Assembly: GCF_001570365.1 (NCBI RefSeq)
Contig: NZ_BBYK01000084.1
Coordinates: 1-45,104, forward strand
Reading direction: 5' to 3'
From: Microtetraspora fusca
Lineage (GTDB): Bacteria; Actinomycetota; Actinomycetes; Streptosporangiales; Streptosporangiaceae
Length of the DNA: 45,104 nt
This document shows, piece by piece, positions 1-45,104 of the stretch; position 1 is the first letter of the stretch, and each line of letters begins with the position of its first letter. The translations under genes and the position numbers were made by a program. Below the pieces are notes generated by a model, which was not told the origin of the DNA, searched no databases, and saw nothing but the letters and a program-made list of their open reading frames with translations.

Positions 1-168
1 TGGCTGCCGCGCAACCCCACCGTCCAATGATCAGCTTTCGGCGACGTTGGAGAGCGGCGTGGAGCGCACCAGTTGACGCCCACGCCTGCGAGTTGTCCGT
101 ACTGCCGACGCGGCGCGGAGCCTCTTGCGCCGAGTAGGCCGCCGCCCCACGGAACAAATCGGCCACCA

Positions 169-252
169 AGCGAGCCACCGAGTGAGCCGACCAGCGAGCA
201 TCCAAACTGCCGAACAGCTGAGCCGACGAGCGAGCCGCATATCGAGCGAGCG
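169..252. repeat. imperfect GAGCGAGC/GAGCCGAC repeats upstream of lanKC
   Basis: The stretch repeats short units such as GCGAGCC, GTGAGCCGACC and GAGCGAGC several times. It lies more than 130 bp upstream of the lanthipeptide synthetase start. The short frames over it have low-complexity Pro/Ser/Glu translations and I do not call them genes. The rest of positions 1-260 shows nothing recognisable. Confidence 0.35.
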
Positions 253-274
253 CCCAAGCAGGTGATATGACGCC

Positions 275-387
275 ATACCGATCGCGGTGGTGAAAAACGC
301 ACACGGTATCGGTGAACGGTGTAACTAGACCCCACACTGACGCGTTCGCCATTCTCTCTGTAGCGATAAACAGGGAGATGGCGGCAT
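275..387 (+). promoter_or_regulatory. candidate promoter and leader of the lanthipeptide operon
   Basis: This is the sequence directly ahead of the LanKC start. It contains clustered CGGT words, CGGTAT (304-309), CGGTGA (310-315) and CGGTGT (317-322), plus an inverted pair ATACCG (275-280) and CGGTAT (304-309). An AGGGAG ribosome-binding site at 372-377 sits 10 bases before the ATG at 388. In Streptomyces the RamR/AmfR regulator binds repeated sites before the synthetase gene, so the CGGT cluster is a candidate target. That link is inference. Confidence 0.4.
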
Positions 388-2952
388 ATGGATGACTACG
401 AGCTCTACTGCCTGGCCGATTTGTTGTTTTATGACAGCCCGGACCAGAAAAATGCTGAGTCTTCGGATTTTTCCGTCTTGTCGAGAGAAATCCCGGAGGG
501 CTGGTTTCATCAGGCGACCGACACGTGGATGTACTTCACGCCGGCCGATGTCGCCGCGCTCCCCACGCAGGGTTGGAAGATCCACGTGTCCGCCCGGCTG
601 GCCGACGCGGAACGGGCGGTGCGTATGGTCTGGGACTACTGCGTGCCGAGGAACGTGGCGTTCAAGTTCCTGCGCAGCGAGTCCGTGCTGGTGATGCACA
701 ACTCCAAGGCCGCCTCCCGTTCGTCCAGCGGCAAGCTGATCACCATCTATCCCCCTGACGATGCTCAGCTCGAAACCGTCCTGACCGAGCTGGACGAGCT
801 GCTGCGCGGGGTCGAGGGCCCGTACATCCTCAGTGACCTGCGCTACGGAAGCGGCCCGCTCTATGTGCGGTACGGCGGCTTCGCCGAGCGGCGCTGCCTG
901 GACGCGAGCGGCGAGATGGTGCTCGCCATCGAGGACGGCGAGGGCCGGCTCGTCCCGGACGTGCGGGGGTCCACCTTCGCGGTTCCCCCGTGGGTCGAGC
1001 TGCCCGCGTTCCTGGAACCCCATCTGGCCGCGCGCAACGCCGTGACGACGGAGGGCCTGCCGTACGAGATCGAGAGCGTGCTGCACTTCTCCAACAGCGG
1101 AGGCGTCTATCTCGGCCGGGACAAGGCGACCGGCCGGCGCGTGGTCCTGAAGGAGGCGCGGCCGCACGCGGGGCTCGACGCGGCCGGACGCGACGCGGTC
1201 GCCCGGCTGGAGCACGAGCGCGACATCCTGCGGCGGCTGGCCGGCCTGGACGCGGTGCCCGCGCTGCTGGACCACTTCACGGTCGGAGACCACCACTTCC
1301 TGGTGGAGGAGTTCGTCGACGGCAACCCGTTGCAGCGGCTGCTCGTCCACCGCTATCCGCTCACGCGGACCGACCTCGCGTCCGACGCGCTCTCGGCGTA
1401 CACCGAGTGGGCGCTGGACATGCTGGGCCGGGTGGAGCGGGCGGTCGGCTCGCTGCACGAGCGCGGCGTGGTCTTCGGCGACCTCCATCCGAACAACATC
1501 CTCGTCACGGACGAGGGCCGGGTGGCGCTGATCGACTTCGAGGTGGCGACCTGGGCCGAGGACCGGGCCCGGCCGGCGCTGGGCCATCCCGCCTATGCCG
1601 CGCCGTCCGACCGGCGCGGGGTGGCGGGCGACGAGTACGCGCTGGCCTGCCTGCGGCTGGGCCTGTTCGCGCCGCAGACGACGATCATGGCGCCGATGCG
1701 GCCGGGCAAGGCCCGGCATCTGGCCCGGCTGGTCACGGACACGTTCCCGGTCCCCGCCGCGACGATCGAGGAGGCCGCGCGCACCATCGCGGGCGACCAC
1801 GACATGGAGGAGCCGCCCGACCCGGGCCGCTGGCCGGAGATTCGCGACGTGTTGTGCCGTGCCGTTCTGGCCTCGGCCACGCCGGACCGCGACGACCGGC
1901 TGTTCCCCGGTGACGTGGCGCAGTTCCGTCCGGGCGGCGGGCTCGGCCTCGCGCACGGCGCGGCCGGGGTGCTCCACGCGCTGGCGGCGACCGGCGCGGG
2001 ACGGTGCCCGGACCACGAGGACTGGCTGCGCAAACGCGCCGTCGCGCCGGAGCCCGGCAGCGCCCTCGGCTTCTACGACGGCCTGCACGGCATCGCCCAC
2101 GTCCTGGAACGGCTCGGGCACCGGCAGGACGCCCTCGACGTCATGGACATCTGCCTGCGGGAGAAGTGGGAGGGGCTGGGGCCGGGCCTGTACGCGGGCC
2201 TGGCCGGCATCGGGTTGAACCTGCTGGACCTCGGCGCGGCGACCGGCGAGTCCGAGCTCCTCGACCGGGCGCGTGAGGTGGTCGACGTGTGCGCCGACCG
2301 GCTCGGCGGCCCGGACGACGTGCCGGACGTCAGCGGCGGCGCGAACCCGCGCGCCGGGCTGATGTTCGGCTCATCCGGCCCGGCGCTGCTCTTCCTGCAC
2401 GCGTACGAGCGGTCCGGCGACGCGGGGCTGCTCGACCTGGCCCGCGTGGCGATCCGCCAGGACCTGCGGCGCTGTGTGCGCGCGGCGGACGGATCACTCC
2501 AGGTGAACCAGGGCTGGCGTCACCTTCCGTACCTGGACGAGGGGTCGGTCGGCATCGCGCTGGTGCTGTCCCGGTATCTCGCCCACCGCGCCGACGAGGA
2601 GCTCGGCCCCGCCCTGGACGACCTGCTGGCGGTCACCCGATCCGCGTACTTCGTGCAGCCCGGCCTGTTCACCGGCCGGGCCGGGGTGATCGCGGCGCTG
2701 GCGATGATCCGGCGGTCGGATCCCGGGCTCGCCGCGCAGATCCGCGGCCTGCGCTGGCACATGCTCCCGTACGGCGAAGGCGTGGCGTTCCCCGGCGACG
2801 GTCTGCTGCGGCTCTCGATGGACTTCTCCACAGGAACGGCCGGCGTCCTGTTCGCCCTGGGCGCGGCCCTGCACGAGGAACCGGTGTTCCTCCCCTTCAG
2901 CCAGCCGCCTGGCCAGCGGCTCCCGTCCCGACGAGCAGGAAAGGAGGTGTAG
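388..2952 (+). CDS. amfT: class III lanthipeptide synthetase LanKC (RamC/AmfT type)
   Basis: The protein has 854 aa, usual for LanKC enzymes. The order is an N-terminal phospho-Ser/Thr lyase region (about 1-210), a Ser/Thr kinase-like domain (about 225-500) and a C-terminal LanC-like cyclase region (about 510-840). In the kinase I see Lys255 in VVLKEA, the catalytic loop FGDLHPNN with Asp365 and Asn369, and IDFE with Asp383 in place of DFG. The cyclase part shows repeated Gly-rich helices (LGLAHGAAG, GFYDGLHGIAH, GLYAGLAGIG, FSTGTAGVL) without an obvious zinc-ligand set, as in class III. The family phosphorylates, eliminates and cyclises Ser/Thr and Cys residues in a precursor, here the gene 3 bp downstream. 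The start follows AGGGAG. The 3' end carries the precursor's ribosome-binding site, so the two are probably translationally coupled. Confidence 0.95.
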   Translation: MDDYELYCLADLLFYDSPDQKNAESSDFSVLSREIPEGWFHQATDTWMYFTPADVAALPTQGWKIHVSARLADAERAVRMVWDYCVPRNVAFKFLRSESVLVMHNSKAASRSSSGKLITIYPPDDAQLETVLTELDELLRGVEGPYILSDLRYGSGPLYVRYGGFAERRCLDASGEMVLAIEDGEGRLVPDVRGSTFAVPPWVELPAFLEPHLAARNAVTTEGLPYEIESVLHFSNSGGVYLGRDKATGRRVVLKEARPHAGLDAAGRDAVARLEHERDILRRLAGLDAVPALLDHFTVGDHHFLVEEFVDGNPLQRLLVHRYPLTRTDLASDALSAYTEWALDMLGRVERAVGSLHERGVVFGDLHPNNILVTDEGRVALIDFEVATWAEDRARPALGHPAYAAPSDRRGVAGDEYALACLRLGLFAPQTTIMAPMRPGKARHLARLVTDTFPVPAATIEEAARTIAGDHDMEEPPDPGRWPEIRDVLCRAVLASATPDRDDRLFPGDVAQFRPGGGLGLAHGAAGVLHALAATGAGRCPDHEDWLRKRAVAPEPGSALGFYDGLHGIAHVLERLGHRQDALDVMDICLREKWEGLGPGLYAGLAGIGLNLLDLGAATGESELLDRAREVVDVCADRLGGPDDVPDVSGGANPRAGLMFGSSGPALLFLHAYERSGDAGLLDLARVAIRQDLRRCVRAADGSLQVNQGWRHLPYLDEGSVGIALVLSRYLAHRADEELGPALDDLLAVTRSAYFVQPGLFTGRAGVIAALAMIRRSDPGLAAQIRGLRWHMLPYGEGVAFPGDGLLRLSMDFSTGTAGVLFALGAALHEEPVFLPFSQPPGQRLPSRRAGKEV

Positions 2953-2955
2953 ACA

Positions 2956-3087
2956 ATGGTTCTCCTCGATCTTCAGGGCATGGAGACCCCCGGTGGGGCC
3001 GGCTCGTACGGCGGCGGCAGCACGCTGACCGTGCTGACCTGCCAGTCGTGCCGGCCGAGCAACCTCAGCATCGTTCTCTGCCACTAG
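2956..3087 (+). CDS. amfS: class III lanthipeptide precursor (AmfS/RamS-like)
   Basis: This 43-aa peptide begins MVLLDLQGMETPGG, matching the LxDLQxM(E/D)TP leader of RamS and AmfS. The core holds two ring motifs: Ser22-xx-Thr25-xxx-Cys29 and Ser35-xx-Ser38-xxx-Cys42, the latter in SNLSIVLCH. This is the Ser-xx-Ser-xxx-Cys pattern of SapB-type lanthionine/labionin peptides. Two things are odd. Ring A uses Thr at the second position, which could give a methylated bridge. The linker between rings is QSCRP with a third Cys (Cys32), where AmfS has two residues. A near-perfect Shine-Dalgarno AAGGAGGTG (2941-2949) overlaps the synthetase stop. The probable product is a SapB-like morphogenetic surfactant peptide, by family analogy only. 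Confidence 0.93.
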   Translation: MVLLDLQGMETPGGAGSYGGGSTLTVLTCQSCRPSNLSIVLCH

Positions 3088-3130
3088 CAGAGGTCGGTCA
3101 TATGAAGGTCGCCCGTCCACGGCGGCCGCT

Positions 3131-3200
3131 CGGGCCCCGGGTGCTTGCGTCCGGGGCCCGACCCCTGCGGCCCCACCCCCGTCGAGCGGGTGGGGGCCGC
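3131..3200 (+). terminator. tandem hairpins between precursor and exporter genes
   Basis: There are two GC-rich stem-loops. The first has perfect 10-bp arms CGGGCCCCGG (3131-3140) and CCGGGGCCCG (3151-3160). The second, 3167-3200, pairs GCGGCCCCACCC with GGGTGGGGGCCGC with one bulge. Neither has a U tract. They could act as partial terminators or RNA-stabilising structures that let the precursor be made in excess over the exporter. Confidence 0.6.
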
Positions 3201-3307
3201 CCGCTCGGAAGGAGCACCCCCGAAGACAGCCACGGCACGCGCCGGAACCCCGGACATCGGGAACCGGCGACGTCCCGGACGAGCGTCGCGCTCGGTGAGG
3301 AGGACGG

Positions 3308-5215
3308 ATGGAGGCGGCAGACCGGCTGGTGGTCCGGACGATCCGGCACGGCGGCCCGTGGGTGTTCGTCCTGGCCGTGGTGGCCGTCGGAGGTTCGGTC
3401 CTCGAACTGGCCCTCCCGTACGTCATCGGCCGGACCGTGGACACGTTGACCGCTGGAACCTCTCCGGGCGTCCTCCCCGGCTCCGTCACAAGCTGCGCGC
3501 TGGTCCTCGCCGGAGTCATCGTCTGCGACAGCCTGCGCGTGTGGGCCTCCGGCGCGTCCGGCGCCGCCGCCTCGGCGTGGCTGCGCCACCGGACCATGAC
3601 GCACGTGCTCGGCGCCGGCCCCGCGTTGACCCGCCGCCTCCCCGAAGGGGACCTCACCACCAGGCTGGGCATGAACGCCGAGGAGACCGGGCACGCGCCC
3701 GAGGCGATCGTCACCGGCGCGTCCCTGCTGGTCCCGACGGCCGGCGGCCTGGTGGCGCTCGTTCTCATCGACCCGCTGTCGGCGCTCACCCTCGTCGCCG
3801 GGCTCGCGCTGATCGTGCTCGTGCTGCGCGCCTTCATGCGGGACACGTCCGAAGTCGTCGCCGCGTACCAGGGGACGCAGGGCGACATCGCCGCCCGCCT
3901 GGTCACCGCGCTGTCCGGCGCGCGTACGATCGCCGCCGCCGGGACGACGGAGAGCGAGGTCGCGCGGGTGCTCGCGCCGCTTCCCCTTCTGAGCGCGTAC
4001 GGCGAGGGCCTGTGGCGGGCGAACGCCAAGGCCGGGGTCCGCGCCGGCATCGTCGTGCCGCTTCTCGAGGTGGCGGTGCTCGTGGTCGGCGGCCTGCGGC
4101 TCGCCGGGGGCGATCTCACCGTCGGCGAGCTGTACGCGGCGGCACGGTACGCGGTGCTCGGCGCGGGGCTCGGCTCCGCGCTCGGATACGTCGGACGGCT
4201 GGCCAGGGCGCGGTCGGCGGCCGGACGGGTCCAGGAGCTCTGGCGGCAGCCTCCCCTGACGTACGGGCGGCGCGCGCTGCCCGCCGGTTCGGGAGCGCTG
4301 GAGTTCCGTGACGTCTCGGGGAGCGGGCTGCGCGGCGTCGACCTCGTCATCCCGGGCGGGGCGGCGGTCGCGGTGGTCGGCAGGTCCGGGTCCGGCAAGT
4401 CGGCGCTCGCCGCGCTGGCCGGTCGGCTGGCCGACCCGTCCGAGGGGACCGTGCTCCTCGACGGCGTGCCCGTGCGCGAGCTGTCCCGTACGGCGCTGCG
4501 CCGGGCGGTCGGCCACGCGTTCGAGCGGCCGGTCCTGGTCGGCGACACGGTCGGCGACGCGATCGGCCTCGGCCTGGCCGAAACGACCGAGAGTCTGGCC
4601 GACACGACCGAGGGTCTGGCGGACACGACCGAGGGGCTGGCCGACATGACCGAGAGGCTGGTCAACACGACCGAGGGGCTGGCCGACATTACCCAGCCGG
4701 AAGCGGACGAACAACCCCTTCTCCGCTCACAAGACCCTCTCGAGCCGGGACGAGACGCGCCTTTCGTCCCGGCGGCGCAGGCGGCCTGCGCCGACGAGTT
4801 CGTACGGCGGCTCCCCCTCGGCTATGCGACCCCGCTGGCGCAGGCGCCGATGTCGGGCGGTGAGCGGCAGCGGATCGGGCTGGCCCGCGCCTTCGCCCAG
4901 GGATCGCGCCTGCTGGTGCTGGACGACGCGACCTCCAGCCTCGACACCCTCACCGAACGCCGGGTCGCCGCCGCGCTCTCCGGCGAGCTGGGCGGGCGGA
5001 CCCGCATCCTGACGACCCACCGGGTCGCGACCGCCGCCAGGGCGGACGCGGTGCTGTGGCTGGAGGACGGGCGGCTACGCGGCTACGGCCCGCACGAGGT
5101 GCTGTGGGCGCGGGACCCCGCTTATCGGGCCGTCTTCCAGACCGATGTCCCCGATGTTCCCGGCGTCCCCGGAGTTCCCGGCGTCCCCGGCGTCTCGGAC
5201 GGGGGGCGGGCGTGA
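3308..5215 (+). CDS. amfA: ABC exporter subunit, permease-ATPase fusion (RamA/AmfA-like)
   Basis: The 635-aa half transporter has a membrane domain (about 1-300) followed by a nucleotide-binding domain. Walker A is GRSGSGKS with Lys364, the signature is MSGGERQ, and the H-loop is TTHR. Two catalytic positions look degenerate. Walker B reads VLDDATSSLD, with Asp540 where the catalytic Glu usually sits, and the Q-loop region reads AFERPVL without the usual Gln. An in-frame run of A(E/D)TTExL heptapeptides (about residues 424-463) is inserted between the Q-loop and the signature, and the C terminus has VPG repeats. It probably pairs with the next gene as a heterodimeric exporter of the lanthipeptide. 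The start follows GAGGAGGAC. The 3' end overlaps the next gene by four bases (GTGA). Confidence 0.92.
   Translation: MEAADRLVVRTIRHGGPWVFVLAVVAVGGSVLELALPYVIGRTVDTLTAGTSPGVLPGSVTSCALVLAGVIVCDSLRVWASGASGAAASAWLRHRTMTHVLGAGPALTRRLPEGDLTTRLGMNAEETGHAPEAIVTGASLLVPTAGGLVALVLIDPLSALTLVAGLALIVLVLRAFMRDTSEVVAAYQGTQGDIAARLVTALSGARTIAAAGTTESEVARVLAPLPLLSAYGEGLWRANAKAGVRAGIVVPLLEVAVLVVGGLRLAGGDLTVGELYAAARYAVLGAGLGSALGYVGRLARARSAAGRVQELWRQPPLTYGRRALPAGSGALEFRDVSGSGLRGVDLVIPGGAAVAVVGRSGSGKSALAALAGRLADPSEGTVLLDGVPVRELSRTALRRAVGHAFERPVLVGDTVGDAIGLGLAETTESLADTTEGLADTTEGLADMTERLVNTTEGLADITQPEADEQPLLRSQDPLEPGRDAPFVPAAQAACADEFVRRLPLGYATPLAQAPMSGGERQRIGLARAFAQGSRLLVLDDATSSLDTLTERRVAAALSGELGGRTRILTTHRVATAARADAVLWLEDGRLRGYGPHEVLWARDPAYRAVFQTDVPDVPGVPGVPGVPGVSDGGRA
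4577..4696 (+). repeat. in-frame 21-bp tandem repeat within the exporter ATPase domain
   Basis: Five 21-bp units start at 4577, 4598, 4619, 4640 and 4661, followed by a 15-bp partial unit. Each encodes a variant of Ala-Asp/Glu-Thr-Thr-Glu-x-Leu (for example ADTTEGL). The frame is kept throughout. The heptad pattern suggests an amphipathic helix inserted in the helical subdomain of the nucleotide-binding domain. Confidence 0.9.
5147..5191 (+). repeat. five 9-bp units encoding Val-Pro-Gly/Asp
   Basis: Five tandem GTYCCCGRN units encode VPD, then VPG four times, just before the stop of the first exporter gene. This is a flexible proline-glycine tail of unknown role. Confidence 0.85.
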
Positions 5216-6942
5216 TCTGGCGGGCGGTGACGCGGGAGCCGCGCCGGCTGGCGCGGCTGGCGGGATGGTCCCTCGCGGAGACGCTGCCCTCGTTCCTCAT
5301 CGGGCACGCGATCGCCCGCGCCATCGAGGACGGCTTCGCGGCGGGCAGGCCGGTCGCGGGGCTGGCCTGGCTCGCCCTGCTCGGCGGCGCATGGCTGGTG
5401 GCCGCGGTGGGCGCCCGGCAGTCCGTCCTGGCCGTCGCCGCGATCGCCGAGCCGTTCCGCGACGAGTTGCTGGCCCGGGTGGTCGGCGGCACCCTCCGCC
5501 ACGCGGTGACGCCGCCGTGGCGGCCGGGCGCGGAGTCGGTCGCCCGGTCCACCCTCCAGGTCGAGCTGGCCAGGGACGCCTTCGCCTCGGTGATCACGGT
5601 GGTCCGGTCGTTCGCGTTCACCGTGGTGAGCGTCGTCCTCGGCATGGCGACGCTCCTGCCGGCCATGCTGCCGCTGGTGCTGCCGCCGTTCGCCGCCGGG
5701 CTGGCGGTGTTCCTGCTGTCGCTGCCCGCCATGGCGCGCAGGCAGCGCGCCTTCCTCGTCGCCGACGAGCATCTGGCGGAGTCCGTGGCGGCGATGGCGG
5801 GGGGCCTGCGGGACATCGTCTCCTGCGGAGCCGAGGACCGCGTCGCCGCGGACGTCGGACGCGCGATCGCGGCGCAGGCGGCGGCGGCGCGCCGCGTCGC
5901 CCGCGTCACGGCGGTGCGCACGCTGTCGCTCGGCGTGGCCGGCTGGCTGCCCGTCCTGCTCGTGCTCGCGTACGGTCCCGGGCTCGGCGCGAGCGCCGGA
6001 GCCGTCGTCGGGACGCTCGCCTACGTCGTCCAGTCGCTCGCGCCCGCGCTCGGTGGCCTCGTCGAGGGGCTCGGGGTCAGCGGGGTGCGGCTGGCGGCGT
6101 CCGTCTCCAGGATTCGGGAGACCACGCCGTTGCCCGGTCCCGGGTCGAGGCGCGCCGGAAGGGGCCGGGGCCGGGCGGCCACCCCGCGCGGACCGCGCCT
6201 CGGGCCGCGGAGGACGGTCCGGCCGCGCGACACCCGGGTCGAGCTGCGCGGCGTGACGTTCGCGTACGGGCCGGAGGCGGAGCCGGTGGTGTCCGACCTG
6301 GATCTGGTCCTGCCCGAGGGGTGCCGCCTCGCCGTGGTCGGCCCGAGCGGGCTCGGCAAGTCCACCCTCGCGGCGCTGGTCACCGGCCTGCTCGAACCGT
6401 CCTCGGGAGAGGTCAGGATCGGCGGCGTGCCCGCGCGGGACGTCGATCCGGCCGCCCGCGTGCTGATCCCACAGGAGGCGTACGTCTTCCACGGCACGCT
6501 CCGCGAGAACCTCACCTACCTGTCCCCCGCCTCCCCCGCCGCCGTACGGAGGGCGATCGACGAGGTGGGCATGACGGAGCTGGCGCGCCGGATCGGCGGG
6601 CCGTCGGCGGAGGTCAACCCGGCGGCCCTGTCGGCGGGCGAGCGCCAGCTCATCGCGCTGACCAGGGCGTACCTGTCACCGGCCCGGCTGGTGATCCTGG
6701 ACGAGGCGACCTGCCATCTCGACCCGGCGGCCGAGGCACGGGCGGAGGCGGCGTTCGCCCGGCGCGGGGGCACCCTCGTCGTCGTCGCGCACCGGCTCAC
6801 CTCGGCGCTTCGGGCGCAGCACGTGCTGCTCATGGACGGCACGCGCGCACGGCTCGGCACGCATGACGAGCTGGTCGCCGTGTCGCCGCTCTACCGCGAT
6901 CTGCTCGGCCAGTGGACCCCCGACGTGAAGCAGGTGTCATGA
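5212..6942 (+). CDS. amfB: ABC exporter subunit, permease-ATPase fusion (RamB/AmfB-like)
   Basis: The start is the GTG at 5212, overlapping the previous TGA in the same GTGA arrangement used elsewhere in the window, which gives 576 aa. The open frame extends further upstream, but that part is the coding shadow of the previous gene. The membrane domain covers about residues 1-330. The nucleotide-binding domain has Walker A GPSGLGKS (Lys383), an intact Q-loop IPQEAYVFHG, signature LSAGERQ, Walker B LVILDEATCHLD with catalytic Glu498, and H-loop VAHRL. All ATPase residues are canonical, so in a heterodimer with the upstream subunit this chain would supply the hydrolytic site. It overlaps the downstream peptidase gene (ATGA), indicating one operon. 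Confidence 0.92.
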   Translation: MIWRAVTREPRRLARLAGWSLAETLPSFLIGHAIARAIEDGFAAGRPVAGLAWLALLGGAWLVAAVGARQSVLAVAAIAEPFRDELLARVVGGTLRHAVTPPWRPGAESVARSTLQVELARDAFASVITVVRSFAFTVVSVVLGMATLLPAMLPLVLPPFAAGLAVFLLSLPAMARRQRAFLVADEHLAESVAAMAGGLRDIVSCGAEDRVAADVGRAIAAQAAAARRVARVTAVRTLSLGVAGWLPVLLVLAYGPGLGASAGAVVGTLAYVVQSLAPALGGLVEGLGVSGVRLAASVSRIRETTPLPGPGSRRAGRGRGRAATPRGPRLGPRRTVRPRDTRVELRGVTFAYGPEAEPVVSDLDLVLPEGCRLAVVGPSGLGKSTLAALVTGLLEPSSGEVRIGGVPARDVDPAARVLIPQEAYVFHGTLRENLTYLSPASPAAVRRAIDEVGMTELARRIGGPSAEVNPAALSAGERQLIALTRAYLSPARLVILDEATCHLDPAAEARAEAAFARRGGTLVVVAHRLTSALRAQHVLLMDGTRARLGTHDELVAVSPLYRDLLGQWTPDVKQVS

Positions 6943-8996
6943 GATACCCCTATGTGGAGCGCCAGGCTGTCGTCGATCGGCTGCACGGCGTCGCCGTACC
7001 GGACCCCTACCGCCGCCTCGAGGACCCGGACGACGCGGAGACACGGAGGTGGCTGGCCGCGCAGGACGACCTCTGGCGGGCACACGCCGCCGCTCTGCCC
7101 GGCCGGGCCCGGCTGTACACGCGGCTCGCTGAGCTGGCGGACGCGGGCATGGTCACCGCGCCGCTGTGGCGGGGCGAGCGGGCGTTCTTCCTGCGCCGTA
7201 CGGCGGGGCAGGAGCACGCGGCGCTCCACGTCACCGGGCCGGGCCCGGCCGAGCAGCTTCTCCTCGACCCGTCGGTCATCGACCCGACCGGCCTGACCAC
7301 GCTTGACGCGTGGCAGCCCGACCCGGACGGCGGCCTCCTGGCGTACCAGATCTCGCGCAGGGGGGACGAGCGGTCGGAGCTGTACGTCATGGACGTCCGG
7401 ACGCGCCGCGTCGTGGACGGGCCGGTCGGCCCCTGCCGCTACTCCCCCGTGGCGTGGCTGGCCGGCGGGACCGGCTTCTTCTACGTGCGCACCGAGCCGC
7501 GCGGCGTCTTCCTGCACCGGACGGGCATCCCGGTGGACGTCCCGGTCTTCGCCCGCGAAGGGGTCGCCTCGTACGGGCTGGAGATCAGCGCGGACGGCCG
7601 CTGGCTCGTCGTCTCCGCGTCCCTCGGCTCGCGCAACGACCTGTGGCTGGCCGACCTGGCCGGGGGCCGCCCCGAGGAGCCTGATCTGCGGGTCGTACAG
7701 GAGGGCGTGGACGCGCGGACCGCGCTGACCGTCGCCCGCGACGGCCGCGTGTACGTCGTCACCGACCGGGACGCGCCCCGGGTGCGGCTGTGCGTGGGCG
7801 ACCCGCAGCGGCCGGACGTGTGGAAGGACCTGGTCCCGGCCGACCCGGAGGCGGTTCTCGCGGACTTCGCCATCCTCGACGGAACCGGGCCGAGCCGCCC
7901 CCTGCTGCTCGTCACCCACATCAGGCACGCGATCGCCGAGATCGGCGTCCACGATCTGGACACGGGCGAACGGCTCGGCTCCGTGCCGCTGCCCGGCGCG
8001 GGATCCGTCGGCTCCCTGTCCGTACGGCACGGCCGCGAGGCGTGGTTCACCTACACCGACCACGTCACACCGCCTGCGGTGTGGCGCTTCGACGGCCGCA
8101 CCGGCGAGACCGCCCCCTGGCCCGACCCGGGCGCGCGGGCCGCCATACCTGGCGGACGGCCGCGCGGCTCCTCGTCCGGCGACGAGGAGCCGCGGATCGA
8201 GAGCCACCGGCTGCACTGCGTCTCGGCCGACGGGACTCGGGTATCGATGCTCGTCATCGCGCGGGCCGGTTTGCACGGGCCGAGGCCCGCGATCCTGTAC
8301 GGCTACGGCGGGTTCGGGGTCGCGCTGACCCCCGCGTACGCCGCCGACACCCTGGCGTGGACCGAGGCCGGCGGTGTGGTGGCGGTGGCCATGGTGCGCG
8401 GCGGCGGCGAAGAGGGCGAGGAGTGGCACCGCGCCGGCATGCTGGAGCGCAAGCAGAACACCTTCGACGACTTCGTCGCGGCGGCGGAGAAGCTGATCTC
8501 CGACGGCTGGACCACTCCGGACCGGCTCGGGATCTGGGGCGAGTCGAACGGCGGCCTGCTGGTCGGCGCGGCCCTGACCCAGCGGCCCGACCTGTTCGCC
8601 GCCGCGGTCTGCTCGGCCCCGCTCCTCGACATGGTCCGCTACGAGCGCTCCGGCCTCGGCCCGGCCTGGCGGGGCGAGTACGGCTCGGCCGAGGATCCGG
8701 ACCTCTTCCGCTGCCTGCTCGGCTACTCGCCCTATCACCGGGTGCGCGAGGGCGTGGACTATCCCGCCACGCTGTTCACCGTCTTCGGCGGGGACACCCG
8801 CGTCGATCCCGCGCACGCGCGCAAGATGTGCGCCGCCCTCCAGCAGGCCACCGGCGGCGATCGGCCGATCCTGCTGCGGCACGAGGGCGACGTGGGGCAC
8901 GGGGCCCGGGCCACCAGCCGGGCCACCGCGCTCGCCGCCGACACTCTCGCCTTCATCGCCGCCCACACGGGCCTCTTCCAGCCGGAACACCGGTGA
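6939..8996 (+). CDS. S9A prolyl oligopeptidase, probable lanthipeptide leader protease
   Basis: This is a 685-aa serine peptidase from an ATG that overlaps the exporter stop. The N-terminal part has the POP feature HGVAVPDPYRRLEDPDD and a beta-propeller-sized middle region. The C-terminal alpha/beta-hydrolase domain has the nucleophile in WGESNGG (Ser536), a probable Asp619 in GGDTRVDP and His654 in GDVGHGA. The family cleaves after proline in short peptides and lacks a secretion signal, which fits here. Prolyl oligopeptidases trim leaders in some class III systems (FlaP and AplP types). The precursor offers Pro12 in METPGG as a candidate site and Pro34 in the hinge. The role in maturation is inferred from position and family. 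Confidence 0.9.
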   Translation: MRYPYVERQAVVDRLHGVAVPDPYRRLEDPDDAETRRWLAAQDDLWRAHAAALPGRARLYTRLAELADAGMVTAPLWRGERAFFLRRTAGQEHAALHVTGPGPAEQLLLDPSVIDPTGLTTLDAWQPDPDGGLLAYQISRRGDERSELYVMDVRTRRVVDGPVGPCRYSPVAWLAGGTGFFYVRTEPRGVFLHRTGIPVDVPVFAREGVASYGLEISADGRWLVVSASLGSRNDLWLADLAGGRPEEPDLRVVQEGVDARTALTVARDGRVYVVTDRDAPRVRLCVGDPQRPDVWKDLVPADPEAVLADFAILDGTGPSRPLLLVTHIRHAIAEIGVHDLDTGERLGSVPLPGAGSVGSLSVRHGREAWFTYTDHVTPPAVWRFDGRTGETAPWPDPGARAAIPGGRPRGSSSGDEEPRIESHRLHCVSADGTRVSMLVIARAGLHGPRPAILYGYGGFGVALTPAYAADTLAWTEAGGVVAVAMVRGGGEEGEEWHRAGMLERKQNTFDDFVAAAEKLISDGWTTPDRLGIWGESNGGLLVGAALTQRPDLFAAAVCSAPLLDMVRYERSGLGPAWRGEYGSAEDPDLFRCLLGYSPYHRVREGVDYPATLFTVFGGDTRVDPAHARKMCAALQQATGGDRPILLRHEGDVGHGARATSRATALAADTLAFIAAHTGLFQPEHR

Positions 8997-9095
8997 CCCG
9001 CCGAGCGCCCGGCGCACCGAGGCTTGATGCACCTGGTGGGGTGTCCACGAACCTTGGCCGGCCGGTCACCTCGCCGGAAGAAACCCGCGGCCCGA

Positions 9096-9815
9096 TCAGC
9101 GCCGGGGCGCCGTACGGCCGGGGACCGGGGCACGCTCGGCGCCGCCGGAGCCGCGCCGAGGGCCGAGGGGCGGGTAGTGGACCATGCCGATGTCGCCGCC
9201 CGTCTCCGGCCACAGCCAGCCGCGCTCCAGCGAGATCCTGATCGCCTCCACACGGGTACGGGCGCCGACCTTCGGCAGGATGCGGCACAGGTAGTTCCGT
9301 ACCGTCCCCGGAGACAGATAGAGCCGGTCGGCGATCTCGGTCACCGTGGAGCCCTCGGCGGCGACCTGGAGAACGTCCAGCTCCCGCGAGGTGAGCGGGT
9401 TCTCCGGGGCGTTGAGCGCGGCGAGGGCCAGCTCGGGGTCGATCACCCGCTCCCCGCGCGCCACCCGGCGCACGCAGTCGACGAGCTGCTCGGCCGAGGC
9501 GTCCTTGACCATGAAGCCGCGCGCCTTGGCCCCGAGCGCCCGGCGCAGCGCCGCCGGGGTGCCGAGGCCGGTGAGGATCACCGTCTTGCATTCGGGCATC
9601 CGCTCGTGCAGCTCGGCCGCGGCCGTCAGGCCGTCGACGCCGGGGAGGCAGATGTCGAGGAGCGCGACGTCCGGACGGGTCTCCCCGGCGAGCGGGACGA
9701 TCTCGCCGCCCTCGCCGGTCTCCGCGACCACCTCCAGGTCCTCCTCCGTGGAGAGCAGCGCCACGAGGGCCGATCGGACAAGGTGCATGTTCTCCGCTAG
9801 CAGTAGACGGATCAA
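9096..9815 (-). CDS. amfR: orphan NarL/LuxR-type response regulator (RamR/AmfR-like)
   Basis: I choose the TTG start at 9815 because AAGGAG lies 7 bases before it and the protein then begins MIRLLLAENM, a receiver-domain beginning; this gives 239 aa. The receiver has Asp54 (LLDICLP), Thr82 (ILTG) and Lys104 (FMVKDAS). The acidic pair that binds Mg is Glu8-Asn9 instead of two acids. The LuxR HTH covers about 139-200 (LTSRELDVLQVAAEG, SPGTVRNYLCRIL). The tail of about 35 residues is Pro/Arg-rich. No sensor kinase gene lies nearby. It is convergent with the lanthipeptide operon and by analogy with RamR/AmfR should activate it. Confidence 0.9.
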   Translation of the reverse strand: MIRLLLAENMHLVRSALVALLSTEEDLEVVAETGEGGEIVPLAGETRPDVALLDICLPGVDGLTAAAELHERMPECKTVILTGLGTPAALRRALGAKARGFMVKDASAEQLVDCVRRVARGERVIDPELALAALNAPENPLTSRELDVLQVAAEGSTVTEIADRLYLSPGTVRNYLCRILPKVGARTRVEAIRISLERGWLWPETGGDIGMVHYPPLGPRRGSGGAERAPVPGRTAPRR

Positions 9816-10205
9816 GCCCGTTCTCCTTATGCGCCTTGGCAAGGTCGGTTGCACGCGATTTCTCCCCCGGCCCGCACAGCTTCGTATCTCTCCCCCTTGG
9901 AGTCTGCGCCCACTCCATTTCGGAAATATAGCGTTACCTTATGCCGAGGCACTGAAATACCGTGATCTAGCTGGATTATTTCTCCAGCCTCACCAAGATC
10001 AGACGCCAGGCCGCTCCCGACGGTTTACCGGCGCATCCCACCACATCAACGAGCAGGACACCCGTCTCATCGTTGATCCACGCACCTCACAACAGATCCG
10101 GACAATTCGCAATGAATTTAACAAACCATAGGGACTCGGATATAGATCCACCGATTACGCCATTTCCTGGCGAATATGGAGTTCCAAACCGCGCGGGATC
10201 CCCCA
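9816..10205. other. non-coding, lower-GC region upstream of the response regulator
   Basis: These 390 bases have no convincing gene and are clearly more AT-rich than the neighbours (for example around 9,915-9,990 and 10,105-10,150). They probably hold the promoter of the response regulator, whose ribosome-binding site AAGGAG is at 9823-9828. I see no strong terminator or clear operator. Confidence 0.5.
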
Positions 10206-10383
10206 TCATTCGAGGACCGAGAGCGCTTTGATGCCTTCATCGACGGGGGCGCCGTACCTCTTGAGCGCCGCGACATGGGCGGCGGTGGCCGCGTCGTACT
10301 CCCCGGCGACGCCGGTCGAGACAGGTGCGGGCCAGGGCCCGGCCCATCCCGTCGGTACCACCAGTGATGACGATCGCTGTCAT
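10206..10383 (-). pseudogene. remnant of a short-chain dehydrogenase, internally deleted
   Basis: The ATG at 10383 overlaps the stop of the MFS gene (ATGA) and starts MTAIVITGGTDGMGRALAR, a typical SDR nucleotide-binding N terminus. After about 24 residues the meaning moves to another frame, which reads AGEYDAATAAHVAALKRYG and ends LSVLE before the TGA at 10206-10208. The middle of an SDR (about 200 residues with the YxxxK site) is absent. I read this as a deletion that joined the two ends of a former gene cotranscribed with the exporter. Whether the tail belonged to the same SDR is not certain. Confidence 0.6.
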
Positions 10384-11816
10384 GAGGACGCCTTTCCGGA
10401 TGTGACGGCCTGGGGGTGGTCGGCCGACACCTGAGGACGGCCGGGCAGCAGCGGGGTCGCGGCGAGGACCACCGCGATGGCGGCGACGACGAGCCAGAAG
10501 ACTCCGTGGAATCCGGCGATCGGGTCGCCGGAGGTCTGCAGGACGAGGGTGACCAGGGCGACGCCGAGCGCGGCGCCGAGCTGGTTGAGCATGTAGAGCA
10601 CGGAACTGCCCTGCGCCACCATGGGACCGGGCAGGCTCCGGTACAGCGACCCCATCGTCGGGGCACTGAAACAGCCCATGCCCAGGCCGATGGTCAGCGC
10701 CGCCAGCACGGGCCACATCTCGGCGGTATCGGCTCCGATCCGGGTGAACGCCAGCGCGCTCAGCCCGGCCAGGACCGCGCCGCCGACGGCCAGGCCGCGG
10801 GCGCCGAGCCGGTCCGACAGCCCACCCGCGAGCGGCATGGCGATCGCGCCGCCCAGACCCGCAGGGGCCATCAACAGCCCGGCGGCCAGCACACCCTGCC
10901 CGTGTGCCTGCTGGTAGTACAGCGGCAGCGCGAACAGGGTCGCGAAGTTGGCCAGACCTCCCAGCCCCATGATGGTGACGCCGGCGGTGAAGCCGCGGGA
11001 GGCGAACAGCCGCACGTCGATCAGAGGCGGCGTGCGCCGCGAGGCGAGCGCGTGGACGACGTAGCCGAGCATCAGCGCGATGCCCGCGGCCAGCGGAAGC
11101 AGTGCCTGCCAAGCGATGAACGCCCCCTGCTCGGCCGTTTGCGACAGAGCCAGGACGAGCGCGGCGAATCCCGGTGCGAGCAGGGCCAGTCCCAGGACGT
11201 CCAGGCGGACCTGTGCCCGCCGCCCGGCCGGGGAGTCGGCCGGAATCACCCGCAGGGCCAGCAGGTAGGCGATCAGCCCGATGGGCACACTGAGCAGGAA
11301 CATCCAGCGCCACGACAGATCGTGCAGGACGGCGCCGCCCGCGATCGGCCCGAGCACCGGTCCCAGCGACAGCACCACTCCCATCAGGCCCATCACCCGT
11401 CCGGCGCGCCGCGGTCCGGCGGCGCGGGCCAGCAGGATCAGCACGAGCGGGTCGAGCAACCCGGCGCCGATGCCCTGCAGAGCGCGGAAGGCGATCAGGC
11501 TGCCGACGTTCCAGGCCAGCCCGGCGGCCAGCGACCCGGCCACGAACAGCGCCAGGCCCGTCAGCCACAGCCGCCTGCCGCCGAACCTGTCGACCGCCCA
11601 GGTGGTGAACGGGATGGTGGCGGTGACCGCCAGCAGGAAACCGGTGGAGGCCCAGCCGACCATGCTGAGCGAGGCGTCGAACGCCGCGGCCAGGCTCCCG
11701 GTGGCGACGGCGGCCATCGTGCTGTTGAGAATCCCCAGCAGCCCGCCCAGCAGGACCACGGCGATCATCACCAGCAACCGTCGATCGAGACGATCGTCTG
11801 CCGTTATTGAACTCAT
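10380..11816 (-). CDS. MFS multidrug exporter, DHA2-like
   Basis: This is a very hydrophobic 478-aa protein with about 12-14 membrane segments. The early part shows LGILNSTMAAVA, then GFLLAVTATIPFTTWAVDRFGGRR (the motif A loop between TM2 and TM3), LQGIGAGLLDP and GPVLGPIAGG (motif C), as in proton-driven drug exporters. I choose the ATG at 11816, giving MSSITADDRLDRRLL. A frame-matched ATG at 11852 would add 12 residues but lies in the operator region. It is divergent from a TetR gene and shares its control region, which indicates induction by a compound bound by that TetR. Confidence 0.9.
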   Translation of the reverse strand: MSSITADDRLDRRLLVMIAVVLLGGLLGILNSTMAAVATGSLAAAFDASLSMVGWASTGFLLAVTATIPFTTWAVDRFGGRRLWLTGLALFVAGSLAAGLAWNVGSLIAFRALQGIGAGLLDPLVLILLARAAGPRRAGRVMGLMGVVLSLGPVLGPIAGGAVLHDLSWRWMFLLSVPIGLIAYLLALRVIPADSPAGRRAQVRLDVLGLALLAPGFAALVLALSQTAEQGAFIAWQALLPLAAGIALMLGYVVHALASRRTPPLIDVRLFASRGFTAGVTIMGLGGLANFATLFALPLYYQQAHGQGVLAAGLLMAPAGLGGAIAMPLAGGLSDRLGARGLAVGGAVLAGLSALAFTRIGADTAEMWPVLAALTIGLGMGCFSAPTMGSLYRSLPGPMVAQGSSVLYMLNQLGAALGVALVTLVLQTSGDPIAGFHGVFWLVVAAIAVVLAATPLLPGRPQVSADHPQAVTSGKASS

Positions 11817-11850
11817 GGGTTCAAAATACTTATCTGGTTGATCCAAATGC

Positions 11851-11877
11851 AACCGATCGGTTCATGTGACTGAACCG
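11851..11877. promoter_or_regulatory. probable TetR operator between exporter and regulator
   Basis: The palindrome AACCGATCGGTT (11851-11862) overlaps an inverted repeat CGGTTCA-TGTGAC-TGAACCG (11858-11877). Both are in the 78-bp divergent intergenic region, so one site could repress both genes. Confidence 0.7.
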
Positions 11878-11894
11878 GCCAGTACAATCGGGGC

Positions 11895-12533
11895 ATGGTC
11901 AGGTCACGTGGACGGATCGACAAGCGGCAGGCGATCCTGGACGGCGCGTTCACCGTGTTCGCCCGCCAGGGGTACGCCCAGGCCTGTGTGCAGGAGATCG
12001 CCGACGAGGCGGGCGTGGCCAAACCCACGGTGTACAACCACCTCAGCGACAAGGCCACCCTGTTCCGGCACGCGATGCAGGCCGCGGCCCAGACGGCGCT
12101 GCATCAGCGACTCGCCGCGTTGGAACCGCTCGCCGACCCCGGCCCCGACCTGCGCGCCACGCTGGAGCAGGTCGGCCACCACCTCCTCCGCCTGCACACG
12201 GACGACCGTTCCTGCGCCCTGCGGCGGCTGCTCTACTCGGAGATCACCCAGTTTCCCGACCTACTCGACATCGTCACCGAGAGCGGGCCGCACCGCCTCA
12301 CCCAGGCGATGGCCGACCGGCTGGCACGGCTCACCCTCGCCGGACGCCTGCGCGCCCCCGACCCCGACCAAGCGGCCGAGCAGTTCATGGCCCTGCTCAC
12401 CGGCCCGCTGGAAGCACGCTCCCGGATGGGAACCCGCCAGATCGGCGACGCCGAGCTGCATGAGATCGCCCGCGCCGCCGTCGGCACATTCCTCACCGCC
12501 TTCGGACCGGCGGACGGTCGGACGGCGGATTGA
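11895..12533 (+). CDS. TetR-family transcriptional regulator
   Basis: The protein has 212 aa. The N-terminal HTH is clear (residues about 10-55): AILDGAFTVFARQGYAQA, then IADEAGVAKPTVYNHLSDK and ATLFRHAM. The C-terminal part is a ligand-binding domain resembling the AefR-like class. It sits divergent to the MFS exporter with palindromes between them, so it most likely represses the exporter and itself. The inducer cannot be predicted. Confidence 0.92.
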   Translation: MVRSRGRIDKRQAILDGAFTVFARQGYAQACVQEIADEAGVAKPTVYNHLSDKATLFRHAMQAAAQTALHQRLAALEPLADPGPDLRATLEQVGHHLLRLHTDDRSCALRRLLYSEITQFPDLLDIVTESGPHRLTQAMADRLARLTLAGRLRAPDPDQAAEQFMALLTGPLEARSRMGTRQIGDAELHEIARAAVGTFLTAFGPADGRTAD

Positions 12534-12544
12534 CTTCCTCCCCG

Positions 12545-12562
12545 CGCGCTCCACAGAGCGCG
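12545..12562. terminator. small hairpin between convergent genes
   Basis: CGCGCTC (12545-12551), loop CACA, GAGCGCG (12556-12562). It lies between the ends of the TetR and hydrolase genes. There is no U tract, so termination is likely but not certain. Confidence 0.45.
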
Positions 12563-12576
12563 TCTCGCCGGCCGGG

Positions 12577-13563
12577 TCAGGCGGGCAGAGAGGCGAGCCA
12601 GCCGGTCAGGATCTCGTTGACCCGCTCTCGCCGTTCCTGTTGGATCCAGTGGCCGCAGCCGTCGAGTATGTGCGAGGCGACCAGGCCCGGCAGGGTCGCG
12701 GGGTATGCCTTGATGGCGTCGGCCATCCAGGTGGTCGACGCGTCCAGCGCACCTCCGATGAACAGCGACGGCTGAGTGATGGGGGAACCGTTGAAGCGGG
12801 CGAGGTCCTCCCAGTCCCGGTCCATGTTCCGGTAGCGGTTGAGAGCCCCGCTCATACCGGTCCGTTCGAACTCCGCGGCGTAGACATCGAGATCGTCCTC
12901 GCTGAGCCAGGCGGGCAGCCGACCTGCGGGGAACCGGTCACGCAGCCTTCCGCCCCGGGACACGAAGTGCGGGTCCGGGGCGCCGGCGGGCGGCATCGTG
13001 TCGGCGGACAGGGCGGCGTAGAGGCCGGCGAGCCAGCCGCGGACGTCCGGTTCGATCTCGGCCTCGGCCCGGCCGATCGCCTGGAAGTAGCTGACGTAGA
13101 ACTCCTCGTCTCCGCCCATCTGTGCGAAGACCTCGCTCGGGCGCGGTCCGCCGGGCGGCGCGTACGGCACGCTCAACAGCCCGACCGCGCGGAAGACGTC
13201 GGGCCGTACGACGGCGGAGTCGGCGGCGATCGTCGCGCCCCAGTCGTGGCCCACGATCACCGCCGTCCGCTCGCCCAGGGCACGCACCACGGCGACGTTG
13301 TCCTCGACCAGTTCCAACATCCGGTACGCGGCCACGTCGCCGGGCTTGGAGGAACGGCCGTAGCCGCGAACGTCGACGGCGACGGCCCGGTAGCCGGCCG
13401 CCGCCAGTGCCGGCAACTGGTGGCGCCAGGAGTACCACGACTCAGGGAACCCGTGCACCAGCAGCACCAGCGGCCCGGAGCCCTGCTCCACCAGGTGGAT
13501 ACGACCAGCGGGCGACGCGACCAGACGATGTGTGGCCGCGGCGGCGGGAGCGGACGTCGACAT
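12577..13563 (-). CDS. alpha/beta hydrolase, epoxide-hydrolase-like
   Basis: The protein has 328 aa from the ATG at 13563, preceded by GGGGGA. It shows HGFPESWYSWRHQ (oxyanion HGxP), YGRSSKPGD, the nucleophile elbow GHDWGA with an aspartate nucleophile, and a late His in GCGHWIQQERR. A nucleophilic Asp in HDWG with HGFPE is the hallmark of epoxide hydrolases and related dehalogenases. The cap region contains tyrosines typical of the family. It follows the C45 gene on the same strand, but a strong hairpin and 186 bp separate them, so it is probably a separate unit. The substrate is unknown. Confidence 0.85.
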   Translation of the reverse strand: MSTSAPAAAATHRLVASPAGRIHLVEQGSGPLVLLVHGFPESWYSWRHQLPALAAAGYRAVAVDVRGYGRSSKPGDVAAYRMLELVEDNVAVVRALGERTAVIVGHDWGATIAADSAVVRPDVFRAVGLLSVPYAPPGGPRPSEVFAQMGGDEEFYVSYFQAIGRAEAEIEPDVRGWLAGLYAALSADTMPPAGAPDPHFVSRGGRLRDRFPAGRLPAWLSEDDLDVYAAEFERTGMSGALNRYRNMDRDWEDLARFNGSPITQPSLFIGGALDASTTWMADAIKAYPATLPGLVASHILDGCGHWIQQERRERVNEILTGWLASLPA

Positions 13564-13707
13564 CGATCCCCCAAAACTCTTGATCCTCGTGCGAGCAGGT
13601 GCGGACCAGGTGGGCGCACCGATCGTGGCTCGCACGTCAATCGTCCGCTGTGCGGTGACGCCGCCGTGAATCGTGTTGCCGCTTCGGCAAGTCCTGCCGC
13701 TGCCCCG

Positions 13708-13740
13708 CGCTGCTCCGCCGCGGGTGACGGCGGAGCAGCG
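13708..13740 (-). terminator. terminator of the peptide transporter operon
   Basis: Perfect 13-bp arms CGCTGCTCCGCCG (13708-13720) and CGGCGGAGCAGCG (13728-13740) with a 7-base loop, placed 10 bases after the last gene of the operon. Confidence 0.7.
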
Positions 13741-13749
13741 GGAGGGACG

Positions 13750-14835
13750 TCAGCCGGCGCGCAGGGCGGTCCAGGCGGACGGGTGCGCCGAGCAGGGGCC
13801 GCCGTCGTGCACCATGAGGCGGCCGGCTTGGGGCTCGACCGCGATGGTGGCCAGCGACGCCCAGCGCGTGCCGAGCCGTCCGTCGGCGGGCGCGTGGCAG
13901 CAGACCTCCGCGCCGTCGCTCTGATGGGCGGTGAGCAGCGCGGCGAGGTCGTCGGCGTCGTCGAGGCGCCATCCGTCCCGGATCCGCCCGGCGAGCAGGC
14001 GGGCCCGGTCGTAGGTCTCCGGCTCGGCCCGGCCGCGGAACTCGCCCGCGGCGAGCGCCGGGTCGGCGAAGTGGTTGGTGTGGACGAGCCAGGCCGAGCC
14101 GTCCGGCGTGGTCAGGTCGGGGGTGATCACGGCGGCGCCCGCCGGGCTCAGCTCGACGCACGCCGCCCGGTCCGCGGTGACGACGGTCACGACGGTGGAG
14201 GCGGACACCGGGGCCTCGGTCAGGATGCCGACCGCCTCCGCGTACGACCGCGCGCCGCCGAGGACCTTGCGGGCGACGAGGTGGACCGGCACGCCGTCCG
14301 CGCCGTCGTCCGCGTGGCCGAGGATGTTGAACAGCACACCGACCCCGGCCTCGTTGAGGCCGATCTTGGCGAGGATGCCGTGCTCGGTGATGCCGGTGAA
14401 GGCCACCGCGTCGCCGCGTACGGACTGCAGGTGCCACCCGTCCGCCAGCTCCTCGTGCCAGTCCCACGTCTGCCCGCCCAGGACGCCGGCGCGGACCACG
14501 GTCGAGCACTCCCCGGCGCGCGGCGTTCCGGCCGTGGCGAGGATCTCGGTGCGCGCATTGAGAGCGGCGGCGACCCACAGCGGGACGCCCGCGCCCTCGG
14601 CGACACCCTCGACCTCGCCGGCCAGTTCGGGCGCCCACGCGCGGGTGGCGGCGAGGCTCCGGAGGGCGAGCGCGGGGACGTCGAGCGTCACGCCCGTGGC
14701 CGCCGCGGCGACCTCGAAGAGCTCCGCGTACGTGCGCCAGCCCCGCACGATGTCGGCGCTGAGCCGCTGCCCGCGCTCACGCCCGCGCCGCCTCGGGTCG
14801 GCCTCCTCGATCCGCAGGTGCGTATGGGGGCTCAC
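13750..14835 (-). CDS. C45 family acyltransferase/amidohydrolase (IAT-like)
   Basis: The protein has 361 aa from a GTG overlapping the upstream ATPase stop (GTGA). It resembles acyl-CoA:6-aminopenicillanic acid acyltransferase proteins of the Ntn-hydrolase fold. The likely nucleophile is the Cys in GECSTVV (about residue 109), which autoprocessing would expose. This is followed by QTWDWHEE, NEAGVGVLFN and LVHTNHF, all conserved in the family. Many bacterial members hydrolyse N-acyl amino acids or peptides rather than make penicillins. Being last in an Opp-type importer operon, it may cleave the imported compound; this is inference. Confidence 0.82.
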   Translation of the reverse strand: MSPHTHLRIEEADPRRRGRERGQRLSADIVRGWRTYAELFEVAAAATGVTLDVPALALRSLAATRAWAPELAGEVEGVAEGAGVPLWVAAALNARTEILATAGTPRAGECSTVVRAGVLGGQTWDWHEELADGWHLQSVRGDAVAFTGITEHGILAKIGLNEAGVGVLFNILGHADDGADGVPVHLVARKVLGGARSYAEAVGILTEAPVSASTVVTVVTADRAACVELSPAGAAVITPDLTTPDGSAWLVHTNHFADPALAAGEFRGRAEPETYDRARLLAGRIRDGWRLDDADDLAALLTAHQSDGAEVCCHAPADGRLGTRWASLATIAVEPQAGRLMVHDGGPCSAHPSAWTALRAG

Positions 14836-15674
14836 GCCTCCACCTCCCGCGCGTCCGCGCCGGTGGACAGCCGGGGCCGCCATCCGGGCCGGGGCGCGCT
14901 GTCGCGCAGCAGCATCGTGTACGCGTGCCGGGGACGGTCGAGCACCTCGTCGGTGCTCCCCCGTTCGACGATCCGGCCCTGCCGCATGACGACGACCTCC
15001 TCGCTCACCTGCCGTACGACGGACAGGTCATGGGTGATGAACAGATAGGTGAGCCGGCGGGCCTGCCGGATCTCGGCCAGCAGGTTGAGCACCTGCGCCT
15101 GCACGGACACGTCCAGCGCGGCGACGGCCTCGTCCAGCACGAGGACGCGCGGCTCGGCGGCGAGCGCCCGGGCGATGGCGACCCGCTGCTGCTGGCCGCC
15201 GCTGAGCTCGCCGGGCAGCGCCCGGGCGTGCGCGGGCCGCAGGCCCACCTGGTCGAGCAGCTCGCCGACCCGGCGACGCGCCTCGTCCCCGGTGACCCGG
15301 TGGTGGGCGGCGAGCACCTCCTTGATCGCGGCCTCGACCGTGCGGCGGCGGTTCAGCGACCCGTTCGGGTCCTGGAAGACCATCTGGATGTCGCGGGCGC
15401 GGGCCCGCCGCTCCGCCCGGCGCGGCCGCCGGGCGACGGGGCGGCCGGCGAGCACGACCTCGCCGCCGTCCGCGCTTTCGAGGCCGACCAGGATCCGGGC
15501 CAGGGTCGTCTTGCCCGATCCGGACTCGCCGACGACCGCGAGGCAGCTCCCGTCGGCGACGGCGAGGCTGACGTCGTCGAGCGCGTGGACGGTGCGGCGC
15601 CGCTTTCCCCGGCCGACGGCGAACTGCTTGCGCAGCCCGCTGATCTCGATGACGTTCTCCGCGGTGGTGCTCAC
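14832..15674 (-). CDS. oligopeptide ABC transporter ATP-binding protein (OppF/DppF-like)
   Basis: The protein has 280 aa from a GTG overlapping the previous TGA. It shows Walker A GESGSGKTT, QMVFQDPNGSLNRR (Q-loop typical of OppF), signature LSGGQQQR, Walker B VLVLDEAVAALD and H-loop FITHDLSVV. It powers import with the partner ATPase upstream. The C terminus is short, without the long metal-binding extension seen in some members. Confidence 0.92.
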   Translation of the reverse strand: MSTTAENVIEISGLRKQFAVGRGKRRRTVHALDDVSLAVADGSCLAVVGESGSGKTTLARILVGLESADGGEVVLAGRPVARRPRRAERRARARDIQMVFQDPNGSLNRRRTVEAAIKEVLAAHHRVTGDEARRRVGELLDQVGLRPAHARALPGELSGGQQQRVAIARALAAEPRVLVLDEAVAALDVSVQAQVLNLLAEIRQARRLTYLFITHDLSVVRQVSEEVVVMRQGRIVERGSTDEVLDRPRHAYTMLLRDSAPRPGWRPRLSTGADAREVEA

Positions 15675-16726
15675 GCCCTCGCCTCCGTTTCGCCGTCCCG
15701 GCCGGCCTCCGCCGGTGCCCCCGAAACATCCGCCGCATCATCGGCGGGTGCGCCCGCCAGCTCGTCGGCCAGTTCGCCGGCGCGCAGGCAGCGGGTGGCG
15801 CGACCGGCGTCGTGGACCAGCGCGGGCTCCTCCCGCTCGCAGCGCGGCGCCGCCCACGGGCAGCGGGACGCGAACGCGCAGCCGCCCTCGATCTCGTACG
15901 CGGCGATGGGCCGGCCGGGGATGACGGGCAGCGCGGGCACCCGGGCGGCGATGTTCGGCCGCGAGTCGAGCAGCAGCCGCGTGTACGGATGCCGCGGCGC
16001 CGCGTGGAGCTGGGCGGGCGTGGCGATCTCCACGATCTCCCCCGCGTACAGCACGGCGATGCGGTCGCACACGGCCGAGGCGAGTTCGAGATCGTGGGTG
16101 ACGAAGAGCATCGCCATGCCGTGCTCGCGGCGCTGCCCGTCGAGGATGGCCATGACCTCCGACTGCGTGGTGACGTCGAGCGCCGTTGTGGGCTCGTCGG
16201 CCAGCAGCAGCCGGGGCGCGCTCGCCACCGCCGCGGCGATGACGACGCGCTGCAGCATCCCGCCGGAGAGCTGGTGCGGATAGGACGCCATGCAGCGGTC
16301 CACGTCGGCGATCCCGACCTGGGCGAGGAGGTCGCGGGCCCGGCGGGTGGCCGCCTCCCGGCTCTCGCCGCGCGCGTCGCACAGCCCCTCGACGAGGAAC
16401 CGCGAGACCCGGAGTACCGGATTCAGCGCGGCCCGGGGGTTCTGGCTGATCATGGTGACGGCGTCGGCGCGCACCCGACGCAAGTCGGCGGCGCCGAGCG
16501 TCCGCACGTCCCGGCCGTCGAGCACCACCCGTCCGGTCACCCGGGCGCCTTCGGGCTCGGTGCGCAGGACGGTGCGCAGCGTCATCGACTTGCCCGACCC
16601 CGACTCGCCGACGAGGCCGAGAGCCTCTCCGGGGGCGAGGGACAGCGAGACGCCCCGCAGGAGGGTCCGGTCTCCGTGCTTGGAGGGCAGGTCGAGACGG
16701 ACGTCGTCGAGTTCGAGGACGTTCAT
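15671..16726 (-). CDS. oligopeptide ABC transporter ATP-binding protein (OppD/DppD-like)
   Basis: The protein has 351 aa from the ATG at 16726, which overlaps the permease stop; upstream in-frame codons belong to the permease shadow. Motifs are Walker A GESGSGKSM, QNPRAALNPVL, signature LSGGMLQR, Walker B LLLADEPTTALD and H-loop VTHDLELA. The C-terminal Cys motif CAFASRCPWAAPRCE is the Fe-S-like signature region of OppD/DppD. The tail after about residue 325 is Ala/Asp-rich. Confidence 0.92.
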   Translation of the reverse strand: MNVLELDDVRLDLPSKHGDRTLLRGVSLSLAPGEALGLVGESGSGKSMTLRTVLRTEPEGARVTGRVVLDGRDVRTLGAADLRRVRADAVTMISQNPRAALNPVLRVSRFLVEGLCDARGESREAATRRARDLLAQVGIADVDRCMASYPHQLSGGMLQRVVIAAAVASAPRLLLADEPTTALDVTTQSEVMAILDGQRREHGMAMLFVTHDLELASAVCDRIAVLYAGEIVEIATPAQLHAAPRHPYTRLLLDSRPNIAARVPALPVIPGRPIAAYEIEGGCAFASRCPWAAPRCEREEPALVHDAGRATRCLRAGELADELAGAPADDAADVSGAPAEAGRDGETEARA

Positions 16727-17589
16727 GCCCGGCCACCCGCCTTCCGCCCGCCGAGCCGCTCCCCGATGACGCTGAACGCGGCGACGGCGACGACGATGCA
16801 CACGCCCGCGAAGACGCTCTGCTGCGGGTGACCCTGGAGGAGCGAGTCCTTACCCTGCGACACCATCAGCCCCCAGTCGGCGGTGGGCGGCTGCACACCG
16901 AGCCCGAGGAACGACAGCGCGGCGAGGTCGATCATCGCGTACCCGAAGTTGATCGCGGCGCCGGTGAGGATCTGCGGCGCGATGTTGGGCAGGATGTGCC
17001 GAACGCTGACGACGAGCCCGGACAGCCCCTGGAGCTCGGCCGCCTGGACGTAGCCGAGCCGCCGCTCGCGCAGCGCGACGCTGCGCAGCACGCGCGCGGT
17101 GTAGGGGACGTACGCGATGGCGAGGGCGACCGTGACCTGTCCGAGCCCGGTCCCGAACACGGCGACGGCGAGGATCGCGAGCAGCAGGTTCGGGAAGGCG
17201 AACAGCAGGTCGAGGACGCGGCCGACGAGCGCGTCGACGGTCCTGCCGAACCAGGCGGCGACGAGGGCGAGCAGGGCGCCGCCCGCGCCGGCGAGCAGCA
17301 CGACGACGGCCGCGCCGAGCAGGCTGGTGCGCGCGCCGTACAGCAGGCGGGCGAGCAGGTCGCGGCCGGACTGGTCGGTGCCGAGCAGGTGCTCGGCGCT
17401 CGGGCCCTGGTAGCGCTCGATGACGCTGCCGACGGCGGGGTCGTGGGACGTGATCAGCGGGGCGCACAGCGCGGCCAGCGTGATCAGCGCGACGACCGCC
17501 AGGGCGGCGAGGCCCAGCGGGCCGAGCCGTTCTGCCAGGTCGCCGCCGCGCCGCCGTACGGCCGGGCGGTCGAGGGTCTGCGCGGTCAC
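16723..17589 (-). CDS. oligopeptide ABC transporter permease (OppC/DppC-like)
   Basis: The protein has 288 aa from a GTG overlapping the previous stop. A cytoplasmic N terminus is followed by one membrane helix, then HLLGTDQSGRDLLARLLYGAR, the conserved DppC sequence, and the EAA-type loop AAELQGLSGLVVSVRHILPN that contacts the ATPases. There are about six membrane helices. It forms the channel with the next permease. Confidence 0.92.
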   Translation of the reverse strand: MTAQTLDRPAVRRRGGDLAERLGPLGLAALAVVALITLAALCAPLITSHDPAVGSVIERYQGPSAEHLLGTDQSGRDLLARLLYGARTSLLGAAVVVLLAGAGGALLALVAAWFGRTVDALVGRVLDLLFAFPNLLLAILAVAVFGTGLGQVTVALAIAYVPYTARVLRSVALRERRLGYVQAAELQGLSGLVVSVRHILPNIAPQILTGAAINFGYAMIDLAALSFLGLGVQPPTADWGLMVSQGKDSLLQGHPQQSVFAGVCIVVAVAAFSVIGERLGGRKAGGRA

Positions 17590-18533
17590 GCGCTCTCACC
17601 TCCGAGTTGGACGCGCGGGTCGATGACCGCGTAGAGGACGTCGATCACCAGGTTGACCACGCCGAAGATCGCGACCAGCAGGAGCGCGACGGCCTGCACG
17701 ACGGCGAAGTCCTTCTGCTGGACCGAGTTGATGAGCATGGCTCCGACGCCGTCGAGGGTGAAGGCGTGCTCGACGACGGCCGCGCCGGCGACGAGGGCGG
17801 CGATGTTCACCCCGACGATCGTGGTGACGGGCAGCATCGCGTTCCGGAGGATGTGCCGGCGGGCCACGACGCGCCAGGGGACGCCGCGGGCCAGCGCGAC
17901 GGAGACGTGCTCCGCCGCGCGTTCCTCGACGACGGCGGTGCGCGTGATGCGGGCGACCACCGCGGCCGCCGGGAGCGCGAGCGCCACGGCGGGCAGGGTC
18001 AGGTGCTCGATGCGCCCCACGAAGCCGGACCCGGCGCCGAAGACGGGGAACCAGCCGAGGGTCACCGAGAAGACGCTCATGAGCAGGACGGCGGCGAAGA
18101 ACGTGGGGACGGCGAAGCCCACGCTCGACCCGAGCAGCACGCCGGTGTCGAACGCGCCGCCCCGCAGGCCGGCGAGCGCTCCGGCGAGCACGCCGAACAC
18201 CACGATGAGCACGGCGGCGTACAGGGTCAGCCACAGGGTGGTCGGGATCCGGGACGCCAGCAGCGAGGCGACGTCCTGGCGGGTGGTGAGGGACTCGCCG
18301 AGGTCGCCGGTGAGCACGCCGCCGAGCCAGTTCCAGTAGCGGATCAGGAAGGGGTCGTCCAGGCCGTACTGGGCCCGGATCGAGGCGAGGACCTCGGGGC
18401 TCACGGTCCGGCCCTGGACGAGGAAGCTCTCCGGCGTGCCCGGTGCGGCGTACATCGCCGAGAAGACGAGGAAGCTGGAGATGAGGAGGGTGGCGGCCAG
18501 CGCGCCGAGCCGCCGGAGTACGAAGCGCAGCAC
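17586..18533 (-). CDS. oligopeptide ABC transporter permease (OppB/DppB-like)
   Basis: The protein has 315 aa from a GTG. It begins MLRFVLRRLGALAATLLISS, with the family's PGTPES loop, the YGLDDP...RYWNWLGGVLTGDLGESL block and an EAA loop ending RHILRNAMLPV. Six membrane helices are expected. It lies 55 bp after the binding-protein gene and overlaps the next permease. Confidence 0.92.
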   Translation of the reverse strand: MLRFVLRRLGALAATLLISSFLVFSAMYAAPGTPESFLVQGRTVSPEVLASIRAQYGLDDPFLIRYWNWLGGVLTGDLGESLTTRQDVASLLASRIPTTLWLTLYAAVLIVVFGVLAGALAGLRGGAFDTGVLLGSSVGFAVPTFFAAVLLMSVFSVTLGWFPVFGAGSGFVGRIEHLTLPAVALALPAAAVVARITRTAVVEERAAEHVSVALARGVPWRVVARRHILRNAMLPVTTIVGVNIAALVAGAAVVEHAFTLDGVGAMLINSVQQKDFAVVQAVALLLVAIFGVVNLVIDVLYAVIDPRVQLGGESA

Positions 18534-18588
18534 AACGCCTCCGATCAGGAGGTGGGGGGCGCGTCGCCGCGCCCCGGGTCGGTCATGG

Positions 18589-20220
18589 TCACGCCGCGCC
18601 GAGGTCGGCGGCCCAGGGGTAGTAGAGGTAGACGAACGAGGCCGGGACTCCGGTGATCCCCTTGCGGAGGAACAACCTGACCGACGGAGCGGCGATCGGG
18701 ATCCAGGGCATCCGCTCCATCACCTTCGTCTGCAGCTCGGTGACGACCTTGGCCCGCTCGGTCTCGTCCAGCGTCCCGGCGGCCTGCTCGATGAGGCGCT
18801 GCGTCTCCGGGTCGGAGTGCCCGTCGAAGTTCTGCGACCCGCCCTTGGCGGCGATCGTGCGCAGGAAGGCGAGCGGGTCGGGGACGTCCATGTAGTTGGT
18901 CGTCATGAAGCCGTCGTAACCGGCGCGCGCCTTGGCGTCGGAGAAGAAGGCGCCGTACTGCGCGCTCGGGACGCCCTTGGGCTGGATGGTGAGGCCCAGC
19001 TCGCGGCCGGCGTTGGACATCTCCGACAGGATGTCGGCGTAGAACTGGCGCTCGCTCGGGTAGGCGATGGTGATCGTCCGGTTCCCGAGGTCGGCCCCGG
19101 CGAGGAGCTTCTTCGCCTCGTCGACGTTCTTCGCGGTGCCGGGCAGGGCGTCGTACGCGGGGCCGAAGACACCGTCGCCGTACGTCCAGCCGCCGCGCGG
19201 CACCAGCGAGCGGGGCACCTGGGCGGTGCCGGAGAAGACGGTCGCCGCGATGGCCTCCCGGTCGGTGGCGAGCGCGAGCGCGCGCCGCACCGCGGGGTCG
19301 CCGAGCGGGCCGCTGCCGGTGCTGATGACGCCCACCACCTGGAGGGACTTGCCGAGGTACAGCGTGCCGGCGCTGGATGCGGAGAGCCGGTCCACCGCGT
19401 CGATCGGGACGTCGTAGGAGCCGTCGATGGCGTTGGTCTCCAGGGCACTCGCGATCGCGCCGGGGTCGACGATGAAGCGCAGGTCGACCTGCCGGGTCTT
19501 CGCCCGCCGCGACGCGTCCCAGTACGCGTCGTTGCGCAGCATCGTGATCGTCGAGCCCTTCGCCCAGGAGGAGAACGTGTACGGGCCGGTGCACATGACG
19601 CCGCCTTCGGGCGTGCCGTACTTGGCGCCCGCCTTCTCACGCTGCGCGCGCTGGACGACCACGCCGATCGGGGTGGCCATGTACGAGTTGAGCGTGGCGT
19701 CGGGCTTCTTCAGCGTGATGGTGACCTGGTGCTCGCCGGTCTTCTCGATGCTCGCGATGTTGCCCGTGATCTGGTCGGAGGCCCAGTAGCTGCCCTCGTC
19801 GGGGTCGAGGTGGCGGCGCAGGCTGAAGAGGACGTCGTCCGCGGTCATCGGCGTGCCGTCCCAGAAGCGGACGTCGTCCCGGAGCGTGAACACCCAGGTC
19901 TTCTGGTCCGTGGTCTCGACCTTCTCCGCCAGGTTGGGCTTCAGCGAGTAGTCGGGGTCGAGCCGCGTCAGCCCCTCGCAGAGGTTCGCGACGACGGTGT
20001 TCTCGGGGTAGTTGAACGCCTTGATGGGGTCGAGGGACGCGGGCTCGCCGAAGGGCAGGTTCCAGGTCGCCTTGTCGAGATCCCGCTGTGCGGCCGGGGT
20101 GGTCACAAGAAGGTCGTCGAGCTTACGGTCGGCCGTCTTCTGGACGGCCGGGCCACCGCCGCACGCGGCGAGTCCGAGGCTCAGCGATGCGGCCAGAACC
20201 GCTGTCGCGCAGATACGCAT
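18589..20220 (-). CDS. oligopeptide-type solute-binding lipoprotein (SBP family 5)
   Basis: The protein has 543 aa with a lipoprotein signal peptide and lipobox GLAAC (Cys20). The mature part has the family 5 blocks LDPIKAFNYPENTVVANLCEGLTR near the N terminus and FTLRDDVRFWDGTPMTADDVLFSL. It captures peptides or similar ligands outside the membrane for the permeases downstream. It is the first gene of a six-gene operon (binding protein, two permeases, two ATPases, C45 enzyme) and divergent from a LacI gene with an operator between them. Confidence 0.93.
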   Translation of the reverse strand: MRICATAVLAASLSLGLAACGGGPAVQKTADRKLDDLLVTTPAAQRDLDKATWNLPFGEPASLDPIKAFNYPENTVVANLCEGLTRLDPDYSLKPNLAEKVETTDQKTWVFTLRDDVRFWDGTPMTADDVLFSLRRHLDPDEGSYWASDQITGNIASIEKTGEHQVTITLKKPDATLNSYMATPIGVVVQRAQREKAGAKYGTPEGGVMCTGPYTFSSWAKGSTITMLRNDAYWDASRRAKTRQVDLRFIVDPGAIASALETNAIDGSYDVPIDAVDRLSASSAGTLYLGKSLQVVGVISTGSGPLGDPAVRRALALATDREAIAATVFSGTAQVPRSLVPRGGWTYGDGVFGPAYDALPGTAKNVDEAKKLLAGADLGNRTITIAYPSERQFYADILSEMSNAGRELGLTIQPKGVPSAQYGAFFSDAKARAGYDGFMTTNYMDVPDPLAFLRTIAAKGGSQNFDGHSDPETQRLIEQAAGTLDETERAKVVTELQTKVMERMPWIPIAAPSVRLFLRKGITGVPASFVYLYYPWAADLGAA

Positions 20221-20300
20221 CTCGTTCTCCGAACTGGGGGGAGTGGACCCTTTGGGGCCGTTTGAGCAGGCCCTGGGCGCGATAGCCAGCGACCATACAG

Positions 20301-20329
20301 CACAAAACGTTTTAGTAAAAGGTTTTGTG
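20301..20329. promoter_or_regulatory. LacI-family operator between transporter operon and regulator
   Basis: Perfect 8-bp inverted repeat CACAAAAC (20301-20308) and GTTTTGTG (20322-20329), with an inner palindrome AAAACGTTTT (20304-20313). It lies between the divergent genes and is AT-rich against its surroundings, so it probably controls both. Confidence 0.8.
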
Positions 20330-20345
20330 TCCTACCATGTTCGGT

Positions 20346-21380
20346 ATGTCCGAGCAGGGATCACCCCCCTCCCGCCCGACGATCCGAGACGTCGCGCGCG
20401 AGGCCGGCGTCTCCGTCACCACGGTGTCCCACGCGCTGAACGGCAAGGGGACCGCCTCCGAAGCCACGCGGCAGCGGGTCCTCGCCGTCGCCGACCGCCT
20501 CGCCTATCGCGCCCACCCCATGGCCCGCGGCCTCCGCCAGGGGCGCACCGGCGTCCTCGGACTCGACATGCGCCCGCTCGACGCGATCGGGTCGTACCTG
20601 CCCGAGGGCGTGGACTACTTCATGCGGTTCGCCGGCGCGGCGGCGGTGACCGCGCTCGACCACGGGCTCGGTCTCATGCTCGTGCCCGACCTGACCCGCT
20701 CGGACATCCCCCAGTACGCCCACGGAGTGGACGGCTACGTCGTCGGCGATCCGGTGCGCGACGACCCGGTGCTCACCCGGCTGCTCGACGCCTCGGTGCC
20801 GGTCGTCACCGTGGGCCGCGATCCGGGGCGGCCGACGTTCACCGACTGGGTGGGCCCCGACGACGTGTGCGAGACCAAACGCGTCCTCGACCTGCTGCGC
20901 TCACGGGGCGCCGAGCGCATCGCCTTTCTGGCGGGCACCGACGACAACGCCTGGAACGTGGACTCCGAGAAGGCGTACCGGTCGTGGGCGCGACGGCACG
21001 GCGTGCCCGCCCGCGTCCTGCACATCCCCGAGGCGGCGGGCGAGGAGGGCGGCGCGGACGCCGCCCGGCGGCTGCTGAAGGGCAGGCAGCCACGGCCCGA
21101 CGCGGTCTACTGCCAGACCGGACGGCACGCGGCGGGTGTGCTCGCAGAGGCGCGACGGCTCGACGTGGCCGTCCCGCGTGACCTGCTCATCGCGGCGGGC
21201 TCCGACGCGCAGCAGACGCGCCACGCGACACCCGCGATCACGGCCCTCGATCTCATGCCGGAGGAGACGGGCAAGGCGGCCGTCGAGCTGCTCATCGCGC
21301 GGCTGGCCGGGGACACCCGGCCGGGGCCGATCGTCCTGCCCGCGGATCTGCGCATGCGCGCCTCCACCGGGGACGACTGA
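20346..21380 (+). CDS. LacI-family transcriptional regulator
   Basis: The protein has 344 aa if the ATG at 20346 is used (MSEQGSPPSRP). In-frame starts at 20325 and 20337 would place the start within or next to the operator and have no better ribosome-binding site. The HTH is TIRDVAREAGVSVTTVSHAL (about residues 10-29), with a hinge at YRAHPMARGLRQGRTGVLGL and a periplasmic-binding-protein-like effector domain. It probably represses the peptide transporter operon until an imported ligand binds. Confidence 0.9.
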   Translation: MSEQGSPPSRPTIRDVAREAGVSVTTVSHALNGKGTASEATRQRVLAVADRLAYRAHPMARGLRQGRTGVLGLDMRPLDAIGSYLPEGVDYFMRFAGAAAVTALDHGLGLMLVPDLTRSDIPQYAHGVDGYVVGDPVRDDPVLTRLLDASVPVVTVGRDPGRPTFTDWVGPDDVCETKRVLDLLRSRGAERIAFLAGTDDNAWNVDSEKAYRSWARRHGVPARVLHIPEAAGEEGGADAARRLLKGRQPRPDAVYCQTGRHAAGVLAEARRLDVAVPRDLLIAAGSDAQQTRHATPAITALDLMPEETGKAAVELLIARLAGDTRPGPIVLPADLRMRASTGDD

Positions 21381-21395
21381 CCGGCGACACGCCGA

Positions 21396-21443
21396 CGCCC
21401 GCGCCCCGGTTGGACATCTCTAAGGAAGGCCGGGGCGCGGGCG
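21396..21443. terminator. bidirectional terminator between lacI-type and sod genes
   Basis: Perfect 14-bp arms CGCCCGCGCCCCGG (21396-21409) and CCGGGGCGCGGGCG (21430-21443) with a 20-base loop, between two convergent genes. Confidence 0.75.
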
Positions 21444-21465
21444 CCGAGTCAGGTGAGGGGCGACG

Positions 21466-22074
21466 TCAGGACGCCACGGCCGTGGCCGCCCCGAAGCGGG
21501 CGATGACGTCGTCCCAGTTGACCAGCGACCACAACTTCTCCACGTAGTCGGGGCGGACGTTGCGGTACTGCAGGTAGTACGCGTGCTCCCAGGCGTCGAA
21601 GACCAGTAGCGGGGTCGTGTTCATGCCCACGTTGCCGTGGTGGTCGTAGACCTGCTCCACGACGAGCCGGCGGCCGAGCGGCTCCCAGGCCAGGACGCCC
21701 CAGCCCGAGCCCTGCACGGTCGAGGTCGCGGTGGTGAGCTGCTTCTGGAACGCCTCGAAGGAGCCGAAGTGCTCGTCGATGGCCGCCGCGAGTTCCCCGT
21801 CCGGACGGTCGCCGCCGTCGGGCGAGAGGTTCTGCCAGAAGATCGAGTGCAGGACGTGCCCGGACAGGTTGAACGCGTAGGTCTTCTCCAGCCCGACCAG
21901 ATTGCCGAACTCGCTCTTGTCTCTGGCCTCGGCGAGCCGGTCCAGCGTGTCGTTGGCGCCCTTCACGTACGCCGCGTGGTGCTTGGCGTGGTGCAGCTCC
22001 AGGATCTCTCCCGTGATCGCCGGCTCCAGCGCGGCGTAGTCGTATGGCATGTCCGGCAGGGTGTACCGCCCCAT
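21466..22074 (-). CDS. Fe/Mn superoxide dismutase (SodF/SodA type)
   Basis: The protein has 202 aa from the ATG at 22074, preceded by GAGGAGAA. Metal ligands are recognisable: His28 in [13 protein letters not shown], the His in [10 protein letters not shown], and Asp and His in [12 protein letters not shown]. The protein dismutates superoxide in the cytoplasm. The sequence does not settle whether the metal is iron or manganese. A Nur-box-like palindrome lies 25-41 bases before the start, which suggests nickel-dependent repression like Streptomyces sodF. Confidence 0.93.
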
Positions 22075-22098
22075 GGCGTTCTCCTCACCATTCGCTAG

Positions 22099-22115
22099 TT
22101 GCAAGTTATTCGCAA
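22099..22115. promoter_or_regulatory. Nur-box-like site before superoxide dismutase
   Basis: TTGCA-AGTTATT-CGCAA fits the TTGCA-N7-TGCAA pattern known for the nickel-responsive Fur-family regulator Nur, with one mismatch. Its place just upstream of the start would block transcription when occupied. Confidence 0.55.
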
Positions 22116-22312
22116 TAGCGATCCTAACGCAACCACCCTCGCCATGATCGGGCCCCGCCCGGTTGCCGGGGACAGACAGGCGAACGCCGTAATGTGATGC
22201 CATTAATATCGATCAGTAATTCAATATTTATTTTTGTCTGATATTATGTGCTCCGATAATTTTCTCGGCATTTAGCATCGTCGTTCCATAGTGAGAAAGG
22301 AACGACGGGCCC

Positions 22313-23212
22313 ATGCACGTAGGACAGCCCAGCCAGACCGCGATCATTACGGCGGCCGCCCGCGCCGCGCACCTCGTGGTCGACGGGGAGCCGTTCATCT
22401 TCCATGACACCGTGGCCGCCGCGCTGCTCGGCGAGCACGCCGAGCAGATCATCGGCTTCCACCGGGCGCACGGCGAGCACCTCATCATGTCGGGCGTCCG
22501 CGCCCAGGTGACCGCCCGCAGCCGCTACACCGAACGCCGCCTGGCCGAGCTGGTCCGCGACGGCCTGGAGCAGTACGTCGTGCTCGGCGCGGGCCTCGAC
22601 ACCTTCGCCTACCGCTCCGACCCGGCCGCCCGGGTCGCGGTCTTCGAGGTGGACCACCCCGCCACGCAGCGATGGAAGCGCGAGTTGCTCGCGGCCGCGG
22701 GCATCCCGCTGCCGGAGACGCTGACCTTCGCGCCCGCGGACCTGGAGACCGCCGACCTCGGATCGGGCCTGGCCGCGGCCGGGTTCGACCCGTCCAGGCC
22801 GTCCCTGGTGAGCTGGCTCGGAGTCTCCATGTACCTCACCGCGGAGGCGGTCGCCGCCGCTCTCGCGGCCGTCGGCCGCTTCGCGCCGGGCACGGAACTG
22901 ATTATGGAGTACGCCCTGCCGCCCGCCCTCCGCGACGAGCGCGGTGCCGCCTACGCGGAGTTCGCCCTCCCCGCGGCCGCCGAGCGGGGCGAACCCTGGT
23001 TGACCTTCTTCACCCCCGACGACCTGTCGGCACTGCTGGAACGGCAGGGCCTGGAGACGGTCGAGCACGTACGGCAGGCCGACAGCGTCGAGCCGGCGTT
23101 GTGGCGCCGCTCCGACTCCCTGCGTCCCACCGACCTGTGCCGCCTGGTCCGCGCGACCGTTCCCCACCGCCCGGCCGCCGCGCCGGCCGTGACCGCCTCC
23201 GGCGGTTCGTAG
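22313..23212 (+). CDS. class I SAM-dependent methyltransferase (leucine carboxyl methyltransferase-like)
   Basis: The protein has 299 aa, preceded by AAAGGAAC. It matches the actinobacterial family of putative O-methyltransferases: SAM motif YVVLGAGLDTFAYR (about 88-101), acidic residue in VFEVDHPATQRWKR, PADLE, and SWLGVSMYLT. The N-terminal part RAAHLVVDGEPFIFHDTVAA is also typical. The substrate is unknown; family members modify small molecules or secondary metabolites. The upstream region 22,190-22,300 is notably AT-rich and likely carries the promoter. Confidence 0.85.
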   Translation: MHVGQPSQTAIITAAARAAHLVVDGEPFIFHDTVAAALLGEHAEQIIGFHRAHGEHLIMSGVRAQVTARSRYTERRLAELVRDGLEQYVVLGAGLDTFAYRSDPAARVAVFEVDHPATQRWKRELLAAAGIPLPETLTFAPADLETADLGSGLAAAGFDPSRPSLVSWLGVSMYLTAEAVAAALAAVGRFAPGTELIMEYALPPALRDERGAAYAEFALPAAAERGEPWLTFFTPDDLSALLERQGLETVEHVRQADSVEPALWRRSDSLRPTDLCRLVRATVPHRPAAAPAVTASGGS

Positions 23213-23237
23213 GAGGCGGGCGACCGGCCGGCTCCCG

Positions 23238-25307
23238 TCACGGGCGGCCCCGTACGAGATCGAGCGCGGCCGCCTCGATCTCGTCTTCGGTCAGCAGGAC
23301 GTGCGCGGCGGCGTCCCCGAGCGGGACGAAGCTGTCCCGGCTGGTCACGCGCGCGACGCGACCGTCGAATCCCGCGTCGGCCAGCGCGGCGAGCACGCCC
23401 TCGGACACGCCGCCCGACCGGCGGGTCTCGTCCACGACCAGCACCCGGCCGGTGGCCGTCGCCTCCCGCAGCAGGTCGTCCACCGGCAGCGGGGCCAGCC
23501 AGCGCAGGTCGAGCACGCGGCAGCGCAGGCCGAGACGCCGCGCGACGCGCAGGCTCATGTGCAGGCCGTTGCCGAACGTGACGATCGTGAGCTCGTCGCC
23601 CGAGCCGTACACGCGGGCGCGGCCGATCGGCACGTGCTCGGCCGATATGGGCGCCAGCCACTCGCCGTCGCCCTCGTCGTGCAGGTCGCGCGTGTGGTAG
23701 AGGGCGATCGGCTCCAGGAAGACGCACACCCTGCCGTCGGCGCGGGCGGCGGCGACGCAGGTGCGCAGCATCGCGGCCGCGTCGTCGGGGCGGGAGGGCG
23801 TGGCGACGACCAGCCCCGGGATGTCCCGCAGGGAGGCCACCGCGTTGTCGTTGTGGAAGTGGCCGCCGAACCCCTTCTGGTACGCGTATCCGGCGACCCG
23901 CACGACCATCGGGTTCCGGTACTGCCCGGACGAGAAGAACGACAGTGTCGCCGCCTCGCCGCGGATCTGGTCGACGGCGTTGTGCAGGTAGGCGAGGTAC
24001 TGGATCTCGGGGACCGGGAGCAGGCCGGACAGGCCCGCGCCGAGGGCGAGGCCGAGGATCGACTGCTCGTCGAGGAGCGTGTCGAAGACCCGCCCCGCGC
24101 CGGCCCGGCGGAGCAACCCGCGCGTCACGCCGTACACGCCGCCCTTGCGCGCCACGTCCTCGCCGAAGACCAGCATCTCGGGGCAGTGGTCGAGGAGGTC
24201 GGCGAGCGTCTGGTTGATCGCCTGGGCCAGCGTGACCGGCTCGGCCGGGCGGGCCCGCGCCGCGTGGGCGGCGGCCACCGCCTCCCCCGCGACGGCGGCC
24301 GGACGCGACGGGGCGAGCGGCGCCATCACGGCGCGTGCCGTCTCCAGCCGCGCGGCCGACGCGACCTCGCGGGCGATCGCCCGCACCTCCTCGCGTTTGG
24401 CCTCGGCCAGGGCGGCCACCTCGTCCTCGGTCACGACGCCCCGCGCGACCAGCAGGCGTGCGGTCGCGGTCAGCGGGTCGCGCTCCTCGTCGGCCGCGAT
24501 CTCCGCCCGCGACCGGTAGGCCACCTCGGCGTCCGACCCGGCATGGCCCATCAGCCGCACCGTGCGCAGGTGGAGGAAGGCCGGACGCCGGGTCCTGCGC
24601 ACCCATTCGGCGGCTTCGGCGGCGGCCTCGTACGCGGAGGCCACGTCGCACCCGTCGGCGGTGAAGTGGCGCATGCCGAGGCGGGAGCCGTACGACGCGA
24701 TCCATCCGCCCGGGGTGCGGACGCTGATGCCGATGCCGTTGTCCTCGCACACGAACAGCACGGGCAGCGGGAGCCCCTGGTGCGCGCAGTACGCGGCGGT
24801 GTTGAGCGCTCCGGTGGCGGTCGAGTGGTTGGCCGAGGCGTCCCCGAAGGAGCACACGACCACCGAGTCGTGGGGCCACGCGCACGCCACGCCGAGCTTG
24901 GCGGCCCGTTCGACGGCGAAGGCCACGCCGACCGCGCGCGGCAGGTGCGAGGCGATGGTCGAGGTCTGCGGGATGACGTTGAGCTTCGGATGCCCGAAGA
25001 CCTTGTGCCGCCCGCCCGCGATCGGCTCCGAGGCCGCCGCGACCAGGCCGAGCAGCACGTCGCGCAGCGGATCCGTGCCGGGCACCTGCCGGGCCCGTTC
25101 CAGGTAGAAGGCCCCCGACCGGTAGTGCAGCAACGCGGGGTCGGTGGGCCGCAGCGCCGCGGCCACGGCGGCGTTGCCCTCGTGCCCGGCCGACCCGATG
25201 GTGTAGAAGCCCGCGCCCTGGGCGCGAAGCTCCCGGGCCGCCAGGTCCAGGTGCCTGCTCCCGAGCTGGCTGTCGTACAGCTCGAGCAGGCGGGCGTCGG
25301 TCAGCAA
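23238..25307 (-). CDS. thiamine-diphosphate dehydrogenase E1, alpha and beta subunits fused
   Basis: The protein has 689 aa from a TTG at 25307 with AAGGGAG spaced 6 bases. The reading frame is open far upstream, but that is the shadow of the amidohydrolase gene. The alpha part (1-330) has GFYTIGSAGHEGNAAVAAAL, the ThDP motif GDASANHS...CEDNGIGIS and RTVRLMGHAGSD. The beta part (about 350-689) has FGEDVARKGGVYGVT, LDEQSILGLALGAGL and DETRRSGGVSEGV. Such fusions resemble branched-chain or pyruvate-type 2-oxoacid dehydrogenases. No E2 or E3 gene is nearby, so partners must be supplied in trans or the enzyme works alone. It overlaps the previous gene and ends the six-gene operon. Confidence 0.88.
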   Translation of the reverse strand: MLTDARLLELYDSQLGSRHLDLAARELRAQGAGFYTIGSAGHEGNAAVAAALRPTDPALLHYRSGAFYLERARQVPGTDPLRDVLLGLVAAASEPIAGGRHKVFGHPKLNVIPQTSTIASHLPRAVGVAFAVERAAKLGVACAWPHDSVVVCSFGDASANHSTATGALNTAAYCAHQGLPLPVLFVCEDNGIGISVRTPGGWIASYGSRLGMRHFTADGCDVASAYEAAAEAAEWVRRTRRPAFLHLRTVRLMGHAGSDAEVAYRSRAEIAADEERDPLTATARLLVARGVVTEDEVAALAEAKREEVRAIAREVASAARLETARAVMAPLAPSRPAAVAGEAVAAAHAARARPAEPVTLAQAINQTLADLLDHCPEMLVFGEDVARKGGVYGVTRGLLRRAGAGRVFDTLLDEQSILGLALGAGLSGLLPVPEIQYLAYLHNAVDQIRGEAATLSFFSSGQYRNPMVVRVAGYAYQKGFGGHFHNDNAVASLRDIPGLVVATPSRPDDAAAMLRTCVAAARADGRVCVFLEPIALYHTRDLHDEGDGEWLAPISAEHVPIGRARVYGSGDELTIVTFGNGLHMSLRVARRLGLRCRVLDLRWLAPLPVDDLLREATATGRVLVVDETRRSGGVSEGVLAALADAGFDGRVARVTSRDSFVPLGDAAAHVLLTEDEIEAAALDLVRGRP

Positions 25308-26890
25308 CGTGGGCTCCCTTCGTGGCGGACCCGGCCTCCCACGATGGTGTGACGCACCGTCGCGTCCGCCACCTCGGAGGCGGTCACCGCCATGATGTCG
25401 CGGTCGAGGAGCACGAGGTCGGCGAGCTTGCCCGGCTCGACGGAGCCCAGCTCGTGATCGAGCCCGGCGGCGCGGGCCGCCCAGCGGGTGTAGCCGAAGA
25501 TCGCCTCCGCCCGGGTGACGCGCTGGTCCGCGCCGAACGCCTGCCCGACCTCCGCGCCGCCCTCGCGCCGGCGCCGCGTCTCGGCGGCGTGTATCCCGTG
25601 GAAGGGGTTCGGGGAGGCGACCGGGAAGTCGGAGCCGCAGGCCAGCAGCGCGCCCCGGTCGAGCAGGTCCCGGAAGGCGTAGGCGTCCCGCGCGCGCTCC
25701 TCCCCCAGCCGATGGGCGGTCCACGCCAGGTCGTCCGTGACGTGGACGGGCTGCACCGAGGCGATCACGCCGAGCCGCGCCAGCCGGTCGCGGTCCCGCT
25801 CCGTCATCACGGAGGCGTGTTCGATCATGAACCCCCGGGCGTCGCCGACCGTCTCGAACGCGTCGAGCACCAGGCGGTTGGCCAGGTCGCCGATCGCGTG
25901 GACGACCAGGTCGAACCCGAGGCGGCGCACCGCGCGCCCGGCCTCGACCACGCGCTCGACCGGCATGAGCTGGAACCCCGCGCCCGACGGGTCGTCCGCG
26001 TACGGGCGGCTGAGCAGCGCTCCGCGCGCGCCGAGGCCGCCGTCGAAGATGAGGCGCAGCCGCCGGACGCCGAAGCTCGCGTCCCCGGCGAAGAGGTGCT
26101 CGGCGGCGAACTCGGCGAGGTCGCCCTCCTCGGGGGCGTTCAGCATCCCGAAGACGCGCGGTCCGTCGAGCCCCGGGTAGGCGTCGAGCCAGGCCACGTC
26201 CTCGATGGCGTCGTGCAGCCCGGTCAGCCCCAGCGCGAGGCAGTCGCGGGCGCCGAGCCGCAGCAGCTCGCGGCGGCGCGGGCCGTCCATGGGCGGTACG
26301 GCCTCGCGCACCGGCCGGGCGGCGCCCTCGACGAGGACGCCGGTCGGCTCGCCGGTCTCGTCGCGCAGGACGCGGCCGTCCGACGGATCCGGGGTGTCGC
26401 GCCCGATCCCGGCCAGGCGGAGCGCGGCGCGGTTGGCGATGGCACCGTGGCCGTCGAACCGGTTCAACAGGACGGGGTGGCCGGGCACCGCCGCGCTGAG
26501 CCGATCGACCGCCGGACGGTCGCCCGCCCACCCCCGCCCCACGATCCAGGTGCCCTCCGGCAGCTCCCGGGCCCGGACGGCCACCAGCTCCACGATCCCG
26601 GCCATGTCGGTCATCCCGCGCAGGTCGAGGTCGACGTGGGTCTCGCCGAGATTCAGCAGGTGGGCGTGGCAGTCGATGAGGCCGGGCAGCAGCGAGCCGC
26701 CGCCCGCGTCGATCACCTCGGCACCCGGCACCGCCCGGCGGCACCGATCCTCGTCGCCGACGGCGACGATGCGGTCGCCGCGTACGGCCACGCAGCCGGC
26801 CCGGGCCCGCGCGCGGGCCGGGTCGGGCGTGTCCGCGGCGAAGATCGAGGCGTCGCGGATCAGCAGGTCGTCACCCACGTACGCGCACAC
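25301..26890 (-). CDS. amidohydrolase, YtcJ-like
   Basis: The protein has up to 529 aa. The GTG at 26890 overlaps the previous gene by 20 bases; a GTG at 26878 is an equally possible start. The metal site motifs are LLPGLIDCHAHLLNLG (HxH), a central His in VVHAIGDLANRLVLDAF, EHASVMT and GSDFPVASPNPF (Asp). The C-terminal GSVEPGKLADLVLLDRD completes the amidohydrolase beta-sandwich. YtcJ-like enzymes hydrolyse amide or related bonds in diverse small molecules. It works in an operon with an amino-acid-type importer and a second amidohydrolase. Confidence 0.88.
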   Translation of the reverse strand: MCAYVGDDLLIRDASIFAADTPDPARARARAGCVAVRGDRIVAVGDEDRCRRAVPGAEVIDAGGGSLLPGLIDCHAHLLNLGETHVDLDLRGMTDMAGIVELVAVRARELPEGTWIVGRGWAGDRPAVDRLSAAVPGHPVLLNRFDGHGAIANRAALRLAGIGRDTPDPSDGRVLRDETGEPTGVLVEGAARPVREAVPPMDGPRRRELLRLGARDCLALGLTGLHDAIEDVAWLDAYPGLDGPRVFGMLNAPEEGDLAEFAAEHLFAGDASFGVRRLRLIFDGGLGARGALLSRPYADDPSGAGFQLMPVERVVEAGRAVRRLGFDLVVHAIGDLANRLVLDAFETVGDARGFMIEHASVMTERDRDRLARLGVIASVQPVHVTDDLAWTAHRLGEERARDAYAFRDLLDRGALLACGSDFPVASPNPFHGIHAAETRRRREGGAEVGQAFGADQRVTRAEAIFGYTRWAARAAGLDHELGSVEPGKLADLVLLDRDIMAVTASEVADATVRHTIVGGRVRHEGSPRC

Positions 26891-28076
26891 CGTCCTGGTA
26901 CACCGCCACGATGGCGGACTTGAGATCGGCGAGGTCGTACGGGTCGCGGTCGACCAGGACCAGGTCGGCGCGCTTGCCGGGGGCGATGGTGCCCCGGTCG
27001 TCCGCCACGCCGAGCAGGTCGGCCGCCGACGACGTGGCCGCCGCCAGCACGTCCTCCGGTTTCATCCCGGCCTCCTGCATGAGCCGCAGCTCCAGCAGGT
27101 TCTCGCCGTGCGGCGTCACCCCGCTGTCGGTGCCCATCGCGATCTTCACCCCGGCGGCGTACGCCCGGGCGACGGACTCGCGGTGCACGCCGGTCATCTC
27201 GCGCGCCTTGGCCAGCGCGTTCGGGCTGATCCGCATCCCCTGGTCGGCCATGGCGAGCAGGGAGTGCCCGGCCGAGAGCGTGGGCACCAGCCACGTGCCG
27301 GCCTTGACCATCATCTCGATCGACTCGTCGTCGAGGATGGTGCCGTGCTCGATCGAGCGCGCCCCCGCCCGCACCGCGTTCTTCACTCCGGCGGGGGACG
27401 TCGCGTGCGCCATCACCGCGCGGCCCTGCGCGGCGGCCTCGTCCACGATGACCGCCAGCTCCTCGGGGCTGAACTGGCGGTGCCGGGGATCGTCGCGGGG
27501 CGACAGCACTCCCCCGGTCGTGCACACCTTGATGACCTCGGCCCCGGCCCGCAGCAGCTCGCGCACCTTGCGCCGGACCTCGTCGGGGCCGTCGGCGATG
27601 CCGTCCGGGCGTCCCGGGTACGGCAGGCCGTACAGGAAGTGGTTCCCGGAGGCGCGCCAGCCGTCGCCGTGCCCGCCGGTCTGGCTGATCATCGAGATCG
27701 AGATCTGCAGCCGCGGGCCCTGGATCAGACCGCGTTCGAGGGCGAGCTGGACCCCCAGGTCGGCGCCTTCGGCGTCGCGGGCCGTGGTGATGCCGCAGTC
27801 CAGCGTCGCCGCGAGGTTGGCCATCGCCGCGTAGAACTGGTACGAGAACGGCTGCTCCAGCCGGGTCGGCAGGTCGAGCCCGGAGCCGGTCACGTGGACG
27901 TGGCAGTCGAACAGGCCGGGCAGCAGCGTCAGGCCGGAGGCGTCGACGCCCACGTCCCCGTCGAGTCCGGTGCCGACCTCGACGATCCGGCCGTCCTCGA
28001 CGACGACGTCGGCCTGGGCGATGGGGGTGCCGGTGCCGTCGAAGACGCGGCCGCCGTGGAAGAGGGTTCGGGTCAT
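26871..28076 (-). CDS. metal-dependent amidohydrolase (imidazolonepropionase/prolidase-like)
   Basis: The protein has 401 aa from the ATG at 28076. Motifs in order are GLTLLPGLFDCHVHV (HxH), a Lys in AEVIKVCTTGG (carboxylated-lysine candidate), MAHATSPAGVKNAV, SIEHGTILD and AMGTDSGVTPHGEN (metal Asp), ending TIAPGKRADLVLVDRDPYDL. These mark the prolidase/imidazolonepropionase-like branch of the superfamily, which often acts on dipeptides or cyclic amides. It lies 5 bp after the transporter ATPase. The pairing of two different amidohydrolases suggests consecutive hydrolytic steps. Confidence 0.88.
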   Translation of the reverse strand: MTRTLFHGGRVFDGTGTPIAQADVVVEDGRIVEVGTGLDGDVGVDASGLTLLPGLFDCHVHVTGSGLDLPTRLEQPFSYQFYAAMANLAATLDCGITTARDAEGADLGVQLALERGLIQGPRLQISISMISQTGGHGDGWRASGNHFLYGLPYPGRPDGIADGPDEVRRKVRELLRAGAEVIKVCTTGGVLSPRDDPRHRQFSPEELAVIVDEAAAQGRAVMAHATSPAGVKNAVRAGARSIEHGTILDDESIEMMVKAGTWLVPTLSAGHSLLAMADQGMRISPNALAKAREMTGVHRESVARAYAAGVKIAMGTDSGVTPHGENLLELRLMQEAGMKPEDVLAAATSSAADLLGVADDRGTIAPGKRADLVLVDRDPYDLADLKSAIVAVYQDGVRVRG

Positions 28077-28081
28077 GGTCG

Positions 28082-28873
28082 CTACTCCAGGTGCCTGACG
28101 AAGTCGCCGATCCGGCCGTCGGCCGTGCCGATCCGGTCGGCGGGGAGGTCCTCGATGATCACGCCGTGCTCCATCATCACGATGCGGTCGGCGGCCCGCC
28201 GTACGAAGCCCATCTCGTGCGATGCGACGATCATGGTCATGCCCTGGTGGGCCAGCTCCTCCATGACCGTCAGCACCTCGGCGGTCGTCTCCGGGTCGAG
28301 GGCGCTGGTCGGCTCGTCGAACAGCAGCACTGACGGGCGCATGGCGAGCGCCCGCGCGATGGCGCCCCGCTGCTGCTGGCCTCCGGACAGCTTTCGCGGG
28401 TACGCGTCGGCCTTGTCGGCCAGGCCCACCCGCTCCAGCAGGCCGTGCGCGCGCTCGACGGCCTCCTCCTTGGACGTCCCGAGGACCCGTACCGGCCCCT
28501 CGATCAGGTTCTCCAGCAGGGTCATGTGCCAGAACAGGTTGAAGTCCTGGAACACCATCCCGATGTGGCGGCGGGCGTCGGCGATGGCGTTCTCGCTGAG
28601 CGGCTGCAGCCGCCCGTCGGGGGTCTCGCGGTAGCCGACCAGCTCGTCGTTGACGTAGATCCGTCCCTGCTGGATGGACTCGAGATGGTTGATCGTGCGC
28701 AGGAACGTGCTCTTGCCCGAGCCGGACGGCCCGATCAGGCAGACCACCTCGCCGGTGGCCACGGTGAGGTCGATGCCCTTGAGCACGTGCAGCGGGCCGT
28801 ACCACTTGTGCACGTCCTGCGCGCGTATGGCGGCCTTGGTCGTCACGCCGTCCGCTCCGTTTCCGGGTGTCAC
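28082..28873 (-). CDS. polar amino acid ABC transporter ATP-binding protein (GlnQ-like)
   Basis: The protein has 263 aa if the GTG at 28873 is used, which overlaps the permease TGA as GTGA; a GTG at 28846 would remove nine residues. It shows Walker [20 protein letters not shown]-loop MVFQDFNLF, signature LSGGQQQR, Walker [15 protein letters not shown] and H-loop ASHEM. These are standard for the amino acid transporter ATPase class. Confidence 0.93.
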
Positions 28874-29661
28874 GCCGTCTGCCCCGCTTCCCGGCCGCCG
28901 GTGCCGATCAGGTGCTCGCGGATCCGGCCCAGCAGCGTGCGGGAGCCCGCGGTGGCCTCGTGCCGGCTCAGCCTGGCCTCGATCACCGACTGGACCACGC
29001 TCCACACCGAGGTCATGAGCGCGTAGTTGACGGCCAGCCCGACGAACAGCTCGAACACCCGGAAGGTCTGCGCCGCGTACGTCCCCGTGGTCTGGAACAG
29101 CTCGGGCACGCCGATCACCGCGGCCAGCGAGGTGACCTTGAGCATGACGTTGAACTGGTTGCCCATCGGCGGGATGATCACCCGCATGGCCTGCGGGATG
29201 ATCACGCGGCGCAGCATGGTGGAGCGCCGCATGCCGAGGGCCTTGGCCGCCTCGACCTGACGCCGGTCCACCGACTGGATGCCGTTGCGGAAGATCTCGC
29301 CCATGTAGCCGGCCTCCCGGATGGCCAGGCCCACGCAGGCGGCCTGGAAGCCGGCCGAGACCTTGATCTGGCCGAACAGGTAGGCGTCCTCGAAGCGGTA
29401 GATCTCCGCCGCCGCGAGCCCGGTGAAGAGCAGCATGAGGATCACCAGCTCGGGCACGGCGCGCAGCATCCACACGTACACCGCGGCGGCGTACCGGATC
29501 GGCCGGAACTTCGACAGCCGCGCGATGCCGAGGAACAGCCCCAGCACGATGCCGAGGGTCTGCGCGATCACCGCGAGCAGGATCGTGCGCTGCATCGCGC
29601 CGAGATAGCCGGGCGAGAGGTTGAACAGGTGGGTGAAGAAGAAATGCCAGTCGAACGTCAC
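28870..29661 (-). CDS. polar amino acid ABC transporter permease
   Basis: The protein has 263 aa from the GTG at 29661 overlapping the binding-protein stop. It begins [20 protein letters not shown]. It shows [11 protein letters not shown] and AFxE-like elements [25 protein letters not shown] followed by [23 protein letters not shown], the EAA loop of His/Glu/Gln/Arg permeases. One permease gene only, so probably a homodimer. Confidence 0.92.
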
Positions 29662-30563
29662 AGCTTGACCCCGGGGGCGCACAGCGGCGGCTTGCCGTCG
29701 CCGAACTTGTCCAGGGTGACCGACCCGAGGCCGTGCTTCTCGAAGATGCTCTGGTAGCGGCCGTTCCCGCGGAGGTTCTCCATCGCCTTCTCCATCGCCT
29801 TGAAGAGCTCCTGCTCGTCCTTGCGGATCAGGAACCCGACCCGGTCGTCGTCGGTCGTGCCGGAGGTGCAGCCGGCGCCGCCCGACTCGATGCCGCCGTT
29901 GGCGAGCGCGCCGTAGTACGCGGCCGAGGAGTCGGTGCCCACGGCGGCGTCCAGGTTCTTCGCCGCGACCTGCTGGAACATGTCGCGGGTGTTGGGCAGC
30001 GTGACGACGTCGATCTGCGCCTTGCCCTCGGCGACGATCTTCTTGTTCCAGGCGACGACCATGTCCTGCGCCAGCGTGCCGTCGGGCACCCCGACCTTCT
30101 TGCCGGGCATGTCCTCGAAGCTGTGGATCTGCTTCGGGTTGCCCTTCGGCACCACGACCTGGGTGACCGCGTACGACGAGGGCAGCCACCAGACCTTGTC
30201 GCGCCGCTCGGCCCGGTCGGCGAACTCGTCGATGAGCATGTCGCAGCGCTTGCCGATCAGGCCGGACAGTAGGCCCGAGGACTCGTACTGGGTCCAGTTG
30301 ATCTTCAGGCCGAGCTCTCCGGCGAGGGCCGTGCCCAGCTCGAACTCGGCGCCGACGCGCTCTCCGTCATGCATGTAGATACGGGGCGGGTTGGTGAACG
30401 CCGAGCAGAGGTTGATGACGCCCGTGTCGGCATAGGGCTTGGGGGGCTGGACCGCCGCGTTGGCGACGTGCTCTCCGCCGTCGGCCGGGGCCTTCGTGCA
30501 CGCGCTGAGGGCGAAGGGCATGCATCCGGCGACGACGACCGCCAGAACTCGCCTGCTGACCAT
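29658..30563 (-). CDS. amino acid solute-binding lipoprotein (SBP family 3)
   Basis: The protein has 301 aa with signal peptide and lipobox ALSAC (Cys22). The mature part has the family 3 layout: [41 protein letters not shown] and [15 protein letters not shown], ending [14 protein letters not shown]. There are several extra Cys residues. It is the first gene of the six-gene catabolic operon. The ligand is not predictable beyond an amino-acid-like compound. Confidence 0.9.
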
Positions 30564-30684
30564 GAGTTCCTCCTGACCGGCAACTCACATACGTCTCAAA
30601 CACATCTGATATATCTGAGTGCTCAGGAATGTAGACTTCGCGACGAAAGCGCGTCAATACTTCCGATCAGAACAGGAGACGCGG

Positions 30685-31347
30685 ATGGCGGAGGGCGTGC
30701 GTGAATCCAACACAGGCCAGCTGATGGCCGAGCGGGCTTACGTCTACATCCGCGATCAGATCGTCACCGTGGGGATCCCGCCCGGCACCCCCGTCGATGA
30801 GGAGAAGCTGATGCGCGAGCTCGGCGTCGGCCGTACGCCGGTGCGCGAGGCGCTCAAGCGCCTGTCGGTCGAGCGGCTGGTCACGGTCTACCCACGGCGC
30901 GGCACGTTCGCCTCGGAGATACAGCTCGACGACGAGCTGTGGCTCACCGAAGTGCGGGTGCCGCTGGAGGGCCTGGCCGCCGACCGCGCCGCGCGGAGGG
31001 CGTCCACGGAGCAGCGGCGGACGCTGGAGCGTCTGTCCGAGGAAATCACCCGGGAGATCGCGGGCGGGGCCGACATGCTGCGCCTCGTCCTCTTCGACGC
31101 CGAGATCCATCGGGCCGTCTACCGCGCCGCCCACAACCCCTACCTCGAGAGCACGCTGACGACCTACCTCAACCTGGGCATGCGGATCTGGTTCCACCGG
31201 CTGAACCACCTGCCCGACCTGAGCCCGCACGTACTGGACCAGCGCGAGGTCATCGCGGCGATTCTCGAGCGCGACGGCGACCTGGCCCGTCGCACCGCAG
31301 AGGACCACTTGCAGGGGTGCTCGCACAGCATCCGCACGAACGCGTAA
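30685..31347 (+). CDS. GntR-family regulator, FCD domain
   Basis: The protein has 220 aa from the ATG at 30685, preceded by AGGAGA; an earlier in-frame start at 30619 would lie in the likely promoter. The winged HTH includes ERAYVYIRDQIVTVGIPPG and RELGVGRTPVREALKRLS. The all-helical FCD domain follows (EVRVPLEGLAADRAARR, DAEIHRAVYRAAHNPYLE, HLPDLSPHVLDQREVIAAI) and usually binds an organic acid via metal. It is divergent from the transporter operon and precedes an aldehyde dehydrogenase, so it probably controls both. Confidence 0.9.
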   Translation: MAEGVRESNTGQLMAERAYVYIRDQIVTVGIPPGTPVDEEKLMRELGVGRTPVREALKRLSVERLVTVYPRRGTFASEIQLDDELWLTEVRVPLEGLAADRAARRASTEQRRTLERLSEEITREIAGGADMLRLVLFDAEIHRAVYRAAHNPYLESTLTTYLNLGMRIWFHRLNHLPDLSPHVLDQREVIAAILERDGDLARRTAEDHLQGCSHSIRTNA

Positions 31348-31356
31348 GGAGACGTC

Positions 31357-32907
31357 ATGTCCCGCACCATCCGATCCATCGTCGCGGGCGATCGTCCGTC
31401 CGACGGCGCCCGGATGTTCCGCTCCACGAATCCGGCGCGTACCGACGAGCTGGTCGCCGAGGTGCGGCTCAGCGACGAGCGCGGCTTCGTCGCCGCGTGC
31501 CGTACGGCCCGTGACGCGCAGCGCTCCTGGGCCGACGTCCCGGCTCCCGTGCGCGGCGAGGTCATCGCGAACGTGGGCCGGCTCGTGCGGACCAACGCGG
31601 AGCGGCTGGCCCGGCTGATCGTCCAGGAGGTCGGCAAGCCGCTGAAAGAGGCGCGCGGCGAGGTTCAGGAGCTGGCCGACACCTGCACGTTCTTCCTGGG
31701 CGAGGGGCGGCGCCTGTACGGGCAGACGGTCCCGTCGGAGATGCCCGACAAGCAGCTCTTCACCTTCCGCGAGCCGGTGGGCGTGGCCGCCGTGATCACT
31801 GCGGGGAACTTCCCGGTGGCCGTCCCGTCCTGGTACATCGTGCCGGCGCTGCTGTGCGGCAACGCGGTGGTGTGGAAGCCCGCGGAGTACGCCGCCGCCT
31901 GCGCCGAGGCGCTGTACGAGCTGTTCGCCCACGCGGGCCTCCCCTCCGGCGTGTTCAACGTGGTGTTCGCCGAGGGGCCGGAGACCTTCTCCGGGTTGAC
32001 GGACGCCCTGGAGGCGGGGCTGGTGGACAAGGTCGGCTTCACCGGATCGAGCGAGGTGGGCGTGCGCATCGGCGAGCTGTGCGGCCGCCACCTGCAGTCG
32101 CCGTGCCTCGAACTCGGCGGCAAGAACCCCATGGTGGTGACGGAGGACGCCGACCTCGGCCAGGCGGTGGAGGGGGCGCTCTTCTCCGCCTTCGGCACCG
32201 CCGGGCAGCGGTGCACCTCACTTGGCACGGCGCTTGTCCACGAATCTGTTGTTTCGGACTTCATTCGGTTGTTCGACGAGGCGGCCCGCGCGGCGGTGGT
32301 CGGCGACCCGGCCGGCGACGTGCTGTACGGGCCCATGCTGGACGAGAAGTTCGCCCGGTCGCACGAGAAGCACCTGGAGTGGATCGGGGCCGCCCACTCC
32401 ATCCACGGATCGACCGGAATCGGACGGATCGGGCCGGACAACCCCAGGGCCGGGTTCACCGGGGACGCCGAGCGGGGGCTCTACTACCACCCGGTCATCG
32501 TGTCCGGCGTGCGGCCGGGCGACGCGCTGTTCGACAACGAGACGTTCGGCCCGCTCGTGGGCGTCACGCCGTACCGGAGCCTGGACGAGGCGATCGAGCT
32601 GGCGAACGCCCCCGGGTACGGCCTCTCGTCGTCGATCTACACGGTCGATCCGGCCAACGTGTTCCGGTTCCGCCGCAAGATCCGGGCCGGCATGATCAGC
32701 GTGAACAACTCCACCTCGGGCGCCGAGGCCCACCTGCCCTTCGGCGGCAACGGCCGCTCCGGGAACGGCAGCCGCCAGTCCGGCCAGTGGGTGCTCGACC
32801 AGTTCACCCGCTGGCAGGCGATGAACTGGGACTACTCGGGCCGGCTGCAGAAGGCGCAGATGGACGTCGCCGCCGTCGAACCCGACCTCGACTACCAGCT
32901 CGGGTGA
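31357..32907 (+). CDS. aldehyde dehydrogenase (NAD(P)-dependent)
   Basis: The protein has 516 aa, starting 9 bp after the GntR gene with AAGGAGAC before the ATG. Cofactor-binding region: VAAVITAGNFPVAVPSWYIVPALLCGNAVVWKP is the family's IxPxN-type block. Catalytic residues are Glu in LELGGKNP and Cys in GTAGQRCTS; NETFGPLVG and LPFGGNGRSGNG complete the fold. It resembles the ALDH7/aminoadipate semialdehyde group. Cotranscribed with GntR, it probably oxidises a semialdehyde made in the pathway of the divergent operon. Confidence 0.9.
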   Translation: MSRTIRSIVAGDRPSDGARMFRSTNPARTDELVAEVRLSDERGFVAACRTARDAQRSWADVPAPVRGEVIANVGRLVRTNAERLARLIVQEVGKPLKEARGEVQELADTCTFFLGEGRRLYGQTVPSEMPDKQLFTFREPVGVAAVITAGNFPVAVPSWYIVPALLCGNAVVWKPAEYAAACAEALYELFAHAGLPSGVFNVVFAEGPETFSGLTDALEAGLVDKVGFTGSSEVGVRIGELCGRHLQSPCLELGGKNPMVVTEDADLGQAVEGALFSAFGTAGQRCTSLGTALVHESVVSDFIRLFDEAARAAVVGDPAGDVLYGPMLDEKFARSHEKHLEWIGAAHSIHGSTGIGRIGPDNPRAGFTGDAERGLYYHPVIVSGVRPGDALFDNETFGPLVGVTPYRSLDEAIELANAPGYGLSSSIYTVDPANVFRFRRKIRAGMISVNNSTSGAEAHLPFGGNGRSGNGSRQSGQWVLDQFTRWQAMNWDYSGRLQKAQMDVAAVEPDLDYQLG

Positions 32908-32935
32908 CAGCCACGCCGCCTCGGATGACCCGCGC

Positions 32936-32963
32936 CCTCCTGGTTTCCCCCACGACCAGGAGG
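32936..32963 (+). terminator. terminator after the aldehyde dehydrogenase
   Basis: CCTCCTGGT (32936-32944) pairs perfectly with ACCAGGAGG (32955-32963) over a 10-base loop, 28 bases after the stop. The remaining 170 bases up to the convergent TetR gene show nothing. Confidence 0.6.
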
Positions 32964-33135
32964 TGCGGCCGGGGGCGGCCGGAGGCAGCCGTGAGGTGAG
33001 CGCCCCGGGTCCTCGGCCGGTGAGGACGGCGACCGAATCCCAGTGCGGATTTCGGGAAATTGGCGACCGGACGAATTTCCCGACGTGCTCTCCCGCAACC
33101 GGCGATCGCGGCGCGAAGCGGCCTGTCCGGGGTCT

Positions 33136-33981
33136 TCACTGGACGAGGGCCTGGCGGACCTCGCGGAGCCGTTCGTCGTTCCATTCGATCCCGGGGTCGG
33201 GCTCCAGGAAGGTGAAGGCGGTGCCGGCGATCCCGATGGCCGGCAACGACCACTCGGCCGCCTCCGACGCTCCGAAGGGACCTGCTTCGACGCGTCGCGT
33301 CGCGATGTCCGGGGTGGACATGGCCATGATGACCAGCCCCCGCATGGTGGCGTGCGCCAGGCTCGCCATCGTCTCGAACGTGGCGTTGAGTTCGGGCCGC
33401 AGGCGGTAGCCGAGCAGTTCGGCCATGTGCCGGTAGGCCTCGGCGATCCGTTCCACGAACGCGCGTTCCGACCGGGCGAGGGCGTCGCGCACGTCGGCAC
33501 GCAGCTGTCCGTCGTCCAGGCTCAGGAACGTCGCGTGCAGGGCGATGTAGGTCCGCCACTGCGTCGATCCGTGGATGGTCTCGAAGTCGTGCAGCGCCCC
33601 CTGGCGGAGCATCTCCGCGCACAGCTCCCGGCGCCGTTCGGGTGTCTCCAGCCAGTCCAGCCGGTCCCTGGCCACGGCCCTGACCAGCTCGCTCGCCGAC
33701 CTCTCCTCCGCGACGGCCGCGGGTGTCGCCGCTCCGGCGATCTCCCTGAGCAGGTCGCTGAAGAACAGGTCCTTGTACGGCCAGCGGCGGTAGGCGGCGC
33801 TGCGCGAGACGCCCGCGTCGCGGATGACGTCCTCGAAGCTGATGTGCTCCATGCTGACGGTCAGCCCGGTGTCGTCGATCGCGGCCATGGCGGCCTGGAG
33901 CATACGCCGCTCGGTCTCCTCGTCCGACAGCCTGCGGCGTCGCCGGGCGGGACCTGTGGCCATTCGTGACTGATCGCTCAT
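33136..33981 (-). CDS. TetR-family transcriptional regulator
   Basis: The protein has 281 aa from the ATG at 33981 (GAGAG upstream). An in-frame ATG at 34002 would add seven residues but falls inside a palindrome that looks like its operator, so I prefer the later one. The HTH is in the first 80 residues: RRMLQAAMAAIDDTGL, SFEDVIRDAGVSRSAAYRRW and PYKDLFFSDLL. The ligand domain is longer than average. It is divergent from a small membrane protein gene, the likely target. Confidence 0.88.
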   Translation of the reverse strand: MSDQSRMATGPARRRRRLSDEETERRMLQAAMAAIDDTGLTVSMEHISFEDVIRDAGVSRSAAYRRWPYKDLFFSDLLREIAGAATPAAVAEERSASELVRAVARDRLDWLETPERRRELCAEMLRQGALHDFETIHGSTQWRTYIALHATFLSLDDGQLRADVRDALARSERAFVERIAEAYRHMAELLGYRLRPELNATFETMASLAHATMRGLVIMAMSTPDIATRRVEAGPFGASEAAEWSLPAIGIAGTAFTFLEPDPGIEWNDERLREVRQALVQ

Positions 33982-33994
33982 GTTGTACTCTCGT

Positions 33995-34011
33995 TGAGAC
34001 ATGATGTTTCA
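33995..34011. promoter_or_regulatory. TetR-type operator, near-palindrome
   Basis: TGAGACAT-G-ATGTTTCA is a 17-bp near-perfect inverted repeat (7 of 8 positions) in the divergent intergenic region, 14 bases upstream of the chosen tetR start and 64 bases before the membrane protein gene. Confidence 0.6.
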
Positions 34012-34074
34012 AGTTCCATATCCGAAGTTCCAACACGGCACACTATCGGAACGCCGTACGACCGAGGAGGTCCG

Positions 34075-34515
34075 ATGCAGCCAACACCGCCCATGCGGAA
34101 AGCGACCGTCGCCATGTACACGGGGGCGGCGCTCACGCTGGTAGCCGTACTCGCCCTGGTCGTCGACCAGTCGGGCGGGGGCCTCGCCCGCCACCTTCAC
34201 GACACCTATCCGGGCCGCGCCCCCGGCTGGTTGAGCATGACGACGGCGAGCATCGCCACATACCTGTACGCCCTTTACGGGGCCGGATTCGTCCTGTGGC
34301 TGTGGATGGCGCGGAAGGCCGGGAAGGGCACACGGCGCGTCCGGATCACGGCGACCGCGGCCTTCGTCGTGGGGAGCGTCCTGCTGGTCTACAACTTCAC
34401 CCAGCCCCACCCGCTCATGGTGACCGCCACCGGCGCGCTTCCCTGTCTGAGCGGCCTCGCGGCGGTCGCTTTGCTGTGGGCCGGCCGGTCCACGCGCAAG
34501 AGCGTGACCGCCTGA
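34075..34515 (+). CDS. small integral membrane protein
   Basis: The protein has 146 aa from an ATG with GAGGAGG six bases before it. Four membrane helices are visible (about residues 15-32, 60-80, 92-112 and 118-138), with a basic loop MARKAGKGTRRVR. I do not recognise a named family beyond four-helix membrane proteins. Its divergent placement with TetR suggests an efflux-like or stress role under that regulator. Confidence 0.8.
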   Translation: MQPTPPMRKATVAMYTGAALTLVAVLALVVDQSGGGLARHLHDTYPGRAPGWLSMTTASIATYLYALYGAGFVLWLWMARKAGKGTRRVRITATAAFVVGSVLLVYNFTQPHPLMVTATGALPCLSGLAAVALLWAGRSTRKSVTA

Positions 34516-34587
34516 CACGGCGTCAGTAGCCGCGGCGCTCCGAGCGAGGGACGGCGGTCTCGTTCCTCGCCGGGATCGGGGTCGGTC

Positions 34588-34627
34588 GACGAACCCCGCC
34601 CCCGTCTCTTCGGGGGCGGGGTTCGTC
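34588..34627. terminator. strong terminator
   Basis: Perfect 17-bp arms GACGAACCCCGCCCCCG (34588-34604) and CGGGGGCGGGGTTCGTC (34611-34627) with loop TCTCTT, 72 bases after the membrane protein stop. It also marks the right edge of the intact gene block. From here to 34,804 I see no supportable gene. Confidence 0.88.
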
Positions 34628-34804
34628 CTGTTCAGGCAGGCGCTGCAGAAGGTGCGCGGATCCGCCCACAGGGATTCTTGATCAATGTCAGCCGGGCGCG
34701 GGGCCGCGTCAGCGTGACGGCCGCCGACGTCGGCGATGCCCAATGCCCTCGACAATGCGGTCGGCGTCGGCCACGCCCCCGTCGGCCGACCGGAAACAGC
34801 CCGA

Positions 34805-35002
34805 TCATGGTTCCTCCAGCCGTATGGCCCGGGTGGGGCAGAACAACGCCGCCTGCCGTACGGCTGCCTGGGCCTCGGCCGGGGGCTCCGGCCGCAGGAG
34901 CGCTACGAGGCCGTCCTCGTCACGCTGGTCGAACACCTCCGCGGCGGCGATGACGCACAGGCCCGCACCGGTGCACAGCTACGTGTCCGCGAAGACGCGC
35001 AT
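34805..35002 (-). pseudogene. P450-type ferredoxin with premature TAG
   Basis: From the ATG at 35002, 66 codons read MRVFADT, TAG, LCTGAGLCVIAAAEVFDQ and on to LFCPTRAIRLEEP, then TGA. CTGAGLC and FCP give the Cys pattern of small [3Fe-4S]/[4Fe-4S] ferredoxins that feed cytochromes P450, and the length is normal (about 65 aa). Codon 8 (34979-34981) is TAG where family members have a charged or polar residue. Everything else is intact and in frame. No complete P450 or reductase gene is present, so I call it a fairly young pseudogene; a sequencing error at one base is the alternative. Confidence 0.8.
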
Positions 35003-35007
35003 GGCTG

Positions 35008-35229
35008 CTACCTGATGGCATTCGTGGCAAGCTTGTCGAACTCGCGGTCCGGCAGCGTGCGGTCAAGCTCCAGGAGCTTGTCGGCCAGCCGGCCGACGGC
35101 GTAGCGCGTCTCGGGCTTGACGGCTTCGACGGCCTCCCGGATGGTCGCGTGGCGTCGCTGTACGACGGCAGCCCTTCTTGGGAACCCGGCCTCGTCGGCG
35201 GTCAGACTCCATTGCCGCCGAGATTTCAT
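35008..35229 (-). CDS. small hypothetical protein, possibly a gene fragment
   Basis: This 73-aa frame ends six bases before the broken ferredoxin gene. It has actinomycete-like codon use (G/C at most third positions) and a helical, charged translation including HATIREAVEAVKPETRYAVGR and LADKLLELDRTLPDREFDK. The start at 35229 is ATG. No domain is recognised. It could be a small gene or the 3' end of a truncated one. Confidence 0.35.
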   Translation of the reverse strand: MKSRRQWSLTADEAGFPRRAAVVQRRHATIREAVEAVKPETRYAVGRLADKLLELDRTLPDREFDKLATNAIR

Positions 35230-35271
35230 TTACGCTGCGGCGCACCTCACTCGGCATTTCGGTAGCAGTCC

Positions 35272-35826
35272 TCAACTCATGTGGAGCAGCGTCGCCAGCA
35301 CGGCCACGGCAAGCAGGAGGGAGATGGCTATCGCCCACCGGCCCATGCACGCTATGGCCGCCAAGGCGAAAGGGATACCGCTGTAGACCAGGACCGCTCT
35401 TCCAGGACCGGGAAAATCGCCTTGGAAGATCACAGCCCCGGTAATCCAACCCGCCATTCCCCCGACGAAGACGAGGATGGCCCAACCCACTGGAGACGCG
35501 GACGCGAGCGATGAGGCACCACCGGTCACGAGCGCGACCACGGCCAGCAACCCGACCGTGCCGACGATGCCCACGGGGACGGAGGCCAAAAAGAGGCCGG
35601 CCACTCCCCCAATAAGAAACCCGAAAATCAACAGTGGTGCCAGGCAGGCGGTCATCAGAGCCCCGACCGCCCCCGCGCCCACAATCTGGGCGACTCGAAG
35701 CGCCCATAGCCGTATGGCCACGCGCCTCGCCGACGAAGCCGATCCCGGGCCGGAGGTGGAATGCGCCACCAAATGATCATAGGCATCGAACTCGGGGCCG
35801 TTAAGAGGCGCGCGATGAGCCCCCAA
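35272..35826 (-). CDS. hypothetical membrane protein
   Basis: The protein has up to 184 aa. Four or five hydrophobic segments are visible, for example IVGAGAVGALMTACLAPLLI, LFLASVPVGIVGTVGLLAVV, PVGWAILVFVGGMAGWITGA and WAIAISLLLAVAVLATLLHM. The start is unclear: the longest version uses TTG at 35826, while GTG at 35766 gives 164 aa. No family is recognised and no operon partner is evident. Confidence 0.55.
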   Translation of the reverse strand: MGAHRAPLNGPEFDAYDHLVAHSTSGPGSASSARRVAIRLWALRVAQIVGAGAVGALMTACLAPLLIFGFLIGGVAGLFLASVPVGIVGTVGLLAVVALVTGGASSLASASPVGWAILVFVGGMAGWITGAVIFQGDFPGPGRAVLVYSGIPFALAAIACMGRWAIAISLLLAVAVLATLLHMS

Positions 35827-35948
35827 GGCACTGCTGGAATATCACAGGACATCGCTGAAGCCGCCGGTCCCCCGGTGATGGCATAGCGGCCAGCCGGCAC
35901 CGCAGCCGGTCCGTGCCGATCCCTGTCTCTTGCCCGGCGCAAATGCCC

Positions 35949-36173
35949 GTGACCTGCGGTGTGGCGACACAAATCTCTCTGGAGACAGGAGACCATCCCG
36001 TATATATCCCGCGCCGGACATGCGACCCGGCCTTCTGAGATCCGTAGGTTCCCAACGATCACCAGGGTTCGTTCAGAACCGTTCGCCTCGCTGGTCGCGA
36101 GCCGCTCAGGCGATCAGGTCCGTTCGGCTCAGTTCATGATCGCCGCTTCGAGCGACTCCCACGGTGGCTCCCA
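35949..36173. repeat. diverged direct repeat R1 (partner at 42,688)
   Basis: About 225 bp that align in the same orientation with 42,688-42,910. Shared blocks include GTGACCTGCGGTG, GGAGACCATCCCG, ATATATCCCGCGCC, CCGTAGG, CAGTTCATGATCG and GGCTCCCA. By eye the similarity is roughly 70%. The partner copy adjoins a tRNA-derived att fragment, so R1 is probably a remnant of a related element. Confidence 0.75.
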
Positions 36174-36180
36174 GAACGGC

Positions 36181-36735
36181 CTACTCGTACAGACCGGCGG
36201 CGCATCCTGTCTTACGCGCCGTCTCAGGACTCACGTAGTAATGCACCAAAGCGCGTTCGCCTGCTGCGTTCAGCCAGTCGGCGCGGATGGTTACGACACG
36301 TCGCCATCCGAGACTTTCGTACAGAGCGATGGCCGCGTAGCCGTCGTCCGACACGTCGAGCATGAGAGACATACCTCGGTTGGCCACCTCCTCGCAGGCC
36401 GCCTCGAGGAGCTGGGCGGCCTGCCCGCGGCCTCGCCGCCGAGGGGTGACGAAGAGCCGGGTGATCGATGCAACCGGAGCGGCCGGCATACCGAGGGCCT
36501 CAATGAGGGACGGCTCAAGAGTTGCCGCGTCAAGCTGTGAGAGCCCCACGTGTCCGACCACGTCAAGCCCTTCAACCGCCACCCATGCCTCAACCAGGTG
36601 GGATGGCGTCAGCCATCGCGCGGGATCGGCGGGCCAGTCCACCGGGTAGCGATCGGATGCATGCACGGTGGCGAGAGCATCGACGCACGCAGGCAGATCC
36701 TCGACAGTTCTCCGACGGATCAAGGAAGTCTCCAT
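36181..36735 (-). CDS. GNAT family N-acetyltransferase
   Basis: The protein has 184 aa from the ATG at 36735 (METSLIRRRTVEDLPAC). The acetyl-CoA loop is clear: ITRLFVTPRRRGRGQAAQLL (motif A, RxxGxG), followed by DVSDDGYAAIALYESLGWRRV (motif B). The beta-strand 4 region VAVEGLDVVGHVGL is also typical. It acetylates an amine on an unknown acceptor. The 3' end lies only 7 bp from repeat R1. Confidence 0.85.
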   Translation of the reverse strand: METSLIRRRTVEDLPACVDALATVHASDRYPVDWPADPARWLTPSHLVEAWVAVEGLDVVGHVGLSQLDAATLEPSLIEALGMPAAPVASITRLFVTPRRRGRGQAAQLLEAACEEVANRGMSLMLDVSDDGYAAIALYESLGWRRVVTIRADWLNAAGERALVHYYVSPETARKTGCAAGLYE

Positions 36736-36908
36736 CCCGGTGATTGTATTTGCGGACCGTCGAAACCTGCCGGTGGGCTGATCATGAGCCGATGGCTCGC
36801 CGATGGCCGAGAAGATCAAAGCCGGCACGTTGACCTTCTACTTTGATCACGGTCGTGGAACATGAAGCGGCTGAGCGACAACCAGCGCACAGAGGGCGCT
36901 CTGGCCTC

Positions 36909-37451
36909 ATGAGTGATCAACCGCGGAACACTGGTCTGATGGAACTCTCCCCTGAGCTCAGAAATCGTCTGGCTGAGCTGCGATGTGATCTCCTCTGGGG
37001 CCGCCTCTCGGGGCCCGCGCCGGAGGCAGGCTGGCTTGCCCGCGAACTGATCGAAGCCGGTCTGGACTCTCCAGCGGTGTGGGAGCTGGCGGGCTACACG
37101 TTGTCCATCGGATCAATGACCGACGTCGAGCCGCTCGTCCGCGAGGTGCCGGCGGAGAGCGGCTTCCCACCCATCGATGTCCAGCGCCCACCATGGGAAG
37201 TCGCCCGCGATGTGGCGCAGGGAGTAGCCGAGGGCACACTCCCCATCGGTAAGGGTGCGGACTTCCTGATCCTCGAACTCAGGGACAAGTGCGACGGCCC
37301 TGAGGAGATCTTCCGGCTGATGGGGCTCATCGACGACTGGGAGGCCCCGCAGGCGACTCCGCCGAGTGACGATGAACTCCGCGGGCAAGCACGGAAGATC
37401 GCGAACGCCGCAACCGACCGGCTTGAGGCGATGAATGATCAGGGTTCGTAG
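36909..37451 (+). CDS. conserved hypothetical protein
   Basis: The protein has 180 aa from the ATG at 36909; a TTG at 36843 could add 22 residues. It is acidic and helical (LSPELRNRLAELRCDLLWGR, GWLARELIEAGLDSPAVWELAGY), with no signal peptide or membrane helix and no recognised catalytic motif. It is divergent from the acetyltransferase. Downstream to 37,711 I see no gene. Confidence 0.6.
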   Translation: MSDQPRNTGLMELSPELRNRLAELRCDLLWGRLSGPAPEAGWLARELIEAGLDSPAVWELAGYTLSIGSMTDVEPLVREVPAESGFPPIDVQRPPWEVARDVAQGVAEGTLPIGKGADFLILELRDKCDGPEEIFRLMGLIDDWEAPQATPPSDDELRGQARKIANAATDRLEAMNDQGS

Positions 37452-37711
37452 AAGTGGGAACCGTGCCGGCCAATGGTCGCGGATCACTCTGCGCCCCCTT
37501 CGGAATCTCAGCCCCTACGGTCTTCGGCAATGTGCGGGCGATCACCCTGGAACCGGAGCGCCCCTGCCGGAGGCGTATGCGGTGTGAGGACGGGCGACCG
37601 CCCCGCAGCCCTGGGTACTCGTCATGAACGCGCGCTCGTGTTCGCCCTTATATAGGCTCTGATGACCTTGTCCGGGGGCATTACGCTCAGCGTCGAGTTT
37701 GGGAACGGATC

Positions 37712-38176
37712 ATGGGATGGGTTTCTGCCCGGATTGTCGTCGGGCTCGTTCTCGCCGCTTTGGGCGTCGTGCTGGTTGCGGGTTGCCAGAACGGCGAGAA
37801 GAAGGCGGCTCTTCCTGCTGGCACATCACCTCAGCGGGTGGTGGCGGCCTACATAGATGCGATCAATGCCCATGACAGGGAGGCGGGGCGACGGCTGTCG
37901 ACCCAGCGCTTCGCTGAGCAGGAAGAGAAAGTCGTTGACAGCCTCTTCGACGATGCGAAGCTCTCCGATGTGGAGATCGAGACGCCACAGCCTGAACCCG
38001 GCTACCAGTCTCCAGACGGCAAGCGCTACCGGGAGGCCGTGAACGTTCCGGTGTCGTTCACGCTCAGGCACGGCGACGAGAGCTCCATGCCGAATGGTCC
38101 CACCACTTGGGGATACATCCTGGTCCGTGCCAGTGCGGGTCAGCCGTGGCGGATAAACGATGCCGGAGTTGGCTGA
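37712..38176 (+). CDS. lipoprotein of unknown function (NTF2-like size)
   Basis: The protein has 154 aa with a signal peptide ending in lipobox LVAGC (Cys25). The mature part starts with a spacer and SPQRVVAAYIDAINAHDREAGRRL, a helix resembling the beginning of SnoaL/NTF2-like domains, and continues with beta-rich sequence. It is probably anchored outside the membrane. No partner gene. Confidence 0.7.
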   Translation: MGWVSARIVVGLVLAALGVVLVAGCQNGEKKAALPAGTSPQRVVAAYIDAINAHDREAGRRLSTQRFAEQEEKVVDSLFDDAKLSDVEIETPQPEPGYQSPDGKRYREAVNVPVSFTLRHGDESSMPNGPTTWGYILVRASAGQPWRINDAGVG

Positions 38177-38269
38177 CTCGTGCGGCGGCGTGGCATCGGT
38201 GCGGCGAGGACAAATCGGCAGTGCGGCCAAATGTGTTTTCGATGCGATTAGCGGGTGTGGCAGGCCTTT

Positions 38270-39178
38270 TCACTCGGCGAGGAGTGCTACGGCATCAGGG
38301 GTGAGACGGCCGAGGGTTCCATCGGGGCGCCGGACGTTATGGCACCCGTCTAGTTCGACGTATGCCTCCCAGGAGCCGGGGGTCAGTACTGCGAACCGGG
38401 TGTGGTTGCTCGGGCAGTCGCTCGTTGGCGCGGTGTTCAGGGCGTTGAGCAGGGTGCGCAGTTTGCTGCCCTGGAGGATGCGCGAAGATTCGAGCTTTCC
38501 CCTGAACTTCCAGATCGGGGCCGTGTCCGGTGTCTTCTCTGTGATGTGGTAGACGCATACCCGTAGGCCCTCCGGCGGGGGATTCCAGATGTGGGAGGCC
38601 ACTACCTCTGGCCATCCCGGGGGGCGGAGAATGTCGGGGTACTCCTCGCTACAGCCGGCCCTGAAGGCCTTTTCGCTCCCGCCCCTCCGAATGGGTATCT
38701 GTTTGTCGACGTGGTACGGCAGGCTGCGAATGGCGGCCAGAGCGGAGGGGAACGGCTCTCCGCATACGCTAGTTGGCACGTCGGGTAGCACCGCCTTGCC
38801 GGAGGAGTCGACCACGACGAAGTAATCGACCAAGAAGCCCTCAAGCGTGCAGATCTGGTCGAACAACGACCACTCGGACGGGCGGCGTAGCTCGGCCATC
38901 AGCCCGGTTGCGGGGCCGTCGGCGCGCTCCTGGATCACGACCTCCCAGAGCCCCTTGCCGGGCAGATAGCGGGACTCCCAACGGCAGCGGATGACCTTGA
39001 CCGGAACGAAGCCGTCGGGGAGCGGCTGGCGTGGCGCGGGCGGCAGGACCGGGTCCGGCCGCCCCTTCGGGCACGAGGCGGTGACGACGTAATCCAATTG
39101 GGCCCTGGCTTCCTCGCGGTCGCCTCCGGTGAGAACGACGACAGCGAGCAAAGCGAGAACTACCCGAAGAGATCGCAC
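38270..39178 (-). CDS. secreted hypothetical protein
   Basis: The protein has 302 aa from a GTG at 39178. The N terminus MRSLRVVLALLAVVVLTGG is a signal peptide. The mature protein has seven or eight Cys residues (for example VIRCRWESRY, DQICTLEG, AGCSEEYPD, LRVCVYHIT), suggesting disulfides outside the cell. No family recognised. It stands just left of the tRNA-derived repeat and is probably part of the original chromosome. Confidence 0.7.
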   Translation of the reverse strand: MRSLRVVLALLAVVVLTGGDREEARAQLDYVVTASCPKGRPDPVLPPAPRQPLPDGFVPVKVIRCRWESRYLPGKGLWEVVIQERADGPATGLMAELRRPSEWSLFDQICTLEGFLVDYFVVVDSSGKAVLPDVPTSVCGEPFPSALAAIRSLPYHVDKQIPIRRGGSEKAFRAGCSEEYPDILRPPGWPEVVASHIWNPPPEGLRVCVYHITEKTPDTAPIWKFRGKLESSRILQGSKLRTLLNALNTAPTSDCPSNHTRFAVLTPGSWEAYVELDGCHNVRRPDGTLGRLTPDAVALLAE

Positions 39179-39433
39179 TTCACTGGGACGTGTTGCCTGT
39201 CCTTTTTGGTTCGCCGAGGAAAGCGATCAAGCGCAAGATTCCGTGGGCGTACCTGATGGGGCCTCCTCCGGCGTTCGGGGTGCAGGGCTCGAACTCTCCA
39301 GGGGTGAGGAGAGCAACGAGCGGTTCACCGATTCCGGCAGGGCCCATGACGAGCGAGGCCTCCGGAGTGGTGGCATCAGGCTGCGTTCGACAGCCTGCGG
39401 GCGCATACGCGGCGCATGCCATGCCAAAGCAAA

Positions 39434-39464
39434 AGACCAGACCACAGGGGATGTGGCCTGGTCT
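39434..39464 (-). terminator. tRNA-type terminator next to att fragment A
   Basis: AGACCAGACCACA (39434-39446) pairs with TGTGGCCTGGTCT (39452-39464) over a 5-base loop with one G-U. On the minus strand it follows the tRNA 3' fragment directly and is followed by TTTTGCTTT, a classic intrinsic terminator for a tRNA gene. Confidence 0.8.
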
Positions 39465-39465
39465 G

Positions 39466-39506
39466 GAGAGCGCGCCCCGAGGGATCCGAACCCCCGACCG
39501 TCGGAT
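39466..39506 (-). repeat. tRNA 3'-end fragment, att-like copy A
   Basis: The minus strand reads CCGACGGTCGGGGGTTCGGA then TCCCTCGGGGCGCGC: variable-loop end, T arm GGGGG-TTCGGAT-CCCTC and acceptor strand. CTAATCC just before it suits the anticodon arm of a tRNA-Arg(CCT)-like gene. No 5' half of the tRNA is present. It matches copy B at 42,611-42,651 in 39 of 41 positions. The adjoining terminator suggests this is the original chromosomal junction. Confidence 0.8.
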
Positions 39507-39737
39507 TAGACGCAAGATCGTTCGCGTGCTGACTGCGGACGTTCAAGACTTTGGACTACCGATTCGTGATGCTTCGTCCGCAACCCATCCGGATTCGATG
39601 ACGGGTCGTGACGAGGGCTGACGGCGCGTTCCGGGACATGCGAGCACGTCGCGAGCACGCACCGCCGGTCCACGGGCGTCCCGGCATCCCGGCAGACGAA
39701 AAGGAGTGGGCTGAGGACTCAGTTTCGAGAGCGGGGG
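39507..39737. other. no gene seen
   Basis: Between the att fragment and the next terminator I find no coding or structural feature I can support. Confidence 0.4.
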
Positions 39738-39780
39738 CGTGATGAGGCCGACGGCTCCTGGATCCGTCGGCCTCATCACG
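39738..39780. terminator. strong terminator after the SSADH gene
   Basis: Perfect 17-bp arms CGTGATGAGGCCGACGG (39738-39754) and CCGTCGGCCTCATCACG (39764-39780), 9-base loop, just 3' of the aldehyde dehydrogenase stop on the minus strand. Confidence 0.85.
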
Positions 39781-39788
39781 CGGCGCTG

Positions 39789-41150
39789 TCAGTCTGCGAC
39801 GAAGAACATCCGCTTGTTGACGAACTCGTCCATGCCGAGGGGACCGAGCTCGCGGCCGAACCCGGAGCGCTTCACCCCGCCGAACGGAATTTCCGCGCCT
39901 TCACCGGCAGGGGTGTTCACGTTCGACATCCCGGTCTCGAGCCGTGAGGCCATGGATGTGGCTCGATCCACGTCGGTGCTGAACACGGCGCCACCCAGTC
40001 CGTACTGTGTGTCGTTCGCCAGCTCCAGGGCCTCCTCGTCGCTGCCGACCTTGTAGACCACGGCGACCGGCCCGAACAGCTCTTCGCTGTAGGCCCGCAT
40101 GTCCGGGGTGACACCCGTGAGGACGGCAGGCGAGTAGTACGCCGCCGGGGCGTCACACAGCACACCTCCGGCATGCAGCGTCGCTCCCTTGCTGACCGCG
40201 TCCTCGACCTGGGCCGCGAGCGTCTCCGCAGCCGCCCGAGATGACATCGGGGCGAATGACCCCGGCTCGATCGCGAGCGCCTTCCGAGTGAGCTCCGAGA
40301 CGAAGTCATCGAAGATGTCATGCATCACGATCATGCGCTTGTTGGAGTTGCAGGCCTGGCCCATGTTGTACATGCGGGTGTCCCACGCGGTCTCCGCCGC
40401 CTCCGCGACGTCTTCGCTGTCGAGGATCACGTAAGGGTCGGAGCCTCCCAACTCGAGCACGCACTTCTTCAGGTGCCTCCCCGCGAGCGACGCGACGATC
40501 GCACCGGCCCGCTCGGATCCGGTCAGCGAGACGCCCTGCACCCGCGGGTCGGCGATGATCGTCTCGATCTGCTCGTGGGTCGCGAACAGGTTGACGTACG
40601 CGCCCTCCGGCACGCCGGCGTCCTTCATGATCTGTTCGACCGCGAGCGCCGACCTCGGCACCGACTCGGCGTGCTTGAGGATGATCGTGTTGCCCAGCAT
40701 CAGGTTGGGCGCCGCGAAACGGGCGATCTGGTAGAACGGGAAGTTCCACGGCATGATCCCGAGCAGGGGGCCGATAGGCAGTTTCTGTACGACCGCCTTT
40801 CCGCCTGCGAACGTCTTGATCGGCTGGTCCGCAGCGAGCGTCGGGCCCTCGGTCGCGAAGTAGTCGAAGATCGCCTGGCAGAACTCGACCTCCCCCACTC
40901 CCTCCGAGATCGGCTTGCCCATCTCCTGGGCCGCGATCGCGGCGAGCTCATCCGCACGCTCGGCGAACAGTGCTCCGACCTTGCTGACGATCTCGGCACG
41001 TCGGGTGATCGGGACGTCCTTCCACGTCGCGTACGCCGCAGCGGCGGCCGTCAGCGCGGCCTCGACGTCTGCGTCGGTCGCCGGCTCAAAGGTCTCGACG
41101 ACCTCGCCCGTCGCCGGGTCGGTCACCTGGTAGGAGGGACTGGTGCTCAT
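39789..41150 (-). CDS. NAD(P)-dependent succinate-semialdehyde dehydrogenase (GabD1-like)
   Basis: The protein has 453 aa from the ATG at 41150 with AGGAG upstream. It lacks the long N-terminal part of many ALDHs, as GabD1-type enzymes do. Motifs: IMPWNFPFYQI, LKHAESVPRSA, catalytic Glu in LELGGSDPYVIL, catalytic Cys in NMGQACNSNKR, EELFGPVAVVYKV and IPFGGVKRSGFGRELG. It would oxidise succinic semialdehyde or a similar aldehyde. It is the only intact gene between the two tRNA-derived repeats, so it may be cargo of an integrated element. Confidence 0.9.
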   Translation of the reverse strand: MSTSPSYQVTDPATGEVVETFEPATDADVEAALTAAAAAYATWKDVPITRRAEIVSKVGALFAERADELAAIAAQEMGKPISEGVGEVEFCQAIFDYFATEGPTLAADQPIKTFAGGKAVVQKLPIGPLLGIMPWNFPFYQIARFAAPNLMLGNTIILKHAESVPRSALAVEQIMKDAGVPEGAYVNLFATHEQIETIIADPRVQGVSLTGSERAGAIVASLAGRHLKKCVLELGGSDPYVILDSEDVAEAAETAWDTRMYNMGQACNSNKRMIVMHDIFDDFVSELTRKALAIEPGSFAPMSSRAAAETLAAQVEDAVSKGATLHAGGVLCDAPAAYYSPAVLTGVTPDMRAYSEELFGPVAVVYKVGSDEEALELANDTQYGLGGAVFSTDVDRATSMASRLETGMSNVNTPAGEGAEIPFGGVKRSGFGRELGPLGMDEFVNKRMFFVAD

Positions 41151-41770
41151 CGTCGTTCTCCTGTCGGGAGTGGTTCAGCCGGTGCCGGGTCGGGCACCGA
41201 TTGTGAGTGTCGGCGGTGCGGAGTTCCGCGCCGACGCGTCCGCCCCTCGCTCGCCTGGTCGCTCTCGAAGGAGACAACAGGGTCGAGCGCCTCGGGCCCC
41301 GAGTACGGGGCGACGGCGGCCCTGCAGATGTTCACGGTGCGCCTCGGGTAACAGGGGTTGTCATGGCGTCGGCCGCCGTACGGCTCGCGGCCCGGCTTCG
41401 ATCATGTCGATCAGAGCTGTCTGGTCTGGGGGGACCCACTGGCCGCTGAGCTCGAGCGTCGCTCCGCCGATCTCTTCGGTTCAGAGACTACCGTCGGTGC
41501 GTTCGCGTGCTTCAACCACGGTGCGAGACCTCAGAGCTTGCCGACCCGCGGGCCAGGATGGTGGCGGTCTTGGCGATGGTCTTGTTGTCGGTCGCGAAGC
41601 CTGGGGTGCGGTTGGTGTAGATCCCCATGATGATGGGAGCGGCGTTCTTCTCGGGCCGGAGCTGCTCAGACCGACACCTACCGGGGACCGATTCAGGCCG
41701 CGGCGCGCAGGCTGAGGCATTCAGCCTGCCCACTGGGGAGCCGATCTCGTGAAATCGCATAGAGCGGTCA
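41151..41770. other. gene-poor stretch with unrecognised coding-like fragments
   Basis: No complete gene is evident. On the minus strand around 41,525-41,680 one frame reads PIIMGIYTNRTPGFATDNKT followed by IAKTATILARGSA, which looks protein-like but belongs to no family I recognise and has no proper start. The rest seems non-coding or degraded. It separates the dehydrogenase from the truncated integrase. Confidence 0.4.
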
Positions 41771-42467
41771 AACCTGAGCTGGTACGAGTTCGCCTGCAAG
41801 TTCACCGACATGAAGTGGAAGACCGCATCGGCGAAGTACCGCCAGGACATCGCCCGCGCGCTTACCGCCGCTACTCCCGCCATGCCGGCCGACGGAAACG
41901 GCAAGCCGGACGACCTCACCCTGCGTACGGCGATGCGCCGGTGGGGTTTCAATACGAAGCAGCGAAACGACGCTCCTCGTGAAGCTGCCGCCGCACTTCG
42001 TTGGCTCGAAGCCAACACCAAGCCCGCTCCGGCCCTCGCCGACAACCCGGCGGCCGTGCGGGAACTGCTCGACACGGCAACCTCGCTGCTCGACGGCAAG
42101 CGGGCCGCTACGAGCACCGTTCTGCGGAATAAGACCATCCTGCAGAACGCGATGGACTACGCCGTCGAACTCAAGCTCCTGCCCACCAACCCGGTCAAAG
42201 GGCTGAAGTGGAAGCCGCCCCGGTCCGCCAACGAGATCGACCGCCGCAGCGTCGTGAACCACACCCTCGCCGCTGGCCAAGCGGGTCTACGACCTTCGGC
42301 ACGCGTGCGTCTCAACGTGACCCAACGCGGGCGTGCCCGCCACCCAGGTGGCTGAGTGGGCCGGTCACAGCGTGGAGGTTCTCCTGCGGATCTACGCCAA
42401 GTACATCGCGGGCCAGGACGAGGCCGCCAAGCGGCGGATCTCGGACGCGCTGAGGGGCATCGACTGA
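41771..42467 (+). pseudogene. tyrosine recombinase/integrase, 5' truncated and internally deleted
   Basis: From 41771 one frame shows the N-terminal part of an actinobacterial integrase: SWYEFACKFTDMKWKTASAK, LRTAMRRWGFNTKQR, and the core-binding region ATSTVLRNKTILQNAMDYAV with LLPTNPVKGLKWKPP. At about 42,260-42,285 the frame changes and the sequence jumps to the C-terminal catalytic boxes: RVYDLRHACVST, QVAEWAGHSVEVLLRIYAKY with the family's Arg, His and Tyr. A TGA (42318-42320) replaces the Trp usually after CVST. About 200 residues with the first catalytic Arg are missing. The enzyme cannot be functional. Confidence 0.9.
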
Positions 42468-42557
42468 TCCAAAACACGCCCAGAAAGTCTGCGCACGTAT
42501 TTGGCACGATCACCCGCAACGGATCGGACATAGCCGTACGCCACCGGACACAACAAG

Positions 42558-42595
42558 AGAGTCCCTGACCGGCATTACCGCTGGTCAGGGACTCT
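42558..42595. terminator. bidirectional terminator beside att copy B
   Basis: Perfect 13-bp arms AGAGTCCCTGACC (42558-42570) and GGTCAGGGACTCT (42583-42595), 12-base loop, followed by TTCGT on the plus strand. It lies between the integrase relic and the tRNA fragment and could have ended either. Confidence 0.8.
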
Positions 42596-42610
42596 TTCGT
42601 GCTGCGAGGA

Positions 42611-42651
42611 GAGAGCGCGCCCTGAGGGATTCGAACCCCCGACCGTCGGAT
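42611..42651 (-). repeat. tRNA 3'-end fragment, att-like copy B
   Basis: The minus strand reads CCGACGGTCGGGGGTTCGAA then TCCCTCAGGGCGCGC, the 3' part of a tRNA with T loop TTCGAAT and acceptor strand. Again no 5' half. It is in direct orientation with copy A, 3,145 bp apart, and lies 143 bases after the integrase relic, the usual position of an att site. Confidence 0.8.
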
Positions 42652-42687
42652 GAGAAGTGGATGATCCGTTGCTTGGCGTCGATGTCT

Positions 42688-42910
42688 GTGACCTGCGGTG
42701 TTGGGATGCTGATCTTCCAGGCGGTGGAGACCATCCCGCATATATCCCGCGCCGTGACATGCGGCCTAGCCTTCTGATCCGTAGGCCCCCAAGCAGTCTC
42801 CAGGATCGTTCAGAGCCGTTCGCCGCGCTGCTCGCCGGGACTCCGGGCATTCAGACCCCTCCAGCTCAGTTCATGATCGTCCGTTCGAGTGGCTCCCAAA
42901 GTGGCCCCCA
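42688..42910. repeat. diverged direct repeat R2 (partner at 35,949)
   Basis: About 223 bp aligned with R1; it begins GTGACCTGCGGTG, includes GGAGACCATCCCGCATATAT, and ends with CAGTTCATGATCG and GGCTCCCAAAGTGG. It starts 36 bases after att copy B, so it looks like element-borne DNA that adjoined the attachment site. Confidence 0.75.
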
Positions 42911-43017
42911 TAAGGTTGGTGGACTTCCTGGCCTGTTTGAGGCGCTCAGGGGTTTTTGGAGACTGGTGCGCCCTCAGCATCCAGCAAGCCAAGAGCGCTT
43001 CATTCGCTTGAGCCGGC

Positions 43018-43362
43018 TCAGATGTGGGTGACCGAGTAGTAGAACCAGTAGGCGAGGAGCCCCATCAGGCTCACGCTGGCAACGAAGATCCCTAATGCGA
43101 TTCCGAAGAACCTACTCCCCGGCCCCTGGAACCTCAAGAATGCTCCGATGAGTGCCCCGAACGCAGGAAGTCCGACCAGGATCAGTGTCGGAACGAGTAA
43201 CTGCCGCAGCCCGTACTCGTTCACTTCGATCAGGACGCGGCGAACCGGCATGACCATGAGGATCGCACTTAAGAAAAGAAGGATGGCGGCGAAGGGTCGG
43301 TAGCTGTGCCGGTCCGGATCGGAAGGGTGGGCGGTCATGGTGCTGGATGCTGGCATTGCCAT
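43018..43362 (-). CDS. small membrane protein
   Basis: The protein has 114 aa from the ATG at 43362 (a second ATG at 43338 is possible). Three membrane helices are visible: AAILLFLSAILMVMPV, LVPTLILVGLPAFGALIGAF and FFGIALGIFVASVSLMGLLA. The N terminus is hydrophilic and the C terminus short. No family recognised. Confidence 0.65.
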   Translation of the reverse strand: MAMPASSTMTAHPSDPDRHSYRPFAAILLFLSAILMVMPVRRVLIEVNEYGLRQLLVPTLILVGLPAFGALIGAFLRFQGPGSRFFGIALGIFVASVSLMGLLAYWFYYSVTHI

Positions 43363-43555
43363 GGTGCAGCGTCAAGATCGCTCGCTGTTGTGGGTAGTGG
43401 AACCACTCGCATATCAGCTTGGGAATCGCATGGATCACGGCCCGTCCGGGTGCTGACCTGCGCGTGGGGCCGGTTATGAGTGACCGTGATTGACCGCTCG
43501 TCACCCTGCCTAATTGCACGCTAATTGCACGACGATCGGGGGCCAGGACGCAGGT

Positions 43556-43777
43556 TCAAGGCTGATCGGTCTTGTAGTTGAAGTACACGGTGAGGCTCGG
43601 CCAAGGGCCCTCCGCTGTGATCTCGGTGTGCATGACCATGTCGTGTACCTCGACGTCTCCGAGGTCCTCGATGCTGTCTGCGACTCTACGGAGAAGCGCC
43701 GGCACATCTCCTTGCCGGTGGCCCTTCGGGTTGGCCTGGGAGAAGTGGTGCATGGTCCAGGTGATTCGCTCGGGCAC
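43556..43777 (-). CDS. small conserved hypothetical protein
   Basis: The protein has 73 aa from a GTG at 43777 with GGAA just before it. It reads MPERITWTMHHFSQANPKGH at the start and ends with SLTVYFNYKTDQP; DVPALLRRVADSIEDLG forms a helix. The look is of a compact alpha/beta protein. Function unknown. It is divergent from the interrupted gene to its right. Confidence 0.6.
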   Translation of the reverse strand: MPERITWTMHHFSQANPKGHRQGDVPALLRRVADSIEDLGDVEVHDMVMHTEITAEGPWPSLTVYFNYKTDQP

Positions 43778-43803
43778 GTTCCGGCCTTTCTCTGATCGTC
43801 GCG

Positions 43804-44175
43804 GTGGCCGTGCTTGGCGTCGCCTTGTTGGTCTGGGCGGTCGCGGCGATCCGCAGAATGCGGAGACTGCGGAGGCGGGTCTATCGCACGACAGGCTCTG
43901 TCATTCGGAGAGAGGGCGTCGGAGCACTTCGAGTTCTCTACATTGGCTCGGATCAGCAGGAGCATGAGGTTGTGGTCTCCGCCGGTACAGGGTGAGGGGT
44001 ACACGGACAGGCTGGGCAGCAGGTACCACTGCTGGTGGATCCGGAGAATCCGAGTGAGCTTGTAGAGATGTCGCCGTTGGGTGAGGGGACCTTTCAGGTT
44101 GCTGTCCTGCTGGTGCTGGGTGCCGTGGCCTTCCTGGGAGGTATTGGGAACCTCGTCGCGCGCTTGCTTGGGTGA
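43804..44175 (+). pseudogene. two-helix membrane protein interrupted by TGA
   Basis: From the GTG at 43804 the frame reads MAVLGVALLVWAVAAIRRMR (membrane helix), a basic stretch and RTTGSVIRREGVGALRVLYI, then TGA at 43993-43995. Without a frame change it continues VHGQAGQQVPLLVDPENPSE and a second helix VAVLLVLGAVAFLGGIGNL, ending at 44175. Helix, beta-rich middle with VDPENP, helix resembles DUF3592-type proteins. One base change probably created the stop. Confidence 0.6.
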
Positions 44176-44326
44176 AGTGTGGCACGGACCACGTAAGAGT
44201 GCGCGACGCAGTGGTGATGATGCACAAGGGTGTGCCGGTGCTGCGTTCGGAGAGGCGGTCCGAGCTGCTGGAGCCGGGCTAGGCTCAATCTTGGTAAAAC
44301 AACCTGTCGGCTGCTGGACGGTCGTG

Positions 44327-45057
44327 ATGTCGCTAGAGTCCGTGCCTCCGAAGTATGCGCAACTTGTGCAGACGCTTCAGCGGCGTATTGAAGCGGGAGA
44401 CTACCCGCCGGGGACGCTGCTTCCCAGTGAGAACCAGTTGATCCAAGAGTTCGGCGTGTCCCGCCCCACCGTTGTTGCCGCGTTGCGGGTGCTGAGAGAA
44501 CAGGGCTGGATCGAGTCACAGCAGGGCAAGGGCCGTTTCGTACGGGGCCGTCCCGCGCTCGCCCTGGCCGAACAGCCGCGACCCGGTCATGCCTACCTGA
44601 CCACCCCCGAGACCGCTTCCCCTGGCGAGGTGTTGGAAGCGGGCGCGCAGACTGTACCGAACCGGGTTGCCGCGCTGCTTGATCTTCCGGCCAAGAGCCG
44701 GGCGTTCCTGCGTCGCCGCCTCGTGGTCCGCGATGGCGAGCCGTCCGAGATCGTCTCGTTCTGGCTACCCTTGGACCTGTGGAAGGGACGGATCTGACCA
44801 GCGCCGACCCGTTGCCGGACAGCATCCGGCATCATCTCCAGGCGCATAAGGGCGTGCGGTGCGATCACATCATCGAACAGATCACCGCACGCATGCCCTC
44901 AACGGATGAGGCGAAGCGGCTTGGTGCGCCGTAGAACACTCCGGTCCTGGACGTCTACGCGGCCGTGCGTGACGCCTCCGGCCGTTCCCATCTCGTGGTG
45001 AACGTGCTGCTTCCCGCCGACCGTCACGAATTGGAAGACGCCTACCCGATCGGCTGA
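44327..45057 (+). pseudogene. GntR-family regulator (KorSA-like, UTRA domain), frameshifted
   Basis: From the ATG at 44327 the protein starts MSLESVPPKYAQLVQTLQRR with HTH FGVSRPTVVAALRVLREQGW and the wing ESQQGKGRFVRGRP, then a UTRA effector domain (ALLDLPAKSRAFLRRRLVV). A base is lost in the G run near 44,781, where SFWLPLDLW should continue EGTDLTSADPLPDSIRHHL in the next frame. That frame holds a TAG (44932-44934) within GAP-stop-NTPVLDVYAAVRD and ends PADRHELEDAYPIG at 45057. This protein type regulates actinomycete integrative conjugative elements such as pSAM2 (KorSA). The final 47 bases after it show only a GGAG and a possible TTG start cut by the window edge. Confidence 0.85.
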
Positions 45058-45104
45058 GCACCAACCCGGCAGGAGCGATCTTGAGATCATCGGCGGACGC
45101 ATAC

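Follow-up and report, generated by a model that had tools for sequence, protein, structure and literature searches.

The closest described systems are SapB (RamS) and AmfS, whose precursors have a hinge of two residues between their rings and whose clusters have paired ABC exporters and a neighbouring regulator, as does the locus described here. Flavipeptin (FlaA/FlaP), from Kribbella flavida, combines a prolyl oligopeptidase (POP) encoded in its cluster with a leader proline. In the labyrinthopeptins and paenithopeptins, both class III, cysteines occur beyond those of the thioether rings, and the labyrinthopeptins contain a disulfide. The paenithopeptins have a labionin inside a disulfide-bridged ring (PMC8960859), an arrangement that would need two further cysteines.

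The DNA that we analysed, hereafter the window, is a stretch of 45,104 nucleotides from Microtetraspora fusca (contig NZ_BBYK01000084.1 of assembly GCF_001570365.1). Positions 2956-3087 of its forward strand encode a 43-residue LanA precursor, MVLLDLQGMETPGGAGSYGGGSTLTVLTCQSCRPSNLSIVLCH, which scores above the curated thresholds of both Pfam RamS (PF19402; 51.3 bits, cut-off 24.3) and NCBIfam SapB_AmfS_lanti (NF033212; 51.6 bits, cut-off 25), and which is the sole RamS match at E <= 0.001 in the genome of 9,023,190 bases. The translation comprises a leader up to the conserved Pro12, the predicted POP cut (2956-2991); a Gly-rich spacer of residues 13-21 (2992-3018); ring A, S22-T-L-T25-V-L-T28-C29 (3019-3042); the hinge Q30-S31-C32-R33-P34 (3043-3057), with the Cys32 codon TGC at 3049-3051; and ring B, S35-N-L-S38-I-V-L-C42, with the C-terminal His43 (3058-3084), all on the forward strand. 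Judged by its sequence, the gene is a SapB/AmfS-family class III lanthipeptide precursor, within a subfamily whose members come from Streptosporangiaceae-type genomes and from Kribbella. The sequence-only reading from which we started had described a SapB/AmfS-type precursor with exactly this leader, two ring motifs, Thr25, a QSCRP hinge and Cys32, and the translation and family matches bear it out. It had also called the hinge three residues longer than that of AmfS, and the AmfS-type precursor that we fetched (L175) indeed has a two-residue hinge.

The locus thus shares with SapB and AmfS the family assignment, a LanKC synthetase, the leader motif LLDLQ and two S/T-xx-S/T-xxx-C motifs (S22-T25-C29 and S35-S38-C42). 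Unlike them, it has a five-residue hinge of the form xSxxP, a threonine as the second residue of ring A, a POP gene in the operon and, in this species, a third cysteine. Its likeness to flavipeptin lies in the cluster-encoded POP and the leader proline. Like the labyrinthopeptins and paenithopeptins, the window peptide has a cysteine beyond those of its rings, but it does not have two: of its three cysteines, two lie within the ring motifs, leaving Cys32 as a single spare.

The precursor gene lies within an intact operon of the order LanKC-LanA-ABC-ABC-POP on the forward strand. The first gene (388-2952) encodes an 854-residue class III lanthionine synthetase of the RamC/AmfT type (NF038151, 1097.6 bits against a cut-off of 575; RamC_N, Pkinase and LANC_like domains). 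LanA starts 3 bases past the LanKC stop codon and is preceded by GGAGG. It is followed by two ABC exporters, the first (ABC1; 3308-5215, 635 residues; ABC_membrane and ABC_tran) with permease and ATPase, the second (5212-6942) of 576 residues with an ABC_tran match, and by a POP of the S9 family (6939-8996; Peptidase_S9_N and Peptidase_S9), whose closest relatives of solved structure are prolyl endopeptidases (E 1.9e-117) and which is a candidate leader peptidase. Convergent to the operon, at 9096-9854 on the reverse strand, is a LuxR-type response regulator (Response_reg, GerE), a candidate counterpart of RamR/AmfR. Among named clusters, the nearest come from Microtetraspora malaysiensis, with a LanKC that is 95% identical, M. 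niveoalba (91%) and M. glauca (86%).

By tblastn, this gene order is kept in 12 of 14 distinct related loci of sufficient span (L059, L012 and L020 were too short to be counted), namely three from Microtetraspora, three from Actinomadura, that of Nonomuraea gerenzanensis, and those of genomes G308, G315, G309, G312 and G302. At the two remaining loci, from Kribbella turkmenica (L058) and G460 (L226), a precursor of the window's subfamily is again accompanied by POP, here placed between LanA and the ABC genes. The response regulator has a tblastn match near 12 of the 14 loci, at only 33% identity in G308 and G309, and no match in the stretches from M. niveoalba and G312.

Between LanA and ABC1, at 3130-3161 of the forward strand, lies a 14-bp GC-rich hairpin, possibly an attenuator or a processing site. 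A similar long hairpin is predicted in all four loci folded, the window included; the whole stretch folded from the window gave z = -1.96 (9 of 200 shuffles were as good), and the relatives gave z = -3.29 to -5.12. ABC1 itself contains two repeats. A 21-bp tandem repeat of 5.5 copies (4574-4688) runs in frame and encodes LADTTEG-like units at a linker of the ATPase domain, where length and low-complexity content vary across four aligned relatives, and a 9-bp repeat (5147-5194) encodes a V-P-G repeat tail. This tail reads DVPDVPGVPGVPGVPGVSDGGRA in the window and FQTDVPGFSDGGRA in M. malaysiensis, so the V-P-G unit has been expanded in the window.

How unusual the hinge and the Thr ring are was judged against related precursors. 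A script collected peptides of 28-62 residues with the leader pattern and at least two cysteines, yielding 233 distinct genes from 228 records; RamS matches occurred in 190 of 345 genomes, and the collection draws on a part of these, at their stronger places. When the window peptide was searched across the order, 120 of the 345 genomes gave a match, in 85 cases with E no higher than 1.0e-8; all 85 were fetched, as read from the locus list, together with part of the 35 weaker ones. A search of 394 genomes sampled from the class gave matches in 16. Four further subfamily genes came from searches other than the order-wide one, three of them in genus g105; we term it Kribbella-type, since Kribbella turkmenica and G460 fall together in the LanKC tree. 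One precursor (L048) fails the leader pattern and so is not one of the 233; it has two cysteines and does not belong to the subfamily.

With rings parsed as having two or three residues ahead of the cysteine, a choice on which hinge lengths depend, a hinge of five residues is the commonest, with 177 genes; 27 genes have one residue, 20 have two, 7 have three, and lengths of four and seven occur once each. With this range of 1 to 7, a two-residue hinge is no defining trait of the family; the trait that the window peptide lacks is that of SapB and AmfS. The five-residue hinges that end in proline delimit a subfamily; it numbers 125 genes, which encode 96 distinct proteins and fall into 90 locus groups, and in it the hinge pattern xSxxP, threonine as the second residue of ring A, and Pro12 of the leader are each present in 125 of 125 genes. 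Hinge length and Thr25 had both been put forward as peculiarities of the window peptide; neither is distinctive, as many precursors have the same hinge and the same ring. Together they define a large SapB/AmfS-like subfamily outside Streptomyces, whose examined clusters encode POP.

Within this subfamily, conservation is divided sharply between rings and hinge. S22, L24, T25, C29, S31, P34, S35, S38, C42 and H43 are invariant in all 96 distinct proteins, and the highest entropies of the core fall at hinge positions 32 (2.64 bits), 30 (2.44) and 33 (2.13). In 107 nearest-neighbour comparisons, which are not independent as reciprocal pairs are counted twice, codon differences at these three positions were 57 nonsynonymous to 19 synonymous; at the other 19 core positions, they were 46 to 234. 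Without constraint, ratios of 3.60, 3.01 and 2.55 to 1 would be expected at positions 30, 32 and 33, and of 2.73, 2.39 and 2.10 to 1 at the other 19, under transition weights of 1, 2 and 4. As 57:19 about equals the expected 3.01:1, the three hinge positions appear close to unconstrained, and positive selection on the hinge is unsupported; the other 19 positions are, by these codon counts, strongly conserved. Between members of tandem arrays, positions 30, 32 and 33 account for 22 of 42 core differences, and the core is the same in 30 of 47 paralogue pairs. Some constraint is left at position 32, because Ser, Asp and Arg never occur there in the 125 genes, though each is one base from GGC. With frozen rings and nearly free residues 30, 32 and 33, these peptides form a clean natural series in which a link between hinge and species specificity could be sought.

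The third cysteine is a different matter from the hinge that holds it. Position 32 is Gly in 52 of the 125 subfamily genes, His in 20, Tyr in 14, Val and Gln in 10 each, Asn in 8, Ala in 7, Cys in 3 and Leu in 1, and more than two cysteines anywhere occur in 5 of the 233 genes. The third cysteine outside both ring motifs, described in the sequence-only reading, is real and rare. The two other peptides with Cys32, from G308 (L107; hinge ESCTP) and G315 (L118; hinge ESCKP), belong to the same subfamily but have G28 where the window has T28. Each comes from a cluster of three tandem precursors, the other two of which lack the cysteine. Among the further genes with more than two cysteines, L164 has its extra cysteine in the Gly-rich leader spacer, and L200 (SCYSRCCGGG) is another type of precursor with one clear ring motif, like L046.

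On a LanKC tree of 18 rows, at least three changes are required to explain where Cys32 occurs, a minimum that holds when only the well-supported branches are used. The window groups with M. malaysiensis (QSGRP), as do G308 with G309 and G315 with G312 and G302, and none of these partners has the cysteine. A single origin is disfavoured by these three changes, unless followed by losses; each of 500 random shuffles of the label gave an equally low score, and a gain with losses could give the same count. Three separate gains are the simplest history. The tree shows the scatter of Cys32, not its cause. At the nucleotide level, the window's TGC differs by one base from the codon GGC found in M. glauca and M. 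niveoalba, and by two from the GGG of M. malaysiensis.

We favour, with a probability of about 0.7, a reading in which the window encodes a subfamily lanthipeptide that receives two rings, is cut by POP and is exported, and in which Cys32 is a recent substitution that leaves a free thiol. LanKC would dehydrate the precursor and then close two rings, S22/T25/C29 and S35/S38/C42. POP would cut after Pro12, preferably with the rings already present; FlaP, from the flavipeptin cluster, is reported to cleave efficiently after a leader proline only when the macrocycles have been installed (PMC10885120). Such a cut would require protection of Pro34, at the edge of ring B, and the ring itself may be the protector. 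The two ABC exporters would then secrete the peptide, whose probable role, given its family, is that of a morphogen of aerial growth. For the piece that begins at Gly13, the calculated monoisotopic mass is 3037.442 without modification, 2965.400 with four dehydrations and 2947.389 with five; a disulfide dimer of the form with four would have 5928.784.

The rings may be of the lanthionine or the labionin type, a choice that the sequence does not reveal: synthetases of this group yield lanthionine alone, labionin alone or both, and which of these a given enzyme makes is difficult to foresee (PMC13380574). The methyl-type bridge that the sequence-only reading proposed for ring A would need closure of the labionin type at Thr25. 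The lanthionine form of the motif, closed from the first serine to the cysteine and described for some class III peptides (PMC7268733), would instead leave Thr25 as dehydrobutyrine.

As for the thiol, the favoured reading takes Cys32 as a recent, tolerated substitution at the freest position of a loose connector. With both other cysteines placed in ring motifs, a free thiol is the simplest state for Cys32. It most likely joins no ring; once outside the cell it may oxidise, form adducts or dimerise. An intramolecular disulfide, one of the fates suggested earlier, is disfavoured: with one spare cysteine rather than two, it would need a ring cysteine to be left free. Class III cyclases may, however, use a third thiol, which counts against a spare one, and Cys32 may itself be under selection, which rates averaged over the set would not reveal. 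Among open-licence papers, none was found that joins AmfS, SapB and a disulfide, nor one on a class III lanthipeptide with a third cysteine, and titles and abstract openings made no mention of a hinge cysteine.

A thiol of this kind could also have been kept for a function. Pairing of Cys32 with Cys32 after export, or a bond to a surface thiol, would produce a larger amphiphile or an anchored morphogen. That three separate clusters place a cysteine at this one point of the hinge would fit such a role, as would its lack of an intramolecular partner, both other cysteines being in ring motifs; and since the RamS search of the genome found no second RamS-type precursor at E <= 0.001, a RamS-type partner would be another copy of the same peptide. 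The distribution of Cys32 speaks against it: G308 and G315 carry the cysteine in only one of three tandem precursors, the closest relatives lack it, and it is the second rarest of the nine residues seen at the position. Nor was a thiol oxidoreductase among the genes identified in the operon or the genes adjoining it, which is the extent of our annotation. We consider this explanation unlikely.

A broader form of the idea makes the hinge a variable code between frozen rings that tunes species specificity or assembly, with repeated Cys32 giving a covalent dimer or an anchored form and, in the window, possibly a shifted, overlapping labionin as well; the peptide would then be SapB-like with working thiol chemistry. 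A role of the hinge in specificity is conceivable in that a relative is reported to act species-selectively (PMC13380574). We regard this proposal, too, as improbable.

We give somewhat less credence still to a change in the rings themselves. Here Cys32 would compete with Cys29, and LanKC would use T25-xx-T28-xxx-C32, alone or in addition to S22-xx-T25-xxx-C29, with a shifted or an overlapping ring as the outcome. The third thioether raised by the sequence-only reading is possible on paper, as T28 and C32 complete this second motif in exact register, a combination of S/T28 and C32 that no other of the 125 genes has, and the variable, hardly predictable products of this group of synthetases (PMC13380574) would accommodate it. 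But with S/T28 in 54 and C32 in 3 of the 125 genes, chance alone would bring the two together in about 1.3 genes, and G28 rules the shift out in the Cys32 peptides of G308 and G315, so it offers no general reason for the cysteine. A sequencing or assembly error at the Cys32 codon is very improbable: TCG-TGC in the window against TCC-GGC in two congeners does amount to two neighbouring base changes, but Cys32 also occurs in two other assemblies, each with its own codon context.

With the Cys32 peptides it can be asked in a simple way how a class III cyclase deals with a third thiol: by passing over it, by using it, or by being led astray.

Three other loci met in the course of the searches deserve mention. 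In Microtetraspora sp. NBRC 16547, LanKC similarity (L060, = G082:C67, 163-960) ends after residue 273 in unrelated DNA, and neither a RamS nor a window-peptide match was found in that genome (G082); the cluster looks broken or misassembled. The genome of M. fusca holds a second class III LanKC, 46% identical to the first (L190, G000:C39:431425-433914). A script found no RamS-like open reading frame at this locus; just downstream of the synthetase, however, a 32-residue frame on the reverse strand (1336-1434), MAYVLQLQGLNVSQDTSGSACYSHVTSYAGTC, looks by eye like a class III precursor of another type, and an upstream frame resembles, again by eye, a cytochrome P450. Finally, the Nonomuraea gerenzanensis record L061 is filed as a plasmid in PLSDB, yet at 11.85 Mb it is the size of a chromosome.
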